Part shown: positions 1 through 64,000 of the stretch, in pieces
How positions within the stretch are numbered: the stretch's first letter is position 1
Layout of the letters: each line of letters starts with the position of its first letter
Source of the DNA: Paenibacillus sp. FSL W8-0426
GTDB lineage: Bacteria; Bacillota; Bacilli; Paenibacillales; Paenibacillaceae
Reading direction: 5' to 3'
Length of the DNA: 64,000 nucleotides
Assembly (NCBI RefSeq): GCF_037969725.1
Contig: NZ_CP150203.1
Coordinates: forward strand, 3,674,001 to 3,738,000
Translations under genes and position numbers: made by a program
Notes under the pieces: generated by a model
What the model was told of the DNA's origin: nothing
The model's database searches: none
Seen by the model: the letters and a program-made list of their open reading frames with translations, nothing else

Positions 1-352
1 AAAGCGCCAGCGTAATTGCGGTAACAAACCCAAGCACCAGTTTGATCGAACTCATGACAAGCGTATTTCGCAGCACCCGATAGAAGGTATGATCCTCAAA
101 GAGGGTCTGAAAATGTTTCCATCCCACCCACTGCTGATCCGTAAATGCTCTGGCCGGCTTGAAGTTCTGGAAAGCCATCGTCCAGCCCCATAATGGCAAA
201 TACTTGAAGACAAACGCCCAGACGACAAAAGGAATACACATCCAGGCCAGCGTTCGTTGCTGCACAAGTCGTTTCCAAAAAGAGGTTGCTATGGTTCCCT
301 TCGGGCCGGAAGCCGGCGGCATAGCTTGAAGAGATGCATTCGGTTTCTCCAC
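1..352 (-). CDS. LplB-type sugar ABC transporter permease, N-terminal part (cut by window edge)
   Basis: The first about 117 residues of an inner-membrane permease of a CUT1 carbohydrate importer run off the left edge of the window. The start is a GTG with an AGGAG Shine-Dalgarno 10 nt upstream. A hydrophilic N-terminus is followed by a membrane segment at about residues 35-57 ending in KYLPLWGW, then AFQNFKPARAF, a pattern usual in LplB/YteP-like permeases. It lies 107 nt downstream of two tandem binding-protein genes on the same strand, so it should form the channel for them. A second permease (LplC-like) is expected beyond the edge. Family is fairly sure; the substrate is unknown. Confidence 0.8.
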   Translation of the reverse strand, partial: MEKPNASLQAMPPASGPKGTIATSFWKRLVQQRTLAWMCIPFVVWAFVFKYLPLWGWTMAFQNFKPARAFTDQQWVGWKHFQTLFEDHTFYRVLRNTLVMSSIKLVLGFVTAITLAL

Positions 353-459
353 GATGCAGATGCTCCTTTCCCATGCTGTTATTCATGCGCGGAAAAGCCT
401 GGTTAACAGGTAGTCAACGTCTTCTCCAGCGCACGTAACAGTTTGTTTTGACCATCAAT

Positions 460-2136
460 TTACCATTTGCCTGCAATCCGGTTTTGGACAATCTCGGTGA
501 TGGTTTTCTCGTAGCCTGCTTTGTCCAGCTTGTTCAATTCGGTCATGTAGGCATTCCACAGATTGTCGAAGTTCGCTGGTGTACCCAGGATCATCTCGGG
601 CAAATATTTACGCTGCAAATCATCCGATTTCGTTGTAAAAATCTGTTCCGGTGAGCCCTGCTCCAGTGCAATGGACCATGCTGGGAACCACGGACGCTCT
701 TCCGGCTTGTTGAATAGTTCACTAAAGCTCTGGATGCCGTAGGCTTCTAGGAATTTCTTATCTCCTTCGGTGTATGTTGCCGCGACTACTTCAGGCTGAT
801 TCCCCGGACTGTATGCGTTTCCATCAGAGAGGGTGGATTCTCCTCCATAGCGCGGCCAGTCTGTACCGAAATACGTAAAGCCGAATTTGCGGCTCAACTC
901 CAGATCATCATGCATTTTCCGTTGATCATCGTTCGCATAATAGTAGCGGCCTTTTTCATCCACGCTGTAGGTTTCATCCTTGATGCCCCACTGTACCAAA
1001 ATCTGATTCTCTTCTTTCAGCAAATTGTCAAAATACTTGATGATACGTACCGGGTCTTTGGCATTAACCGAAATTCCGGTTGCATAGTTGTTTACAAAGC
1101 CGGGAGGATCAATGTACTGATCCTTGATGCTCTTGTCAAAGACAATCGGAAGAGGTGCATAACGCTTCTCATCAATGCCTGCTGCAAGCAGGTTTTTGGA
1201 GGCATCCCCGATCTGCCAGCCATAGTTAAAATATCCGAGAACACGACCCGAAGTCAGTTTGGCCAGATATTGGTCCTTGTTCATCGTGAAGGACTCCGGA
1301 TCAAGCATGCCTTTGGCGTTAATTTCGTTCAGCTTCTTGATCCACCGTTTCTGCTCATCGGTTCCGGCAACCACCTTGGCTTCATGGGTCTTCATATCGA
1401 CCATAACGCTGCCGTCATTCGGATATCCAGCGAGGTGCATGGCCGGATTTTGCAGGGTGAAAAAGTTGTTGGCTACGCCCGCAAGGGATACAAAACCGAT
1501 CGTTTCCGCTCCGTCAACCGTAGGATGTTTCTCCTTGTAGTCCTCGATCAGGTCGAAGTATTCGTCCAGCGTAGTTATCTTCGGATAGTCAAACTCCTTA
1601 AGCACAGAACGCTGAATCCAGAAAGCTCCCCCGCCTATATTGGGGCTGCCCGAGTATTCTCCCTGATTGGCTGTATACGGCAGCGCGTAGATTTTTCCGT
1701 CTTCCGCGTTTCTCATTTTGTCAAAGTACGGTCCATACACCTTCTTGATATTCGGTCCGTACTCCTCAATCAGATCATCCAGCGGAATGTAAGCTCCGGC
1801 ATCCAGCAGCTTCGACATCTCTCCGCTGGAGCTGATGACATCCGGGTAGTCTCCGCTCGCAATCATGACGCCGGCCTTGGTCGCGCTGTCCCCAACCAGG
1901 TATTCCATTTTCCAGTCCACGCCCGTCTGTTCCTGCAAGGCCTTGCCAATCGTTGTTTCACTTGCCAAGGTGTCCTTCTTGCCCGAAGAGAACAGGTAAT
2001 AGGAGAATGTAACCGGACTGTTATCCTCTTCACCTGCAGCTGCAGGCGCTGGGGTTGAATGGTTCGCGCTGCATCCTGCCAGCAGGGCGATCAGCGCTGC
2101 AGCCAAGCCTGCCTTTTTCAAAGTCGGTTTCAACAT
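460..2136 (-). CDS. LplA-like extracellular sugar-binding lipoprotein (second of a tandem pair)
   Basis: A 558-residue solute-binding lipoprotein for a carbohydrate ABC importer, anchored outside the membrane. The N-terminus has Lys residues, a hydrophobic stretch and the lipobox LLAGC (Cys about residue 22), followed by a Ser/Ala/Pro linker. The body has the features of large (over 500 aa) Paenibacillus LplA-like proteins, including GDYPDVISSSGEM and DNLLKEENQILVQWG. The SD GGAGGG lies 8 nt before the ATG. It is very similar along its whole length to the gene just upstream, sharing many identical blocks, and is separated from it by only 40 nt, so this is a tandem duplication. The permease follows downstream. 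Ligand is unknown; a di- or oligosaccharide is the usual inference. Confidence 0.88.
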   Translation of the reverse strand: MLKPTLKKAGLAAALIALLAGCSANHSTPAPAAAGEEDNSPVTFSYYLFSSGKKDTLASETTIGKALQEQTGVDWKMEYLVGDSATKAGVMIASGDYPDVISSSGEMSKLLDAGAYIPLDDLIEEYGPNIKKVYGPYFDKMRNAEDGKIYALPYTANQGEYSGSPNIGGGAFWIQRSVLKEFDYPKITTLDEYFDLIEDYKEKHPTVDGAETIGFVSLAGVANNFFTLQNPAMHLAGYPNDGSVMVDMKTHEAKVVAGTDEQKRWIKKLNEINAKGMLDPESFTMNKDQYLAKLTSGRVLGYFNYGWQIGDASKNLLAAGIDEKRYAPLPIVFDKSIKDQYIDPPGFVNNYATGISVNAKDPVRIIKYFDNLLKEENQILVQWGIKDETYSVDEKGRYYYANDDQRKMHDDLELSRKFGFTYFGTDWPRYGGESTLSDGNAYSPGNQPEVVAATYTEGDKKFLEAYGIQSFSELFNKPEERPWFPAWSIALEQGSPEQIFTTKSDDLQRKYLPEMILGTPANFDNLWNAYMTELNKLDKAGYEKTITEIVQNRIAGKW

Positions 2137-2176
2137 GAATCAATCCCTCCAATGGTATAATCTCAATCGATATGCA

Positions 2177-3838
2177 TTACCACTTTCCTGCTACCCGGTC
2201 CTTTACAGCCTGTGTAATTGTAGCCTCGTACGTTTTCTTGTCCAATTGATTCAACTGGCCCATGTAATCATTCCAAGTATTTTCAAACGCCGTAGGCGAT
2301 TCCATGATCATTTTGGGCAGGAATTTTTTCTGAAGATCATCTGCCTTCGTAATGAAAATCTGTTCAGGTGAACCCTGCTCCAACGCAATGGACCATGCAG
2401 GGGACCAAGGGCGTTCATCCGGTGTGCTGAACAGCTCGGCAAACGTCTCTACGCCATACTTTTCCAGCAGCAGCTTGTCGCCGTCCGTGTAGCTGAAGGT
2501 AGCCACTTCGGGCTGATTGCCTGGGCCATAAGCATTCCCGTCCTTCAGCAAGGAGTTATTGCCGTATCGCGGCCAACTGTAGTTGAAATAGTCGAATCCA
2601 AACTTCTGGCTAAGTTCCGGATCTTCATGGTATTTGCGCTGCTCGTCATTTTCATAATAAAAGCGCCCTTCTTCATTCACGCTATACGTTTGATCCTGAA
2701 TGCCCCACTGTACCAGAATCTGATTTTCTTCCTTGAGCAAATTGTCAAAATACTTGATGATTCGTACTGGGTCCTTGGCCTTGACGGTTATGCCTACACC
2801 ATAGTTGTTCACAAAGCCCGGCGGATCGATATACTGGTCTTTGACAGTCTCATCGAACACGATCGGCAGCGCCACGTAACGCTTGTCATCGATTCCAGCC
2901 TTTTTGAGATTGCTTGTTGCGTCACCCACCTGCCAGGAATAACTGAAATATCCAAGCACCCGCCCGGAAGTCAGTTTGGCCAGATACTGATCCCGGTTCA
3001 TCGTAAAGGATTCCGGATCGAACATGCCTTGTGCGTTCACCTCGTTCAACTTCTGAATCCATTGTTTCTGATAATCAGACCCGGCTACGAGTTTCGCTTC
3101 ATGGCTCTGCATATCCACCATCACACTGCCATCATTCGGGTAACCTGCCAGATGCATGGCCGGATTTTGCAGGGTGAAGAAGCTGCTTGGTTCACCTGCA
3201 AGTGTGGCGAAGCCAATCGTGTCCTTGCCGTCCATCTGCGGATACTTCTGCTTGTAACGCTCAATCAAGTCGAAGTATTCGTCCAGAGTGCGGATTTGGG
3301 GATAATCGAACTCTTTCAACACCGCACGCTGAATGTAAAATCCCGTCTGAAAATTGGGTTCTGATACATATCCGATGTTGGCTGTGTACGGGAAGAAGTA
3401 AATCTGACCATCTTCCTGCCTAAACTTGTCCATGTAGGGACCATATACACGCTTGATATTCGGTCCGTATTGCTCAATCAGCTCATCCAGTGGAATAAAT
3501 GCACCTGCATCCATCAGCTTCGCCATCTCTCCACTGGAATCAATAATGTCCGGATAATCACCACTGGCAATCATGACACCTGCCTTGGTTGCACTGTCAC
3601 CTACCAGGTACTCCATCTTCCAATCCACACCCGTTTGTTCCTGAAGCTTCTGGCCGATCGTGGTGCTGCTTGCCAGAATGTCCTTCTTTCCCCCGCCAAA
3701 TGTAAAATACTTGAACGTAACCGGCGTATTGTCCTCGCTGTCTGGAGACGTTGCCTCCGGACTGGCTTTGTTGCAGCCAGCGAGCGTTAATGCGAGCAAG
3801 ATAACCAGACCTGTGAACAAAGATTTCTTTCTAAACAT
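2177..3838 (-). CDS. LplA-like extracellular sugar-binding lipoprotein (first of a tandem pair)
   Basis: A 553-residue lipoprotein binding component of a CUT1 sugar importer. The signal peptide ends in the lipobox LAGC (Cys about residue 22), followed by an acidic Ser/Pro linker. It keeps the same landmarks as its tandem paralogue, for example KMEYLVGDSATKAGVMIASG and NPAMHLAGYPNDGSVMVDM. Both copies are full length and uninterrupted, so neither looks like a pseudogene. It follows the sensor kinase gene by about 119 nt, and that gap carries a strong cre-like site. Expression is therefore probably under the adjacent kinase/AraC-type regulator and under carbon catabolite repression. Substrate cannot be read from sequence. 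Confidence 0.88.
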   Translation of the reverse strand: MFRKKSLFTGLVILLALTLAGCNKASPEATSPDSEDNTPVTFKYFTFGGGKKDILASSTTIGQKLQEQTGVDWKMEYLVGDSATKAGVMIASGDYPDIIDSSGEMAKLMDAGAFIPLDELIEQYGPNIKRVYGPYMDKFRQEDGQIYFFPYTANIGYVSEPNFQTGFYIQRAVLKEFDYPQIRTLDEYFDLIERYKQKYPQMDGKDTIGFATLAGEPSSFFTLQNPAMHLAGYPNDGSVMVDMQSHEAKLVAGSDYQKQWIQKLNEVNAQGMFDPESFTMNRDQYLAKLTSGRVLGYFSYSWQVGDATSNLKKAGIDDKRYVALPIVFDETVKDQYIDPPGFVNNYGVGITVKAKDPVRIIKYFDNLLKEENQILVQWGIQDQTYSVNEEGRFYYENDEQRKYHEDPELSQKFGFDYFNYSWPRYGNNSLLKDGNAYGPGNQPEVATFSYTDGDKLLLEKYGVETFAELFSTPDERPWSPAWSIALEQGSPEQIFITKADDLQKKFLPKMIMESPTAFENTWNDYMGQLNQLDKKTYEATITQAVKDRVAGKW

Positions 3839-3894
3839 GTGGTAGATGCCCCCCTTTGACGACCTTCGTATCGTGAAGCATCCTCAATATATCA

Positions 3895-3908
3895 AGATAG
3901 CGCTTACA
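3895..3908 (-). promoter_or_regulatory. cre-like CcpA site upstream of the binding-protein genes
   Basis: On the minus strand this reads TGTAAGCGCTATCT, which matches the Bacillus cre consensus TGWAANCGNTNWCA at all but the last position. A TATATT -10-like box follows a few bases downstream and no good -35 is visible. This fits a promoter needing the AraC-type activator and repressible by CcpA. Further upstream, CTTTTC and CTTTC motifs recur about 20 bp apart and may be regulator half-sites; that part is weak. Confidence 0.5.
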
Positions 3909-3957
3909 ATGTTACCCATGAAAGTGTACCTTCTGCTTAGAAAAGTATATTGTCCCC

Positions 3958-5697
3958 TCAGTCACCACGCATGCACCTTTCATTCAGCGGCAGCTTGATC
4001 CGGATCTGTGTCCCTTCACCTTCCCGACTGTGAATGGAGAACGTGAAGCAGTCACCGTAACACAGTCTCAAGCGGCTATATGCATTCTTCATGCCGACAT
4101 GTTCCCCCATATCCGTGTTCTGATCCAGATACTTTAGCAGCTCTTCCAGCCTGGATGAAGACATGCCGATCCCGTTATCTTCGAGGCATATGTGAAGATG
4201 ATCATCTTCTGCGGATACGGAGAGCTGAATCAGACCTTGACCCGGCGTGGACTCAATCCCGTGAATGCTCGCATTTTCTACAAACGGAAGAATAACCATC
4301 TTTGGAATTCGAACCATAATCACCGCAGGGGCTGCCTCAATCCGGTACTGAAGCTTTTCGCCAAAACGATACTGCTGAATCTGCAAAAAGCTGTCGATCA
4401 GTTCCAGCTCTTCCTTCACCGTCACATGCTGCTGGTTCCAGCTGATCGATTTCCTGAACATTTTAGCCATATGATGTACGATTTTGGCTGTTTCCTTCTC
4501 GCCTTTGATCAGGCTCCGCATCCGCACGGATTCGAGCGTATTGAACAGAAAATGAGGATTAATCTGACTGTGAAGCGCATGAAGCTGTGCCTGCTGCTGT
4601 TTAAGTTCCAGATCTTTCTTCTGAATGTCCGCCAGGTACACCTCATCGATCAAGCTGCGAATCGTCTCGGTCATCCGGTTGAATTCCGTCGTAAGCTGAC
4701 CAATCTCGTCTCTCGCATTCTCAGGAGGGATGGTCTGAAAATTCTGCGTTTTTACTTTTTTCATATGTTTCAGAATGCGTACCAGTCTGACATGAATGGA
4801 TCTGGACATCGCTGCAATGATGATCGAAGGCAATACAAAATTAATACAGGCCAGCCAGACAACAGAGGAACGAGATTTTCGAACCTCCCGCAGGACAATC
4901 TCTTCATCCATAACGCCTTGCAGCGACCAGCCTTCCAGGTAGTTAATACCGGAATAGATGCTTTCAAACCGAATCGTCTGGTTCGGAAAATGAATCTTGC
5001 TGTACAGCTCCCCAATCCGGTTTCCCTGCGTGTCAGGGCCATTGGAAAAGCGGATATGCCCTTCCGGATCTACCAGGTACACGCTTCCGTCAAAACCACT
5101 GTTGCGAAAATGTTCCTTGATGACATCCATATTGAAGTCTATTTTCAACAATTGTTCGATACCTCCCGTATCCAGATTATCGAGTCGCTGAACAAGGCTG
5201 AGTGTCTGGTCCGTGGCAATCAATGCCGGATAAGGGGCAGAGTATGCCCGAAATTGCTCATACCAGTTCGTTTTGCGCACAGCCGCCGTCAGCCGTTCAA
5301 TGTACCCTGAGGATAAGATGGTTGGATTATCGGTGTATACCTGGTACCAGCGAATTCCCTGGCTGAGCTGTCCTGAAAATTCCCCTTTCAAATATGTATT
5401 GTAGGCCTGAATATATTCAAAATGACTGCCAAACGACCGGGACAATGTATCGTTAAACACAGGATCGGCATAGAACGAATACGATAAGGCCACTGCCTGA
5501 TCAACCGTAACGCGCAGGTCATTCCTCAGATTGTTCATGGCGACACCAGCGTCACGCGTTTTCTGACTGCGGATATTCGCCGTGGTTACTTGATAGAAAA
5601 CTACATTGGTAACCACGATGGGAATAAAAACAGACAGCACATACATGAGCAGCAGCTTGTCCCGAAGTTTCATGTAATTCAGATTCCACCGGATCAT
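3958..5697 (-). CDS. YesM-type sensor histidine kinase
   Basis: A 579-residue membrane kinase of the HPK7/YesM class that autophosphorylates and passes phosphate to the adjacent AraC-type regulator. A first membrane segment (about residues 14-37) is followed by a large extracellular sensor region, a second segment (about 280-300, VVWLACINFVLPSIII), a HAMP region with the ENARDEIGQLTTEFNRM pattern, the phospho-acceptor box SQINPHFLFNTLE (His about residue 385), and an ATPase domain with DNGIGM. The start overlaps the end of the regulator gene by 4 nt (ATGA), so the two are translationally coupled. Kinases of this class beside LplA-type transporters generally sense sugars directly or via the binding protein; the ligand here is unknown. 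Confidence 0.92.
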   Translation of the reverse strand: MIRWNLNYMKLRDKLLLMYVLSVFIPIVVTNVVFYQVTTANIRSQKTRDAGVAMNNLRNDLRVTVDQAVALSYSFYADPVFNDTLSRSFGSHFEYIQAYNTYLKGEFSGQLSQGIRWYQVYTDNPTILSSGYIERLTAAVRKTNWYEQFRAYSAPYPALIATDQTLSLVQRLDNLDTGGIEQLLKIDFNMDVIKEHFRNSGFDGSVYLVDPEGHIRFSNGPDTQGNRIGELYSKIHFPNQTIRFESIYSGINYLEGWSLQGVMDEEIVLREVRKSRSSVVWLACINFVLPSIIIAAMSRSIHVRLVRILKHMKKVKTQNFQTIPPENARDEIGQLTTEFNRMTETIRSLIDEVYLADIQKKDLELKQQQAQLHALHSQINPHFLFNTLESVRMRSLIKGEKETAKIVHHMAKMFRKSISWNQQHVTVKEELELIDSFLQIQQYRFGEKLQYRIEAAPAVIMVRIPKMVILPFVENASIHGIESTPGQGLIQLSVSAEDDHLHICLEDNGIGMSSSRLEELLKYLDQNTDMGEHVGMKNAYSRLRLCYGDCFTFSIHSREGEGTQIRIKLPLNERCMRGD

Positions 5698-7262
5698 TGG
5701 ACACCTCGCTGTCCATTTTCCTTCAGCAGATTACGGTAGGCTGTGGGTGACATCTTGACGATCTTCTCGAACTGGGTCACAAAATAATCGGCGTTCTGGA
5801 ACCCTACGCGGGCGGCGACCTCATACATTCTCAGATCCGTTTGACGAAGCAGCTTTTTCGCCTCCTGGATGCGCAGGTTCAGCAAATATTCATTGAAATA
5901 TTGATCGTAGCTTTTGCGAAACAGACGGCCCAAGTAGACCGGATTCATATAAAACAGGGCCGCAATGCTTTTGAGACTGATGTTCTCGGTATAATGGGCA
6001 TCAATGTATCGCTTAATCCTGCTGATATCCCCTTTGGATTGCTCCATCCGCAGCTGTGTGATGTACCCCTCTGCCTCCTTCAGGGCTGCCAGAAAAGCTT
6101 CCTTCAGCAGTTGCAAGCTCCAACCCTCATGACTTTGTTCTGCCAATGTCTTCAACCGCTGAAGCCCCGCGTCGGTTCCACCCATCTCATGAACGACCGC
6201 CAATATTCCCGTAATACAGCGCAGCAGAGAGCCGGTTACCGCTTGAGGGGAAAAGCGACGAGCATGAAAAAGCTCAAACATGTCATTTACAATCGCAAGG
6301 CACGCAGAGCGGTTCCGTTCCTCCAGACTCAGGATTAAGGGGTCAACATCTTCCTGATTCACATTAAACACATAAAGAGACTTGTCCCTGATATCCGTAT
6401 ACCGCACAAAACCTCCTTGTTCTGCATATTTGTGCTTGGCCGCCTCTGCCGCTTCCTCATAAGACCTCGGAATTTCGCATATTTCATGTACAAGTGTGCC
6501 TGCATAGAAACCCGAATCTGCATGTAAATGTTCGCTCAGTTCCTTGTGGATGGCATGCAGTTTGTCTTCCACATGACGTTTCGAAATTTGTCCCTTCCAT
6601 AACAGCATCAGACCAAATCTGCCGCGCTGCTCCTCCATGACGAAGATACTGAAACCATCCTCCTCCAATGGATGAAGACATTCGCGAAGTTGTTGAAGAG
6701 TCACTGTTCTCACTTCCAAACCCTGCTGCGGTTCAATCAGCGCAATCATCAAACTAGCCTGATGACCTATTCCAAGCATCTCGGCATATCGATGCTCTTC
6801 CGCCTTATGCACCTGGCCTTTGATCATGTTCTCCAGCATCAGGCTGCTGGCCTGTTCCTCTGGCAAAAAAACATGTTTGCGTTTCGTACGGATCAGGTTC
6901 CCCGCTTTTTGCAGCGTTGCTGTCATTTCTTCCTCATCGATCGGTTTCAGAATATAATCCTGAACCCCGTACCGAATAGCCTGCTGCGCATACTTGAAGT
7001 CGTGATAACCGCTAATAATGATGAATACGGGTTCCAGGTTCGGTGACTTCACCACGGAGCGAATCAGTTCCAACCCATCCAGAACAGGCATACGAATATC
7101 GGTAATAATTACATCCGGCTGCAGACACTCTGCCCTGTCCAGTGCTTCGAGACCGTTCTCCGCTTCTCCGGCGATCTCCATGCCGAGTCCATGCCAGTCA
7201 ATCAGTTCATGCATTCCTTTTCGAACAAACATCTCATCATCCACCAGCAATACCTTCAACAT
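5694..7262 (-). CDS. YesN-type response regulator, CheY receiver plus AraC DNA-binding domain
   Basis: A 522-residue cytoplasmic transcription activator. The receiver domain (residues 1-120) shows VDDE near the N-terminus, the phosphorylated Asp in DVIITDIRMP, and KPIDEEEM. A middle region (about 130-400) follows, as is usual in long YesN proteins. The C-terminal AraC domain (about 420-520) contains ISLKSIAALFYMNPVYLGRL and VAARVGFQNADYFVTQFEK. It is first in the operon, directly before its kinase, with SD AAGGGG before the ATG. It most likely activates the tandem lplA genes and permeases downstream. A weak cre-like site (about 7379-7392) lies upstream. Confidence 0.92.
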   Translation of the reverse strand: MLKVLLVDDEMFVRKGMHELIDWHGLGMEIAGEAENGLEALDRAECLQPDVIITDIRMPVLDGLELIRSVVKSPNLEPVFIIISGYHDFKYAQQAIRYGVQDYILKPIDEEEMTATLQKAGNLIRTKRKHVFLPEEQASSLMLENMIKGQVHKAEEHRYAEMLGIGHQASLMIALIEPQQGLEVRTVTLQQLRECLHPLEEDGFSIFVMEEQRGRFGLMLLWKGQISKRHVEDKLHAIHKELSEHLHADSGFYAGTLVHEICEIPRSYEEAAEAAKHKYAEQGGFVRYTDIRDKSLYVFNVNQEDVDPLILSLEERNRSACLAIVNDMFELFHARRFSPQAVTGSLLRCITGILAVVHEMGGTDAGLQRLKTLAEQSHEGWSLQLLKEAFLAALKEAEGYITQLRMEQSKGDISRIKRYIDAHYTENISLKSIAALFYMNPVYLGRLFRKSYDQYFNEYLLNLRIQEAKKLLRQTDLRMYEVAARVGFQNADYFVTQFEKIVKMSPTAYRNLLKENGQRGVQ

Positions 7263-7764
7263 TCAATCGTCCCCTTCCCTAACCAAAAAATAAACCGAAG
7301 GCATCGTTATTACCTCTGCCGAATCCGACACAGCTCCTGCATTGCAAAGTTTGGAATTTGGTTCAGAAACGCCTTATCGGAAAGCGTTTGCATTCTCTGA
7401 TTCAATGTGCCAGCTGGTTTACAGTTTATAGATTGTTGCCTGTAAATTCATTGCACGAATCGTCCTATTGATTGCGCGAAATGACAACCGATTCACGCCC
7501 AAAAGCAAGTATAACGTGTCTCAGATTCGTTACATTTTCAAATAGGCGAAATTGCACCAAATAGCTTCACCTCAGTTCGTTAGCATAGATCAGTTAATGA
7601 TGGGGCACGACAAAAAGACAAAGCAAAAGGAACGAAGCAGAATATCGATCTGTTTCGTCCCCTCTTTGCTTCATCATGGCAGCAGTCATAGACCTTTCAT
7701 CTGACGACTATAAGTAAACTGCTGTTGATCATGATTCTCCTTACCAAAGCATTCTTTGTTTCAA
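7263..7764. other. 500-bp intergenic region, weak cre-like site and a hairpin
   Basis: No coding region is convincing here. Positions 7379-7392 (GGAAAGCGTTTGCA) resemble a cre box with two mismatches and could repress the response regulator gene. Positions 7621-7671 contain a long imperfect inverted repeat (AAGCAAAAGGAACGAAGC against a TTCGTCCCCTCTTTGCTT arm) that could form a terminator-like stem, but no clear T run follows on either strand. The rest shows nothing I can name. Confidence 0.35.
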
Positions 7765-8160
7765 TCATTTTTCGTTTTGTTCCTTTACTTCCATTCCTCT
7801 AGTAAAAAAAACGATACCAATAGCAGCAAAAGTTACATAATTACTTATTCTTGCTATGACGTCTTCATCATTCTCGTAATTAATCCAAAACAAGAGGGCG
7901 AATGGCGAAATGATCATTAATACCTTCATAACCAACATAAATACATATTGGACTTTTTGCTTTCGTAAATTCCCTTTTGTTGAGGTTATTCTAAGGCTGA
8001 CCTTCGAAGAGTCATAGATGGTTATTAGTAATGCGATGATACTAGTGTATGCCGTTATTTTCGAGCTCATTTGAATCCATGGAATAAATGCTACTACGGC
8101 AATTCCTAGATAAATTCCTGCAGCTAGGTAAAAAAGGTTGCTTTTGATTTTTCTTTGCAA
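7765..8160 (-). CDS. Small membrane protein of unknown function
   Basis: An unrecognised membrane protein with four likely membrane segments in two hairpins, charged termini and a central basic loop (TKGNLRKQKVQ). The reading frame can extend to an ATG at 8199. However, a perfect TATAAT lies at 8201-8206 on the minus strand, which would start transcription at about that ATG. A GAGGAG SD sits 8 nt before an in-frame TTG at 8160, so the TTG start (131 residues) is preferred. It stands alone between convergent or unrelated genes. Confidence 0.65.
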   Translation of the reverse strand: MQRKIKSNLFYLAAGIYLGIAVVAFIPWIQMSSKITAYTSIIALLITIYDSSKVSLRITSTKGNLRKQKVQYVFMLVMKVLMIISPFALLFWINYENDEDVIARISNYVTFAAIGIVFFTRGMEVKEQNEK

Positions 8161-8255
8161 ACTCTCTCGCTCCTCACTTTTATATATCTGTTTTACCATG
8201 ATTATACAACAACAAGTTTTTGTAAACCTTGTATTATGAAATATCTCTGATTGGT

Positions 8256-8300
8256 GAACAACAAAAAGACCGCCGAGCTAAGCTCTGCCGTCCTTTGTTG
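8256..8300 (-). terminator. Rho-independent terminator after the 8329-8640 gene
   Basis: On the minus strand a stem GACGGCAGAGC / GCTCGGCGGTC with two mismatches is followed by TTTTTGTTG. It lies about 30 nt past the stop codon of the small gene to its right. Confidence 0.6.
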
Positions 8301-8328
8301 CAATTATTCGCTTGTATAATGGTAAGAA

Positions 8329-8640
8329 CTACATTTGCAGTTTATTCAATCCCTTTAATAGAATGGTTGTTTGCTGAATATCTCCGCCGCGATCAATATA
8401 CGCAGACCACTTGGGAAAAACCTCTTTGAAGAATTCATTTCCTAAATCGGTTAAATCTGAGCTTCGCAGCACCAAATCGTCTTTGAGCGAGCCATCCTCA
8501 TGGAAAGGTTCTATAACTATTAACTTGTGCTCTGCCAAAAAATTCATTAGTACCGTTGTCATTGAAGTAACTTGCTGTCGATAAGACAAGCTTTTGCTTC
8601 TTTTTAACATCGTGGGATAACTGTATCTTAATATACTCAC
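8329..8640 (-). CDS. Hypothetical protein, 103 residues
   Basis: I do not recognise this soluble protein. It begins (M)SILRYSYPTMLKRSK and ends with a Leu-rich stretch. The GTG start at 8640 is chosen because an extended SD, GAGGTGATC, ends 3 nt before it; the longer ATG-initiated frame (8661) would place this SD inside the gene. It has its own promoter (8677-8706) and terminator, so it is a single-gene unit. Confidence 0.65.
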   Translation of the reverse strand: MSILRYSYPTMLKRSKSLSYRQQVTSMTTVLMNFLAEHKLIVIEPFHEDGSLKDDLVLRSSDLTDLGNEFFKEVFPKWSAYIDRGGDIQQTTILLKGLNKLQM

Positions 8641-8676
8641 GCTGATCACCTCAAATTCCACCTACTGGTTATGACT

Positions 8677-8706
8677 ATTCTAATGTATACATAAATCACC
8701 AGTCAA
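8677..8706 (-). promoter_or_regulatory. Sigma-A-type promoter for the 8329-8640 gene
   Basis: On the minus strand a -35 box TTGACT (8706-8701) and a -10 box TAGAAT (8682-8677) are separated by 18 bp, about 40 nt upstream of the GTG start. Confidence 0.5.
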
Positions 8707-8939
8707 ATGAGGAGGATTCATGCCTATTATATATTCCCTACCTTAATCTCCCACTCTCTTTGCGCTGTCGTCATAAAAGCTGGACCTTGGGAGACAAAGG
8801 GACCATTGCGGGGACAAACAAACCTTCTTAATTCCATGTTCAAGTGGCACTACATCATCCAAATTCCGGTACAAATACTCCACTATCGAGCCGTAAGTAG
8901 CACCAAAGGTCGGTCATCAGATCAGTGGATCGTCTCTAT

Positions 8940-9782
8940 TCAGCCCTTCACTGCCGAGCCTACTGTCATCGCACGCTCGACCTGCTCACTCAAGAAAAGA
9001 TAGACAAGCACCATCGGCAGAGATGCAATGGTCATGACAGCTCCCATGGCTCCCCAATCTGTACTGTAAGAACCCTGAAAGAATAACAGACCAAGCGGCA
9101 GCGTTTTCATATTCTCATCCGAGATCAGAATGTAGGCAAGCGTGAACTCATTCCAGTTATTTAGGAATTGAAAAATAGCCACGGTCGCAATCGCTGGAAG
9201 TGCCAACGGTACAATGATACTGAGAAATAGACGATAAATGGTGGCTCCGTCCATACAAGCCGCTTCTTCAATCTCCTTCGGAATCGCCATCAGGAAGCCA
9301 TAGAACACCATCGTAGAGAATGGGAGTCCAATAGCTACATAAGGCAGAATCAAGGCTCCATAGGTATTGGTCAGGTGAAAATCACGTACCAGCAGCGCAA
9401 GGGGAATCATGATGACCTGCAACGGCATGAACATGCCGATAATCATGTACGTCCGCGCCAGCGAGTTGAAGCGCCATTTCATACGGGCCACGGCAAAAGC
9501 AAACATCAGAGCCAGCAGCATAATCAGTAAGGTGGAGATCGTCGATACCACGAAGCTGTTCATGAAATACCGCGGGATATTGAATTGCTGCCAGGCGTTG
9601 ATATAATTCTCAAATCGAAAGGTGGTGGGCAATCCAAACGGATTGGTCACAAATATCTCATCATTGTTCTTCAATGAATAGGAAATCATCCAGAATAGCG
9701 GGTAGATTGATACGATCAGGTACAGCCACAGCGGTAGCTGCAGGACAGCTTGTCCGATTTTGCGCAGAGCCGTTGTACTCAT
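8940..9782 (-). CDS. MsmG/MalG-type sugar ABC transporter permease
   Basis: A 280-residue inner-membrane permease of a CUT1 sugar importer with six membrane segments. The cytoplasmic EAA loop is visible as EIEEAACMDGATIYRLFLSI, where the permease contacts the ATPase. It is the last gene of a binding protein-permease-permease operon, 38 nt after the first permease. No ATPase gene lies in the operon, which is usual for CUT1 systems that share a MsmX-type ATPase encoded elsewhere. The neighbouring alpha-galactosidase points to alpha-galactosides as substrate. Confidence 0.92.
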   Translation of the reverse strand: MSTTALRKIGQAVLQLPLWLYLIVSIYPLFWMISYSLKNNDEIFVTNPFGLPTTFRFENYINAWQQFNIPRYFMNSFVVSTISTLLIMLLALMFAFAVARMKWRFNSLARTYMIIGMFMPLQVIMIPLALLVRDFHLTNTYGALILPYVAIGLPFSTMVFYGFLMAIPKEIEEAACMDGATIYRLFLSIIVPLALPAIATVAIFQFLNNWNEFTLAYILISDENMKTLPLGLLFFQGSYSTDWGAMGAVMTIASLPMVLVYLFLSEQVERAMTVGSAVKG

Positions 9783-9820
9783 TTCCGTTCTCCTTTACAT
9801 GTCTAGTTGCATTCATGCGA

Positions 9821-10699
9821 TTAGGCTTGTTGTCCACGGTCAAATACCTTGTTGATGATTACGGTAGCTAGCAGCGAGAGCAGCACCAGCACCACGGATA
9901 CAGCGCATGCATAGCCATAATTACTCTCCATGAAGGCATAGCGATAGATCATGAAGGTGAGGGTATAGTTAACGGTACCTGGACCTCCGTTGGTCATGAT
10001 CAGCATCTGTACGAACGCACCGATCCCTGAAGTAATAGCAATGATGAAGCAGAACTTGTAGGTCTCTCTCATCAAAGGCAGGGTGACGTATAGATGTGCC
10101 TTCCATTTGCTGCAGCCGTCGATTGTGGCCGCCTCGAAGTAATCCTCCGGAATGGATTTCACCCCTGCATATAGAAGCGCGAATTGGTAGCCCATGAACT
10201 GCCAGGCATTGACAAAGGCAATCGCAATAATGGATTCCGTCGGAGAATTGAGCCAGTTCTGCTGATACGGAATATGCAGCAACGTGAACAGGCGGTTAAT
10301 GAGTCCGTTGGTCGGATCGTACATCGCAATCCATAGCTGGCATACAACCGTAACCGACAGCACAACGGGAATAAAGTAGGCGGTCTTCAACAATTTTCGA
10401 CCACGAGTACGGGGATCGGCGCAGATCAGAGCAAGGATCGTACCGAGCCCAATCTGGAAGACAACGAGCACAAGGGCGAAAATGCCCCCGTTCTTCAGCG
10501 AGGTCATAAGCAGCGGATCATTGAACAGCTCGATATAGTTGCTGAGTCCCGAGAACTCGGGTGTGCTCAGTCCGTCCCAATCATAAAAGCTGCGAACTAC
10601 GGTCTGAAGTACGGGATAGATTATAACAATACTGTATATCAGCAGTGCTGGCAGCAAAAACAGAGTCAGTGCTGTCTTGTTACCCAAATATTTATTCAT
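9821..10699 (-). CDS. MsmF/MalF-type sugar ABC transporter permease
   Basis: A 292-residue inner-membrane permease, partner of the next gene. The N-terminus (LTLFLLPALLIYSIVIIYPV) and the EAA loop IPEDYFEAATIDGCSKWKAH are typical of MalF/MsmF-type CUT1 permeases. It lies 69 nt downstream of the binding-protein gene. With that protein and the second permease it should form the membrane pore for oligosaccharide import. Confidence 0.92.
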   Translation of the reverse strand: MNKYLGNKTALTLFLLPALLIYSIVIIYPVLQTVVRSFYDWDGLSTPEFSGLSNYIELFNDPLLMTSLKNGGIFALVLVVFQIGLGTILALICADPRTRGRKLLKTAYFIPVVLSVTVVCQLWIAMYDPTNGLINRLFTLLHIPYQQNWLNSPTESIIAIAFVNAWQFMGYQFALLYAGVKSIPEDYFEAATIDGCSKWKAHLYVTLPLMRETYKFCFIIAITSGIGAFVQMLIMTNGGPGTVNYTLTFMIYRYAFMESNYGYACAVSVVLVLLSLLATVIINKVFDRGQQA

Positions 10700-10768
10700 G
10701 TTTTTCTTCCACCCTTTCTGTCTATCAGAGCACCCCTTGATGAAAAATCACCAAGGGCTGCCGGGTTC

Positions 10769-12079
10769 CTAGTTCTCTTTATCCAGCACACGATTTAGAC
10801 TTTCGATGAATTCCTCTGGCGTGTAGCTATCCACCAGTAGAAACTGTGTGCCGTCATTGATGGCATTCGTAATCGCCGTATTACTTAACAGCTGTGCGTA
10901 ATTCTCTGCATTCGGCAGAAGATCGGTTGCTACACGCTGCATCATGGCAGGAACATCCGAAGCGATCGGCAGGTCAACCTTAGGCGAAACGATTGGGCTG
11001 CCCAGCTGCGTGTAACGGTATTCGGCAGACTTAGCCGCCAAGAAAGCTGCGACTTCGACCGCTGTATCTTTGTTCTTGCTGCCTGGATATACGGCATACC
11101 CTTGCGGAGCTCCCGCCCCGTTGATGAAATACTTGGATTTCTCATAGGTAGCCTCGTCCTTGGCTGGCCAATACATCCAGTCCACCTGATCTCCCAGCTT
11201 CTCCTGCGAACTGTAAATCTCCCATTGGCCATTTACGAACATGGCGGCTTTGCCTTGATAGAACAAGGAGGACGCCTGATCATAGTTGGTATTCGTTGCA
11301 TTCGCATCGAATAATCCCGCTTGCTGCAGCTTCTTCATCTGCTGAGCGGCAGTCACGAAAGCGTCAGGCAGCTGTTTCATGCCCTCTTGACCCAACGCAC
11401 CAAAGCCTTGCGGCTGCTCGCGGGTCACCAGACCGTTATAGAAGGCGGTCGTAATCCACTTTTCCTTCGCAAATATGGACATCGGCACATAGCCGGCAGC
11501 CTTCAGCTTCTGCGCAGCCTCGGCCATCTGATCAATGGTCTTGATCGGTGTCTGGATGCCAACCTGTTCGAAGATCGATTTGTTGTAATAGAGGATCTGG
11601 AACTCGATTCCCGTATCGGGATAAGCGTATACATGATTGTCCGGCGCTACCAGACGGGATTCTACGCCCGGATTCAGATTCTGCTTGAATTTCGTGGTAG
11701 CTTCATAGTCATCCAGCAGCTCGACATTTTTGGATTTTGCCATCGTCTGCAGCGTCGACCAGTCTGTAAAATAGATATCAGGCATATTGCCCGTTGCCGC
11801 ATAAGTCTTCAGCTTCTGATAGCCATCCTGGACCGCAGCCTCCAGCTCAATTTCTACATTCGGCATTTCCTCTTTGAGCTTTTCCACCGCATAATCGAAC
11901 GGCTTGGACGTGTCATCATCAAAATGCTGGGCATACACCTTCAGTTTGATTGTCCCATCGCCGGATGGATTCGATGCTTCCGGAGAAGAGGATTCCGTGC
12001 TCCCGCAAGCAGCCAAAACCAATGACATTGTAAGCGTTAGCAATGCTGCCTTCAAACGTTTGTGATTCCGTACTTTCAT
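10769..12079 (-). CDS. MsmE-like extracellular sugar-binding lipoprotein
   Basis: A 436-residue family-1 solute-binding lipoprotein. The N-terminus is basic, then hydrophobic, with lipobox VLAACG and a Ser/Glu-rich linker. The body shows NMPDIYFTDWS and GKAAMFVNGQWEI, usual for MsmE/RafE-type binding proteins. The ATG at 12079 follows AGGGAGG by 7 nt, and the longer frame to 12106 would put this SD inside the gene. It heads the msmEFG-like operon, preceded by a promoter with phased direct repeats. Alpha-galactosides such as melibiose or raffinose are inferred as ligand from the linked GH36 gene. Confidence 0.9.
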   Translation of the reverse strand: MKVRNHKRLKAALLTLTMSLVLAACGSTESSSPEASNPSGDGTIKLKVYAQHFDDDTSKPFDYAVEKLKEEMPNVEIELEAAVQDGYQKLKTYAATGNMPDIYFTDWSTLQTMAKSKNVELLDDYEATTKFKQNLNPGVESRLVAPDNHVYAYPDTGIEFQILYYNKSIFEQVGIQTPIKTIDQMAEAAQKLKAAGYVPMSIFAKEKWITTAFYNGLVTREQPQGFGALGQEGMKQLPDAFVTAAQQMKKLQQAGLFDANATNTNYDQASSLFYQGKAAMFVNGQWEIYSSQEKLGDQVDWMYWPAKDEATYEKSKYFINGAGAPQGYAVYPGSKNKDTAVEVAAFLAAKSAEYRYTQLGSPIVSPKVDLPIASDVPAMMQRVATDLLPNAENYAQLLSNTAITNAINDGTQFLLVDSYTPEEFIESLNRVLDKEN

Positions 12080-12134
12080 TTCATGGCCTCCCTGTGCAGC
12101 TCTCAATTGACTGCGTTTTCATTGATGTAGCTAT

Positions 12135-12200
12135 AGTATAATCAACACGGACATGGTTCTTTAAGGAACAAAACGGGCACTATCTGTAAAAAACGGGACA
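12135..12200 (-). promoter_or_regulatory. Promoter with two phased AraC-type half-sites before msmE-like gene
   Basis: On the minus strand a -10 box TATACT (12140-12135) lacks a good -35. Two copies of CCCGTTTT (plus-strand AAAACGGG at 12170-12177 and 12190-12197) lie exactly 20 bp, two helical turns, apart, the nearer one about 30 bp upstream of the -10. This is the usual layout for activation by an AraC-family regulator, here presumably the neighbouring response regulator. Confidence 0.5.
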
Positions 12201-12237
12201 AATCCCGGCAGGTCGTTCATGAAATGCCTTGAAAGGA

Positions 12238-12275
12238 AGAGCAGCCATCCTTCAATACCGAAGAATAGCTGCTCT
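12238..12275 (-). terminator. Terminator-like hairpin after the AraC-type regulator
   Basis: AGAGCAGC and GCTGCTCT arms enclose an inner CTTC/GAAG pair. Only a weak T-rich stretch follows on the minus strand. It lies about 300 bp downstream of the regulator's stop codon and upstream of the transporter promoter. Confidence 0.35.
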
Positions 12276-12573
12276 CTATGATCGTAATTTATGGCTTACT
12301 TTTATAAATACTATATGGGTTGAACCAATGATTTTTACACAGAGACACTACGCGGGTCAGCACCATCTTCCGATCGCTGTTATCCCCAGATTTCTTTGAT
12401 CCCCTTTTTCAAGGGGAACATCCGGTGATCAGCCTATGCTTCCGATGCAGCTTTCTTACAGAAAGCTTTTAAGCGACCGCTTCGCTTCTCCAGATTCTTT
12501 CTGCCCTCTTGGTAATCGTGTAAATTTCCGGTTCAATCTATATATTATAAAAAGTACAGACGATTATTTGCAG
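12276..12573. other. Intergenic region without recognisable features
   Basis: About 300 bp between the regulator's stop codon and the terminator-like hairpin. Short inverted repeats are present, such as CCCCTTTTTCAAGGGG near 12400, but no reading frame with a start and ribosome binding site is convincing. Confidence 0.3.
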
Positions 12574-13680
12574 CTATCTCTTCTTGATCTGCTCATATTC
12601 GGTCGGCGTCATGCCAAAGCATTTTTTAAAGGACTTGCTGAAATAATTCGGGTCGCTATAGCCGACGCTCTCCGCGATTTCGTACAGCTTGCGGTTGCCC
12701 TCCAGCATTAGCTCCTTAGCCTTCTTCATCCGAATATGTGTAATATGATCCACGATCGAGAAGCCGGATTCCTTGCGGAAGACGCGCCGCAGATAGCTGG
12801 GGTCGACGAATACTCCGGCGGATACCTGCTCTGCAGACAGGTCTGGGTCTGAATAGTGCTCCTGGATATAATGAATGGCCGCAGCGAACAGGCTCGAGGC
12901 CTTCGTCGGGCGGATTTGCTCCATCAACCGAATCAGGCGATGGTATAGCGATACCAGCCACTCCTCGGCGGCCTCCCAGCTTCCAAGCCCTCGCAAATGA
13001 TCATAAGGAGAGATCACATCCCGGTGATCCCATAGCCGATCATAGCCCATGCCCCGTTCACTCGCAAAGGTCAGAGCCAGGGACAAAATCCCCATCAATG
13101 TCGCATCCGCATACTCGTCTCCCCATTCATGCATTCGGAGCTGTCGCAGAGCTCTGCGGACCTCCTCCAGACACTCGCTGTCCTTCATGAGCAGTCCCAG
13201 GACGACCGCATCGCGCAGGCTTCCAAGATCGGGCGCTACAGCCCGGACGCCACCAGTACTTTCCATAGACTCCCCAGATTCACCGCGCTTCTCTGCAATC
13301 GGCAGCTTCGGCAGATCCGGCCCAATCCGTGTCAGCATCGCGCTCATCTCTTCTGCATTAAAGGGCTTAAGCAAATAATCCTGAACGCCTGTGCGCACCG
13401 CTTTTTGCAAATATTCGAACTCGTTATGCCCGGAAATGAATACAATCGCCATCCGCTCGAACCGAACCTTGAGCCGCTGCGCCAGTTCAATCCCGTCCAT
13501 GAACGGCATATTAATATCGACCAGTGCCAGGTGCGGTTTGTGCTTCTCTGCTTCCTGGAGCGCCTCTTGTCCATTTCTCGCCTCACAGCAGACCTGGAAG
13601 CCATGACGTTCCCAGTCCATTTTCAGACGCAGAAAATCACGAAATAACGGCTCGTCATCAACAATCATCACTTTATACAC
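12574..13680 (-). CDS. AraC-type response regulator of the alpha-galactoside locus
   Basis: A receiver-AraC response regulator of about 368 residues, shorter than the YesN-type one at the window start. The receiver has VDDEPLF, the phosphorylated Asp in LALVDINMPFMDG and KPFNAEEM. The AraC domain at the C-terminus shows VFVDPSYLRRVFRKESG and IAESVGYSDPNYFSKSFKK. The GTG at 13680 is chosen because a GAGG SD lies 6 nt before it, directly after the kinase stop; the longer frame starts at 13692. It probably activates the downstream msmEFG-like operon, whose promoter carries matching phased repeats. Confidence 0.9.
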   Translation of the reverse strand: MYKVMIVDDEPLFRDFLRLKMDWERHGFQVCCEARNGQEALQEAEKHKPHLALVDINMPFMDGIELAQRLKVRFERMAIVFISGHNEFEYLQKAVRTGVQDYLLKPFNAEEMSAMLTRIGPDLPKLPIAEKRGESGESMESTGGVRAVAPDLGSLRDAVVLGLLMKDSECLEEVRRALRQLRMHEWGDEYADATLMGILSLALTFASERGMGYDRLWDHRDVISPYDHLRGLGSWEAAEEWLVSLYHRLIRLMEQIRPTKASSLFAAAIHYIQEHYSDPDLSAEQVSAGVFVDPSYLRRVFRKESGFSIVDHITHIRMKKAKELMLEGNRKLYEIAESVGYSDPNYFSKSFKKCFGMTPTEYEQIKKR

Positions 13681-13681
13681 G

Positions 13682-15484
13682 CTATGCCTCACTTCCCTTT
13701 TTCAGCATCGGCAAAGACAGCTCGACCCTTGTCCCCTCTCCGGGAACGCTATGCACCATAATTCCGTATTCCTCTCCAAAATACAAATTCAACCGTTGCT
13801 GAACACTATACGTACCGATCGAACGCGTAACCGACTCGGATGAATCCCGTGACATAATAGCTTCTACCTGTGCGGCCTCCATCCCTACCCCGTTATCCTC
13901 TACCCGGATGATGACCTTGCCGTTCTGACTGAAGGCGGATATACGGATGAAGCCCTTGATGCCTTTGGCCTTCAACCCATGATAAATCGCATTCTCCACC
14001 AGAGGCTGAAGCGACAGCTTCGGAATCGGGGTGCCCGCCAGCTCAGACGGAATGTCAATCTCGTAACGGAATACATCAGGATAGCGGATCTGCAGAATCG
14101 TCAGATAGTCGTCCGTCAGCTCCGTCTCCTTCTCCAGAAGGATGAGCTCTCGTCCTTTATTCAAGGCCGTCCGGTAAAAATCAGCCAACGCCTTGGTCGT
14201 ATCTCTCGCTTCATCATGACGGTCCAGCTCATTCAGCGCATAGATGGTATCCAGCGTGTTGTATAGAAAATGGGGCTTGATCTGTGCGCTCATCAAGGCG
14301 AGCTCAAATTCACGCTTGCGATTCTGCTCCTGCCTGACTGTGTCGAGCAGCTCCCGCACCCGTCTAACCATATAGTTAAAGGCCTCGGCAATCGTACCGA
14401 TCTCATCCTCGGAACGTACATGCGCTACGGTATGTATATCCCCGTTCACTACCTTTCGCATCGCCCCAGTCAGCTGCTCCAGCGGACTGACGACCATTCG
14501 GGACAGAAAGCTCGCACCCAGCCAGGAGAATACCAGGCAGAACACGCCAATCGCTGCGGTTAATCCGACATTCTTGCGTACATCTGCCATAAGCAAATTC
14601 AGGGACACAACATTCACGAGCTTCCAGTTCATCCGGTCGTAATTGACTACTGTAATCAGATTACCGTTCTCCTGGAACGAGCACGCTGCAGCGGAAGAGT
14701 GACCGGCGCAAGACTGCATGGACAGCACCAGCTCGGAGCTAATCGGTTGCATCAGCTGCGCATGATCTTCAGCTACGACCACCTGGTTGCCCCTATCGAG
14801 AAAATAGTAGGCTTTCGGCGTGGATGCATCACTGGATTTCAGATATGCAGATAACCGCTCCTCCTTCACCAGCAGGAACAAGGTCCCGTATACTTCCCCA
14901 TTGTCGATGTGAATGACCGTCTTGCGGAGCGTCAGAATCGGAGAGGCCGGGTCCTGTGTCAGCATGTCTCTGCGTTCCATGTCGATCCAGCTCGCACGCC
15001 CATAGCTGTCCAACTCCTGACCGCTAACCACCAGCTTGCGGATACGCTCGGCATCCCCTTTCTCGTCATAGGAGGAGTATATGTTCCCGCTGCGATCCAC
15101 GAATACAGCTCCGTCTACCTCCTTGAAGATCGATACATCTATGGACAGGCGGCTCTGCATCAGATTCGCAAAACGCGTCTTCTCGACCGTGGATTCCGGA
15201 GACCCGCCATTCGATTCATACAAACGGTTAATATTCGTGACCATAATATTCGCGGCGGTCTCTACACTGCTGAAAATGTAATCGGTTCTAGACAAAATCA
15301 GTTGAGATTCGTCCATCACATTGCTGGTTGTCCGCTCAATCAAGGAGCGGCTGAAGATTTGGCTCGATCCGGCACCAAGAATAACCAATGATAACATGAT
15401 TAAGGGAAGAAACAGGGCAATGACCTTGCTCTTGAAGCGCAGCCGCCCGAACCATTGATGTGCCAAAGACAAGTACTTGTACAT
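13682..15484 (-). CDS. YesM-type sensor histidine kinase of the alpha-galactoside locus
   Basis: A membrane sensor kinase of about 600 residues, partner of the AraC-type regulator that follows immediately. A first membrane segment (VIALFLPLIMLSLVILGAG), an extracellular sensor domain, a second membrane segment (IGVFCLVFSWLGASFL), a HAMP region, the phospho-acceptor box SAQIKPHFLYNTLD and the ATPase motif DNGVGM are visible. The start is uncertain. ATG 15484 has a GGGGG stretch upstream and TTG 15499 has no clear SD. A strong GGAGGAG upstream instead faces an ATG in another frame (15518), so a frame error at the 5' end is possible. It is divergent from the LacI-type gene. Confidence 0.88.
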   Translation of the reverse strand: MYKYLSLAHQWFGRLRFKSKVIALFLPLIMLSLVILGAGSSQIFSRSLIERTTSNVMDESQLILSRTDYIFSSVETAANIMVTNINRLYESNGGSPESTVEKTRFANLMQSRLSIDVSIFKEVDGAVFVDRSGNIYSSYDEKGDAERIRKLVVSGQELDSYGRASWIDMERRDMLTQDPASPILTLRKTVIHIDNGEVYGTLFLLVKEERLSAYLKSSDASTPKAYYFLDRGNQVVVAEDHAQLMQPISSELVLSMQSCAGHSSAAACSFQENGNLITVVNYDRMNWKLVNVVSLNLLMADVRKNVGLTAAIGVFCLVFSWLGASFLSRMVVSPLEQLTGAMRKVVNGDIHTVAHVRSEDEIGTIAEAFNYMVRRVRELLDTVRQEQNRKREFELALMSAQIKPHFLYNTLDTIYALNELDRHDEARDTTKALADFYRTALNKGRELILLEKETELTDDYLTILQIRYPDVFRYEIDIPSELAGTPIPKLSLQPLVENAIYHGLKAKGIKGFIRISAFSQNGKVIIRVEDNGVGMEAAQVEAIMSRDSSESVTRSIGTYSVQQRLNLYFGEEYGIMVHSVPGEGTRVELSLPMLKKGSEA

Positions 15485-15575
15485 GATTCGCCCCCGCAAT
15501 TCGAAGAATACTCATCATGTTAACACAACTCCTCCACAGAAGAGTAGATAGAAAATGCTAGAAAGCCGGGGAAGA

Positions 15576-15602
15576 TGTAAGCGGTTATTGAAATCGCTTG
15601 TA
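15576..15602 (+). promoter_or_regulatory. cre site and -35 box of the lacI-galactosidase promoter
   Basis: TGAAATCGCTTGTA (15589-15602) differs from the cre form TGAAANCGNTTNCA at one position. TGTAAGCGGTTATT (15576-15589) is a weaker second match. The first overlaps the -35 box TTGAAA (15588-15593), which pairs with the extended -10 TGATAGGCT (-10 hexamer 15611-15616) over a 17-bp spacer. CcpA bound here would block RNA polymerase, giving glucose repression of the alpha-galactosidase genes. Confidence 0.6.
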
Positions 15603-15626
15603 GAGTGTGATAGGCTCAAGATACTG

Positions 15627-15650
15627 TTTTAGTAAAATTATTAACTAAAA
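15627..15650 (+). promoter_or_regulatory. LacI-type operator palindrome
   Basis: TTTTAGT (15627-15633) and ACTAAAA (15644-15650) form a perfect inverted repeat over a 10-bp A/T centre. It lies just past the predicted transcription start and 14 bp before the LacI-type gene's TTG start, where an autoregulatory repressor site is expected. Assigning it to the adjacent LacI-type protein is inference. Confidence 0.6.
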
Positions 15651-15657
15651 GGTGTGA

Positions 15658-16668
<1,011 letters not shown>

Positions 16669-16794
16669 TCCGCACGGCACGATGACATTATTATTGCTGC
16701 AGGAGAATAATGGTCACACACATTTGAACTTCAAGTACCGACGGCTATAAGCCTGATCGGGCAACAAATCATTTTGAACCCGGGAGTGAATCTG

Positions 16795-19038
16795 ATGAAT
16801 ATCCATGTAGACGAGACACTAGGCCTGTTTCATTTGCAGTCCAAAGACAGCAGCTATCTGTTCCAAATCATTGAAGGCTATCCTGCCCATCTGTATTGGG
16901 GTGCGCAACTGAACCACGATGCCAGTCTGGGGCACATTCTGGAGCTGCGGGAGCGCTGCTCGTTCTCTCCGAATCCGATACCTGCGAATCGTACGATCTC
17001 ACTGGACACGCTGCCTCAGGAATATCCGCAATTCGGCACCAGTGACTTCCGTCAGCCCGCTTACCAAGTGAAGCTGGAGGATGGCAGCAGAATTACCGAG
17101 CTGAAATACAGCGGCTACCGCATCGTCCCTGGAAAGCCCAAGCTGACAGGACTTCCTGCTGTCTATGCAGAAACGGATGAGGAAGCTACGACGCTCCACC
17201 TGTATCTTAAGGATGATTATTCAGGCCTTAAGGCAACTTTGCTGTACACCGTTTTTGCCAATCATAGTGCGATTGCACGCTCCACTTTATTTGAACATGA
17301 GGGCAAGGCTGCACTTCACCTCGAAGAAGCCATGAGTGCATCCGTAGATTTCAGCGACTCCGAGTACGAGGCTCTCTATCTGTCGGGTGCCTGGGTACGC
17401 GAGCGCCATATTCAGCGGAAAGAGCTCGGTCCTGGCGCCTTGCGTCTGGACAGCCGCCGCGGCTCCAGCAGCCACCAGATGAACCCATTCCTCGCCCTGC
17501 TCCGTCCGGACGCCACTGAGGATCTTGGCGATGTATACGGCTTCAGCCTGGTGTACAGCGGCAATTTTGTCGCACAAGCCGAAGTTGAACAATTCGGACA
17601 GACCCGGGTCAGCATCGGAATCAATCCGTTTGATTTTTCGTGGCAGCTTGCGCCCGGAGAGTCGTTCCAAACGCCTGAAGTCGTGATGGTGTATTCCGAT
17701 CAAGGGCTGGGAGGCATGTCTCGTACCTATCACCGCCTGTACCGGACTCGTCTATGCCGCGGCAACTTTAGGGACGAGGTGCGTCCGATTCTAATCAATA
17801 ACTGGGAGGCGACCTACTTCAATTTCGATGCTGACAAGATCGAAGCGATCGCGAAGGAAGCCAGTCCACTCGGCATTGAGCTCTTCGTCCTTGACGACGG
17901 GTGGTTTGGCAAGCGTGATAATGATGACAGCTCTCTTGGGGACTGGTTCGAGGATCGACGCAAGCTGCCGGGCGGTCTAGCTGATCTGGCCAAACGCGTC
18001 AATGATAAAGGCATGCAGTTCGGCCTGTGGGTCGAGCCGGAGATGATCTCGCCAGAAAGTGAGCTGTACCGCAAGCATCCAGACTGGTGCCTGCATGCCA
18101 AGGGCCGCCGTCGTACGGAAGCCCGTTCCCAGCTTGTGCTTGATCTGTCACGCAAGGAAGTATGCGATTATCTGTACGACACGCTAAGCGCCGTATTTTC
18201 CTCGGCCCCGATCACTTACGTGAAGTGGGATATGAATCGGAACATGACGGAGGTGGCCTCGGCGTCTGCCTCCCGTGAGCGGCAGCAGGAGACGGCTCAT
18301 CGGTATATCCTTGGACTATATGATCTGCTGGAACGCCTGATCACCAGCTTCCCGCACATTCTGTTCGAAAGCTGCTCAGGTGGTGGCGGCCGCTTCGACC
18401 CAGGTATGCTGCACTATATGCCGCAAACCTGGACCAGCGATGATACGGACGCTATCGAGCGATTGGCGATCCAATACGGTACGAGCATCGTCTACCCGGT
18501 CAGTACGATGGGTGCGCATGTATCGAATGTACCGAACCATCAAGTACACCGTACCACCTCCCTTACCATGCGCGGCGACGTGGCCATGAGCGGAAATTTC
18601 GGCTATGAGCTTGATCTGACCGCACTATCCGCGGAGGATAAGGCTCTGGCAGCAAGACAGGTCGCCCAATACAAGGAGATCCGTTCTCTGGTACAGCAGG
18701 GGGATATGCACAGACTGCTCAGCCCGTTCGAGGGACGCGGCAATACGGCCTGGATGTTCGTGAACGAGGATCAGTCGGAGGCATTCGTGGCCTTCTTCCG
18801 TGTGCTGGCCGAGGCCAATGGACCGATTCGGCGTCTGAAGCTCAAAGGACTCGACCCGAACAAGAAATATCGAATCGAATCAGGCACTGATGCTGCTGGC
18901 AATGAAACATCCCCATTCCGACAAGCCTTTGGCGGACAGAGCTTCGGTGGCGATCAGCTGATGCGGATCGGTCTCGTCATCTCAGATCTCCAAGGCGATT
19001 TCGCCAGCCAGACCTTCCGTCTGCGGACTGTGGAGTAA
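16795..19038 (+). CDS. Alpha-galactosidase, glycoside hydrolase family 36
   Basis: A cytoplasmic enzyme of about 747 residues that removes terminal alpha-galactose from melibiose, raffinose or stachyose. There is no signal peptide. GH36 hallmarks are present: VLDDGWFG, the nucleophile Asp in YVKWDMNR, SCSGGGGRFDPG, and the acid/base Asp in WTSDDTDAIERL. The length matches the long AgaR/RafA-type enzymes. ATG 16795 follows a GGGAGTG SD by 6 nt; the frame extends to a TTG at 16774. It pairs with the divergent MsmEFG-like importer: sugars come in through the importer and are cleaved here. A strong terminator follows. Confidence 0.94.
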   Translation: MNIHVDETLGLFHLQSKDSSYLFQIIEGYPAHLYWGAQLNHDASLGHILELRERCSFSPNPIPANRTISLDTLPQEYPQFGTSDFRQPAYQVKLEDGSRITELKYSGYRIVPGKPKLTGLPAVYAETDEEATTLHLYLKDDYSGLKATLLYTVFANHSAIARSTLFEHEGKAALHLEEAMSASVDFSDSEYEALYLSGAWVRERHIQRKELGPGALRLDSRRGSSSHQMNPFLALLRPDATEDLGDVYGFSLVYSGNFVAQAEVEQFGQTRVSIGINPFDFSWQLAPGESFQTPEVVMVYSDQGLGGMSRTYHRLYRTRLCRGNFRDEVRPILINNWEATYFNFDADKIEAIAKEASPLGIELFVLDDGWFGKRDNDDSSLGDWFEDRRKLPGGLADLAKRVNDKGMQFGLWVEPEMISPESELYRKHPDWCLHAKGRRRTEARSQLVLDLSRKEVCDYLYDTLSAVFSSAPITYVKWDMNRNMTEVASASASRERQQETAHRYILGLYDLLERLITSFPHILFESCSGGGGRFDPGMLHYMPQTWTSDDTDAIERLAIQYGTSIVYPVSTMGAHVSNVPNHQVHRTTSLTMRGDVAMSGNFGYELDLTALSAEDKALAARQVAQYKEIRSLVQQGDMHRLLSPFEGRGNTAWMFVNEDQSEAFVAFFRVLAEANGPIRRLKLKGLDPNKKYRIESGTDAAGNETSPFRQAFGGQSFGGDQLMRIGLVISDLQGDFASQTFRLRTVE

Positions 19039-19153
19039 CTGAATACGCTGTTATTTGAGCTAATGTTCATTAAAGAAATACAGTAAAGCAGCTAGCCGGC
19101 AGGGTAACGAAGAAACAATATAAGTGCGCCAGCTTCATCGCATATGTATATGC

Positions 19154-19203
19154 AAGCAGCCAGTTAAAGAGGGTCCCCCCCTCGATAACTGGCTGCTTTT
19201 TTC
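19154..19203 (+). terminator. Strong rho-independent terminator after alpha-galactosidase
   Basis: AAGCAGCCAGTT (19154-19165) pairs perfectly with AACTGGCTGCTT (from 19187), followed by a T run. It lies about 115 nt after the galactosidase stop and may also serve the convergent glycosyltransferase. Confidence 0.85.
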
Positions 19204-19207
19204 GTCG

Positions 19208-20419
19208 TTATACTTTAGCAAAATGGCTTTTGATTATCTCGGCGGCCCGCTTGAAACCGCCGGCATGCCGTAAAGATTCGCCGATAAGGTAAGCCTGCTG
19301 CTTGTAGCGCGGATTGCTCAAAACTTCTGTTAATGCCGCTCTCAAATCTGTTGCGCTTAGAGCATGTTTGTTTAAAGTGATGCCCCCTCCCAACTCCTGT
19401 ACCCGTTTGGCGACAAGAGGCTGGTCCGAAGTTAATGGAATCATCACCAATGGCACGTTGTAATAAAGGGCTTCACTCGCACTGTTCATCCCCGCATGTG
19501 TAATAAAAACATCCGTATGCTGCAGCATATCGAGCTGTGCAATGTATGGTTTGACGATAAAATTGTCAGGAATCCGATCAGCCAGCGGCTCCATATCCGT
19601 GTATTTTCCAGAAGATAGAACAACATTCACCGGCAAATCTCCCAAGGCTTCAAAACAAAGCCGATAGAAATCCAGATCCTTATTTAAAATGGTGCCCATG
19701 GAAATGTACACCGTTTGCGGATAACGTTCACGAAGCAGCTTGAACGAGAAGGTCGGTGCATCTGGGCGCGGTATGATCGAAGGACCCGTAAAAATAAAAC
19801 TATCGTCCAGCTTATCTGCCTGCGGCTGAAAATAACGGCTTGTATATACGAGCTTTAACCGACCTGCATGTGACGGAATCTCTTCCAGCGCTGGAACCTT
19901 CACTTGAAACTCTTGAGCTAACTCACGAATTATCTTCCTCGTGGCCTCATACAGTCCCCCGCTATCCGTCTCCTTGTCATTCGATCCTTGGCCAGCCCCT
20001 AGAGGTTCTACAAAAGCAAAGGAGGCGATCGAACACACCGCAGGAATTCCCAGCTTTTCTGCAAGAATAGTCCCTCCCCAGCCTATCAGGGAATCAAAGA
20101 TCATATAATCGAACTTTTGATGTTCAATCACTCGAAGTACCTCAGGGACGATTTTTCGAATGATACCGCCTGCCATCATATAAATGAACTGATAAGGATG
20201 TTTGTACTCCTGAGGTTTCAATACCGGGTCATGAGAGAAGGCATCTTGAGGAAATGGATAGGTAAGTAATTGGGCTCCGGTTTGTTCAATTCGGGAACGG
20301 TACTCCTCAGAACACACATAGACAACTTCCTCGCCATGGTCAATCAACTGAGTAACTAATCCTAATGACGGATTCACATGGCCTTCAGCCGGAGTAATGA
20401 CAACTAACACACGTGCCAT
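19208..20419 (-). CDS. MGT-family UDP-sugar glycosyltransferase (macrolide-glycosyltransferase-like)
   Basis: A 403-residue GT1-family enzyme that moves a sugar, usually glucose from UDP-glucose, onto small hydrophobic acceptors. The N-terminus MARVLVVITPAEGHVNPSLG is the acceptor-domain signature. The C-terminal donor signature is FITHAGMNSASEALYYNVP followed by PLTSDQPLVAKRV. Length and layout match YjiC/YojK-type enzymes and macrolide glycosyltransferases, which inactivate antibiotics. The ATG follows AGGGAGG. It is monocistronic. Whether the acceptor is a macrolide, a flavonoid-like compound or a self-made metabolite cannot be told from sequence. Confidence 0.88.
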   Translation of the reverse strand: MARVLVVITPAEGHVNPSLGLVTQLIDHGEEVVYVCSEEYRSRIEQTGAQLLTYPFPQDAFSHDPVLKPQEYKHPYQFIYMMAGGIIRKIVPEVLRVIEHQKFDYMIFDSLIGWGGTILAEKLGIPAVCSIASFAFVEPLGAGQGSNDKETDSGGLYEATRKIIRELAQEFQVKVPALEEIPSHAGRLKLVYTSRYFQPQADKLDDSFIFTGPSIIPRPDAPTFSFKLLRERYPQTVYISMGTILNKDLDFYRLCFEALGDLPVNVVLSSGKYTDMEPLADRIPDNFIVKPYIAQLDMLQHTDVFITHAGMNSASEALYYNVPLVMIPLTSDQPLVAKRVQELGGGITLNKHALSATDLRAALTEVLSNPRYKQQAYLIGESLRHAGGFKRAAEIIKSHFAKV

Positions 20420-20567
20420 CTGGTTTACCTCCCTATAAAATAATAATTTCCCCCGTTCTTCGTGATGGATTTTAACGACGAACCGTTATTTGTTATATGG
20501 GAAGATTCTCCTTCGCGTGGCTTATCGGATGATGTTCTTGATGAACGAGTTCTGTGATTCATAAGGA

Positions 20568-20756
20568 TCATGCCAGGAAACTTAACAAAACAAACAATAA
20601 TTGAAGCGCTAAAACCATCAAAACCCCCGCTGATATACCCCACTGCACTGTTTCCGCCAAGGAGATCAGCGCACCGCCTGTACCGATGCTCAATGCCACA
20701 TAGAAGGAATCTACGAATTGGAGATGGCGGACATTTTCCTCTCTTTCTTTCGGCAC
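20568..20756 (-). pseudogene. Fragment of a membrane transporter (possible MFS C-terminus)
   Basis: A short GTG-initiated frame of 62 residues has two hydrophobic segments and begins with a basic, cytoplasmic-loop-like stretch (VPKEREENVRH). It ends in a normal stop but has no SD and no upstream half. It looks like the tail of a transporter whose front has been lost, joining directly to a dispersed hairpin repeat at 20755-20829. The family assignment is a guess. Confidence 0.35.
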
Positions 20757-20829
20757 GTTACAAGCTCTTGTCCTTGACTCAGGTCAAGAACTTGTAACGT
20801 TCATACCAAAAAGTCGCTAATTTAGCGAC
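20755..20829 (-). repeat. Dispersed hairpin repeat, copy A
   Basis: A 75-bp element that aligns without gaps, at roughly 70% identity, to 41125-41199. Read on the minus strand it is a perfect GTCGCTAA/TTAGCGAC stem with a short T run, then a second interrupted stem (TTACAAG...CTTGTAA with CTTGAC/GTCAAG inside). The first stem sits just past the acetyltransferase gene and can act as its terminator. The second stem is not explained by termination. Confidence 0.6.
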
Positions 20830-20849
20830 ATCAGTGGGCATTTTGGAAG

Positions 20850-21455
20850 TTATGAGTATTTCTTTGATAATAAAAAAAGAAGTTTTTCTTTTACATCCAC
20901 CCAATCGGTGTCTATTATGCTGTAAAAAACATTATCATGAATGGATCCGTCGGCCTTTACTCTATGCTTACGGAAAACTCCTTCCTTTACAGCTCCAATT
21001 CGTTCGATTGACCGTTGTGATCGAATATTTTGTCCACTCACGGAGAATTGCACGCGTATTAGATTCAATTCTTCAAAGCAATGCCGCAGCAGAAGGAATT
21101 TGCACTCCGTATTGACACCTGTCCTCCAATAGTCCGGTGAGAGCCATGTCCATCCAATCTCAGCATTTCTATTAATCATATCCAGTTCGCCTATTCGAGT
21201 GGTTCCAATGATCTCTCCTGAAGCTTGGTCAAAAATGGTGAAGGGGAGCTGTGTTCCTTTGTTTTTGTTCGCCAATGCATCTGTCAGCACTTGATCCAGT
21301 TCTTCCGTTGTATTCATCGTTCGCCAGGTGTATTCCCATACATTTGGAGACATCAAGACTCTGATTAATTCCGCCTTGTGGCTATCTTCCATCGGAACGA
21401 GTGTAACTATGTTCCCTTCTAGAACGAAATTCGTATTTTCTTGCAGGATAACCAC
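20850..21455 (-). CDS. GNAT-family N-acetyltransferase (RimJ/RimL-like)
   Basis: A cytoplasmic acetyltransferase of about 200 residues that transfers acetyl from acetyl-CoA to an unknown amine. It contains FTIFDQASGEIIGTTRIGELD, the acetyl-CoA region around GWTWLSPDYWRTG, and RSQRSIERIGAVKEGVFRKH, a pattern shared by RimJ-like and YjcK-like proteins. The start is unclear: a strong GGAGGAG SD lies only 1-2 nt before GTG 21455 and 10 nt before an in-frame CTG (21446). The frame itself opens further upstream without an SD. Confidence 0.82.
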   Translation of the reverse strand: MVILQENTNFVLEGNIVTLVPMEDSHKAELIRVLMSPNVWEYTWRTMNTTEELDQVLTDALANKNKGTQLPFTIFDQASGEIIGTTRIGELDMINRNAEIGWTWLSPDYWRTGVNTECKFLLLRHCFEELNLIRVQFSVSGQNIRSQRSIERIGAVKEGVFRKHRVKADGSIHDNVFYSIIDTDWVDVKEKLLFLLSKKYS

Positions 21456-21644
21456 TCTCCTCCGTCTACTTATATATAATATAGATACAAAGTAACGAAG
21501 TGAGAAGGGACAATCCGTAAAAATTTTTTGGTCCACTATATTCATTTATAATAAACGTTCGAAATACTCGCTGGTTTGCTGTTTCATTAAACTTGTCTGC
21601 CCATTCGTTTGAACAAAAACAGTCAATCGCAATGATCAACTCAT

Positions 21645-21854
21645 TTATTTCATTTTCCTTTTGTAGAAGACTCTTGACCAAAAGAAAATTGCATTTCCGA
21701 TCAGCAAAATAGTAAACTCCCAGCCCGTTTTACCTTTCGAGATTAAATTGATTAATGACCAAACCAACAACGCCAAAGTAAAAAATATGTACGTGTTTTT
21801 AGCAGATTTATCATTTTGAAATTGTTCCATTTCATCAGCTCTTCGCAGTTTCAT
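21645..21854 (-). CDS. Small membrane protein paired with an XRE regulator
   Basis: A 69-residue protein with a charged N-terminus (MKLRRADEMEQFQNDKSAK) and two membrane segments ending in KRKMK. It overlaps the XRE regulator gene by 4 nt (ATGA), so translation is coupled. Small XRE regulators followed by a two-segment membrane protein are a common gene pair in Firmicutes; the function of the membrane member is not known to me. Confidence 0.7.
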   Translation of the reverse strand: MKLRRADEMEQFQNDKSAKNTYIFFTLALLVWSLINLISKGKTGWEFTILLIGNAIFFWSRVFYKRKMK

Positions 21855-22054
21855 TTAGAGTCCTCCTCGTAAGTAAATAATTGGTCAACGGTGGTGCCCA
21901 ATTGCACTGATAATTTGAACGCTAGGGTCAATGTAGGGTCATATTTATCATTTTCTATGGCATTAATCGTTTGTCTTGTAACGCCACATTTAATGGCCAG
22001 ATCCTCTTGAGATAGCTTCATCCTTTTTCTAATATCCCTAATCTTATTCTTCAA
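21851..22054 (-). CDS. Small XRE-family transcriptional regulator
   Basis: A 67-residue DNA-binding protein made almost only of an HTH_3 domain: IRDIRKRMKLSQEDLAIKCG, then VTRQTINAIENDKYDPTLTLAFKL and the C-terminal QLFTYEE. The TTG start at 22054 is chosen because an extended SD, AAGGTGATC, ends 5 nt before it; the frame opens further upstream without an SD. An 18-bp perfect palindrome lies just upstream of the gene, which suggests autoregulation. It controls at least the overlapping membrane-protein gene. Confidence 0.82.
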   Translation of the reverse strand: MKNKIRDIRKRMKLSQEDLAIKCGVTRQTINAIENDKYDPTLTLAFKLSVQLGTTVDQLFTYEEDSK

Positions 22055-22075
22055 TAAGTGATCACCTTCTCTATA

Positions 22076-22128
22076 TGTAAAAACCTTTTTACATTTTAAA
22101 GGGTAAGCCATTTGGACTTTTGTGTCAA
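22076..22128 (-). promoter_or_regulatory. Promoter and 18-bp palindromic operator of the XRE pair
   Basis: A -35 box TTGACA (22128-22123) and a weak -10 TACCCT (22105-22100) are 17 bp apart on the minus strand. Downstream, 22076-22093 reads TGTAAAAACCTTTTTACA, a perfect palindrome between the -10 and the SD. A further half-site, TTTTTACATTTT, recurs near 22134-22145 upstream of the -35. Confidence 0.6.
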
Positions 22129-22220
22129 ATTGTTTTTACATTTTGAATAGAGCTTATTGCACTAAACTGCCCGCTATGAACAAAAGCAGCCGATCACATG
22201 GATCAGCTGCTTTCTTTGAA

Positions 22221-22554
22221 TTATCCGATTTTCGTCCCGTTAGGGATATGAATGTCTGGCTTCAACAGCACAACATCCCCCTGTTCTGGCAGTCCGCCTA
22301 GAACCAAAACTTCCGACTTGAATCCCGCGATCCGGCGCGGTGGAACATTGACGACACCCACAATCTGTTTTCCAACGACATCTTCAGCTGTATATCTTTT
22401 TGTAATTTGTGCGCTGGAAGACCTGATGCCCATTTCTGCGCCAAAGTCAATTTCCGTTTTGATCGCCGGGACTTTGGCTTTGCAAAAAATTCAGCACTAA
22501 TAACTGTGCCTACACGAAGATGCAGTGTTTTAGAAAATCATCCAATGCTGCCAT
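22221..22554 (-). pseudogene. csaA: csaA-like tRNA-binding chaperone gene with two frameshifts
   Basis: The C-terminal 70 codons encode a clear CsaA / MetRS-beta-like tRNA-binding domain (SSAQITKRYT, VVNVPPRRIAGFKSEVLVLG). Upstream pieces in the other two frames continue the same protein: MAALDDFLK at the ATG (22554), then LRVGTVISAEFFAK, then KVPAIKTEIDFGAEMGIR. Rejoining them needs one extra base near 22532 (in an AAAA run) and one near 22475 (AAAGCC). The ATG has a GGGGAG SD and overlaps the end of the NmrA-like gene. Two single-base losses in short runs could be real decay or assembly errors; normal CsaA is about 110 residues. Confidence 0.75.
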
Positions 22555-23422
22555 ACGCAATTTCTCCCCGCATCCAGACTTCTGCGTGTCTCTCTGCAAA
22601 TTGTTGGAAGGAGACAGGCGCATTCCCAGTCACTCTCATTACAGTATCCGTAATTCGATCTTCCGCTCCTTCCTCGCGAATTTTACGGTCGAGTCCGGTC
22701 ATGATCTCGGCATATTCCTTACTCATCCCTGCTGCTAGCCAGCTGCGGATCAATTCATCGTCGGATATTGACTGGTGTGTAATCTTTCTACCCGTTACTT
22801 CACTAATCATTCGACTAACGTCATCATATGAAAGAGAATCGGGTCCCGTAATGATATGCTCCGTATTATGTGCATCCTCATCAGTAAGTGCTCTATAAGC
22901 GACTTCTGCGATATCTTCGGCTGCCACAAAACCAATCTTGCCTTCCCCTGCTGCGCTAATGATCAAATCCTGCTGCGAGATGGTTGTTGCATGCTGACCT
23001 TCGGTAAAATTTTGCATGAAATAGGAAGGCCTGAGTACGGTCCATTCCGGAACCGATTGCTTCAGTAATCGATGAACAGGGCCAAATACCGAACCTTCCT
23101 CCGGGATGGATGCACTGCTAAGAAATACAAACCGGCGTACTCCCTGCTCCAAAGCCGTTTGAATAAATGGCTTCATAACTTTAATGGGTTCCGGATCGCC
23201 CACGGGTGCCACCAAATAAACGCGTTCAACATGATACAGAGCAGGAAGAAACGTCGAACTGTCGTACCAGTCGAAATGGACTTGTTTCTCCGGATCTGTA
23301 ATGGCTTCTGCATTTCTCATGGCAATGGTAAAGGAATACCCCTGTTGATCCAGCCTTTCCGCAATTCTTTTTCCCGTCTTTCCTGTGCCGCCTGTAATAA
23401 GTATTTTTCCATGATTCATCAT
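22538..23422 (-). CDS. NmrA-like NAD(P)-binding oxidoreductase or sensor
   Basis: A protein of about 294 residues with an atypical short-chain-dehydrogenase Rossmann fold. The dinucleotide loop GKILITGGTGKTGKRIAERL is at the N-terminus, followed by VERVYLVAPVGD, FVFLSSASIP and LRPSYFMQNF, typical of NmrA/QOR2-like proteins that lack the Ser-Tyr-Lys triad of classical SDRs. ATG 23422 follows AAGGAG by about 9 nt. It lies 37 nt downstream of the SnoaL-like gene in a unit preceded by TetR-type operators, so it is probably induced by the same signal. Substrate unknown. Confidence 0.85.
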   Translation of the reverse strand: MMNHGKILITGGTGKTGKRIAERLDQQGYSFTIAMRNAEAITDPEKQVHFDWYDSSTFLPALYHVERVYLVAPVGDPEPIKVMKPFIQTALEQGVRRFVFLSSASIPEEGSVFGPVHRLLKQSVPEWTVLRPSYFMQNFTEGQHATTISQQDLIISAAGEGKIGFVAAEDIAEVAYRALTDEDAHNTEHIITGPDSLSYDDVSRMISEVTGRKITHQSISDDELIRSWLAAGMSKEYAEIMTGLDRKIREEGAEDRITDTVMRVTGNAPVSFQQFAERHAEVWMRGEIAYGSIG

Positions 23423-23459
23423 TTTGATTTTATCTCCTTTTACATGTCGATTTAAAAAC

Positions 23460-23873
23460 TTAATCTTGTGCTGCTTCAAGTAAAACCGCCGGATTCCAAT
23501 AATCCTTAAAAAGCGTTATCTTCCCATCCTTTAAGTGGAACACGGAGATATACGACTGCCGATACGGTCTTTCTGTTTCTGTCATTACTGCATTGCATGT
23601 ATACTCGGCAACAATTTTATCTTTGGTTACAAGCAGGTCTGGAGATGAGAAAGAGAGAATCCTCATTCGCTTGAACAGTTCATAAATATAGTTACGAATC
23701 TCTTCAATACCAACCAGCCTTTGAGTATAACCCGCGGGAGCATAAGGAAACTCAACGACGGCATCTTCACTAAATAGCGTGAACCATTTTTCGAAATCCT
23801 CCGTTACTAAGCTGCTTTGAAACACCTTTAGCATTTCGGTTGCCTGGGCATGCAGAACATTTTCGCTTGTCAT
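23460..23873 (-). CDS. SnoaL-like / NTF2-fold protein
   Basis: A small soluble protein of about 137 residues with the SnoaL/ketosteroid-isomerase-like fold pattern: an N-terminal helix pair, FTLFSEDAVVEFPYAP, then GIEEIRNYIYELFKRM and strands ending in GKITLFKDYWNPAVL. It is similar in style to PhzA/PhzB-like proteins, several of which are enzymes or binding proteins for small metabolites. The ATG at 23873 is 6 nt after GGAGGG. Two GACYRTTTAGTC-type operators lie directly upstream, so it is the first target gene of the adjacent TetR regulator. Confidence 0.82.
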   Translation of the reverse strand: MTSENVLHAQATEMLKVFQSSLVTEDFEKWFTLFSEDAVVEFPYAPAGYTQRLVGIEEIRNYIYELFKRMRILSFSSPDLLVTKDKIVAEYTCNAVMTETERPYRQSYISVFHLKDGKITLFKDYWNPAVLLEAAQD

Positions 23874-23896
23874 ATTCATCCCTCCTGTTTTTAATA

Positions 23897-23908
23897 GACC
23901 ATTTAGTC
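23897..23908. promoter_or_regulatory. TetR operator copy 1
   Basis: GACCATTTAGTC, a two-mismatch version of the 12-bp sequence found at 23937-23948 and 24612-24623. It lies just before the SD of the SnoaL-like gene. Confidence 0.5.
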
Positions 23909-23936
23909 CGAAATGAGCAAAAAAATAATTGAATCG

Positions 23937-23948
23937 GACTGTTTAGTC
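23937..23948. promoter_or_regulatory. TetR operator copy 2
   Basis: GACTGTTTAGTC, the exact reverse complement of the site at 24612-24623, 40 bp from copy 1 and between the TetR gene and the SnoaL-like gene. Confidence 0.65.
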
Positions 23949-23990
23949 TAGAATTCCGAAAAATAATAATGAAGCAATGAGTTGGCTTCA

Positions 23991-24575
23991 TTATTGATCT
24001 AAGGCAGATAAACTTACTGTGACGTAATCATCCATAACCTTGGGGTCACTCGTCATTTTGGCCAATTGGATCAAGGAGTATCTTGCAAAATTCAAGTAAC
24101 GAGCCAAAGCTCGAAGGTCTCGGTCACTCGCAATTTCTCCATTCTCCTGTCCCCGAACCAAAGCTGCATAAAAGGCTTCTTCCAGCGTATTCAAATCCTC
24201 CAATAAAAATGATCTAATTTCCATATCATGAGGCATCTGATCAATGGCTGAAAAAATAATAAAGCATTCCTTTTGCCGGTTCTTATCCTTTAATACCTTT
24301 GCTGCTTCATGAAATACATAAGCTATCCCCTGCTTTGCAGATTCAGAGGTCGCTAAATACTTCATGGCTGCGCTGCTCTTTTCATTTACGTAATGCTTCA
24401 AAGCAAGGATGAACAAGTCTCTTTTCGTACCATAAGTGTCATACAAGCTTTGCCGGGCAATACCGAGTCCTTTCAGCAGTTGAGGCAATGAGGTTCCCTC
24501 ATAGCCGTAATGTCCGAAAACCTCCATAGCTTTACGAAGTACTTCCAACGTATCAAACTCTTTGTTTCTTCCCAA
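23991..24575 (-). CDS. TetR/AcrR-family transcriptional repressor
   Basis: A regulator of about 194 residues. The N-terminal TetR HTH is visible as VFGHYGYEGTSLPQLLKGLG and ARQSLYDTYGTKRDLF, and the C-terminal part resembles the AcrR-type ligand pocket. The TTG at 24575 is preferred because AGGAGG lies about 6 nt before it; a GTG two codons earlier touches the SD. Identical operators flank the gene (24612-24623 upstream and 23937-23948 downstream), so it should repress itself and the SnoaL-NmrA unit. Confidence 0.88.
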   Translation of the reverse strand: MGRNKEFDTLEVLRKAMEVFGHYGYEGTSLPQLLKGLGIARQSLYDTYGTKRDLFILALKHYVNEKSSAAMKYLATSESAKQGIAYVFHEAAKVLKDKNRQKECFIIFSAIDQMPHDMEIRSFLLEDLNTLEEAFYAALVRGQENGEIASDRDLRALARYLNFARYSLIQLAKMTSDPKVMDDYVTVSLSALDQ

Positions 24576-24611
24576 TTTCACCCTCCTTTGATCGTCATTA
24601 TATCCTTTTCG

Positions 24612-24623
24612 GACTAAACAGTC
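24612..24623. promoter_or_regulatory. TetR operator copy 3, upstream of the tetR gene
   Basis: GACTAAACAGTC, about 37 bp upstream of the TetR-type start codon and the exact reverse complement of copy 2. It fits autoregulation. Confidence 0.65.
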
Positions 24624-24927
24624 AAGAAAAAAAACGACATATCTACACAGATTTAGGTGAGAAACTTCCTTCCCCAGCCTCTAATCGAATCGATGATACA
24701 TGGCAGCGTTTTTGATGATCATGACAGCCTGCCCTATGCGCAGAAACCTTTCCTGATCTCTAAATCAAATGTGACGCCTCTTATGATTTTCCCTTCTTTG
24801 AAACAATTTTAATCAACGGAAATGAACATCTACTTCATATATCTCCAAAACATTTGCTTTTCGTATCCATATTTTGTACGGTTGCATGCCATGGACAAGG
24901 CAACGGATGTGGTGCTCATCTATCAAT
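24624..24927. other. Intergenic region, nothing recognised
   Basis: AT-rich stretch between the TetR gene and a possible 51-codon ORF. Both strands were checked for starts with a ribosome binding site; none was convincing, and no hairpin stands out. Confidence 0.3.
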
Positions 24928-25083
24928 TCACTTCGATATAAATCTTCTACTACGTGGATCTCCCTGCAAATTCTCGGCTCTGTTCGGCATCCTCACCAAT
25001 GGTAGGTACTTCGTAAACTCTGCCCCTTCCGTAATGTGTACACCGACCACAAGAAAGTGGCAAACACTGCGTCTTCTTAACAT
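24928..25083 (-). CDS. Possible 51-residue protein
   Basis: An ATG-initiated frame with AGGGG 8 nt upstream encodes a basic 51-residue peptide beginning MLRRRSVCHFLVVG and ending RSRRFISK. I do not recognise it. The SD region is part of a 15-bp sequence (25091-25105) that recurs exactly at 63528-63542. It may be a real small gene or a fragment. Confidence 0.3.
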   Translation of the reverse strand: MLRRRSVCHFLVVGVHITEGAEFTKYLPLVRMPNRAENLQGDPRSRRFISK

Positions 25084-25090
25084 GGAATAG

Positions 25091-25105
25091 TCCCCTGTTC
25101 TTGTC
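25091..25105. repeat. 15-bp exact repeat, copy 1
   Basis: TCCCCTGTTCTTGTC occurs here and at 63528-63542 in the same orientation. A related TGTTCTTGTCCTT occurs near 41214, next to hairpin-repeat copy B. This suggests remnants of a dispersed element. Confidence 0.4.
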
Positions 25106-25210
25106 CTCCGACAATCAGCAGCAGACTATTTCATTTTGTTTTCCTATTAACCCAATCCATGTGAAGCCAAAAGAATAATATATCTTATCACTTTGAGGAG
25201 GTTGATCTCT

Positions 25211-25585
25211 ATGACATTGGTAAGATACTCTACTGGTCCAGTTGAAAATGCTATTAATTTGTCGACACTTCCGGGAGAATCCAGAACTTTTTTCGCAAAG
25301 GCAGTCAATAACGGAAGTAGCACTGCTAAGGTGCGTATCCGTTTATTCCGTTTGAATGGTGAAAAAACTTTGGTTAGATCCGTTATTTTCACTCTTGCAC
25401 CAGGCGCTTCCAGCTTCCGAGTTCTGAACGTGGCTAATTTGGTTCAATTTGAAGTTGAGTATACTACAAACAGCAAACATGTCCTTGTGTCAGGATGGGG
25501 TAAAAACGCATCTGGCCGACTCGTTGCAGCTCATCGCTTCTCACCTACTGAATTGGCGAAGAAGCGTATTAAAAAGCATAGATAA
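25211..25585 (+). CDS. Hypothetical beta-rich protein, 124 residues
   Basis: A soluble protein without a signal peptide. The sequence alternates short strands and polar turns (FFAKAVNNGSSTAKVRIRLFRL, then TLAPGASSFRVLNV) as in a beta-sandwich domain, and it ends in a Lys/Arg-rich tail (AKKRIKKHR). The ATG at 25211 follows GAGGAGG by 8 nt; the longer frame to 25193 runs through this SD. It has its own terminator. I cannot assign a function; a surface- or spore-associated role is only a guess from similar small Paenibacillus proteins. Confidence 0.72.
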   Translation: MTLVRYSTGPVENAINLSTLPGESRTFFAKAVNNGSSTAKVRIRLFRLNGEKTLVRSVIFTLAPGASSFRVLNVANLVQFEVEYTTNSKHVLVSGWGKNASGRLVAAHRFSPTELAKKRIKKHR

Positions 25586-25601
25586 TAATTAATAGCTTGG
25601 A

Positions 25602-25637
25602 GATCCACCTGCTTCCGCAGAGGTGGGTCTTTTTTTG
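25602..25637 (+). terminator. Rho-independent terminator
   Basis: GATCCACCT (25602-25610) pairs with AGGTGGGTC (25621-25629), with one G-T pair, followed by seven T residues, just after the 124-residue protein gene. Confidence 0.85.
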
Positions 25638-25942
25638 TATGTATCTCTAATCGGTATATGTTCCTCTGCCGCACTTCCTCCATACCAAATCTGCCTGCTT
25701 CCCCATCCTGTCGTAGAATAATAGGAGGTCTCAAATCGTGGCCCGCACCGTCCAAAGGCCACATGGCATGTTTATGAGCAAATCCCTTATCCTTCAGCCT
25801 CTTCATGATTACTCATTCATCCTTGCGAAAAGCCATACCCCATCGTCTGTTCCCGAAGTGAAAGCAAGCCCGCTATTGTCTCATCCAATAAGGATGGCGT
25901 ATCTAGAAATAGCCCTTCGGTTTACCGGATGCGCGTGCCAAC
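25638..25942. other. Intergenic region, nothing recognised
   Basis: Open frames on both strands cross this region, but none has a plausible ribosome binding site or recognisable protein pattern. It may hold decayed coding sequence. Confidence 0.25.
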
Positions 25943-26003
25943 ACAAAAACACCTCCAAGGATGTTTCCATATCTCAGCATATGGTTGCATTCTCTTGAAG
26001 GTG
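25943..26003 (-). terminator. Terminator-like hairpin with a nested stem
   Basis: On the minus strand CACCTTCAAG pairs with CTTGGAGGTG (one mismatch), followed by TTTTTG. The loop contains its own stem CCATAT/ATATGG. It lies about 60 nt past the secreted-protein gene. Confidence 0.6.
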
Positions 26004-26062
26004 CTTTAGTATGCCATCGGTCCATGATGCACACATGGGAGAGTTGTTGAAGGATTTCCGTA

Positions 26063-26920
26063 TTACAGGTATTGAACGGCGATGAAGTAGAACATACCGT
26101 CCGAATTGAAGTTACCTACAATCGTAGGGGCTCCTTTTTTCTCAAAAACAACGCGGTCAGATGGGAAAGCTTCCTTCGTTGCTTTGTATCCGGTCAGATC
26201 AACACCAAGCCAATTTTTAGCCTGCTCCGTAGCTTGTGCTAACAGCTGCTTTTCGGTGAGTGCTTTGATGGATTTTTCATATTTATCAATAACATCCTGA
26301 TCCTTGCCATACAGATCATCTGCCAATGCTCTGGCGTTCACACTTTGGACATCAAGCGTTTTTTTGTCGATCTCTATCCACGTCCCGAAATCACCGTCCA
26401 CGAACATGAACTCATACACTTGTTTAGTCCCTTTTTTAATAAGAGAGACACCGGCCAGCTCTCCCTGTTCCACACCTTCCAGTTTGTCGAAAACAGCTTC
26501 CGCAGCATCTTGTACAGAAGAGTCTACTGCATCCGGTTGAATTGACTCGGAAGTGTGGCTCAGCTTGTCATCATTAATGTAGTAGGTCAGATTGTCAGTA
26601 CTGATGTTAGCATTACTAATTTTTCCTTTTGCATCAAAAATAACATGGCTATAAGGGGATTTTTTAATGGAATAGGACCATTCCTTCGCGCCGAAGGACT
26701 CACCTTTGTCAAGTTTATAAGCAGTGCCCGTTATTTTCTTTAATGTTTGCTCCACTTTCTTGACTGCCGCAGCAGGTGCAGTTGTTGCGTTTTTTTCAGC
26801 TGCAGTAACCGTTGATCCGACACTGGCTGCACTAGCCTGTGTTTGAGAATAGGCCATAGAAGTGGCACCAATGATTCCTGCCAGTGCTACAGAGCTGAGT
26901 ACTTTGTACATCTTTTTCAT
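26063..26920 (-). CDS. Secreted protein of unknown function, 285 residues
   Basis: An exported protein with a Sec signal peptide (MKKMYKVLSSVALAGIIGAT, cleavage probably after ASA near residue 32). The mature part begins with an Ala-rich, coiled-coil-like stretch and then strand-rich sequence ending in GNFNSDGMFYFIAVQYL. It has repeated lysine-rich helices and looks vaguely like PepSY-type secreted proteins, but I cannot assign a family. The ATG follows GGAGG by about 7 nt. A TTGATA -35-like box with a weak TAGGTG -10 lies about 40-65 nt upstream. Confidence 0.75.
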   Translation of the reverse strand: MKKMYKVLSSVALAGIIGATSMAYSQTQASAASVGSTVTAAEKNATTAPAAAVKKVEQTLKKITGTAYKLDKGESFGAKEWSYSIKKSPYSHVIFDAKGKISNANISTDNLTYYINDDKLSHTSESIQPDAVDSSVQDAAEAVFDKLEGVEQGELAGVSLIKKGTKQVYEFMFVDGDFGTWIEIDKKTLDVQSVNARALADDLYGKDQDVIDKYEKSIKALTEKQLLAQATEQAKNWLGVDLTGYKATKEAFPSDRVVFEKKGAPTIVGNFNSDGMFYFIAVQYL

Positions 26921-27116
26921 AATGGTTCCTCCATATTGTGTAATTTGTTTTACACCTATATAACGCTCAAGAACCTATCAATTGTGACACAAATGATTTT
27001 TTATTCTAAAATTATGATTCTCAAGAAGTGAAAACCATTCAAAAGGCCGTTTGCGTCGTTTGCTTAAATGCAAATCATTTTATGAACAATTACTGAATGT
27101 TTTGAATTTAAACTAT

Positions 27117-27149
27117 ATTCGATGTATCGAATGCACTACAATGTGTAGT
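27117..27149 (+). promoter_or_regulatory. Two adjacent palindromes upstream of the cupredoxin gene
   Basis: ATTCGATGTATCGAAT (27117-27132) is a perfect 16-bp palindrome. ACTACAATGTGTAGT (27135-27149) is a second inverted repeat, similar to the TACANNTGTA core used by BlaI/CopY-type repressors but with a 3-bp centre. A TTGAAT -35 and TATCGA -10 candidate overlaps the first palindrome. No cognate regulator gene is adjacent. Confidence 0.45.
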
Positions 27150-27191
27150 AAGTGATTATATCAATTTATATATATCGGAGGGCTTCTTATA

Positions 27192-28046
27192 ATGGTACTT
27201 ACATTATTAAGCATATTAATGATTGTGTTATTGTCCGGATACATGGTTCTGAACACCCATAAACAAAAAAGCAGAATCACGGGCATGCCTGGAATGATGA
27301 TTGCCATGAGCATTGGAATGATGTCTAGTCTTGCCCTTGGTTTTCAACTGGGCATTGTGTTTGATCATGATTTGGCAGTTCCTTCAATTATCGCTATTTT
27401 ATTCGGTTTGGGGACCGGTTACTTTACAGGAAAGCCTGTGAGCATACTGGCATCGTTGGATGGTATGTTGGCTGGAATTATGGGTGGAATGATGGGGGCC
27501 ATGCTCGGTTCAATGCTTGGTTTTACCTATATCATGGCATTGTTTATTGATATCTTGTTTATCCTTATCTTTTGTGTTGTTCTTCAATTAACAAGTTCAA
27601 ATTCAGTGGAAACCCATAAAACCAAACGTAACGGGATCAGCGTGCCCTTTATTGCAGGTATCATAACGGTTGCCTTTGGAACGGTTTCGGTCGGTTTACT
27701 CCTTTTTAATCAGTATCAAGATCATCGAGCCTCAGCAGTTTCTTCCCAAAATAAGCAACAGAGCTCTGCTCAAGAAAATGCAGGCTATAAGGTGATTTCA
27801 GTGGATGTCAAATCTAATGGTTTTAGCCAAGACAATATTGTAGTCCAAGCAGGTGTTCCTACAAAATTAAATTTTATAAAACAAACAGGCTATACTTGTA
27901 TAAAAAGTGTGGAGTCCGCGGATCTGGGCATTGATGTGTACCTTGAAAAGGGAGATAACTTCATTACGTTAAATGATTTGAAACCTGGAACATATCATTT
28001 CAATTGTGGCATGTATATGTACTATGGAACGATCACTGTTGTATAA
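27192..28046 (+). CDS. Membrane protein with C-terminal cupredoxin-like domain
   Basis: A 284-residue protein with about five membrane segments rich in Met and Gly (GMPGMMIAMSIGMMSSLALG, MLAGIMGGMMGAMLGSMLG). After a polar linker comes an extracytoplasmic domain of about 85 residues ending in PGTYHFNCGMYMYYGTITVV. That end matches EfeO/cupredoxin_1-type copper domains (CGMxM motif); a second Cys (YTCIKS) replaces the usual SCTS motif, and no ligand His is obvious. The Met-rich membrane part and the Cys/Met motif suggest copper or other soft-metal handling. The ATG has a GGAGGG SD. Confidence 0.8.
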   Translation: MVLTLLSILMIVLLSGYMVLNTHKQKSRITGMPGMMIAMSIGMMSSLALGFQLGIVFDHDLAVPSIIAILFGLGTGYFTGKPVSILASLDGMLAGIMGGMMGAMLGSMLGFTYIMALFIDILFILIFCVVLQLTSSNSVETHKTKRNGISVPFIAGIITVAFGTVSVGLLLFNQYQDHRASAVSSQNKQQSSAQENAGYKVISVDVKSNGFSQDNIVVQAGVPTKLNFIKQTGYTCIKSVESADLGIDVYLEKGDNFITLNDLKPGTYHFNCGMYMYYGTITVV

Positions 28047-28183
28047 CGTGAAATTTTGATGTTGTAGATGAGGTTTTTAACCCCCTTTTCCGCCCAACTC
28101 CATGTTGGTGAACGCCGAAGTGTAGTTTCCTGAGAGGATATTCTATCTTCATTCTCTTCATTCAATGCGTGGTTTTCACACAA

Positions 28184-28215
28184 AAGTTAACCGCCCAATG
28201 AAAGGCGGTTAACTT
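28184..28215. terminator. Terminator-like hairpin between convergent genes
   Basis: AAGTTAACCGCC pairs perfectly with GGCGGTTAACTT over an 8-base loop. There is no long T run on either side. It lies between the convergent cupredoxin and PAF-acetylhydrolase-like genes. Confidence 0.6.
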
Positions 28216-28297
28216 AATCCAATGGCTATTCATCTATAGATGCTATTTTTGTCTCCTTTCAGCCCAAACTTTAATCCAGCGTTTTCTTTGACAAGTG

Positions 28298-29800
28298 TTA
28301 TAGCGAGTTTACGAACTTTACCTCCGGAAAGCGGCTATCCGGTCCCTTCATTAATATTCCGCCTTTATTTTTCAAATACATATCAAAAAAGTCCAGCATA
28401 TAGGCATTGATTATGGAGCTCGCTCTCTCAGGCGCAATCTTTCCTGTAATGCCAAGCATGTTGAAACTCGGAGAAATGAACTGGACGTCGGTAAAATTCA
28501 AATGCTCTGTATTTTCGATATAGAGAACTTGTCCCCCTTCGTCGACCGTTTCGCGCATCCGTTCAAGCTCCAATTTTTTATCTTCCGTTACTTGATCTTC
28601 CCACTCTCTTGTTGAGCCCATACGGTTAAGCTCTGCATCGGTGTAGACCCGGTCATCCATCACCCTTTTTAGTTTTTCGAAATAGCTCTCCGAGTTGATG
28701 AACAAAAACGGCTTTCGCAGACCCTCTCGGTCACGCAGTCGATAAAGCCCTCCATCAAGGTCGACTCCAGCCGTGATGCGCGGATCGTAAGAAGCATCAT
28801 AGGCCGTCGCTCCGCCGATGGAATGGCCGAACACCCCGACATGACCGAGATCCATCCTCCCTTTGAGATGACTTGGAATCTGCCCTGATTGGATGAGCTC
28901 GAATTGGTCCAGCACGAACGCCACATCGTCGGTTAGAACTTTTCCTAACTCGTCGCGAACTCTTCTACTCGTCCGGTAATCCTGGTCGGGCGAAAATAAG
29001 TCGTTCGTTGTGTCCGTCGTGATTCGTCCGTCCGGAAATTCGGTTGCAATTGTATTGTAGGTGTGGTCGACCACGGCCACGATATATCCGTGACTCGCGA
29101 GATTTTCGGCTTGCGACGTGTGAAGGAACCTTGAGGAACCATTGCCTGGATTCGCCAGGATTAGCGGGTATCGAGTCTGTGCCGAAGAAACTTCGGCCCC
29201 CGAATAAGCATGACTGGATACGTACTTTAGGTGTTGAAAAGTAAACCCGGGAAGACCATAGCTCTCCGCCATATAAGATAAGATTCCGGTATCGGGGATA
29301 AAGGGCGTGTACTTTCCGGTGTCAGCTTGAGCCGGATACCATACCTGAACCATCAACTCCCTCTTGCCTGTCGCGGAATTTCCAAATGTCTCCTCCCGGT
29401 TTGAATCGACGAAATGAAAAACTTGCGTGCCAACCTTCAACTTGCCAGTTGGCGCCGGAAAGTCGAATACGGGAAACACATAGAGGAAGCACCCCGTTGT
29501 AATTAACCCAATCACGATAAAAAGTCGGCCCAGCACCCTACGGATTCGGGAAGCAGTCTGAACGACTTTCGGCATTATGAAAACGTCTTTAAGCGAAAGC
29601 ATAAGCATCAGGATCGTAAATCCGTATAAAAATAAAAGCTGAACCCTGTATCCTTCGACAAGCAAATGTGTCACTATAAAAATGGAGCCTGCTCCGCTTG
29701 TCAGGAGCAAAGCTGATCTTCGAATACGTGGATTGAAAATGAACAGGAGTGCCAACAAACAAACACTTGAAAAGAAAAGCAGCATTTCAAAAAACCTCAC
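28298..29800 (-). CDS. PAF-acetylhydrolase-like alpha/beta hydrolase with membrane anchor
   Basis: A 500-residue protein whose N-terminal about 110 residues form four membrane segments, followed by an outward-facing alpha/beta-hydrolase domain of the platelet-activating-factor acetylhydrolase II type. The nucleophile elbow is GHVGVFGHSIGGATAYDA (Ser), with DLDGG as probable Asp site and ENTEHLNFTD carrying the likely catalytic His. WYPAQ and LILANPGNGSSRF match the family start. GTG 29800 has a GGGGGAG SD. It is 94 bp downstream of the Vgb-like gene on the same strand. Probable ester or lipid hydrolase; substrate unknown. Confidence 0.85.
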   Translation of the reverse strand: MRFFEMLLFFSSVCLLALLFIFNPRIRRSALLLTSGAGSIFIVTHLLVEGYRVQLLFLYGFTILMLMLSLKDVFIMPKVVQTASRIRRVLGRLFIVIGLITTGCFLYVFPVFDFPAPTGKLKVGTQVFHFVDSNREETFGNSATGKRELMVQVWYPAQADTGKYTPFIPDTGILSYMAESYGLPGFTFQHLKYVSSHAYSGAEVSSAQTRYPLILANPGNGSSRFLHTSQAENLASHGYIVAVVDHTYNTIATEFPDGRITTDTTNDLFSPDQDYRTSRRVRDELGKVLTDDVAFVLDQFELIQSGQIPSHLKGRMDLGHVGVFGHSIGGATAYDASYDPRITAGVDLDGGLYRLRDREGLRKPFLFINSESYFEKLKRVMDDRVYTDAELNRMGSTREWEDQVTEDKKLELERMRETVDEGGQVLYIENTEHLNFTDVQFISPSFNMLGITGKIAPERASSIINAYMLDFFDMYLKNKGGILMKGPDSRFPEVKFVNSL

Positions 29801-29893
29801 ACCAACTCCCCCTTAAAAATAATCCTATCAATGGATTAGTATAGGGGGACAGCTAGGTTGATACCATTGATCTAGATGACAATTGCCTTACAC

Positions 29894-30784
29894 TCATGTA
29901 AGGTTGACCAGACGCCCAATTTGATTACACTCTTCAGCAAACCAAATATCCCCGTCGCTACCTAGCGCAATACCGTGCGGTTCTGCATTTTTCATAGGAA
30001 TCGGATATTCCGTAATCATTCCATCGATCGTTATTCGACCGATCTTGTTGCCGCCCCATTCCGTAAACCAAAGATCCCCGTTCCTTCCAGAGATTATAGC
30101 GTGGGGACGAGCGTTCGGCGTAGGAATCGGAAATTCCTTTATTTCGCCTGAAGGCGTAATTCTACCGATGTTATTTGCATTAATTTGCACAAACCAAACA
30201 GCCCCATCCGGCCCGCAAGCAATACCGACAGGCCCGGAATTCGGTGTAGGGATTTGATACTCCATCATTTTCCCATCCGTGGTTATTCTTCCGATCGTAT
30301 TGTTTTGATTCTGTGTAAACCATAACGCCTTATCAGGACCCGTAATAATAAAAGAGGGGAACGTATCCTGGGCAGGCAAATCAAACTCCGTCATTTCCCC
30401 CCTCGTTGTTATCCTTCCGATCTTTCCGCTCTTCATCTGGGTAAACCAAATCCCACCGTCAGGACCTTCTGTAATCCCGAATGGCGCAGAGCCCGAAGTC
30501 GGCACATCATATTCTTTGAATTGACCGTTTAACGACATTCTGCCAATCTTATTTGCGTTATATTCTGTGAACCACAGGTCGCCCGCCTGATCCGAAATGA
30601 TAGACATCGCTCCAGCGTTTTCTGTCGGAATCGAGAATGATGTGATCTTGCCTTTGGCGTCTATTCGCCCGATATGATTGCCCTTTTGTTCCGTAAACCA
30701 AATGGCTCCGTCTTTCCCGGCAGTGATTCCGTACGGCCCTGATTCATGATTGCCGACTGCATATTCAATAATCGTGTGTCTCAT
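29894..30784 (-). CDS. vgb: Streptogramin B lyase (Vgb-like), seven-bladed beta-propeller
   Basis: A 296-residue protein, about the length of known virginiamycin B lyases, which open the streptogramin B lactone ring by elimination. It is built of repeated blades with the signature PxGITxGxDGxxWFTxxxxNxIGRI, for example [18 protein letters not shown] and [18 protein letters not shown]. Blade residues include catalytic-type His (RPHAII, EPHGIAL) and Glu positions. ATG 30784 is chosen because GGAGGGG lies 7 nt before it; the frame stays open another 82 codons upstream. It follows the arr gene on the same strand. Activity is inferred, since the family also contains unrelated propellers. Confidence 0.85.
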
Positions 30785-31047
30785 ACGCTTCCCCTCCAGC
30801 AAATTACGCAATGTATCTAAATCCCCGTATACCATTGCTTCAATGTATGGATTGATGCTTTCGATATCATTGTCCCAATTCAGAGAAAACTGCGAACTTA
30901 AAACAATCGATTTCACTTTTAGATTTGCAGAACATCGAGCAATTCTAGTGCAGCTCGTTATGTTTCCTCCCCAAAAAACAAAGAGGACCTTAAAAGAGCC
31001 CCCGATTCGAAATAGGATATTTTTGAACATTGATCTATATGCGGAAA

Positions 31048-31464
31048 TTAATCGTAGATCACATTTTTTCCTTCTTCACTTAATTTTTTTAAAGATGCAA
31101 GCATATGATTGATCTCTTCATCGGAGTGTCTTTCCCATGAAGCTAATTCAGCGACTATCTTTAGAGGTGATTTAGATCTATATGAGCGTGTCGGGTTTCC
31201 AGGAAATCTTTTATCCGTTAAGTTAGGATCATTTTCAAAATCTCCTAATGGTTCTACAATATAGATCCGTTCTTTTGAATTAGATCTTGCTAATTCAGCT
31301 CCCCATTTGGCAGCATTCAATGTTGCAGTAAAGTATATATGGTTAGATTTTTTTTCTTGGTAATTGGATAAGTATTGCGGTTCCAATAAATCACCAATTT
31401 TCAGTTCTGCTTTAGTGCCATGAAAAAAAGGACCTTGATCCAAGACATCTTTTTTGGCTTCCAT
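31048..31464 (-). CDS. arr: Rifampin ADP-ribosyltransferase
   Basis: A 138-residue protein, the full length of Arr enzymes, which inactivate rifamycins by transferring ADP-ribose from NAD+ to the C23 hydroxyl. The whole sequence follows the Arr pattern: [17 protein letters not shown] (His), [18 protein letters not shown] (Tyr), [20 protein letters not shown] (Asp), [11 protein letters not shown] and a C-terminal [15 protein letters not shown] end. The ATG follows AGAGGTG. It lies upstream of the Vgb-like gene on the same strand with a 263-bp gap. This chromosomal arr is likely intrinsic, since no mobile element is seen beside it. Confidence 0.93.
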
Positions 31465-31675
31465 ACGGATGCACCTCTTTTATTTTTTGATTTGTCTTTA
31501 GCAGTATAGTGTAGGAATTACGAAAAAAACAGTCTATAAAAAAAATATTAAAAACGGTATAATTTAAGTAGAGAGAATGATATTGAACAGAAATTGCCTA
31601 TATAGCAGGTGTATGAAGGATTACCTTCTCCCATGTCAATAAACAAAACTCAACAGGGAAAGATGTGAAGGAATC

Positions 31676-31918
31676 GTGATAAAGCAAAAGGTATATTACG
31701 GAAAAGATATCGAGGTCATGTTTAATCCAGAGGTATGCATTCATTCCGGTATTTGCGTAAAGGGCCTCCCTGGTGTTTTTGATTTAAGCAAACGTCCTTG
31801 GGTTAATCCCGATGCCGACACTACGGAGGCCATTGCCCGACATATTGATACCTGTCCAAGCGGAGCACTGACGTATAGACGTCTGGACGATGAAAATTCA
31901 ACGGAGAAAGAGGAATGA
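31676..31918 (+). CDS. yjdI: YjdI-like mono-cluster 4Fe-4S protein
   Basis: An 80-residue protein with the divergent ferredoxin pattern of the YjdI family: NPEVCIHSGICVKGLPGVFD and, near the C-terminus, HIDTCPSGALTY, giving four cysteines only if the cluster uses these three and a nearby residue. The GTG start follows an AAGGAA SD. It overlaps the yjdJ-like gene by 4 nt (ATGA). The same pair occurs in E. coli. Function is unknown. Confidence 0.85.
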   Translation: MIKQKVYYGKDIEVMFNPEVCIHSGICVKGLPGVFDLSKRPWVNPDADTTEAIARHIDTCPSGALTYRRLDDENSTEKEE

Positions 31919-32202
31919 ACTTGCATATTGTAGAACATGAAACCGCTAATAAAAGATTCCTTATTCGAGATAACGGCGGCATTGCTGCCGTGATGACATA
32001 TGTCATTTCAAATCCGGAGCTTTACATTATCGATCACACGTTGGTCGAAAATGCTTACCGGGGACAAGGGCTTGGCGATCAGCTTGTCGAAGCTATGGTG
32101 GAATACGCCCGGGAAAACGGTATCAAGATTTTGCCCTTATGCCCGTTTGCCAAGGGACGATTCGAACGTTTCTCCGAATACGCGGATGTTCTTCATAAGT
32201 AA
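31915..32202 (+). CDS. yjdJ: YjdJ-like GNAT acetyltransferase
   Basis: A 95-residue short GNAT-fold protein (NATD1/YjdJ family). The acetyl-CoA loop is ENAYRGQGLGDQLVEAMVEYA, preceded by IIDHTLV and followed by GIKILPLCPFAKGRFE. It is coupled to the YjdI-like iron-sulfur gene by the ATGA overlap and followed by a strong terminator, so the two form a closed operon. Substrate unknown. Confidence 0.88.
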   Translation: MNLHIVEHETANKRFLIRDNGGIAAVMTYVISNPELYIIDHTLVENAYRGQGLGDQLVEAMVEYARENGIKILPLCPFAKGRFERFSEYADVLHK

Positions 32203-32235
32203 TCACGAATAATATAGTTATGATTATAATAAGAT

Positions 32236-32285
32236 CAAAGAGCCTGAGGGTACGAAATTTCTTCGTTCCTCTCAGGCTCTTCTCC
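32236..32285 (+). terminator. Strong terminator after yjdJ
   Basis: AGAGCCTGAGGG pairs with TCCTCTCAGGCTCT, an 11-bp stem with a 15-base loop, followed by TTCTCCTTT on the plus strand. Confidence 0.8.
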
Positions 32286-32328
32286 TTTCATCAGTGCTCA
32301 TTCGTGCATACATCATAAAATCATCCTT

Positions 32329-32515
32329 CTAACTCATCGCCGTTAACAACACCGCATTCGCATTAAACACACCGTGAACGATCATGCCTGGCAAGAATGT
32401 CCACTGATCCATCTTCTTCCACATTTCTGAGCTAGTCATCCTACGGGTTCGGATCTGGTCCATAACGTACAACCGGGCGTTAACCACACTCTTGTTCCGA
32501 GGAAACACTTACCTA
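32329..32515 (-). pseudogene. C-terminal fragment of a membrane protein, possibly CPBP protease
   Basis: An open stretch on the minus strand encodes VNARLYVMDQIRTRRM, a short helix, then FLPGMIVHGVFNANAVLLTAMS and a stop. The last membrane segment with HGVFNAN resembles the C-terminus of CPBP-type (Abi) membrane proteases. In-frame stops lie just upstream of about 32515 and no start with SD exists, so only the tail of the gene remains. Confidence 0.5.
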
Positions 32516-32679
32516 CATATTATATTATGATTTAAAAATTCCAACCCTCTAAAGAGAATTGGCATTGAGAGATGGGAATTGTGTTTAAGTCTAATATGTA
32601 TTATTTCTATTGATATACCTCACCTGATCCTGCTTAGAAACGTCCTTGTTTTGTGTCGGCCCAAAGTCTAGGTATAATG

Positions 32680-33084
32680 CTAGGTTGTTTTTGTATTGGA
32701 AAATTGTCTTCGAAGATATTTTTGACTGGGACGATGGAGAAGAATTGTAACAACCGCAAAAATATAAATTAGAATGGACAAGACCTCTTTCGAAGAGAAC
32801 ACCTGAAGAAGACCAAGGATAACAATAATCAGAGATGTTTTATACATTTTACAGCTAATAAAAATGACGGCTAATAACGCAGGGATTAACGCAATGTAGA
32901 TACTAGCTTCAGCAGCTCCAAAAGCATAATATAAGCTTTCCGAATTGGCATCTAGATACATAAACTTGGCATCCGCTTCTCGAATTTTAATTTGCAGCTG
33001 CACCATCGAATATACCAAAATGACTAATTTCAAACTTAGTAAAGCGCGGACCACATGCAACATTACAGGCATCTTCATCTTCAT
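32680..33084 (-). CDS. Hypothetical membrane protein, 134 residues
   Basis: An unrecognised protein with three or four membrane segments (LLSLKLVILVYSMVQL, ASIYIALIPALLAVIFISC, LSILIYIFAVVTILLH) and a basic C-terminal tail. ATG 33084 is preferred because GGAG lies 10 nt before it; the TTG at 33102 is the frame's longer start. It stands alone; no partner genes suggest a role. Confidence 0.6.
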   Translation of the reverse strand: MKMKMPVMLHVVRALLSLKLVILVYSMVQLQIKIREADAKFMYLDANSESLYYAFGAAEASIYIALIPALLAVIFISCKMYKTSLIIVILGLLQVFSSKEVLSILIYIFAVVTILLHRPSQKYLRRQFSNTKTT

Positions 33085-33391
33085 GCAATTAGCTTTCTCC
33101 AATCTCTATGTATATTATTTTCCTTAATTATACTTTTCAACAAACCAATAACACATTAGACTTAAGTATGGTTTTTTATTGATCCAAATTCGTAAATGTG
33201 TATTCGTTTCTTGACTCCACATTTTCAATTTAAGCGTGATGTTTGAAAGACTTGGAGATAGAAAGAGCATAACGAAATTTAAATCGGATTCAGCATCGGC
33301 AAAAAAATAGAAAGAGCAGCCTTCTCACAGGCTGCTCTTGAACACAGAACCTGGACTTATTTAACCAGAAATGAACCGAGGCAGATATATG
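33085..33391. other. Intergenic region with one terminator
   Basis: Apart from the hairpin at 33303-33341 described separately, this AT-rich stretch shows no frame with a ribosome binding site and no clear repeat. Confidence 0.3.
33303..33341 (-). terminator. Rho-independent terminator
   Basis: AAGAGCAGCC (33312-33321) pairs perfectly with GGCTGCTCTT (33330-33339). On the minus strand it is followed by TTCTATTTTTTT. It would end transcription from the short frame at 33392-33523. Confidence 0.75.
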
Positions 33392-33523
33392 TTATTCTTT
33401 TTTAAACCATGTTTTGGCCTCTTGAGAACTCAATCTCCAGATCACGAACACAGGAAGAATAACCCCAATGATAAATCCTGCATTATGCCAGACCGCGAAT
33501 TCAGTCAAGCGCAGCACAATCAT
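33392..33523 (-). pseudogene. Remnant of a small membrane protein gene
   Basis: A 43-codon frame starting MIVLRLTEFAVWHNAGFIIG and ending SSQEAKTWFKKE with one membrane segment. It has no SD, and a stop codon lies just upstream of an open stretch that reads on in the same style. It looks like the tail of a two-segment membrane protein and is followed by a good terminator. It could be a real small peptide. Confidence 0.35.
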
Positions 33524-33805
33524 AATGACTGATAATACCTATTTTTGATATCAGCTGCGATCTTGCTTAGAATGCTCACACTCCTTGCTGTCTCTATATC
33601 TACCAATCCGTCATTTGTATAGAAATGCTTGTTGTCAATCCATTTATTTCACCAAAAATGGTTCCTTGATGTTGTACCGAATTGGCGTATAAAATATCTT
33701 CTTTGAAGTCAACGGAAAATGATAATGGATAAATTTAGACGATATGATAAAATGAGGTGTGTTCCTTGATGTTGCAAAGAGTCGAGTTTAATGGAGGGCA
33801 TCTTC

Positions 33806-35281
33806 TTGAAATGGTTATATGTCGTCATGTTCGCATCCCTATGGCTGCTGGGTATCCTGATGCTGTCACAGCATTTTCGTAAAAACTTTTGGATCGGTCT
33901 TTCTCTGCTCTGCGGGGGTATGGCGAGCTTCACCTTTTCCATCCATTTAACAATCGTTCCTTATCTATCTAGCAGGGGCTTGCTCAATCCGCTCTTAAGC
34001 AACCTTCTTTATACGTCCAGCATTGCGGCCATAACCGTTTATTTTTACTTGTTTGCGTTTGTTTTTTGCATAAGCGGGGTATGGTTCGGGGTGATCCGTA
34101 AGAGCAAAAACGCTATTCTGATCACTATTGCTTTATTCATACCCGCAGCTTGTCTACTTGGCAACCATCTGCTGAACGAGCCTCCAAACATCTTTATCAT
34201 CAACAGCTTTCGCTGGTGGGACGGATTCTACTTCATCTTGGGCTGCTGTCTTTATTTCGCCTCCTATCTATTGGAAAAGGAAGCTGAAGCAAGACGGTCA
34301 AAGCGGCGAATAGCTTTCCTATTCTCGGCAGCGATCCTTTGGGCCTTTTCAACGGATTTCCTAGGCTTTAAAACACTTCGTTTGGAAGAATGGCAGTTTC
34401 AATTGGAGAGCAACAATGCGTGGAAGAACAACGTGTTCGTTGTTCTTGGCCTAGTCGTGACCATCGTATATTTTACGCTTAAATACGGGTTTCTCGGCAT
34501 TAAATTGCGGATCGAACGAGAACGTCTGAATTCCTCAATGCGCGCTCTGACACTGGGGGTGTCTATTCTCAATCATTCCATCAAAAACGAAATTCAAAAG
34601 ATCAGCTACCTGGCTGAAAAAACAGGAGACTACATACACTCCGGCCAGTCTGCTAAATCACAGCAAACGCTTGAGCAGGTACAGACCGTGGCTAATCATT
34701 TGCTCAATATGGTTAGCCGCATTAAAGATAAAGCCGATGATATCGCACTTGAAGAGAGGGAATTGGATATTAACGAACTGATCTCTTCCGTTACGTCCCC
34801 TTTAAAACCGCAGCTTGAAGGACGCGGTATCGTCCTTCAAGAGCTGATCGAATCAAAAGGTAGATTAAGATGCGATCCCACTCATCTCAAGGAAACGCTG
34901 TCAAACCTGCTCCAAAATGCCCTCGACGTAATGCCTGAGCGAAACGGCACGCTAAGCATTCACGTTTATACAGGGAATAAACACTTGTTGATAAACGTTG
35001 CCGACAATGGATGCGGTATCCCGAAGGAGCAGCATGGCAAAATTTTTGAGCCCTTTTATACAACAAAGAAAAACACGCTAAGCTTCGGTTTAGGACTCTC
35101 CTATTGTGCTTCGGTGATGCAAAAGCATAATGGAAGCATACGTATACTTGAATCCGAGCCTGGAAAAGGCACCGTAATCGGCTTATCCTTTCCGTTGAAC
35201 CGATTCACCACTGCTTCCAAGGCCAATCGCTACTTTGATTGGAATCCTTTCTCTACAGCCCGCCGAATTAACCGTTTCTAA
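33806..35281 (+). CDS. Membrane sensor histidine kinase, convergent with a LuxR-type regulator
   Basis: A 491-residue kinase. The N-terminal about 235 residues contain seven or eight membrane segments and no large extracellular domain, so the signal is probably sensed in or near the membrane. The kinase core has the phospho-acceptor region SILNHSIKNEIQKISYLAE, then the ATPase domain with NLLQNALDVM, VADNGCGIPKEQ, FEPFYTTK and FGLGLSYC. TTG 33806 follows GGAGG by about 8 nt; an ATG at 33791 overlaps that SD. The gene converges with and overlaps by 14 nt the LuxR-type response regulator, its likely partner. Confidence 0.88.
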   Translation: MKWLYVVMFASLWLLGILMLSQHFRKNFWIGLSLLCGGMASFTFSIHLTIVPYLSSRGLLNPLLSNLLYTSSIAAITVYFYLFAFVFCISGVWFGVIRKSKNAILITIALFIPAACLLGNHLLNEPPNIFIINSFRWWDGFYFILGCCLYFASYLLEKEAEARRSKRRIAFLFSAAILWAFSTDFLGFKTLRLEEWQFQLESNNAWKNNVFVVLGLVVTIVYFTLKYGFLGIKLRIERERLNSSMRALTLGVSILNHSIKNEIQKISYLAEKTGDYIHSGQSAKSQQTLEQVQTVANHLLNMVSRIKDKADDIALEERELDINELISSVTSPLKPQLEGRGIVLQELIESKGRLRCDPTHLKETLSNLLQNALDVMPERNGTLSIHVYTGNKHLLINVADNGCGIPKEQHGKIFEPFYTTKKNTLSFGLGLSYCASVMQKHNGSIRILESEPGKGTVIGLSFPLNRFTTASKANRYFDWNPFSTARRINRF

Positions 35282-35855
35282 AAGGGTTGAGCTTGTTTTT
35301 TATGCTTTTCAACTGTGATTTGATCGTATTGGTGGATTTGTATAGTTTTTCAGAAATTTGCTGTTTGCTGAGCCCCTGCTTACGTAGCTCGAATACTTCT
35401 CGTTCCGTGGGCGTAAGCGGCATTAGCTGAACCTCGTTTCGCATAATACTTGCGGCATCCGCATGAATAGCGGACCGGTTGGCATATGCTTCTCTTACTG
35501 CACGAACGATGTCTTTGTAGCTTTGCTTCGTAATGTAATTCATGGCGCCCAGCTGAAACGATTTGATAATAATGTCTTTGTCCGAAAGCGAGGTCAGCAT
35601 AATAATTTTTACGTTACGATGTGTCAGCAGTGTTGAAATTTCATGGGCGGCCTCCAGGCCGTCCAAATTGTTTTCAGTCAAATTAATATCCATAAGTACG
35701 ACATCGATCTCTGTTTCAAGTGCAGTTCGAACCGCCTCTTCTCCCGTACCCACTACTGCAACAACATCTATATCCGTTTCCTCCGCCAAATCACTGCTTA
35801 TATTCTGCTGCCAGAAAGAATCGTCCTCAACGAGCATTACGCGTATACGCTCCAT
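35268..35855 (-). CDS. LuxR/NarL-type response regulator
   Basis: A 195-residue response regulator. The receiver (1-120) has MLVEDDSFW, phosphorylated Asp in DVVLMDINLTENNLDG, and LTSLSDK and ITKQSYKDI. The C-terminal HTH (about 145-195) reads LTPTEREVFELRKQGLSKQQ then STNTIKSQLKSIKNKL. It is divergent from the Ig-like protein operon, sharing a 256-bp region that carries an inverted repeat next to a TATAAT box. The regulator most likely controls that operon and perhaps itself. It pairs with the convergent kinase. Confidence 0.92.
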   Translation of the reverse strand: MERIRVMLVEDDSFWQQNISSDLAEETDIDVVAVVGTGEEAVRTALETEIDVVLMDINLTENNLDGLEAAHEISTLLTHRNVKIIMLTSLSDKDIIIKSFQLGAMNYITKQSYKDIVRAVREAYANRSAIHADAASIMRNEVQLMPLTPTEREVFELRKQGLSKQQISEKLYKSTNTIKSQLKSIKNKLNPFRNG

Positions 35856-35947
35856 GTAAGCACCCTGCCTTCCGCGGTATTCTTTCTATGGAAACCGGAA
35901 GCACTACAGCTTCGAATGTAGTATATCAAAGATGGTTATCGCCTGAT

Positions 35948-36003
35948 AGGATGAAAATTTTTCACCCTTTCAGTATCGCTGCAGGGTGAGAAAAGTTCAT
36001 CCT
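35948..36003. promoter_or_regulatory. Large inverted repeat operator in the divergent promoter
   Basis: Left arm 35948-35968 and right arm 35983-36003 match at 18 of 21 positions in inverted orientation, with a 14-bp centre. Each arm carries AGGATGAA then TCACCCT and is itself nearly symmetric. The right arm ends exactly where the -35 of the plus-strand promoter is expected. This fits a response-regulator activator site; assignment to the adjacent LuxR-type protein is inference. Confidence 0.6.
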
Positions 36004-36026
36004 CCCCAGCCTATTCTCGAACGCTC

Positions 36027-36032
36027 TATAAT
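36027..36032 (+). promoter_or_regulatory. -10 box of the Ig-like protein operon
   Basis: A perfect TATAAT. The sequence 17 bp upstream (CCCCAG) does not resemble a -35 box, and the inverted-repeat arm abuts it, as expected for an activator-dependent promoter. The start codon is at 36112, giving a leader of about 73 nt. Confidence 0.5.
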
Positions 36033-36111
36033 GCGAATTGTGAATGACGGCAACAGCGCCCGAAAGCGCCCATGTCGCAACGATTCCCATTTAAAAAGGA
36101 GTAGATTCAGA

Positions 36112-38715
36112 ATGTCCACAAATAAAAAGCAAGACGCCTCCCTTCGCTTAGCCGGAGAAACCAGTGCACCCATCATCAGTTACAACGTACCTGAACCGAC
36201 ATCCTACACCGGTCGTACCTACATTGAACTGACATTTCCCGACGATAGTTTTCTTCCGTCAGCAGCCGGTAATAACTCAATCGTTTCACGAGCAGCATCC
36301 GCCAAAAACGAATCTCCGGTTGAGGCGTTACGTAAAGCGAAGCGATCGGGAGAACGGATGACTGAAAAGCTTAAAAAGCTCACCGAAGAGGAGGTCGAGC
36401 AAGCAGCCCTTGAAGGCAAGCAGCTGTCAATTTGCCGGACAATGACTGGTGCATTGGCCCACCGGTTCAAAGGTGATTCTACCGCTTCTATAAATGCGGT
36501 GAACGCAGCTTCCCTTCGCCCGCCTCTGCCTACGACCGACGACGGCGGATACCCTCCTTCCGTTCCCACGGATCCGGGCGGCGGTGGTGACGGCAGCTTT
36601 CCTGACCCGGTAGATCCGAAAATCAGCGTGTCGATTACTTCGCCGGCCCCAAACACCAGGATTACCGGACCACATACCGGAGCTCCAGTGACCATCACGG
36701 GTAAAGCCTTGGTAACCGTAGGCGGAGGCACGATTTCACATGTCAGAGTTAAAATAGGAGATGGAGACTACAATGAAGCCACGCTTTTAACCAATGGTTC
36801 CTGGACGTTCAATACAATAATTGCGACAGAAGGAAGCCTGGCCATTAAAGCACAGGCAGAGCACAGTTTCGGTTCGGTTACGAACGTATCGACGGTAACG
36901 GTAAACGTAGATCTCGAGGATCCGGACACGGTTCCACCAACCGTAGCAATTACCTCCCCTGTTCCGGGACAGCATTACAGCGCTGCCGGGAGAGACTCCA
37001 TTTCCGTCATGATTGAGGGTACCGCGTCGGATATGCATGGTGTTTCCAAAGTCGAACTTATTGTTGATGGCGGAGCCTCGGTGTTGGTCGATACGTCTGA
37101 CCGATACGCAAACTGGAAAAAAGCGCTGACGTTAGGAGCAGGAAACCATTCAATTGTAGCTCGCGCTACAGACAGCTTTGGATTAACTGGAGAAACGAGC
37201 CTCACGGTATTGATCGATGCCACTCCACCCACCATTTCTATTACTTCGCCCGCAGCAGACGGAAATGTGGCCGGGACGCATACGAAAGGAGCAATCCTGG
37301 AGGTGACGGGAACTGCCCTAGACGATCATGGCATACGAGTCGTAGAGGTGACTGTTGATAATAATCCCGTTTATACACGTGCAGCCGAAGTCGAGCCTAA
37401 TAATTGGTCAAAGTGGAAAGCCGCCGTTCAAATTGACCAATCTGGCCCTCATTTTATAACTGCTAGAGCAACGGATCTTGCAGGCAATACGGTGGAGACA
37501 ATGATAAAGGTGAATGTCACCATCGTTCCGGAGATTACCTCCCGCACTAACCGCATCATTTTGATTGAGTCCTACCGCCTTTCTTCTTTCTGCGGACAAT
37601 ACGGGATTGGCCGCATGCTGAACACGTTCTCTCTTCTGCCGGGCGAAAAGAGCAAAATAACGATTCGGTCCTATACGCAAAGTGAAGAAAGCTTAAAGGA
37701 TGCGTCCAGCATTCTTGATTCCGTAACGGACGATATCGCATTGGAATTCGAAAAATCAATCGGGGACGAATCGTCCAATAAAACAGTATATGAGGAAAGC
37801 GATGCCTACAAACTTGAAGCAAGCATGGGTATCAGCTGGGGCGGATGCCTGAGCGCATCGGCAAGTGCATCAACTAGTGGCACGACGAATGCCGCGCGCG
37901 AGCAACTGACCAAAAACATTGTAAATGCGGCCGAAAAACATGTGTCCAAAGCCTCGGCACGCCGTGACTTGAAAGTGGAAACCACTTACGAAATCAAAAC
38001 GACCAAATCGGAAGAAAACGTCATTATCCGAGAGATCGAAAATGTGAATATGAGCCGTACTCTTAATTTCGTGTTCCGTCAAATGAATCAGGAATTTATA
38101 ACGCTGCTACACCTGGTAGATTTGCGGATCGGCTATTTCTGTGCAGATAACGACTACTACAGGGAAGTGACGCTTCCGGAGCTTGATGGCCTTTTGGCTG
38201 AGGTGATCGTGGAAGAAAAACGGGCTGAAATCCGAAATGCAATTTTGAATCAAATGACAAACATTTTCGATTACAAGGATCGCCACCATGTCTTCGTTGA
38301 GGAAGAACAGTTTACTGATTCTGATGGAAATGTCGTGCCACTCTCCAGTTATTTGAGAGTTAAGAAAGACTACACTACAGAATACTATGACGAAGCCACT
38401 GGAACAAAAATTAGTGTCCCCGGCATTATTATGGCAGCCAACCGGCATGTTCTTCGTACTGATGGCATTGCCGTCGAAGCGGTGCTCGGACAGGGCGAAG
38501 CGCTGGATGCTTACTCCCGCAATCTGCAGGAACAAGCCGTTCGAGAGAAGGAGCTCCGCAACGATATGCTGGAGGCAGAGATCAAAATGAAACAGCTTGC
38601 CCTGTCGATTCTAAAAGAACGCGATGAGGCGGCGGCTCAAATTTACAGTTTGCTGAACCCTGCACCGATTGCAGAGGAAGAATCCACCCCGGCTGCTGCT
38701 GTTACTCTTAGATAA
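36112..38715 (+). CDS. 867-residue Ig-like repeat protein with large unknown C-terminal domain
   Basis: No signal peptide, lipobox or membrane segment is seen. Residues about 1-130 are mixed, with a Lys/Glu-rich helix (ERMTEKLKKLTEEEVEQAAL). A Pro/Gly linker follows (about 140-168). Three Ig-like repeats begin at about 168, 275 and 372, each with ITSPxP near its start and DxxGN or SFGxT near its end. The C-terminal about 390 residues include LLPGEKSKITIRSYTQSEES, a Ser/Ala-rich SASASASTSG stretch, long helices, TLNFVFRQMNQEF and a final coiled coil (LRNDMLEAEIKMKQLALSIL). I cannot name this domain. ATG 36112 has an AAAGGAG SD; the frame opens at 35986 without one. It is in an operon with a coiled-coil protein. 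Confidence 0.82.
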   Translation: MSTNKKQDASLRLAGETSAPIISYNVPEPTSYTGRTYIELTFPDDSFLPSAAGNNSIVSRAASAKNESPVEALRKAKRSGERMTEKLKKLTEEEVEQAALEGKQLSICRTMTGALAHRFKGDSTASINAVNAASLRPPLPTTDDGGYPPSVPTDPGGGGDGSFPDPVDPKISVSITSPAPNTRITGPHTGAPVTITGKALVTVGGGTISHVRVKIGDGDYNEATLLTNGSWTFNTIIATEGSLAIKAQAEHSFGSVTNVSTVTVNVDLEDPDTVPPTVAITSPVPGQHYSAAGRDSISVMIEGTASDMHGVSKVELIVDGGASVLVDTSDRYANWKKALTLGAGNHSIVARATDSFGLTGETSLTVLIDATPPTISITSPAADGNVAGTHTKGAILEVTGTALDDHGIRVVEVTVDNNPVYTRAAEVEPNNWSKWKAAVQIDQSGPHFITARATDLAGNTVETMIKVNVTIVPEITSRTNRIILIESYRLSSFCGQYGIGRMLNTFSLLPGEKSKITIRSYTQSEESLKDASSILDSVTDDIALEFEKSIGDESSNKTVYEESDAYKLEASMGISWGGCLSASASASTSGTTNAAREQLTKNIVNAAEKHVSKASARRDLKVETTYEIKTTKSEENVIIREIENVNMSRTLNFVFRQMNQEFITLLHLVDLRIGYFCADNDYYREVTLPELDGLLAEVIVEEKRAEIRNAILNQMTNIFDYKDRHHVFVEEEQFTDSDGNVVPLSSYLRVKKDYTTEYYDEATGTKISVPGIIMAANRHVLRTDGIAVEAVLGQGEALDAYSRNLQEQAVREKELRNDMLEAEIKMKQLALSILKERDEAAAQIYSLLNPAPIAEEESTPAAAVTLR

Positions 38716-38727
38716 GGGGGGGCATAC

Positions 38728-39432
38728 ATGGGAACCTCAGGGAACGACAAACATCAAAATCCTGTTCTTCATGAAAGAGCCTTAGAAAAGATCAGCAAAT
38801 TCATGGTCGACCACGATGTTTTGTTCAAGCTATACAAAAAAGCGGCCGATCAGCTGAAAAAGGCGCTGGAGAAAGGAAAAGCAGGTTATGTACTGGATTT
38901 TCATAAAGTCCATATGCAATACCTGATTATGGTCTATACCGCAGTTGTGAAGATCGAGGAAACGGCGGAGGCCGTTTCTCAGTTGGAAAAAAACTTGGAT
39001 GCTTATGTAGCATCGGCAGAAAAAGAACTGCAATTTTCAGCGACGATCTCACCCGATCCGTTGCAGAGAATGACGACAAACGAGCTGTATTATAACTCTT
39101 CGGATCCTATATTTAAACGGCTATACAACGATACCGTTCTAACACAGCGCCAGTTGACCAAGGCTGTTCTGGACTCCCTTGTTGAACACGGTGACCAGGG
39201 ACGTCTAATCAAGGAGGACACGAAGATAAAACTCGGAGAGCTCAAAGAAAAGCTGGAAGCGATGGTTCCGAAGTCGTCAGCGGAACAATTGATCATTAAC
39301 CGCAACAAGCAAAACCTTGATATGGTTTCCCTTAAACTGGCGAAGCTGGAGGTCATAATTGGACGTATTGTTCAAGCGATAGCTGAAGCCCAACGAAACG
39401 AAGAAACGGCTAATCACTATCCGTTGATGTAA
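38728..39432 (+). CDS. Helical coiled-coil protein, partner of the Ig-like protein
   Basis: A soluble, almost fully helical protein of 234 residues with heptad-like stretches (LYKKAADQLKKALEKGKAG, AVSQLEKNLDAYVASAEKEL, LGELKEKLEAMV and LKLAKLEVIIGRIVQAIAEA). It has no signal peptide and no recognised domain. The ATG follows AAGGGGGGG by 5 nt and lies 12 nt after the Ig-like gene's stop, so the two are made together and probably interact through helices. Its function is unknown. Confidence 0.8.
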   Translation: MGTSGNDKHQNPVLHERALEKISKFMVDHDVLFKLYKKAADQLKKALEKGKAGYVLDFHKVHMQYLIMVYTAVVKIEETAEAVSQLEKNLDAYVASAEKELQFSATISPDPLQRMTTNELYYNSSDPIFKRLYNDTVLTQRQLTKAVLDSLVEHGDQGRLIKEDTKIKLGELKEKLEAMVPKSSAEQLIINRNKQNLDMVSLKLAKLEVIIGRIVQAIAEAQRNEETANHYPLM

Positions 39433-39490
39433 ATTCCTGCTTTTCTCGCCGCCTTCAACAACCGCGAAGACGTTGCTCCTGCTGAGGGGT

Positions 39491-39518
39491 TTGACGAGCT
39501 TAGCGTTGGAGATAATGA
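39491..39518 (+). promoter_or_regulatory. Promoter of the stress-protein gene
   Basis: TTGACG (39491-39496) and TAATGA (39513-39518) are 16 bp apart, about 30 nt before the start codon. GTTTGA with GGAGAT at sigma-B-like spacing overlaps it, but that match is weak. Confidence 0.45.
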
Positions 39519-39548
39519 GATGTATACATCAAAAGGAGGAATCCAAAG

Positions 39549-40049
39549 ATGAATCCAACCTCCGTCAACCTGGAAGCGGTCGAGAAGGTACAGGAACTGA
39601 TCAAAGACATCGAGATTGCAATGCTTACAACGATATCCGATAGAGGGCTCGTTTCCCGACCCATGAAGACCCAGGACGTTGAGTTTGACAGCAACCTGTG
39701 GTTCTTGACGAAGAAAGACACTAGCAAGTTTCATGAATTGCTTCACAACCAGCAAGTCAACGTGGCATACGTAGGAAAGTCTTTCGTCTCCATCCGCGGT
39801 GAAGCCGAACTCGTGGACAGTTCGGAGAAGGTGAAAGATTTCTGGAACCCGGCCTACGAAAAAATACTTGAAACGACGTTTGACGATCCAAACCTCGTTC
39901 TCATCAAGATCAAAGCCGAAACTGCAGAGTATTGGGATTCCGGTAACAAGTTCAAGATGGTCCAATTTATGTTCCGTAGGCTGCTGGGTCAAAATACGGA
40001 AGGAACCGATATCAATCAGACCGTGGAATTGAATTCGTTTAATGATTGA
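39549..40049 (+). CDS. Pyridoxamine-phosphate-oxidase-like general stress protein
   Basis: A 166-residue cytoplasmic protein of the PNPOx-like split-barrel (general stress protein 26 / YdaG type) that binds FMN or a related flavin. The N-terminal helix is followed by IEIAMLTTISDRGLVSRPMKTQ, LWFLTKKDTSKFHELLHN and VNVAYVGKSFVSIRGEAELV, the usual pattern. The ATG has a GGAGG SD 6 nt upstream, its own promoter and a strong terminator, so it is a single-gene unit. The enzymatic activity, if any, is unknown. Confidence 0.88.
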   Translation: MNPTSVNLEAVEKVQELIKDIEIAMLTTISDRGLVSRPMKTQDVEFDSNLWFLTKKDTSKFHELLHNQQVNVAYVGKSFVSIRGEAELVDSSEKVKDFWNPAYEKILETTFDDPNLVLIKIKAETAEYWDSGNKFKMVQFMFRRLLGQNTEGTDINQTVELNSFND

Positions 40050-40054
40050 TGAAG

Positions 40055-40095
40055 AAATGCCCATCATGCTATAGGTGATGGGCATTTGCTTTTTG
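40055..40095 (+). terminator. Strong terminator after the stress-protein gene
   Basis: AAATGCCCATCA (40055-40066) pairs perfectly with TGATGGGCATTT (40076-40087), followed by GCTTTTTG. Confidence 0.85.
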
Positions 40096-40201
40096 TACTC
40101 TACGTGAAGAGAGCGAACCGAACCCAAATCCTGTTTCAATGAGGTACATCTTCATCAAAAGCAGCTGCACGCTTCCCATTTTGAACCTTAACGCCGCCTG
40201 A

Positions 40202-40984
40202 TTAATAATCCTTTTCTGCCTGGGTCATGCGACGCCTCACGGCTTCTTCCATCGCCCGATTCAGCCACTGCTCTTCTTCGGGCGTAAACGGAGAGCCGCC
40301 GACGGTCAGAGGCTCAAGTCCGGTGATGTCAAACTCTTCCGGATTGCCGATCATGGCAATCGTCTCTTCCCCGACCAGCGTCATCTGGGCCTCCATGTAC
40401 TGCTCAATGAGGCGCTGAACCTCCGGTGTGTGCACGGGGCCTCCGCTTCTTTGCTTCACTTCCCGGACAAATTCCAGATATAGTCGGTCCATGTCCTGCT
40501 GCACCTGCCCCATGTGGTCAAAAATGGCGGCAGCAGCCTGTTTCCCCCTGGCCTGTTCCAGCCATTCCCGCTGCTCCGGCTCGGTCTGAACCCCGCGGAT
40601 GATTGCCATCAACGTGCTCATCTGCTCGTGCCCGTTCAGTTCCGATAGAGCGCGAAGCCGTGCAAGTGCAGCTAGAGCGCGTTCAAGCTCCTCTTTCTTT
40701 ATCCGCATCCCGATCTCCAGCTGACTCAGCATCCCATCCCATTCTTCCGCAGCCGTATCCGATTCCAAAATGTCCCGGATCTGCTTAAGGGGAAAACCTA
40801 AAAATTTCAGTGCCGTGATTTGCTGCAGCCGTTCCATCTGCTCCAGCCCGTATACCCGATGCTCGCCCGTCCCCTGCCGATCAGGGGATAATAGTCCCTG
40901 CTCCTCGTAGTAGTGCAGCGTCCGGATCGATACACCCGCCTGCTCCGAAAGCTGTCCCACCGTCAGCCACGTCTGTCCATTCAT
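40202..40984 (-). CDS. MerR-family regulator with TipAS-like effector domain
   Basis: A 260-residue transcription factor. The MerR HTH is LTVGQLSEQAGVSIRTLHYY with EEQGLLSPDRQGTGEHRVYG, followed by the dimerisation coiled coil (LKQIRDILESD, then KKEELERALAAL). The C-terminal about 120 residues, with PEEEQWLNRAMEEAV, resemble TipAS/TipAL drug-binding domains. ATG 40984 follows AGGAGG at 12 nt, a little long; the frame extends to 41026. TipAL-type regulators bind thiopeptides or other drugs and activate efflux or their own gene, but no target gene is adjacent. Confidence 0.85.
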   Translation of the reverse strand: MNGQTWLTVGQLSEQAGVSIRTLHYYEEQGLLSPDRQGTGEHRVYGLEQMERLQQITALKFLGFPLKQIRDILESDTAAEEWDGMLSQLEIGMRIKKEELERALAALARLRALSELNGHEQMSTLMAIIRGVQTEPEQREWLEQARGKQAAAAIFDHMGQVQQDMDRLYLEFVREVKQRSGGPVHTPEVQRLIEQYMEAQMTLVGEETIAMIGNPEEFDITGLEPLTVGGSPFTPEEEQWLNRAMEEAVRRRMTQAEKDY

Positions 40985-41124
40985 TTCTGCAAAAAACCTC
41001 CTCCATGAACTGTCTTCTCTATGCATGAGATGATTTCATTCTACTCCCTCACGCAGCGTCAGGGGCAAGCAGAAATTAAAATATAGTCGGACTTCCATAC
41101 TTTATGATACATGCCTAATCAGTA

Positions 41125-41199
41125 ATCATATAAGTTGTTGTCCTTGGATAGGGTCAAGAACTTGTACTGATATAATAAAAAAGCCGCTATAATAGCGAC
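41125..41199 (-). repeat. Dispersed hairpin repeat, copy B
   Basis: Gapless alignment with 20755-20829. Shared blocks include TTGTCCTTG, GGTCAAGAACTTGTA and an AAAAAG-CGCTA...TAGCGAC hairpin. On the minus strand the GTCGCTAT/ATAGCGGC stem is followed by a T run and could end transcription coming from the cellulase gene, about 250 bp away. TGTTCTTGTCCTT follows at about 41214. Confidence 0.6.
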
Positions 41200-41205
41200 T
41201 TTGAA

Positions 41206-41450
41206 TATAACAATGTTCTTGTCCTTCAACAACAAGCTTCCCCAGCTGAGCGTTACACGTGGTTCACACTAACACCATGCCAGAGCCGGAGCATTCCATT
41301 CTAAAAAGTATACCAGCCTTCGTCAATATATACCTCTAACAAGGGGAACACCTTACAGCAGCACAAACTCCCCTACTTGCAGATCATCCGACTATGAAAA
41401 ATCCGCTTGCAGCCGTCGACAGTCCCCCTGGTCTTCGATGCATGGCAGAG
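41206..41450. other. Intergenic region after the cellulase gene
   Basis: No gene is convincing. It holds the TGTTCTTGTCCTT motif near 41214, related to the 15-bp repeat at 25091 and 63528; otherwise nothing stands out. Confidence 0.25.
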
Positions 41451-43148
41451 CTAGGGCTCGATTCCCCAGACGAGCTTTCCTTTCCGGTACAGCGTAACTT
41501 TGTTCCAGTCGCTGAACGACGTCTTCGTCCCGTCGAACGAGTAGTCGTCCGACGGGTTGAAATCCGACCAATCGCTCTTGGCGATACGCACCTGGATGTC
41601 GCCGGATTGGCCGCCTGCCGGAATCGAACCGGCCATCGCCGCGAACCGGATTTCCAGATACCCATCCGTTCCTGTTCGCGCCGGTTCGATCGGTGCAAAC
41701 GTTCCGCTAACGGTGTTTGTCCCGACCTGGGCCCAATCACACCAGAATTTGAGCTCTTTGCTGCCGTCTTTCGTGAAATAATAACGAATCTTCACTTCAC
41801 TCAGCGGGATGTCTGTCTTACCGTTATTGGTGATGTTAAACGCAGCATGGATCATATTGTCCTCTGCCGCGCTACTGTTGCTCGTTTTGTACTGGACGGC
41901 GAGTCCCTCGGCAGCGTTCGTTCCGCCGCTCGCAGGCGCCGTCGCTTCTGCTGCCTTTTTCGATGGCGCCGGATCTGCTGCCTGTTTCGGAGCGGCTGGC
42001 TTGCCACCGTTCACGGGCTTCATGATCCTGGCAAGCATCTTTTGCTTCGGCTTGTTCCATGTCTGCCAGTCGTCTAACAGCAGCCCGCCGGTATCTCCGC
42101 TGTTCGGGTTGAGGCTCCAATATGTCCAATACAGATCATTCCGGCTGATGTAGTCGACAAGCGCATTTTGCCACTTGCCTTCCTTCGAGGCCGTATCGAC
42201 GCTGCGTCCGCCGAACTCCCCCAGCAGGATCGGCGCGATTTTTTCCTTATGGATGTAACCCCAGTTCGCATCCCATACACCGGACAGGTTGGCGGGAAAT
42301 TTCCTGTCGGCAAACCACGGCTGCGACGAAACACCCGGGCCGTAATCGTGCGGCGAATAAACGATCCGGTTTGCCACCTTCAGCCGGACCGGATATTTGC
42401 GGACCCCTTTCAGATTGCCGCCCCACCAATAGGAGCCGCTCTGTCCCTTTACTTTCGCGTCCACCCCTTCCACAACGATCAGCCAATCCGGGTTAACGGC
42501 GAGAATCGCATTGCCCGCCCGTTCGGCAGCCAACCGCCAGTCGGTGGCCGAATCGCCGCATCCCCAGCAAACGGAACCGTGCGGCTCGTTATGCAAATCG
42601 GCGCCGATCACCGTGTCGTTGCCCAGGTAACGCTTTGCAAGCATCTTCCAGTCTTTGATCCATGTCTTTTCCGGAACCGATGGCGTATACCATCGCTCCG
42701 TTTGCCCCGAGGCCGTTGGACGGTGACGGTCAAGAATGATTTTCATCCCGCGTTCTCCCGCTTTTTGCACGAGCTTGTCCAGCAGTTGCAGCGGCGTCAG
42801 CCCCTTCAGGTCAGGATTTTTCGCATAGTCGATTCCGCTTGGCGTTTTGCCTGGCAACAGCATTTCGTTCGTATATGGAATGCGCAGCAAGTTGTAACCT
42901 TCCTTGGCAAGCTGGTCCAGCACGCTGTCCATCGACCGTGTCCACAAGCCATGGGGAGCAAAGTTGTCCGTTTCAAATCCAAACCAGTTCACTCCGTTGA
43001 AGTTGGCCGGTTTGCCCTGCGCATCGACGATACGGTTGCCTGACGTGTGGTAGTAGCCCAAAGAAGACAAGGAATTGGCTGATGCTGCAGCCCCGATACC
43101 CGAGACGAGCATGGCCACCAGCAGCAGACAGGTTCCTATTTTTTTCAT
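41451..43148 (-). CDS. Secreted GH5 endoglucanase with CBM3 module
   Basis: A 565-residue exported enzyme that cuts beta-1,4-glucan. A Sec signal peptide (residues 1-24, ending ASA) is followed by a GH5 catalytic domain (about 30-385) with NFNGVNWFGFET, LRIPYTNEML, the acid/base Glu in GADLHNEPHG and the nucleophile Glu in ILLGEFGG. An Ala/Pro/Lys linker (about 385-415) leads to a C-terminal cellulose-binding CBM3 (LAVQYKTSNSSA, FCDWAQVG-like FWCDWAQVG, DDYSFDGTK). The ATG has a GGGAGG SD. It is a single-gene unit; the module binds crystalline cellulose while the catalytic domain cleaves it. Confidence 0.94.
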   Translation of the reverse strand: MKKIGTCLLLVAMLVSGIGAAASANSLSSLGYYHTSGNRIVDAQGKPANFNGVNWFGFETDNFAPHGLWTRSMDSVLDQLAKEGYNLLRIPYTNEMLLPGKTPSGIDYAKNPDLKGLTPLQLLDKLVQKAGERGMKIILDRHRPTASGQTERWYTPSVPEKTWIKDWKMLAKRYLGNDTVIGADLHNEPHGSVCWGCGDSATDWRLAAERAGNAILAVNPDWLIVVEGVDAKVKGQSGSYWWGGNLKGVRKYPVRLKVANRIVYSPHDYGPGVSSQPWFADRKFPANLSGVWDANWGYIHKEKIAPILLGEFGGRSVDTASKEGKWQNALVDYISRNDLYWTYWSLNPNSGDTGGLLLDDWQTWNKPKQKMLARIMKPVNGGKPAAPKQAADPAPSKKAAEATAPASGGTNAAEGLAVQYKTSNSSAAEDNMIHAAFNITNNGKTDIPLSEVKIRYYFTKDGSKELKFWCDWAQVGTNTVSGTFAPIEPARTGTDGYLEIRFAAMAGSIPAGGQSGDIQVRIAKSDWSDFNPSDDYSFDGTKTSFSDWNKVTLYRKGKLVWGIEP

Positions 43149-43383
43149 CCGATCCTCCCTTTCTATGATCCAGAATAACCTTAGGAAAGCAGTGTATAAT
43201 CTCGCAGGTACATCGCGCCTGCAATGACATGCTCCTTAGAATATATCGGTTAATCAAGGCAGTTGTTGTAGATATATTTCGTGTGACAGGGAGAATACGA
43301 GCTTCGTTTGGACTTATACCATTCGCTCCGCGAAAAAATATGGACTGATCCTTTGCAATACCGCAACCGGGGTTTACCTTTGT

Positions 43384-44646
43384 TTAGCGGTTTGCGGCAG
43401 CACCATCAGGCTCAAGTGAGTTTGCCTCGCTTTCTAATAGAGTCCGTTGTTTTCGTTTCTTCTTTCTTGGCTGTCCTCTCCAAGACAGGTACGTCCAGAT
43501 GCGCAAAACGTATTCGACGGGCCCACTGCTGAACTTCTTCAAGTAAACGGGACTAAGCCACAACTGAATGCAATAAACGGCAAGCGCGATGAGCGCCCCG
43601 ACGAAAACACCTGCACGGCCAAACAGTCCGAGTCCATATCCGTAGAAAATCGTCGTACAGATTACGCTTTGCATCAGGTAATTCGTAAGCGAGAGACGGC
43701 CTACCGCTTCAAATCTTGCCATCAGGGCAGCACGGCCGCTTCCCGTATACAGCAGTGCAAAGGCGTAAATGTAGCCAAGCGCAAGCAGCATACCTCCGAG
43801 CGTTGTTCCAATTCCGGTGCCTGGCCAACTTTCCACGCCAAGCTGCGGGGCTAATACGCCGTATGCTTTCAGTAACAGTCCAACAGGAATCAGAAATGCG
43901 GCGCGGTGAGAATATGTACGTCTCATGGCTGGCGGATCGTCAAACGTTCCGATTCTAGCGGAACGCATGCCGAGCAGAAACATCGGCAGCGTGATAACCG
44001 GGGCCAGCACGAGAGCAAGCAAGATGAAGTTCTTATCCATCTCCCCGAAAGGGTCGGCATTGTTGCGAAAATCCTTGATCTCCGTATAGCTGCCGTTGCC
44101 GTATACATCCTGGCTTTGCACAATGTAATTGATCATCTCCTGAGACGGAGCAGCCAGTGGGTCTGACGGATCTGAAGCCGGGAGACCAAGCAGACCCGCA
44201 CCCGTTAGTAATATTGTCGCCCAGATGAATAATGTTTTTGGTTTCCGGTTCAGAAACAGAAGCAGAAGGAAACCGGTGATGCCATAAAACGTCAAGATAT
44301 CCCCTTCCCACAGAAATGTCGAGTGCAGCAGCCCGATAATGAATAGAAGCAGAAAACGGCGGGCCAGGTGACACTTCGGTCGTAGTTCCCGTGTTTTCAG
44401 GCTTTCCGATAGCTTGATCATTCCGAACCCGAACATAAATGCGAAGATTGGCATGAAGCTGCCCACCACCGTAACCTCCAGGAATGAATGAAAAGCCATG
44501 TCCGCCCCCTTAATCCCAAACAGATGCAGTGCGCTTTCGCCGAACAGGCCGTACTGGAAAATCAACATATTGGCCAGCACAATGCCCACCAGGCTGAATC
44601 CGCGCAGCCCATCGATTAATTGAACGCGCTTTTTATATGTACTCAA
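43384..44646 (-). CDS. DUF418 / YeiB-like membrane protein
   Basis: A 420-residue protein with about ten membrane segments. The N-terminal IDGLRGFSLVGIVLANM and the central FGFGMIKLSESL, GLLHSTFLWEGDILTFYG and C-terminal VGRLSLTNYLMQSVICTTIFYGYGLG blocks are the DUF418 pattern. The TTG at 44646 is preferred because the extended SD GAGGTGATC ends 3 nt before it, the same geometry as at 8640; the frame opens at 44670. It is divergent from an OmpR-type two-component system and may be its target. Function of DUF418 proteins is not settled. Confidence 0.87.
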   Translation of the reverse strand: MSTYKKRVQLIDGLRGFSLVGIVLANMLIFQYGLFGESALHLFGIKGADMAFHSFLEVTVVGSFMPIFAFMFGFGMIKLSESLKTRELRPKCHLARRFLLLFIIGLLHSTFLWEGDILTFYGITGFLLLLFLNRKPKTLFIWATILLTGAGLLGLPASDPSDPLAAPSQEMINYIVQSQDVYGNGSYTEIKDFRNNADPFGEMDKNFILLALVLAPVITLPMFLLGMRSARIGTFDDPPAMRRTYSHRAAFLIPVGLLLKAYGVLAPQLGVESWPGTGIGTTLGGMLLALGYIYAFALLYTGSGRAALMARFEAVGRLSLTNYLMQSVICTTIFYGYGLGLFGRAGVFVGALIALAVYCIQLWLSPVYLKKFSSGPVEYVLRIWTYLSWRGQPRKKKRKQRTLLESEANSLEPDGAAANR

Positions 44647-44700
44647 TTCGATCACCTCGGTATTCAGCATAACGTCCCGTCCTAAATGAGCGTTAAAGCC

Positions 44701-44777
44701 TTCCTTAACATTTCCTTAACGCGGCATTGGAAACAGGCCTCTCCCTTTAAGCAGCGTTAAGGTTTCTCTGGTACAAT
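44701..44777 (+). promoter_or_regulatory. Two-component promoter with 11-bp tandem direct repeats
   Basis: TTCCTTAACAT (44701-44711) is followed directly by TTCCTTAACGC (44712-44722), the 10-11-bp tandem layout bound by OmpR/PhoB-type regulators. GCGTTAA elements flank it at about 44690 and 44754. A TACAAT -10 lies at 44772-44777. The site sits between the divergent DUF418 and response-regulator genes. Confidence 0.55.
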
Positions 44778-44813
44778 GACTAATGCAATATGTAGACAAG
44801 GAGAGATTTCCCA

Positions 44814-45542
44814 ATGAATTCTGCAAAAATTCTAATTGTGGACGACGAAAAAGCGATCGTGCAAATGCTCGAGTTCGTGCTGCGCAAGGAAGGCTTCGAG
44901 CATATCTATACAGCAGACAACGCGGAAGACGGCATGCAGCTTCTGCTCGAATACGGCGCCGATATTATTTTGCTCGACGTCATGCTGCCCGACCGTACGG
45001 GCTTTGAGCTCGGACCGCAGATTCGGGCGCAGTCCGACGCACATCTGATCTATTTGACGGCACGCACGACGGACTTGGATCGACTGACGGGCTTTGCCGT
45101 AGGTGGAGACGATTATGTGACCAAGCCGTTCAATCCGCTGGAAATCGCAGCCCGAATTAAAGCGCGTCTGAGGCGAGGAATAGCCGAAACAGCGGTCCAA
45201 TCCGCCGTCACGCCTAACGCGGACCCTCGTCAGCGATATGACTTCGGGGGATTTGTCCTTGATGAACGGGCCGGTGAGCTGCTTGTCGGCGGCCGGAACG
45301 TGCCCTGCCCTGCCCAAGCCTACCAGCTGCTGCTGTTCCTGTGCCGAAATCCAAACATCGTCTTCTCCAAAGCCCAACTGTATGAATCCGTCTGGGGCTT
45401 TGACGGACTCGGCGATGACAATACGGTCATGGTTCATGTCCGCAAAATACGTGAACGCATTGAGTCAGACCCAAGCTCGCCACGTTATCTCCTGACCGTT
45501 CGCGGACTCGGGTATAAGCTCGTGAAGGGTGAAAACGTATGA
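44814..45542 (+). CDS. OmpR/PhoB-type response regulator
   Basis: A 242-residue regulator. The receiver shows ILIVDDEKAIVQMLEF, the phospho-Asp in DIILLDVMLPDRTG, and YLTARTTDLDR and TKPFNPLEI. The winged-helix domain (about 140-240) ends in HVRKIRERIESDPSSPRYLLTVRGLGYKLV. The ATG has an AAGGAG SD. The gene overlaps its kinase by 4 nt (ATGA), and tandem 11-bp repeats upstream suggest autoregulation. It may also control the divergent DUF418 gene. Confidence 0.93.
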   Translation: MNSAKILIVDDEKAIVQMLEFVLRKEGFEHIYTADNAEDGMQLLLEYGADIILLDVMLPDRTGFELGPQIRAQSDAHLIYLTARTTDLDRLTGFAVGGDDYVTKPFNPLEIAARIKARLRRGIAETAVQSAVTPNADPRQRYDFGGFVLDERAGELLVGGRNVPCPAQAYQLLLFLCRNPNIVFSKAQLYESVWGFDGLGDDNTVMVHVRKIRERIESDPSSPRYLLTVRGLGYKLVKGENV

Positions 45543-47338
45543 AAAAGCAGGCAAAAATGAAACGGAGCCGTATCGCGAGGCGGTTGGGATTCCATTTTAC
45601 CCTCCAGTTCTTCACCCTTTGGCTGCTGGTGCTGGCCATTGTATTAATTTCATTATTTACAATGATGTATTACATCGGTAACGAACAGTTGAAGACCGAC
45701 TTACCTTCAGAAGTGCTGGATTCGCTGTCGATGGAGGCGATCATCGAGGGCGACAGCGTAGAGCTCCCTTCTTTCTGGCAGGATCAGCTGGAACAAAAAG
45801 GATATTGGCTCCAGATCGTCAACGAAAACGGACGGGAAGTTTATGATCTGAACGTACCTGAAGGCGTGCCGAAGCAATACGCTGCTTCTGATCTGCTGCG
45901 AATCAGTGATACGGGAAGGCTGAGCGAATACAATGTCACCACGTTATACGAAGAGATTTTCGGCTCCCGAAATCTTTATCTGCTGGGGCGGAAAGATGCC
46001 GACGGATCAAGGCTTGAAGCATGGTACGAGCTGTACTCCGAAAATGGACGGGTACCAGACTCCGCCGCTGCAACATTAGACGATAAAGTGAAATCGATCG
46101 GAGCTTCGCTTGTAATACTGGACGAAGCCGGCCGCGTCGCACAGAACTTTGGGCTTCCGTCAAACTATGCGACGTACGGGGCGCTGGCCCTGATTGAGAT
46201 GCGTCAGCAACCGGCCAAATCGAAGATGGAAGTCTCCTATCATTACGATCCTGCTTCCGAATATACATGGCTGATTGAACGGCCGCGAGCGAGTGAACAA
46301 CCAACGAACCAGCCGATATTGCGTACGCTGCTGATCATTCTGGCTATCGTCGGCATAGCGATTTTACTGCTTTCCCTTGCTCTCGCAGTGTGGCACGGCT
46401 ACCGATACGGCGGTCCCCTGCTGCTGTTCATGAGAGGCTTCGAACGAATGGGCAGGGGCGAATACGAACAGGTCTTTACCGAGAAGGAACGCCGGAAGAT
46501 TTTTGGCAAAAACGGCCGCTTCCGCGCCCGGTATAAGCTGTACCACGAGGTCATCGCAGGCTTCTCCGAAATGGCAGATAAACTAGCTCGTGCGCGTAAT
46601 GAACGCCTCCGTTTGGAGCAGTCTCGGGAAGAATGGATGACTGGCATCTCGCACGATCTGCGTACACCGCTCACAACCGTCCAAGGTTACGGCCATCTGC
46701 TGGAAAGTGGGCAGTTCAGCTGGAGCGAGAAGGAGCTGAGAGAGGTTGGAGGCACAATCCGCGAAAAAAGTACATATATGTTAGAACTGTTGCAGGACTT
46801 TTCGCTGACGTTCGAACTGAAAAATCATACGCCAGGTGAAAAGCTGGAACCGCTGGAACTCAATGAATTCGTTCGCCGTGCCGTTCTTCGTTATGTTAAC
46901 GACGTAACGTTGCAAAACGTCGTTTTCGATTTCGAAGAAAGTCCGGCTTCTCTACGTATTCTAGCCAATCCAAAGTGGTTCCAACGTTTGCTCGACAATT
47001 TAATTTCCAACGCTGTCAAGCATAACCCGCCTGGGACGGAAATCGTACTGAGCGTTATGCATGAAGGAGAGTTTGCCTTCATCACCGTCCGTGATAACGG
47101 TGTAGGCATGGACGCGGAGACACAATCCCGCCTCTTTGACCGTTATTACCGAGGGACGAACACGGACGAGGGGATGGATGGAGCGGGACTCGGTATGAGT
47201 ATCGCTTACGCTGTCGTGGCCGCGCATAAAGGCACGATTACGGTGGAGTCCGGCGTTGGCGAAGGCACAATGATCAAACTGACGTTCCCCGCGCTGCCAT
47301 CTCCGGCTTCCGAACGAGAAACAGGAAGTCACCTGTAG
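45539..47338 (+). CDS. Sensor histidine kinase of the OmpR-type system
   Basis: A 599-residue membrane kinase. There is a first membrane segment (about 28-48, FTLWLLVLAIVLISLF), an extracellular sensor region of about 210 residues, a second segment (about 263-285) and a cytoplasmic linker. The phospho-acceptor box is WMTGISHDLRTPLTTVQGY, followed by NLISNAVKHN, VRDNGVGMDAE and GAGLGMSIAYAV. The bulk of the sensor has no domain I recognise. The gene ends about 60 bp before a shared bidirectional terminator. It should phosphorylate the upstream regulator. Confidence 0.92.
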   Translation: MKKQAKMKRSRIARRLGFHFTLQFFTLWLLVLAIVLISLFTMMYYIGNEQLKTDLPSEVLDSLSMEAIIEGDSVELPSFWQDQLEQKGYWLQIVNENGREVYDLNVPEGVPKQYAASDLLRISDTGRLSEYNVTTLYEEIFGSRNLYLLGRKDADGSRLEAWYELYSENGRVPDSAAATLDDKVKSIGASLVILDEAGRVAQNFGLPSNYATYGALALIEMRQQPAKSKMEVSYHYDPASEYTWLIERPRASEQPTNQPILRTLLIILAIVGIAILLLSLALAVWHGYRYGGPLLLFMRGFERMGRGEYEQVFTEKERRKIFGKNGRFRARYKLYHEVIAGFSEMADKLARARNERLRLEQSREEWMTGISHDLRTPLTTVQGYGHLLESGQFSWSEKELREVGGTIREKSTYMLELLQDFSLTFELKNHTPGEKLEPLELNEFVRRAVLRYVNDVTLQNVVFDFEESPASLRILANPKWFQRLLDNLISNAVKHNPPGTEIVLSVMHEGEFAFITVRDNGVGMDAETQSRLFDRYYRGTNTDEGMDGAGLGMSIAYAVVAAHKGTITVESGVGEGTMIKLTFPALPSPASERETGSHL

Positions 47339-47361
47339 TCGTGGATTAGACGTACTTCAAA

Positions 47362-47398
47362 AAATGAGCAGCCTGTTTACCCTACAGGCTGCTCATTT
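47362..47398. terminator. Bidirectional terminator
   Basis: AAATGAGCAGCCTGT (47362-47376) pairs perfectly with ACAGGCTGCTCATTT (47384-47398). A run of A lies before it and T-rich sequence after it, so it can serve both the kinase gene (plus) and the regulator gene (minus). Confidence 0.8.
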
Positions 47399-47439
47399 CT
47401 CATTAAACCAACGTTTCCTTTCCAACTCTCCCTCCTTCT

Positions 47440-48207
47440 CTACCCTTTTGACTTATTTTCGGGCTTTGCATAGTTAAACTCGTGGAACATATAGCCGCAT
47501 CCCCATAATGTCTGAATGCATTCATTTCCTTCCGGATAATTGGAGAACAGCTTTACACGCAGACGTTTAATATGGGTATCTACTGTACGTTGATCATAAA
47601 TCTTCCGGTGCGAAGATTTCCAAACTTCCGTAAGTAATGCCTCACGAGAATATACCTTTTCTTGATGTGTGACTAGGAAATAGAGCAGATCATATTCTTT
47701 CGGAGTCAGATGGACCTCATGTTGCTTTACCATCACACGGCGTGCTGAAGGGTAAAGAACGATTTCACCGATGATGATGGCGTTGTTATTCGAGTCATCG
47801 GCTTCGGGAACATGGGGGTTGGGAGCATGTACACGAGTTATCATGTTTTGGATGCGCAACACAATTTCTCTTGGACTAAACGGCTTGATGACGTAATCGT
47901 CTGCACCTGCTCTAAAACCTTCAATACGGTCCCTTTCTTCCGATCGCCCGGATAACATCAGTATCGGCACATCGGGTTGTGCCTGTTTCAACCACTTGCA
48001 AACATCAATCCCATTCATGTCAGGCAGTAACCAATCCAACACGATCAAATCATAATTGACATGCTTCACGCAATAATTTTGGATGGCTTGTGTGCCGCTC
48101 TGCGCTTCTTCGACTGTGAATCCCTCTTTCTCCAAATACATTCGCAGCATACTGCGAATGCGCATTTCGTCATCAACCAATAATACTTTTCTATCGTTTT
48201 TCATCAT
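47440..48207 (-). CDS. OmpR-type response regulator at the end of the cytochrome bd operon
   Basis: A 255-residue regulator. The receiver has VLLVDDEMRIRSMLRMYLEK, phospho-Asp in DLIVLDWLLPDMNG, LMLSGRSEERDR and IKPFSPREI; the winged helix (about 150-250) ends in CIQTLWGCGYMF. It is close to ResD/YycF-like proteins. ATG 48207 follows GGAGGG by 8 nt. It lies 66 nt after cydC on the same strand with no kinase gene beside it, so it is an orphan here. It may adjust respiration genes in response to a distant kinase, but that is inference. Confidence 0.9.
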   Translation of the reverse strand: MMKNDRKVLLVDDEMRIRSMLRMYLEKEGFTVEEAQSGTQAIQNYCVKHVNYDLIVLDWLLPDMNGIDVCKWLKQAQPDVPILMLSGRSEERDRIEGFRAGADDYVIKPFSPREIVLRIQNMITRVHAPNPHVPEADDSNNNAIIIGEIVLYPSARRVMVKQHEVHLTPKEYDLLYFLVTHQEKVYSREALLTEVWKSSHRKIYDQRTVDTHIKRLRVKLFSNYPEGNECIQTLWGCGYMFHEFNYAKPENKSKG

Positions 48208-48273
48208 TTCTGCCGCCCTCCAACTGCATGAACAACGTGAACCCACCGATTCACTTGCATCACTTCAAGCTTG

Positions 48274-50001
48274 TTAAACATCGGATGCAATCATCTGCGA
48301 TTCAATCTGTTTCAACGTATAAAAGTATCCCTTCTGCTCCATCAATTCCGTAAATGAGCCGATCTCCACGATTTCGCCCTGTTCCATGACGACAATCTGA
48401 TCCATGCTCTCCAGGCCGGTGAGGCGATGACAAATGAGAAGAAGTGTGTCTCCAGCCGCTTGTTCGTACAGTTGCTTCAGGACATGCTGCTCGGTGACGT
48501 AGTCAAGAGAAGACGTTGGTTCGTCCAGCAACCATAGACGTCCTTTGTGCAGCATGGCCCGTGCCAAGGCAAGCCGCTGTTTTTCTCCATCGGATAAATT
48601 TTCACCATTCTCATAGACCACCTGATTTAGAGAAGCCGTTGAAAATTGCGCTTTAGCAAGCACATCTAATAGTCGCTCGTCGGAATGTTCTTCCGCATTT
48701 AATAGTAGATTTTCACGAAGCGTTCCTCGGAAAAAATGGCTTTGTTGCAGCACCACATTGGCCAACTCCCAGATGTTCGCCTCGTCCAATTCGTGAATGG
48801 AAACGCCATTTATTGTTATGCTGCCCGACGTTGTTTTTCGTAGTTTGAGCAGCAACTCGATTAACGTAGATTTCCCTGATCCGCTCGGCCCAACAATCGC
48901 TGTTTTAGAGCCTGCCGCAAGATGTAGTGAGATATTGTTTAGCGCTGGCCTCCACTCCCCCTCATATTGAAAAGCAAGATTGTTTATTTCAATCGATATG
49001 GGCACATCTGTTGTAAAAGGAGTCGACTTTCCCATTGGCGATCCTGCAACTTGAGTCGATAATGTTTCCGCCAGCCGATTGGCAGCATGTTCGCTATCTT
49101 GTTTATATGCAGGCAATACGGCCATAGCAGCCGACTCTTCAAAAACCGTTTGCGTGGCCAGCACCAGCATGGCAAGAAATACGCCAGCAAGTCTTCCGTC
49201 CACAATCAAATATGCACTGAGCGTCAGGACACTCCAAGCAATGAAAAAGGTAACAAATACATGCATGGACTGTCCCAGCAACAATTGAGCGGAAGCTCGC
49301 TGCTGCTCGGCTGCCAATGAAGTCGAATCGCGCTGAAGCTGCTCCTCACGCTGTGCCAATTGCCCGTAAACCTTTAAATCCCGGAAGCCATACAGCACTT
49401 CCGTGATTTCCGTGGACAGTTTCGATCGCTGCTCGCGGACACGCTCATGAATTTTCCGTTGTCCCCACAGAACGATGCCAGGCACGACCACTGCAGTAAT
49501 TACCATTCCCAGCACCAGCAAACCGGCAATCCAGATGGAATAGGACGCGGTAAAAAGCACTGTTGCCAAAAACACCATAATTACAATAACCGGCGGATAT
49601 GCAACACGCAAAAAATAGTTTTGTAAACTTTCTACATCCCCCACAATCCGTGTGAGCAGGTCCCCGCTTCGATTTTTATTCAGTATCCCGGGTGTCAAAG
49701 GGATGAGCTTGGCAAAAAAGGAAGTTCGCAAACGGCTGAGGATGGAGAACGTTGCCCTATGGGTATATAATCGTTCTCCATAACGGCTCGCGGACCGGAG
49801 AAAACCAAGCAATTTCACAAGAGATGTAAGAATAATCAATGTGTAGAGCGGTGGCTCAAATACCGTTTGAGAAATCAGATACCCGCTTGCGGAAAAGAGA
49901 GCTACACCGGCTATGCCAGCCATAAACCCTCCTAATATCGAAATGACAATATCTTTCCGCTCTTGGAACATCGCCTTTGACAACATAGCCAACTCACTCA
50001 T
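48274..50001 (-). CDS. cydC: CydC-type thiol/heme exporter ABC subunit
   Basis: A 575-residue ABC half-transporter: six membrane segments (about 15-310) and a nucleotide-binding domain with Walker A GPSGSGKSTL, signature LSDGEKQRLALARA, Walker B LWLLDEPTSSLD and the H-loop His in LLICHRLTGLE. With CydD it makes the heterodimer that exports reduced thiols and is needed for cytochrome bd assembly. It overlaps cydD by 4 nt (ATGA). Which of the two ABC genes is called cydC or cydD differs between naming systems; the order here follows the usual CydD-then-CydC use. Confidence 0.88.
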   Translation of the reverse strand: MSELAMLSKAMFQERKDIVISILGGFMAGIAGVALFSASGYLISQTVFEPPLYTLIILTSLVKLLGFLRSASRYGERLYTHRATFSILSRLRTSFFAKLIPLTPGILNKNRSGDLLTRIVGDVESLQNYFLRVAYPPVIVIMVFLATVLFTASYSIWIAGLLVLGMVITAVVVPGIVLWGQRKIHERVREQRSKLSTEITEVLYGFRDLKVYGQLAQREEQLQRDSTSLAAEQQRASAQLLLGQSMHVFVTFFIAWSVLTLSAYLIVDGRLAGVFLAMLVLATQTVFEESAAMAVLPAYKQDSEHAANRLAETLSTQVAGSPMGKSTPFTTDVPISIEINNLAFQYEGEWRPALNNISLHLAAGSKTAIVGPSGSGKSTLIELLLKLRKTTSGSITINGVSIHELDEANIWELANVVLQQSHFFRGTLRENLLLNAEEHSDERLLDVLAKAQFSTASLNQVVYENGENLSDGEKQRLALARAMLHKGRLWLLDEPTSSLDYVTEQHVLKQLYEQAAGDTLLLICHRLTGLESMDQIVVMEQGEIVEIGSFTELMEQKGYFYTLKQIESQMIASDV

Positions 50002-51818
50002 GTTAATCCCCCTTTTTGTTGGACAGCGACCATTTCAGCATATTGGGGCAATCGTTTCAGAAGTTCCTCGTGACGGCCTGAATCCACAATCGTTCCTTGA
50101 TCTACAAACAAAATGTTGTCGGCATGTTGAATCGTATATATTCGATGTGCCACCGTAATCATGGTAGACGTTTTCGATAATGTAGAAATGGAACGCTGCA
50201 GTATGCGTTCGGTGTGCAAATCGAGCCCTACTGTAGGTTCATCGAACAATATGATGGCAGGTCGCTTTATAAAAGCTCGTGCCAAGGCAAGACGTTGCTT
50301 TTCACCACCAGATAGTCCGCGTCCTCCCTCGCCAACGAAAGTATCCAATCCTTGATCCAATTGTGCCGCAACCGTCGTTAGTCCGGCTTCCTCTGCCGCT
50401 TTCTCGATTTCTTTCCTGGAAACGTCCCGACCCGCACCGATCGCGATATTTTCGGCGAATGTGCCTGCGAAAATATAAGGGTGCTGCGTTATATAGATAA
50501 CTTGTTTAAACCATACTTCTTCATTCTCTTGCGAAAGCGGATTTCCGTTCACCAGAATGGTCCCCGAATCCGGTTTCAGCAAACCGGCAATAAGATGAAG
50601 CAGTGTCGTTTTACCGGCACCGCTTTTTCCAACAATGGCAATGTTGCTTCCAGGTTTAAGAAATACACTTCCCGAATAAAGTTCGAATGAATCCGGAGCA
50701 TACTGAAACCGTACATTCTTTAGTTCTATCGAAGGCGGTATTGGAAGCGACTGGACATGGGGCATCGGGAAGGCTTCATCTGCTTTCGTCATTCGATCGT
50801 TCTCATCGCTTTCCTCGGTTCTCACCATGTTCTCCATTAGAACGGGTTTACCGTTACCCCTATTCTTCTCAAGCATGCTTTCCACCCTACGGATCGCCCC
50901 CATGCTTGTTCGTCCGCTGTGAAAAGCAGTGCCTGTATTTTTTAAGAGATTATAAAATTCCGGAACGAGCAACAAAACGAGAAATGCCGTGTGGAACGTC
51001 ATGGATTTGAAAACAACCAACTGAATGGCCAATTCAAGAGCGACAATACCGATACTAAGCATCACAATGGATTCCAACATGAACGTATTCATGAATGCGA
51101 TTTTCAAAATATCCATGGTTGTATCACGGTAGTTTAAACTGCTATGCTCTATCGCCTGCTGCTGTCGTTGGGCCCGGCCGAATATTTTCAATGTAACCAA
51201 GCCTTGGAGGGAATCCAAAAACGTACCGGAGAAGTGGGCCAGCTGCGCATATTTTTCTTCCGATTTATTTTTCGTCTTCAGTCCCACCAAGATCATGAAG
51301 ATGGGAATAAACGGAGCCGTAAACAACATGATAAGACCTGAATTCGCATGTTGAGTAAACGTAACGACCAGAATCAAAATAGGGATGATCATGGCTTCTA
51401 CCATTTTTGGCATGTACTGACTGAAATAATGATCGGCCTCATCTACTGCATCCAATGCTACGCTGACCTTTTCTCCCGTCTGTCCCCGAACACTTAAACC
51501 CATGGAAGAACGGGTCAAGCTACGCATAACAGATGCTCGCATGCTCGTCTTTGCGTTGGCCGCCATGTGCAGACCTATTCTCCCATTGCCAAATGATAAC
51601 AGTGTACGTAAAGCCATAGTCACCAAAAGCATGCCAAGGATCAAAACGACGGATGAAAAAGAGGCTTTTTCCACGAAAATACGCTGGACGGCTTCTGCAA
51701 GCAGTGCAGCTTGAACAACGATGGCTGTACCAAGTACAAATGAAATGAGGGCAAGAAGAACGACGGATTTTCGTTGTGCAGACATTTGTTGAGCAATGAG
51801 GCTCGTCTTTCTTTTCAC
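49998..51818 (-). CDS. cydD: CydD-type thiol/heme exporter ABC subunit
   Basis: A 606-residue ABC half-transporter. The membrane part has six segments, and the ATPase domain has Walker A GKSGAGKTTL, signature LSGGEKQRLALARA, Walker B IILFDEPTVGLD and H-loop VAHRIYTI. An acidic Met/Asp-rich insertion (about residues 335-355) precedes the ATPase domain. The start is a GTG after GGAGGAGGG. It lies 64 nt after cydB, and its product pairs with CydC for cysteine/glutathione export and cytochrome bd maturation. Confidence 0.88.
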   Translation of the reverse strand: MKRKTSLIAQQMSAQRKSVVLLALISFVLGTAIVVQAALLAEAVQRIFVEKASFSSVVLILGMLLVTMALRTLLSFGNGRIGLHMAANAKTSMRASVMRSLTRSSMGLSVRGQTGEKVSVALDAVDEADHYFSQYMPKMVEAMIIPILILVVTFTQHANSGLIMLFTAPFIPIFMILVGLKTKNKSEEKYAQLAHFSGTFLDSLQGLVTLKIFGRAQRQQQAIEHSSLNYRDTTMDILKIAFMNTFMLESIVMLSIGIVALELAIQLVVFKSMTFHTAFLVLLLVPEFYNLLKNTGTAFHSGRTSMGAIRRVESMLEKNRGNGKPVLMENMVRTEESDENDRMTKADEAFPMPHVQSLPIPPSIELKNVRFQYAPDSFELYSGSVFLKPGSNIAIVGKSGAGKTTLLHLIAGLLKPDSGTILVNGNPLSQENEEVWFKQVIYITQHPYIFAGTFAENIAIGAGRDVSRKEIEKAAEEAGLTTVAAQLDQGLDTFVGEGGRGLSGGEKQRLALARAFIKRPAIILFDEPTVGLDLHTERILQRSISTLSKTSTMITVAHRIYTIQHADNILFVDQGTIVDSGRHEELLKRLPQYAEMVAVQQKGGLT

Positions 51819-51882
51819 GTTAACCCTCCTCCTTTCTGGAGGTTGCGTTGAGGGATGCCCCTCAAGGCAACAATGAACTTGT

Positions 51883-52899
51883 CTATTTCTTTCCTTTCAC
51901 ATAATCCGCATCAAATAGAAAGAGTCTGAAGACCAAGATCAGTGAAGGAACCAAGAGACACATACCGCCGATAAACGCGACCACCAGTGCGAAGCCCATG
52001 GATGAGGAGGTGACGCTGCTTTGAATGGTGATGTATGGGTCAAGAATGTATGGATAATGTCCAATTCCGTAAGCAAAAAAAGCGCTGAAGAATTGCAGCA
52101 TGATGCATATAAACGCCCAGCCGTAACGACGTCCTCGATATAACAGCCACATGGCGATCATAAAGAAGGCCACAGAAAATGCGAGCAGCCACCACAAATC
52201 CATCATATTTTGAAAATGCCGTTCATTGTGTTGGCCCAAAAAAATAAATGTCGTCAATGCGATCACGATTGTAGGTGTGCTCCAAAAAAGGGCATAGGTC
52301 CGCATCAATTTCAATGCTCCATGATCTTCAGCCCTCGAAGCGTAAAAAGCCAGAAAGGAAGCGCTGATGAATAAAACAGAAACAATGGCCAGCCCAACGA
52401 TGCTCCAGGACAATGGACTGCTAAAGAGCGCCCAGTAATCCAACGAGGCCGTCTCTCCTTGTTTCAAAATAAATCCGCCTTCGGATAGCGTCAGCGCGAC
52501 TGACAGTGAGGCAGGAATAAGCACCCCGGTTGCTCCATACAGAAACAGATAAACCAGATTATTTTTTGAACCATAATTCTCAAATGCATAAAATGAACCG
52601 CGAATCGCGAGCAAAATGACGGCAAGACTTCCTGGGACAAGCATGGCTGATCCATAATAATAGGAGGTTTCCGGGAAAAAGCCGATTATGCCAATGTAGA
52701 AAAAAACGAAAAATACATTCGTAATTTCCCAAACGGGCGATAAATAACGAGAAATCAGCTTATTGGTTACATGATCCTGTTTCGTTAATCGAGCATAAAA
52801 AGCAAAGAAACCTGCTCCAAAATCAATAGAAGCGATAATGATATATCCGTACAAAAACAACCAGAGCACCGAAATTCCAATCAATTCGTAACTCATCAT
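51883..52899 (-). CDS. cydB: Cytochrome bd oxidase subunit II (CydB)
   Basis: A 338-residue membrane protein with eight or nine membrane segments, partner of CydA in the quinol oxidase. It begins YELIGISVLWLFLYGYIIIAS and has DFGAGFFAFYAR, SPVWEITNVFFVFFYIGI and DPYITIQSS, typical of CydB. It overlaps the cydA stop codon (ATGATGA region), so translation is coupled. The enzyme reduces oxygen to water with menaquinol and works at low oxygen. Confidence 0.9.
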   Translation of the reverse strand: MMSYELIGISVLWLFLYGYIIIASIDFGAGFFAFYARLTKQDHVTNKLISRYLSPVWEITNVFFVFFYIGIIGFFPETSYYYGSAMLVPGSLAVILLAIRGSFYAFENYGSKNNLVYLFLYGATGVLIPASLSVALTLSEGGFILKQGETASLDYWALFSSPLSWSIVGLAIVSVLFISASFLAFYASRAEDHGALKLMRTYALFWSTPTIVIALTTFIFLGQHNERHFQNMMDLWWLLAFSVAFFMIAMWLLYRGRRYGWAFICIMLQFFSAFFAYGIGHYPYILDPYITIQSSVTSSSMGFALVVAFIGGMCLLVPSLILVFRLFLFDADYVKGKK

Positions 52900-54260
52900 G
52901 CGTGCTCACCCTTCAATGCTGTTTTATCGCTTGCATGCTGCATCCATTTCTCCATCTCAACTTCTGCCGGATTATGTTTGAACATGCGACGAAGGACAAG
53001 ACCGCTAACGGTCCCCAACACGATGTATAGAAGAAGGAAGAAGAAAAAAAGGATTCTGACGCTTGGGGATGTCGTCGCGGCTTCCTCTACACGCATAAAT
53101 CCTCGAATAATCCAAGGCTGCCTGCCGAGTTCTGCGTAAAACCATCCCAGCTCAACGCCTAAAATAGCAAGCGGTGCGCCTAATGCAACTAACCTCAGCA
53201 GCCACTTGTTGAATTCATTTCGCTTTTTCCAAAATACGAAGAGGAAATACAGAAAAGAAATGCCTAGCAATGCAAATCCAATGCCTGCCATCAAATCGAA
53301 AAAGTAATGAACGATAAGAGGCGGTTGTTCGTCGATCGGAAACTCATTCAGACCCGTTACTTCTGCATTGAAATTTCCAAAAGCCAAGAAACTTAGAAGT
53401 TTCGGAAGGTGAAGTGCACCTATAATTTCATGTTCAACATTAAGCCACCCTAAAAATATCAAATCGGCCCCGCTCTCCGTTTCAAAATGCCATTCTGCCG
53501 CTGCGAGCTTTTCGGGTTGATGCTCAGCCAAAAACTTAGCGGAGACGTCACCGGCCAATGTATTTATTAAACTGAACACCAAAACCACTGCCATCATCAG
53601 GTTTAAGGCTTTTTTGTGGTATCCAGAAGCTCCTTTTCGAAGCATTGCAAAAGCTGCAACGCCTGCCAGCAGAGCCGCTCCTGTTAAATAGGCCGAACTT
53701 AATACATGAAACACCTTGGAAAAGGTTGCCGTACTCAGCATGGCTTGAACGGGGTCAACGGCTGTGAATTGTCCTCCTTCAAACGTAAAACCTCCCGGTT
53801 GATTCATAAATCCGTTTACCGTTGTGATAAATACGGCTGACATCCCTGCCCCGACCACAATCGGAATGGTTAGCAGCCAATGCATCATGGGGTTTTTAAA
53901 CCGATCCCATGTGTACAGGTAAATCCCTAGGAAAATGGCTTCAAAAAAGAAGGCGAACACCTCCATAAACAATGGAAGCGCAATAACATTACCCGCAAGC
54001 TTCATAAAATGAGGCCATACTAAAGAAAGCTGCAGCGAAATTGCTGTTCCCGTGACTACGCCTACCGCAACGGAGATAACGAACCCTCGTGACCACCTCT
54101 TTGCCATAAGTATGTAGTGCAGATCTTTTTTGCGGATGCCTATTAACTCGGCCAGTGAAATCATTAAAGGGATCCCCACGCCAAGTGTTGCGAAAATTAC
54201 ATGGAATGCTAGCGTCATACCAGTCACCAGTTTGCTCCATAGTACCGTATCCATCCCCAT
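52896..54260 (-). CDS. cydA: Cytochrome bd oxidase subunit I (CydA)
   Basis: A 454-residue membrane protein carrying the hemes. LAFHVIFATLGVGIP holds a heme-ligand His and FHVLSSAYLTGA another; the Q-loop/GRQPW region reads WFYAELGRQPWIIRGFMRVEEAAT. The short, YthA-type GWFYAELGRQPW version suggests the Bacillus YthAB subclass rather than the longer E. coli form. ATG 54260 follows GGAGGGG; the frame opens at 54314. It heads the operon cydA-cydB-cydD-cydC-regulator, behind a promoter about 210 nt upstream. Confidence 0.92.
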   Translation of the reverse strand: MGMDTVLWSKLVTGMTLAFHVIFATLGVGIPLMISLAELIGIRKKDLHYILMAKRWSRGFVISVAVGVVTGTAISLQLSLVWPHFMKLAGNVIALPLFMEVFAFFFEAIFLGIYLYTWDRFKNPMMHWLLTIPIVVGAGMSAVFITTVNGFMNQPGGFTFEGGQFTAVDPVQAMLSTATFSKVFHVLSSAYLTGAALLAGVAAFAMLRKGASGYHKKALNLMMAVVLVFSLINTLAGDVSAKFLAEHQPEKLAAAEWHFETESGADLIFLGWLNVEHEIIGALHLPKLLSFLAFGNFNAEVTGLNEFPIDEQPPLIVHYFFDLMAGIGFALLGISFLYFLFVFWKKRNEFNKWLLRLVALGAPLAILGVELGWFYAELGRQPWIIRGFMRVEEAATTSPSVRILFFFFLLLYIVLGTVSGLVLRRMFKHNPAEVEMEKWMQHASDKTALKGEHA

Positions 54261-54470
54261 CTTTACCTTCTCCCCTCCAACTTTGTTTTTGTCTAAAATG
54301 AAGAAACAAAACATCAGGTTTAGATGCTGAACTTCATGACCTTCGGGGGCTAATTGATGCTTAGCTGCTTTGTGATTAGAAAGAGATTTTTTTCACATAG
54401 TAGGTTTGGCCGTAACCCGAAACTGTTGAAAGTGCGGTCCAAGTATTACAAAACCTGATATTTAAAATTT

Positions 54471-54498
54471 ATTATATACTTGACGTTTAGCGTTGCAA
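54471..54498 (-). promoter_or_regulatory. Promoter of the cyd operon with a long leader
   Basis: TTGCAA (54498-54493) and TATAAT (54476-54471) are 16 bp apart on the minus strand. Transcription from here gives an untranslated leader of about 200 nt before cydA. TGTGA and TCACA arms about 17 bp apart lie in the leader (near 54373-54398); they are too far apart for a Fnr or Rex site. Confidence 0.5.
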
Positions 54499-54670
54499 TT
54501 GTGGTCACGCCTTCTCCTCTAAACGTTCAAGGAAGGATCAATTCTTTCTTACAACTCCGTGAAAAATGTAAAAATCACCCGATTGGGCTATTGCGTAATA
54601 GAGCTAACCTATGGAGAAACATTACAGTTGGACCAACATGCTGAATTAATACTTCTTTAGTTTCATCTCA

Positions 54671-54728
54671 AAAAAAAAAAACTTTCTTCTAATTCATTGT
54701 TAGTCACACAATAACTAGAAGAAAGGTT
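54671..54728 (-). terminator. Terminator after the GH43 gene
   Basis: On the minus strand AAACCTTTCTTCTAG pairs with TTAGAAGAAAG around a loop with its own ATTGT/ACAAT stem, followed by a long T run (plus-strand A run at 54670-54681). Confidence 0.8.
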
Positions 54729-54739
54729 TTGGGTTGTCA

Positions 54740-55921
54740 TTAATTCAAGCTATTCGTAGCATCTTGCACCGTGATTCTTAATTTCGCTTTGTTTCCAGCC
54801 GGATCAAGCTTCCATCCCGGTTCACCGAAGTATGGCGTACCGTCCGGCTTCCATAAGAGCTGCTGAACTCGGGCGTGTCGGTTCGGATCATACAAGGGCT
54901 CTCCCGAAATCTCCTTATAGGGACGGGCATGGTAGACAAAAAGGAGCTTTGAGCCGTCTTCGGACATCGTAAAGCTGTTATGCCCCGGCCCATATTGAGA
55001 ATTAGACTCGCTGCTTGAGAACACCGGTTCTTTCGATTTGGTCCATGAAGACGGATCAAGCAGATCACTCGTTTCATCCGCCGTGAGCAGCCCCATGCAA
55101 TAACGATCATCAGTCCCGCTGGCCGAGTAGGCCATGAAAACACGCCCGTTCTTGATCAGAACTGCCGGCCCTTCGTTCACGCGGTGCAGCTGAATCTCCC
55201 AATCATATTCCGGAGAAGAGATTTTTACAGGCTCGGTCGAAATGGACCATGGCGTATCCATCCGAGCGATATAAAGGCAAGATTCCTCAACAATCTGAGC
55301 CCAAACCAAATAACGCTGCCCCCGATGTTCGAACGTGGTGGCATCGAGTGAGAAGCTTTCAACCGGCAGCTTGATTCGCCCCTTTTCAATCCATCTTGTC
55401 GTAAGTGGATCGTTGTCCTCACATTCCAGGACATAAGGACGGATTGCCCACTTGTCTTCTGCCGTTCCGGCCGCGAAGTAGATATACCACTTTCCATCAA
55501 TATGATGAAGCTCTGGTGCCCAAATATGGCTGCCCATCTCCCCCTCTTCGTGTTTCGTCCAGACGACCATCTCCTCGGCATCGGAAAGGCCGCTGATGGT
55601 CCGGGATCTCCGCAGCACGATGCGATCGTACTCTGGCACAGAACCCGTAAAATAGTAGTATCCGTCCGTATGCTTAAGCACATAAGGATCGGCGCGATTC
55701 AGCACAAGCGGATTCGGATACTCGTCATCTTTAACGGTTCCTTCAACGGTAACCGTACCTGACTGCTCAAGCAGAACGGGCGGGATGCTTTCCCATACCA
55801 CCGGCAATGTCGTATTTATGCCATTCTCCAATTCGGCCTCGACGAAGCTCGGTAGCTGCAGCGGCTCACCTATGGCCAAACGGATCGAATGCTCGCGAAT
55901 GTCTTTTATTTTCATCATCAT
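54740..55921 (-). CDS. GH43 glycoside hydrolase with N-terminal Big_4-like domain
   Basis: A cytoplasmic or peripherally located enzyme of about 393 residues without a signal peptide. The first about 75 residues look like a Big_4-type Ig-like domain (LPSFVEAELENG, then VTVEGTVKDDEYPNP). The GH43 five-bladed propeller follows, with catalytic Asp in LNRADPYVLKHTDG, the helper Asp in SLDATTFEHRG and the acid Glu in RVNEGPAVLIKN; GPGHNSF and YHARPYK are also typical. ATG 55921 follows GGAGGG by 8 nt. An arabinofuranosidase or xylosidase-type activity is expected; the missing export signal suggests action on imported oligosaccharides. Confidence 0.9.
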   Translation of the reverse strand: MMMKIKDIREHSIRLAIGEPLQLPSFVEAELENGINTTLPVVWESIPPVLLEQSGTVTVEGTVKDDEYPNPLVLNRADPYVLKHTDGYYYFTGSVPEYDRIVLRRSRTISGLSDAEEMVVWTKHEEGEMGSHIWAPELHHIDGKWYIYFAAGTAEDKWAIRPYVLECEDNDPLTTRWIEKGRIKLPVESFSLDATTFEHRGQRYLVWAQIVEESCLYIARMDTPWSISTEPVKISSPEYDWEIQLHRVNEGPAVLIKNGRVFMAYSASGTDDRYCMGLLTADETSDLLDPSSWTKSKEPVFSSSESNSQYGPGHNSFTMSEDGSKLLFVYHARPYKEISGEPLYDPNRHARVQQLLWKPDGTPYFGEPGWKLDPAGNKAKLRITVQDATNSLN

Positions 55922-56283
55922 CGTTATGTCCCTCCCTAAAGTTGAACGATCTTGATCACTTGTTAACCTATCAAGCCCTTGAGCGATATATGCCAATCTC
56001 TTATGAACATGGAAATCCAGCATCCTCCACATAACCTATAATAAAACTACATCAGTAGTCTAGATCAGAACTAAAGGTCTTACCTTGCAAATTTAAGTTC
56101 ATTATAATGAGCTCCAACGATTCTTTATTTGTTATAATCTAAACACAATTACTCCCAAAATATAAAGTTCACTTCTCCTAATAGGGGTTCTCAATCTTCT
56201 TTATGGGAGTAGTAAGTCGTAAGGTACCAGCTCAACATGCCTCGTAAGCCCCTCGTCCTCTCCCTATCTAATTTTAAAGCATC
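55922..56283. other. Intergenic region, nothing recognised
   Basis: About 360 bp upstream of the GH43 gene. The sequence is AT-rich; a promoter for the GH43 gene is expected here but no pair of boxes stands out. Confidence 0.3.
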
Positions 56284-56391
56284 TTAATCGGATGAGCTTG
56301 AATGCCTTGTCATTAGCATCTCTTGAGCTTTTTGCGGATCGTTCATAAGTAGAGTACGATACTCCAGCATCTTGTTAAGGGTGTCCAGCAT
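56284..56391 (-). CDS. Possible 35-residue protein
   Basis: An ATG frame beginning MLDTLNKMLEYRTLLM and ending TRHSSSSD, with AAGGG 6 nt upstream. The peptide is helical and polar and I do not recognise it. It may be a small protein or the tail of a lost gene. Confidence 0.25.
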   Translation of the reverse strand: MLDTLNKMLEYRTLLMNDPQKAQEMLMTRHSSSSD

Positions 56392-56412
56392 TCGGTCCCT
56401 TGAGCTCTATTC

Positions 56413-56748
56413 CTAATTAATCCCCTTAAGTCGCGACCTTATTGTCAAAATACCCGCTATGAGGTACATAAAAGAAGTAACTCCAAACAATTTAAAAATA
56501 CTCGGGGTCATCGTCATATATAGGCTGATAGGAAGCGACCACAAAAATGCAATAAACATAAGTGATGGCTTATGGATAACGGATGCTAACAACGCTACAC
56601 AAGCTGGAACGAAAAGCGAAAATAGTGTGCTTATTATAACATCGTTCTCAGCACGTTCATGCGTGTAAGGATTTAATAAAGCTAATATAATCCATAGAAT
56701 CATGGTGCAAATTGAAGATATGACTCCAATACGTTGTGCTATTCTCAT
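56413..56748 (-). CDS. Hypothetical membrane protein, 111 residues
   Basis: A small protein with four membrane segments in two hairpins (VISSICTMILWIILALLN, ISTLFSLFVPACVALLAS, PSLMFIAFLWSLPISLYM, FLFGVTSFMYLIAGI-like end) and a short basic tail. ATG 56748 follows GGAGGG by 6 nt; another ATG two codons earlier abuts the SD. I cannot assign a family. Confidence 0.6.
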   Translation of the reverse strand: MRIAQRIGVISSICTMILWIILALLNPYTHERAENDVIISTLFSLFVPACVALLASVIHKPSLMFIAFLWSLPISLYMTMTPSIFKLFGVTSFMYLIAGILTIRSRLKGIN

Positions 56749-56868
56749 TTCCATCCCTCCGTTGTTATACTAGATTGTTGGAATGTCAACGCGATCAGAA
56801 CAAATTCTGTTTAATATTCCCCTTTGTTCGCTTGCTGATCTAGATGGCATCCGAATGGGCCTCTTTCC

Positions 56869-57060
56869 TTATAACGAGAGCAGGATGTTGGGCAGAAATG
56901 TAAACAGGGTAATGAGGGGAACACTCGTTGCCGTATTCGTCTTTTCGAAGGCATACACTCCCAGTGAGAAGGCCGTAAGGCCAATCCCGATCATGGAGAT
57001 GAGCTGACCAAACCATACAACCAGAAACTTGCCAAAGGATTTTTGAACCGTATGTTCCAT
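56869..57060 (-). pseudogene. Truncated MFS exporter gene
   Basis: A 63-codon frame with a good AAAGGAG SD encodes the start of a DHA3-type MFS exporter: FLVVWFGQLISMIGIGLTAF, then SVPLITLFTFLPNILLSL. The normal continuation (SPLAGVLVDRW-like) is missing, and the frame stops after the second membrane segment. The gene lies 20 bp after the TetR-type gene, so the pair once looked like a TetR-controlled exporter unit. Only this front end remains. Confidence 0.75.
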
Positions 57061-57080
57061 CGATGCTGCTCCTTTCTCTT

Positions 57081-57716
57081 CTAGGCTTGATGTGGGAAAT
57101 ATAAACGGGTGATGTAGGTGAAGCTTCCTTGTTCCGCTCCCAGAACACGTTCCGTGATATGAGCGAAAGCTTCCACCTTTTTCCGGAGCTCCTCTTCCTC
57201 CCATTGAAAAATGCCCTGATCCAGTAAAAATTGTGAGGATACCAGCAAAAATTCAATAGCTTCCTTGGGATTAGGTGTGTGAAACACTCCTTCCTGAATG
57301 CCCTGCTCGACCACTTCAGCCAAGATGGGGCTTAATCGGAGAACCGTCTCAACAAGACTTTTTTGATGCATTTCCACATTTTGCACATGGTGCAATTGCT
57401 CAATCAGCCCGAGCTTTTTTTCGTCAGGCTGATTTTGCGCCATAATAATGCGAAAAATTTTGTCATGGGCGTTCAGGTTCGGATCAGATACTACACGTTT
57501 GGCTGATGCCTCCCCGTTCAGAATAAAACGCATGACGATGGCATTCATAACCTCTTCCTTGGACTGGAAATAATAATAAAAGGTGCCCTTGGCAATGTTG
57601 CAAGCCTGGAGAATATCCATGACGGTCGCTTTGGTGTACCCTTTTGTCACGAACAGAATCTCGGCCGCATCCAGTATTTCATTTCTGCGTTCTTCCGGAT
57701 TTTTAATCAATCTCAT
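57081..57716 (-). CDS. TetR-family regulator
   Basis: A 211-residue repressor. The HTH reads ILDAAEILFVTKGYTKATVMDILQACN and AKGTFYYYFQSKEEVMNAIV, usual for TetR/AcrR proteins; the C-terminal part is variable. The ATG follows GGAGG. A perfect GACCGAC-T-GTCGGTC palindrome (57738-57752) lies between its start and the end of the ABC ATPase gene, a probable operator. Its original target may have been the truncated MFS gene just downstream. Confidence 0.88.
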   Translation of the reverse strand: MRLIKNPEERRNEILDAAEILFVTKGYTKATVMDILQACNIAKGTFYYYFQSKEEVMNAIVMRFILNGEASAKRVVSDPNLNAHDKIFRIIMAQNQPDEKKLGLIEQLHHVQNVEMHQKSLVETVLRLSPILAEVVEQGIQEGVFHTPNPKEAIEFLLVSSQFLLDQGIFQWEEEELRKKVEAFAHITERVLGAEQGSFTYITRLYFPHQA

Positions 57717-57737
57717 ATTCTGTCCTCCGATCCATTC

Positions 57738-57752
57738 GACCGACTGTCGGTC
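57738..57752. promoter_or_regulatory. TetR-type palindromic operator
   Basis: GACCGACTGTCGGTC is a perfect inverted repeat around one central base, 22 bp upstream of the TetR-type start codon, the usual position for autoregulation. Confidence 0.65.
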
Positions 57753-57776
57753 TATTCCAGTCGTGAAGTTTTTGAA

Positions 57777-58544
57777 TTAGAACCCCATTTCAGCTAACCA
57801 TTGTGACAGATGACTTTCCCTGTTTTTCAGATCCTGACGTTCTCTTGCATATTTGCCGATATGTTTATCTGCGACCAGTTTGCCGTCCATCATGAACAGA
57901 ACTCGTTCTGACCTGGCAGCGACCCTGACATCATGCGTTACAAGCAGAATGGTAGTACCTGCGGCATTGATGTCGCCAAGAATATCCATGATCTCGTGTG
58001 TAGACTTGGAATTCAGTGCCCCTGTCGGCTCATCTCCAAACAAAATATCCGGATTATTGATAAGCGCCCGGCAAATGGCAATCCGCTGCAGCTGCCCTCC
58101 CGAGGCTTGCGTGATGTTGTGATGAGCCAGCCCGTCAATTCCCATCTTTTTCATGAGTGACAGCGCCCTTGCATTAATGGCATCCCTGCTGCTGTTCTTG
58201 GCAAGATACGCGGAAAGTACGATGTTATCCAGCAAGTTCAGATTCTTGAGCAAATGAATGTTCTGAAAGATAAACCCCATCTTGGTCAAGCGCAAACTTG
58301 CGAGGTCGCTCTCCTGGAATGCGGATATTTTTTTGCCGTTAAAGTAGACACTGCCGGCACTGACCTGATCCATGCCGCTGATGTTGTACAATAACGTAGA
58401 CTTGCCTGAGCCGGACGGGCCCATAATGGATACGAACTCTCCTTTTTTTAATTGGAGATTAATATCTTTCAAAATGCTATGCTCTTCATTCTCACCGATT
58501 GCTACGGATTTATTCACGTCTTTGGCTTCTAGTATCGTTGTCAT
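57777..58544 (-). CDS. MacB/LolD-type ABC transporter ATPase
   Basis: A 255-residue ATPase. Walker A is GPSGSGKSTLLY, the signature ASGGQLQRIAICRA, Walker B ILFGDEPTGALN and the H-loop LVTHDVRVAA, the pattern of MacB/LolD/FtsE-type ATPases that work with FtsX-type permeases. It lies 12 nt after the FtsX-type permease gene on the same strand, and the two form one exporter unit. The role, such as peptide or lipid export or membrane stress defence, cannot be fixed from sequence. Confidence 0.92.
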   Translation of the reverse strand: MTTILEAKDVNKSVAIGENEEHSILKDINLQLKKGEFVSIMGPSGSGKSTLLYNISGMDQVSAGSVYFNGKKISAFQESDLASLRLTKMGFIFQNIHLLKNLNLLDNIVLSAYLAKNSSRDAINARALSLMKKMGIDGLAHHNITQASGGQLQRIAICRALINNPDILFGDEPTGALNSKSTHEIMDILGDINAAGTTILLVTHDVRVAARSERVLFMMDGKLVADKHIGKYARERQDLKNRESHLSQWLAEMGF

Positions 58545-58556
58545 CGTTGTTCCTCA

Positions 58557-60896
58557 CTATTCCACGATCATTTTGGATATGCTGGCTTCCTTGATCGACT
58601 GGATGCTGATCCAAGCCGTCAGTACGATGGTTCCTGCAAGCAACAACGGACACAGAATATACGCCTGTATCGGGTCAATAACGAAGACAATACTGGAAGC
58701 GCCAAATGTGGACATAATACTGCTGACAAGCAGTGGTCCGAGCGTATTGGACAGTACTGTTCCGGCAGCAACTCCGAAAGTCAATATGATAAGTGACATG
58801 ACTACATACTTCAGCTTAATCTTGGACAAGGCAAAACCGAGACTTCTTAGCACAGCAATATCGTTATTATCCTTGGCTACCAACATTTGAAGAAACAACG
58901 AGGTGATTAGTATCGATATGAATACCCCGATGGCCAAGGCCAGCATGGTGACCAACTTTAATTGCTGAATGGTTCCCCCGAGCGTCTGATCCAGATACCC
59001 TTGAAGATCCGTCACTTTTGCTGGAGAGAAGGATGTTTCAAATTCGGCAATTTTGGCAGCCATTTGACTGCGATCTTTCAGATCAAGGCTGACCACATAC
59101 CACAGCACACTATCCTTGTTGTATGGCAGCAGAGCTTTTGCCGTTTTTCCGCCATTCGTTACGTCCTGATAGATACCGCTGACCGTCATGACCTGGTCTT
59201 TGCCATTAACCAGCAAGGTTAGCTGTTCTCCCGTCTTCAGCCCGAGCTCGCTGCTGTTCGCATCGGACAATGCAATTTCGTTCTCGGTCGTTGGCGCATT
59301 ACCGCTGACATAAGACAACGGGAAAATGCTGAAGTCGCCGCTTTCCACGCTCAGATTATCATAACTGCCCTCTGCATTCCGAACTTTGAACCGGCTTGTT
59401 ACCAGCGGGGAATACGTTTTGATGTCGGGATCGGTCTTGATCCGGGAAATCAGATTTTCATAGCGCTGCTCAACATCGTCAGTATGCCTCAAGTCAATGC
59501 GAATATCGCTTTGTCCTACACCCATATAGGAAATAAAGCTTGGTGCCTGCAAAGTGTTAAGGAAATTAATCGGCACGATCATGATGAACGAACTGACGAC
59601 AAACACGAATAATAACAAACGGAACATCTTGATTCGCTGTACGACTTCTTTCAGTCCCAGAAAGATCGGCACGGAAGACCAGCGATTGCGGGACAGACTG
59701 AGACGATTGCGAACGATCTGTGTATCTCCCAGACTTCCCGTCCGAAGCGCCTCCACGGCAGAGATGGACCGAAACCGCCGCAGCACCGTCCGGCAGAACA
59801 GAACGACCATGGCAAATATCAATCCGGCAGCCAGTAAAGGCACGGCAAAATGCAGCAGGGTTGCAGGTGCTTTGCCCATATACAACAAAATATTTGAGAC
59901 AAAAAGTCTGTTAACGCCTAGTGATGCAACGTAACCCAGCAGGGAAGCGAACCCGGCCATAAATACATACTTCATGAGATACAGTTTCTTAATGTCTTTC
60001 TCTGCGATCCCGATGGCTTTCATGACACTGATCTCCCGGTAATCCTCTTCGATCGTAGCCAGCATCGTGAACCGGATACAGAGCATGGCGATCAGAATCA
60101 GCACAAGGCTGACCAAAATAATAACGGCTGCTATTACGCCATCAGTCATGGCATTCAGTAACTGAAACAGTCCATAAGTCACAACCGGACCGGCATTGGG
60201 AAGTCCGGCGTTCTGATAGGCTTGTGTGAACTCTCCTGTCTTTCCGGGATCGGTCAATCGAAATTCGATGAGATACTCCATCTCTCCGACACCCTGCTTC
60301 AGTTCCATCAGGTTGTCCGGGCTCACCACGAAACGTTTGGAGTGTACAACTGACGGGTTCATCTGGGCATCCCGGACAAAATCGACAATGGTATACGAAC
60401 GCTCAAATGGTCCATTATCGATTCGTATCTGGTCCCCCACGCTTAATTGATTCTGCTGCATGTAATATACGGGGACAGCAATCTCGCCATCCTTAACCTG
60501 TATAATTTCACTGTTCAAATTCAGTAAGTAGTCGAAATCCTGATTCTGAGCAACAAAATCGATGTCCATGACGCTATTTTTTTCAGATTCTGCTCCGAGA
60601 AACAGATTGGCGCCATCAATATTGACCATCTCTACAATCTGATGCTGCGCGACCATGGGTTGATCCTCGGCCCATGTGTGTACTTTGGCCTGATCCATCT
60701 CTCCGGCATGCATTTGCACAAAGTGTGGTGTCTTGGATTCAGAGAATAAATATTGAATGGAACTCGTCAGCTCCATAATCATCCGTGACCCCGAAGATAC
60801 CAGCAAGGCTGCCAGCAGTACAAAAATAAACAACGCAGCCGTGATTCCTTTCTTTCTGGAAATATCATTTCTCAGCATTCGTAGCAGCATAAACAA
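58557..60896 (-). CDS. FtsX/MacB-type ABC transporter permease
   Basis: A 779-residue membrane protein of the double-FtsX type. There is an N-terminal membrane segment, an extracytoplasmic domain of about 200 residues, three membrane segments (LVLILIAMLCIRFTMLATIEE), a linker, a further segment, a second extracytoplasmic domain and three C-terminal segments ending in KEASISKMIVE. The TTG start is 6 nt after AGGAG. It couples to the ATPase downstream. Permeases of this shape drive or sense substrate at the outer membrane face. It has its own strong promoter (60953-60980). Confidence 0.88.
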   Translation of the reverse strand: MFMLLRMLRNDISRKKGITAALFIFVLLAALLVSSGSRMIMELTSSIQYLFSESKTPHFVQMHAGEMDQAKVHTWAEDQPMVAQHQIVEMVNIDGANLFLGAESEKNSVMDIDFVAQNQDFDYLLNLNSEIIQVKDGEIAVPVYYMQQNQLSVGDQIRIDNGPFERSYTIVDFVRDAQMNPSVVHSKRFVVSPDNLMELKQGVGEMEYLIEFRLTDPGKTGEFTQAYQNAGLPNAGPVVTYGLFQLLNAMTDGVIAAVIILVSLVLILIAMLCIRFTMLATIEEDYREISVMKAIGIAEKDIKKLYLMKYVFMAGFASLLGYVASLGVNRLFVSNILLYMGKAPATLLHFAVPLLAAGLIFAMVVLFCRTVLRRFRSISAVEALRTGSLGDTQIVRNRLSLSRNRWSSVPIFLGLKEVVQRIKMFRLLLFVFVVSSFIMIVPINFLNTLQAPSFISYMGVGQSDIRIDLRHTDDVEQRYENLISRIKTDPDIKTYSPLVTSRFKVRNAEGSYDNLSVESGDFSIFPLSYVSGNAPTTENEIALSDANSSELGLKTGEQLTLLVNGKDQVMTVSGIYQDVTNGGKTAKALLPYNKDSVLWYVVSLDLKDRSQMAAKIAEFETSFSPAKVTDLQGYLDQTLGGTIQQLKLVTMLALAIGVFISILITSLFLQMLVAKDNNDIAVLRSLGFALSKIKLKYVVMSLIILTFGVAAGTVLSNTLGPLLVSSIMSTFGASSIVFVIDPIQAYILCPLLLAGTIVLTAWISIQSIKEASISKMIVE

Positions 60897-60952
60897 ACAT
60901 GGCTCCTCTCATCTACAAATTCCTGCCCCATTCCCGACGTGTAGATATCCAC

Positions 60953-60980
60953 ATTATATAATCGCTTTTACATTTGTCAA
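60953..60980 (-). promoter_or_regulatory. Strong sigma-A promoter of the FtsX-type ABC operon
   Basis: TTGACA (60980-60975) and TATAAT (60958-60953) are 16 bp apart on the minus strand, both perfect consensus boxes. AATTAG and CTAATT arms and three ATTTGTC-like repeats lie just upstream (60973-61019). Confidence 0.7.
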
Positions 60981-61330
60981 TTAGTACATATTTTTCTAAT
61001 TTGTCGAAATATTTGTCATTTTCATTCTCATATATGCAAAAAGTAAATCCATATAGTTCTATCAATCTTCAAAAAATTGTACTTCAACCCTGAATTTACA
61101 TTATTCGTCATAGATCAAAAAAAGTATGAATACATTCATCCATGCCCCAACGTAAATCGTCAGACCCTTTCTTTACCACAGGGACTCTACTTTTGGATGT
61201 CTCACTTGGATGTATATATGTATATGCAAGTTCAATGGATTGATTTTAGAATGGGCGACCTTCCATTTTCATCTTTATGTATATACACCGGGAATTCTGA
61301 AGTGAATTTTGTAATAAAATAGTATTAAAA
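60981..61330. other. AT-rich intergenic region
   Basis: A long plus-strand frame (61077-61322) crosses this region but has no SD and unusual composition. Three spaced TTTGTC repeats occur near 60975-61019. Otherwise nothing is supported. Confidence 0.25.
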
Positions 61331-61384
61331 ATCCCCTTGCTGAATCCGATATAATATAAGTCTTTTATACTGTATTAAGGGGAT
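61331..61384 (+). promoter_or_regulatory. SLH-gene promoter flanked by an inverted repeat
   Basis: ATCCCCTT (61331-61338) and AAGGGGAT (61377-61384) are perfect inverted copies on either side of a TATAAT box near 61350. The right copy is the gene's own SD. The layout could be an operator, or allow the SD to be masked in a longer transcript. Confidence 0.35.
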
Positions 61385-61388
61385 ATTT

Positions 61389-63383
61389 ATGAAAACACGT
61401 AAACTGGCTGCAGCATCCATCCTTTCAACGACTCTTTTGCTGGGAGTTTTAGCATCCCCAATTGCAGCGTCTTCATCATCCCTCACGGATATTCCAAACA
61501 ATTATGCCAAAAACGCCATCATCGAATTGGCAGACGCAGGGATAATGAACGGGACCGGCAACGGAAAATTCAATCCATCCGGCAACATTACAAGACAAGA
61601 TTTTGCAATCGTATTATCCAAAGCATTAAATCTTGATTTAAGTATAGCCTCATCGCAATCAACAACCTTCTCGGATGTACCTGCAAGCTCCTATGCATTT
61701 GCTGCCGTTGAAGCAGCGTATAAAGCAGGATTAATTCAAGGTGTCGGCAACGGAAAATTTGCTGGTACCGAACCACTCACGCGCGAACAGATGGCAGTCA
61801 TTTTTGTGAATGCTTTAAACGTTGATACAACCGGCAAGGGTTCAAAACTTGAATTTTCCGATTCTTCATTTATTTCAGACTGGGCTAAAGAATATGTGGC
61901 AGTTGCCATCGAAATGAAATTAATGGAAGGAAACAAAGATGGGAGTTTTAATCCTTCAGGAAGTGCAAAGCGCCAGGATGTAGCTTTGGTTACTTCTAAA
62001 TTTCTCACGAAAAAAACCGAGTTAGATCAAGAACAAGCAGAAGAAGCAACGACCAAACCTGAGCCGGAACAAAAGCCAGAGCAGGAGCCTGTGAAAGATC
62101 CCGTCAAGCCTGTACAGCAACAACCATCGACGCCTGTATCAAGCTCAACTCCTGAGCCAGCTTCTCCATCGGTGCCTGATCGTGACCCATCGCCAACACC
62201 ATCTCCCGCACCAACTCCAAATCCAGAGCCAAATCCGAATCCAGAATCACCAATTAATGCGGCTCCTGTAGCTAAAGATTTGCGTTTTATGTTTGAAGAG
62301 GAAACCGAAAAGTTGGTTGTTGGTCAAAAGGTCACTATCGGCTTTACCTATGATGATGCAGAAGATGACCAACAACAATCTGTGAATTATGCTTGGTATC
62401 GCTCAGCGAATAGTGAGGGAAGGGAAAAAGTATTAATTCCTGATGCCAATAGTAGTTCCTACACTTTTACTTCAGATGATGTTGATCATTATATCAGCGT
62501 TGAGGTAACACCGATTGCTGCTACAGGAACCACGACCGGGGTAACAAGTTATAAGGTTTTAGAACAGGTCGTAATGGAGCCACCGACTGAAGAAGCGCCT
62601 CTCACAGTGGACGCAAGCAAATTTTCAGTCATTGATAATTACTCGAATGAGGTTGACCGAATCATCGGGCAGGCATCTGCAGTAAGCCGTGCAAATGCAT
62701 GGGTGTATATCTACCCATGGGATGACAAAAATGGAAATAATGTTGTTGACGACGGTGAATTGGGATCAGGATATTTCAAGGGAACAAGTCAAAGCGACGG
62801 CTCATTAACTGGCGATCTCGGATACCTTGAACCGGGTGACTATACCTTTGTAATAACTGCCATGTATACTGGAACACAATACGAGTCTGCAAAGAGTGCC
62901 GAAAATGCATTTAAATTTACTTTGACTAAAGGCGTACAGACTCCTACGATTGGCAGCGACCTTTTTCTTTTTGGAAATTATGAGTCACGAGCAGCGTTCA
63001 ACTCAGGGGATAGCGGTGTAAACCTGGACTTCTATTACCAGACTAATGATGATTTCAACAATGGTACTTTAGAAGTAACTGTCGAAGGAATTACGTTTGC
63101 AGAAGGTGATGAATACTCTATAAGTAACGAAACTCTTAATGATGTACCATTGATCACTCGAATAGCTCCCGAGCAAATCAGTGATGACGGCAAAACACTT
63201 ACTATATCCGGAATAAACGGTAAATACACTTTGGTGTCCTTCTATTTGAATAATAAGGATATACCAGAGCAAGGCAGCTACAATATAAATGTTAAAGCAG
63301 ACGCTGACGGAACAGAATCCAGCAAATCTCCAGCTCCAGACCAATACATTACATTCGTTTCAGAACCAATTTTTGAATATTAA
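61389..63383 (+). CDS. SLH-domain cell-surface protein
   Basis: A 664-residue exported protein anchored to secondary cell-wall polymer. A Sec signal peptide (about 1-28, ending AAS) is followed by three SLH repeats (about 33-80, 93-140, 155-205), each with an FSDxxxxxA...I-type start and LTREQ/ITRQD-like end (GNITRQDFAIVL, PLTREQMAVIFV). A Glu/Pro/Ser linker (about 215-295) follows, then Ig-like/beta-rich modules (VAKDLRFMFEEETEKLVVGQ and QTPTIGSDLFLFGN) of unknown role. The ATG has an AAGGGG SD. A strong terminator follows, so the gene stands alone. Confidence 0.9.
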   Translation: MKTRKLAAASILSTTLLLGVLASPIAASSSSLTDIPNNYAKNAIIELADAGIMNGTGNGKFNPSGNITRQDFAIVLSKALNLDLSIASSQSTTFSDVPASSYAFAAVEAAYKAGLIQGVGNGKFAGTEPLTREQMAVIFVNALNVDTTGKGSKLEFSDSSFISDWAKEYVAVAIEMKLMEGNKDGSFNPSGSAKRQDVALVTSKFLTKKTELDQEQAEEATTKPEPEQKPEQEPVKDPVKPVQQQPSTPVSSSTPEPASPSVPDRDPSPTPSPAPTPNPEPNPNPESPINAAPVAKDLRFMFEEETEKLVVGQKVTIGFTYDDAEDDQQQSVNYAWYRSANSEGREKVLIPDANSSSYTFTSDDVDHYISVEVTPIAATGTTTGVTSYKVLEQVVMEPPTEEAPLTVDASKFSVIDNYSNEVDRIIGQASAVSRANAWVYIYPWDDKNGNNVVDDGELGSGYFKGTSQSDGSLTGDLGYLEPGDYTFVITAMYTGTQYESAKSAENAFKFTLTKGVQTPTIGSDLFLFGNYESRAAFNSGDSGVNLDFYYQTNDDFNNGTLEVTVEGITFAEGDEYSISNETLNDVPLITRIAPEQISDDGKTLTISGINGKYTLVSFYLNNKDIPEQGSYNINVKADADGTESSKSPAPDQYITFVSEPIFEY

Positions 63384-63391
63384 AATCCTGT

Positions 63392-63440
63392 TAGCCACCT
63401 CTTTGGGTCGTATGAACGATCATAGAGGTGGCTCTTTTTT
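63392..63440 (+). terminator. Terminator after the SLH-protein gene
   Basis: AGCCACCTCT (from 63393) pairs with AGAGGTGGCT (63424-63433), followed by a T run. Confidence 0.85.
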
Positions 63441-63527
63441 GTTATGGAACTTTAAGATGCTGCTTACCTTTAGCCCGTTCCTGCTGCTACCGATTATTTT
63501 AGTGTAATGTCCAAAGAAATAATGAAC

Positions 63528-63542
63528 TCCCCTGTTCTTGTC
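63528..63542. repeat. 15-bp exact repeat, copy 2
   Basis: TCCCCTGTTCTTGTC, identical and in the same orientation as 25091-25105. It lies just past the minus-strand terminator of the GH127 gene. Confidence 0.4.
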
Positions 63543-63546
63543 TTAC

Positions 63547-63575
63547 GAAAAAACGCACACTGCAAAAGTGTGCGC
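63547..63575 (-). terminator. Terminator after the GH127 gene
   Basis: On the minus strand CGCACACT and AGTGTGCG form a perfect stem around a 5-base loop, followed by a run of T (plus-strand A run at 63548-63553). Confidence 0.8.
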
Positions 63576-63588
63576 TTGCATTTCCACC

Positions 63589-64000
63589 CTATGATCCCAT
63601 CGGGTTCCGTTCAATATAGACGTGATATCGTTCGTGAAACACACTCGCCAGCGGAATGAACAACAAATCCTTCAAAGTGTATCGGAAAGCAAACCCATGC
63701 TGCCCAATCTCCTTGGTGAAACTTCTCATCAGGTCATCTTCGTGCAATTGAAGCTGCAAATAGTCATTTGCATCAGAGAGCGCAGCCAAAATGTACGGTC
63801 CATACGCAAGAGATGCCAGTTCTTCCCGATCCGGCGCCGTTTCCAGGCGGAGCCTGCAGTCGAAAAAGAGCTTGATCTCGTCTCCATCCTGCCAATCCCG
63901 ACTGATGCAGATATATCCTGTAGGGTCATCGGCCATGTTGGCAGGCTTGCCGTTGATCTCCATGCGGCATTCCGGTCCGGCCCAGTATGGACGGCGAATC
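63589..64000 (-). CDS. GH127-type beta-L-arabinofuranosidase, C-terminal part (cut by window edge)
   Basis: The last about 136 residues of a DUF1680/GH127 glycoside hydrolase, running off the right edge. The C-terminal beta-domain pattern is visible: IRRPYWAGPECRMEINGKP, GYICISRDWQDGDEIKLFFD, LASLAYGPYILAALSD and the end HERYHVYIERNP. The catalytic (alpha/alpha)6-barrel with its Glu and Zn-binding Cys residues would be upstream, outside the window. The gene is followed by a strong terminator. It probably releases L-arabinose from plant oligosaccharides. Confidence 0.82.
   Translation of the reverse strand, partial: IRRPYWAGPECRMEINGKPANMADDPTGYICISRDWQDGDEIKLFFDCRLRLETAPDREELASLAYGPYILAALSDANDYLQLQLHEDDLMRSFTKEIGQHGFAFRYTLKDLLFIPLASVFHERYHVYIERNPMGS

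Follow-up and report, generated by a model that had tools for sequence, protein, structure and literature searches.

A candidate two-gene module of a soluble carrier and an interchangeable cargo in Paenibacillus sp. FSL W8-0426

Overview

Positions 36112-39432 of the window, the 64,000-nucleotide stretch of the Paenibacillus sp. FSL W8-0426 genome analysed here (6.9 Mb, one contig, 99.99% complete), on balance appear to encode a two-gene effector module, in which a soluble carrier is paired with an interchangeable cargo and regulated by an exchangeable kinase and regulator pair. This reading is built on comparisons at the sequence level, which brought out a carrier family with its architecture, the exchange of cargos, a motif common to these cargos, the conservation of an operator, and the exchange of the kinase and regulator.

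Organization of the locus

The four genes of the locus were confirmed at the positions first assigned to them. A multi-span sensor histidine kinase (33791-35281, + strand; HATPase_c, Pfam, 2.7e-25) starts either at ATG 33791 or at TTG 33806, the latter being plausible in view of a potential ribosome-binding GGAGG at 33793-33797. It converges with a NarL/LuxR-type response regulator of 195 aa (35268-35855, - strand; Response_reg 6.8e-18 and GerE 7.9e-9, Pfam), the 3' ends overlapping by 14 bp (35268-35281) as had been described. With an HATPase kinase adjoining a receiver-GerE regulator, both recognised by Pfam, the two genes form a two-component pair. The operator noticed in the original prediction also proved real, consisting of two GGRTGA-N7-TCAYCC dyads in tandem (35949-35967 and 35984-36002, the second starting 35 bp after the first) upstream of a -10-like TATAAT of the carrier promoter, read from the sequence at 36027-36032 (+ strand) with no clear -35.

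The carrier gene (36112-38715, + strand; ATG start) encodes 867 residues comprising an N-terminal peptide, a linker, three Ig repeats and a C-terminal core. It is followed, after the expected 12-nt gap (38716-38727), by the 234-aa protein in the cargo position (38728-39432, + strand), the two making an operon-like pair as proposed. Structure prediction gave for this second protein a confident helical bundle after a disordered, motif-bearing N-terminus of 25 residues, so that its earlier description as helical holds, while that as a coiled coil was loose. Elsewhere in the window, a gene at 41451-43148 (- strand) was read by eye as encoding a secreted cellulase of GH5 type whose C-terminus is a carbohydrate-binding module, and positions 29894-31464 hold what we take, also by eye, to be a virginiamycin-B-lyase-like propeller protein adjoining a rifampin-ADP-ribosyltransferase-like protein.

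An uncatalogued core in a widespread carrier family

The family is defined by the C-terminal core (residues 474-867; 37531-38712, + strand), the region that could not be named from the sequence alone. Profile and homology searches gave it no significant match in Pfam, NCBIfam, PHROGs or PADLOC (best phrog_16511, 0.026 on residues 794-839), nor among PDB sequence families, and a profile of 36 core rows matched none of the solved structures (best E 0.29). No family was common to 28 core members scanned singly against Pfam-A up to E 5. The profile searches originally suggested for this region and for the downstream partner thus returned only matches with E >0.01 and no known family. Open-licence titles and abstract openings held no recognisable description of the carrier family, which is not proof that it is undescribed.

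Homologues of the core (query residues 476-867) were detected at 36-100% identity in 40 loci of the GTDB genome collection, spanning many bacterial phyla as well as Halobacteria, a Nitrososphaera bin and Lokiarchaeota bins; such a distribution is unusual for a well conserved core with no Pfam model. The window's core was 100% identical to the copy of Paenibacillus sp. JJ-223 (L011). Among 197 relatives of the same order, ten possessed the core (including the window's own genome and one weak match, G128), none of them in the window's genus besides the window's own genome. The core was also rare in an evenly drawn phylum sample (2/398 genomes, the window's own and one with a weak partial match) and in a sample around an Actinomycetota genome (1/246, the centre genome itself).

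The 28 aligned core sequences had 22 invariant positions in common, and phyla and domains were intermixed in their tree. The window paired with Cohnella (100/99), and the next node (100/100) placed it in a five-row set holding Paenibacillaceae, one Gemmatimonadota and one cyanobacterial row, where all three rows scanned (window, L024, L025) possessed Ig repeats. Given this mixed tree and the patchy presence in the order, horizontal transfer of the carrier would be the simplest reading, multiple tree changes alone being no proof of it.

Across the family, a short N-terminal peptide precedes a variable middle and the core. In the window, a pattern match placed the peptide SYNVPEPTSYTG at carrier residues 23-34 (36178-36213, + strand), and the SYNVPEPTSYSG-like pattern was present in 40 of the 49 family ORFs scanned; the nine misses were mostly ORFs cut by contig ends or broken in frame, L035 looking truly divergent. 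The three Ig-like repeats initially reported in the large protein were borne out as three Big_7 stretches (36628-37521, + strand, limits approximate; Pfam, 7.5e-23), lying roughly at residues 173-470 according to reading and overlapping Pfam domain hits. According to Pfam, the middle held Ig repeats in L024 and L025 as well, LamG in L038, L041 and L050, SH3 in L041 and a helix-hairpin-helix in L043, and nothing recognised in L034, L048, L049 and L063. Carriers of ~540-600 aa (L028, L030, L033 and others) would have a short linker only, as judged by length and reading. In sequence terms, the conserved carrier is the N-terminal peptide plus the core, the Ig repeats being one insert type among several.

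Hydropathy agreed with the absence of a membrane span claimed for the large protein, the best 19-residue Kyte-Doolittle mean being 1.18 (in the near-identical L011 copy), and no carrier had a 19-residue mean above 1.58. The doubt raised about classical export of this protein was right as far as the hydropathy scan goes, with no hydrophobic span detected.

Several carrier loci showed further particularities. Carrier or cargo frames looked broken in L019, L020, L029, L032 and L047, suggesting decay or sequencing errors, and a second carrier N-terminus was found on the opposite strand of the same Lokiarchaeota contig (L043 3-746, - strand). Wall hydrolases (GH25, Amidase_3) lay directly upstream of some carriers (L068 11487-12257, - strand; L020 7721-8491, assigned by likeness to L068; L067 6663-7553).

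Varied downstream proteins with a common N-terminal motif

An ORF of at least 100 aa was present within 80 nt downstream of the carrier stop in 35 of the 40 loci, compared to 9/37 for divergent ORFs at the carrier start. Two of the 35 are doubtful: the ORF of L038 has 101 aa, and that of L047 is a frame-shifted tail of the carrier itself. The five loci without a close downstream ORF were L020 (cargo frame broken), L021, L034, L040 and L041. Gaps between carrier and cargo, measured to the first possible start codon, ranged from -80 to +74 nt. In L069, a cargo-like gene of 396 aa (11198-12388, - strand), with a start similar to that of the L005/L070 cargo, was found ~1 kb from the carrier, on the other strand and beyond a nitroreductase-like gene.

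Thirty downstream proteins, hand-picked without near-duplicates (L043, L044 and others being left out), fell into 22 distinct groups by BLAST, the largest comprising the window's helical type, which is common among Paenibacillaceae. Among 20 cargos scanned, eight exceeded a curated Pfam cut-off and 12 did not. The domains recognised by Pfam included Hedgehog/M15-like (L022), M15 (L025, L045), GH5 (L031), Endonuclea_NS_2 (L032), M23 (L036), Fic (L046) and a partial phage-spike OB domain (L039), while the L042 cargo scored far under the cut-off of the NCBIfam restriction-endonuclease model that it matched. The 234-aa cargo of the window matched no family over cut-off (best Pfam DUF3842, 0.023). 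By hydropathy, 28 of the 30 cargos had no membrane span.

A nine-residue motif, D[KR]xL[NS]xxAL-like (for example DRVLNKSAL, DKILNEKAT and DDLLSEEAL), was common to the first 45 residues of the 22 group representatives, with an expectation-maximisation score of 120.2 compared to 89.4-103.4 in 12 shuffles. The window's cargo showed a likeness to it, PVLHERAL, within its disordered first 25 residues. As the motif occurs across distinct groups, unrelated proteins appear, from their sequences, to carry a common N-terminal tag beside one conserved carrier. Beyond close relatives, no third gene family recurred near the carriers, except generic kinases and regulators (8 loci each).

A separate regulatory cassette

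The proposal that the four genes form one unit was not upheld. The kinase and regulator adjoined the carrier in only 3 of the 40 loci, namely L011 (near-identical to the window), L012 and L017, and in none of the 8 loci retrieved by the order-level search (one of which, L069, is L021 again). Co-occurrence in other genomes, put forward as a check, therefore held for the two-gene operon and failed for the kinase and regulator.

Conversely, homologues of the sensor half of the kinase were present in 92 of the 197 relatives, and the best eight besides the window's own (46-85% identity) were all in genomes with no carrier. In seven of these, the kinase adjoined a regulator 64-72% identical to that of the window. 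The eighth, in a same-genus genome, was only a broken kinase piece in two segments (L083 8299-9118; 79% and 85%), with no regulator or carrier match nearby. The divergent output of the seven pairs was a P450 in three cases (L086 by Pfam; L084 and L085 by likeness), a Dabb/catalase region read from the sequence in one (L087), and a contractile-tail operon in three (L088 and L089 proteins by Pfam; L090 by likeness). The tail proteins identified by Pfam in L088 and L089 comprised a sheath, a tube, an XkdN-type chaperone, a tape measure, a LysM protein and a YqbQ-like protein; reading the tail-operon stretches by eye revealed neither capsid nor lysis genes. Contractile-tail operons with baseplate-like genes and the same type of kinase, regulator and operator were located at L088 6861-14000, L089 6626-14000, L091 1-4561 and L092 1-4605.

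GGRTGA/TCAYCC half-sites were found in all ten intergenic regions inspected (window, L012, L017 and L084-L090), mostly arranged as a pair of dyads preceding a -10-like box, the boxes of the other operator loci (TATAAT, TATACT or TATAAG) standing at a similar distance. The two dyads of the window were the only ones in its 64 kb, and the exact tandem pair occurred once in the 6.9-Mb genome (backward control 0) and in 5 of the 197 relatives, including the window's genome, each time at one of these loci (backward control 0). Judging from these comparisons, the kinase and regulator are a separate, exchangeable cassette outside the carrier and cargo core, and the conserved tandem operator would be the site through which the regulator controls the carrier promoter. 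The regulator and operator cassette would also be useful in its own right, as a clean example of an exchanged regulatory module in which a single input signal is reassigned to various output operons.

Possible likeness of the core to pore-forming proteins

The model of the L028 homologue (pLDDT 76) gave weak fold matches (Foldseek E 0.069 at best; VIA Z of at most 4.0 to a pore-former). No pore-former profile was present among 25 of the 27 Pfam-A families matched when 28 members were searched up to E 5, and those listed were scattered matches of one or two members. Thirteen of the 15 highest family-mean beta moments, calculated on overlapping 10-residue windows, fell at core residues 92-156, inside the insert of the core. 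The weak fold matches and the amphipathic segments together hint at a possible, unproven beta-pore-forming carrier.

Aerolysin-like and other beta-pore-forming toxins (proaerolysin, Tpp/Cry35, parasporin-2, monalysin) have a separate binding domain, and many of their members from sporeformers lack a signal peptide. The carrier core resembles them in its predicted arrangement of long strand, amphipathic insert and long strand, but it differs by the absence of any significant sequence or fold match, by a larger insert with helices, and by the presence of a downstream cargo of varied type. In a viral structure library, the carrier model also matched a protein of the giant virus Yasminevirus (A0A5K0U6Q4; E 7.7e-10, 18% identity).

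Proposed mechanism and alternative readings

In the mechanism envisaged, the first gene would provide a soluble carrier with its N-terminal peptide, an exchangeable binding insert (here the three Ig repeats) and a core of ~390 residues, and the second a cargo, here the helical bundle, whose N-terminal motif may dock it to the carrier or to the carrier's export route. Under control of the kinase and regulator, acting on the promoter through the tandem operator, both would be made and then released by cell lysis or by some other machine, no signal peptide being involved. Target binding would fall to the insert, and the core could then carry the cargo through the envelope of the target, perhaps by insertion of an amphipathic beta hairpin in the manner of beta-pore-forming toxins. 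The module would have an antagonistic role. More speculatively, the family might constitute a cross-domain delivery system of only two genes that works independently of known secretion machines. Its soluble, self-contained carrier would combine an exchangeable insert for target binding with a core that enters membranes, and would deliver interchangeable, motif-docked effectors; the whole could be placed under ready-made regulatory cassettes that drive contractile-tail weapons elsewhere. If the carrier does bear interchangeable effectors, it would represent a new delivery principle, modular in its binding insert, core and docking motif, with many unstudied effectors.

An unlikely alternative would make carrier and cargo the adaptor and effector of a contractile injection system (eCIS or tail-like particle), to which the carrier is attached or loaded and with which the cargo rides along. 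The partial phage-spike OB domain of one cargo (L039) and the PBSX-type contractile tails driven by relatives of the window's regulator are compatible with it, and the excerpted text of PMC8213781 reports the conservation of a GerE regulator in eCIS operons, with a kinase gene upstream in 9% of the GerE-bearing ones. The eCIS marker Pvc16_N was found in 14 of the 38 genomes behind the 40 core loci, a rate that may be above background, and was not found in the other 24, some of which are incomplete bins. However, the window's own genome had no match to Pvc16_N or to Phage_T4_gp19 (the latter also unmatched in the control genomes of the same search). Among the 197 relatives, 36 possessed Pvc16_N, but only 1/10 carrier genomes compared to 35/187 others, with no positive association, and the lack of a third recurrent family near the carriers, generic kinases and regulators aside, also speaks against this alternative. 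The module does not seem to need an eCIS in this strain. The PBSX-type operons share the kinase and regulator family and the operator type with the window, whereas their output is a phage tail and not the carrier module. As for eCIS effectors, the excerpts of PMC11297309 and PMC11495950 describe variable cargos, in bacteria and archaea, with an N-terminal region that is non-Sec and mostly disordered, as here; no conserved signal sequence was detected there according to the excerpt of PMC11297309, whereas a motif is detectable in the carrier-linked cargos, and the window's genome lacks the eCIS marker.

A role of the carrier as a scaffold or chaperone inside the cell, storing or assembling client enzymes with no export, is quite unlikely. 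Carriers and nearly all cargos do lack a hydropathy span, and the motif at the cargo N-terminus might serve as a tag of the encapsulation type, but cargo domains act on walls or polysaccharides (M15, M23, GH5) or are toxin-like (endonuclease, Fic), the inserts are of types usual outside cells, and a housekeeping scaffold would not usually be spread across phyla. A surface adhesin or display protein with an unrelated helper gene downstream, which Ig, LamG and SH3 inserts would also suit, is a very improbable reading: the hydropathy scan detected neither the signal peptide and anchor of such a protein nor any membrane span or hydrophobic N-terminus, the forms of ~540-600 aa leave, by length and reading, little room for an adhesive insert, and the neighbours are too varied for one helper, yet have an N-terminal motif in common. 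A phage-defence or abortive-infection module is hardly credible; the small, patchy two-gene format and the nuclease- and Fic-like second genes of some loci recall such modules, but no PADLOC match was obtained, wall hydrolases and a cellulase are among the cargos, and a membrane kinase regulates the pair in the window.

Comparison with polymorphic toxins

Polymorphic toxin systems combine a conserved trafficking part with highly variable effector domains. The carrier and cargo pairs likewise associate a conserved part, with a putative trafficking role, with highly variable effectors, several of them toxin-like, but carrier and effector are separate genes here and not one polypeptide, the carrier belongs to an unnamed family, and the cargos share a short N-terminal motif. 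Downstream of one distant homologue (28%) on a plasmid lies a gene that carries the annotation polymorphic toxin type 44, although the NCBIfam scan recognised nothing in it. This plasmid is pAK76 of Sinorhizobium meliloti, on which the carrier homologue and the type 44 gene (L063 14206-16869) lie between mobilisation and VirB-type transfer genes.
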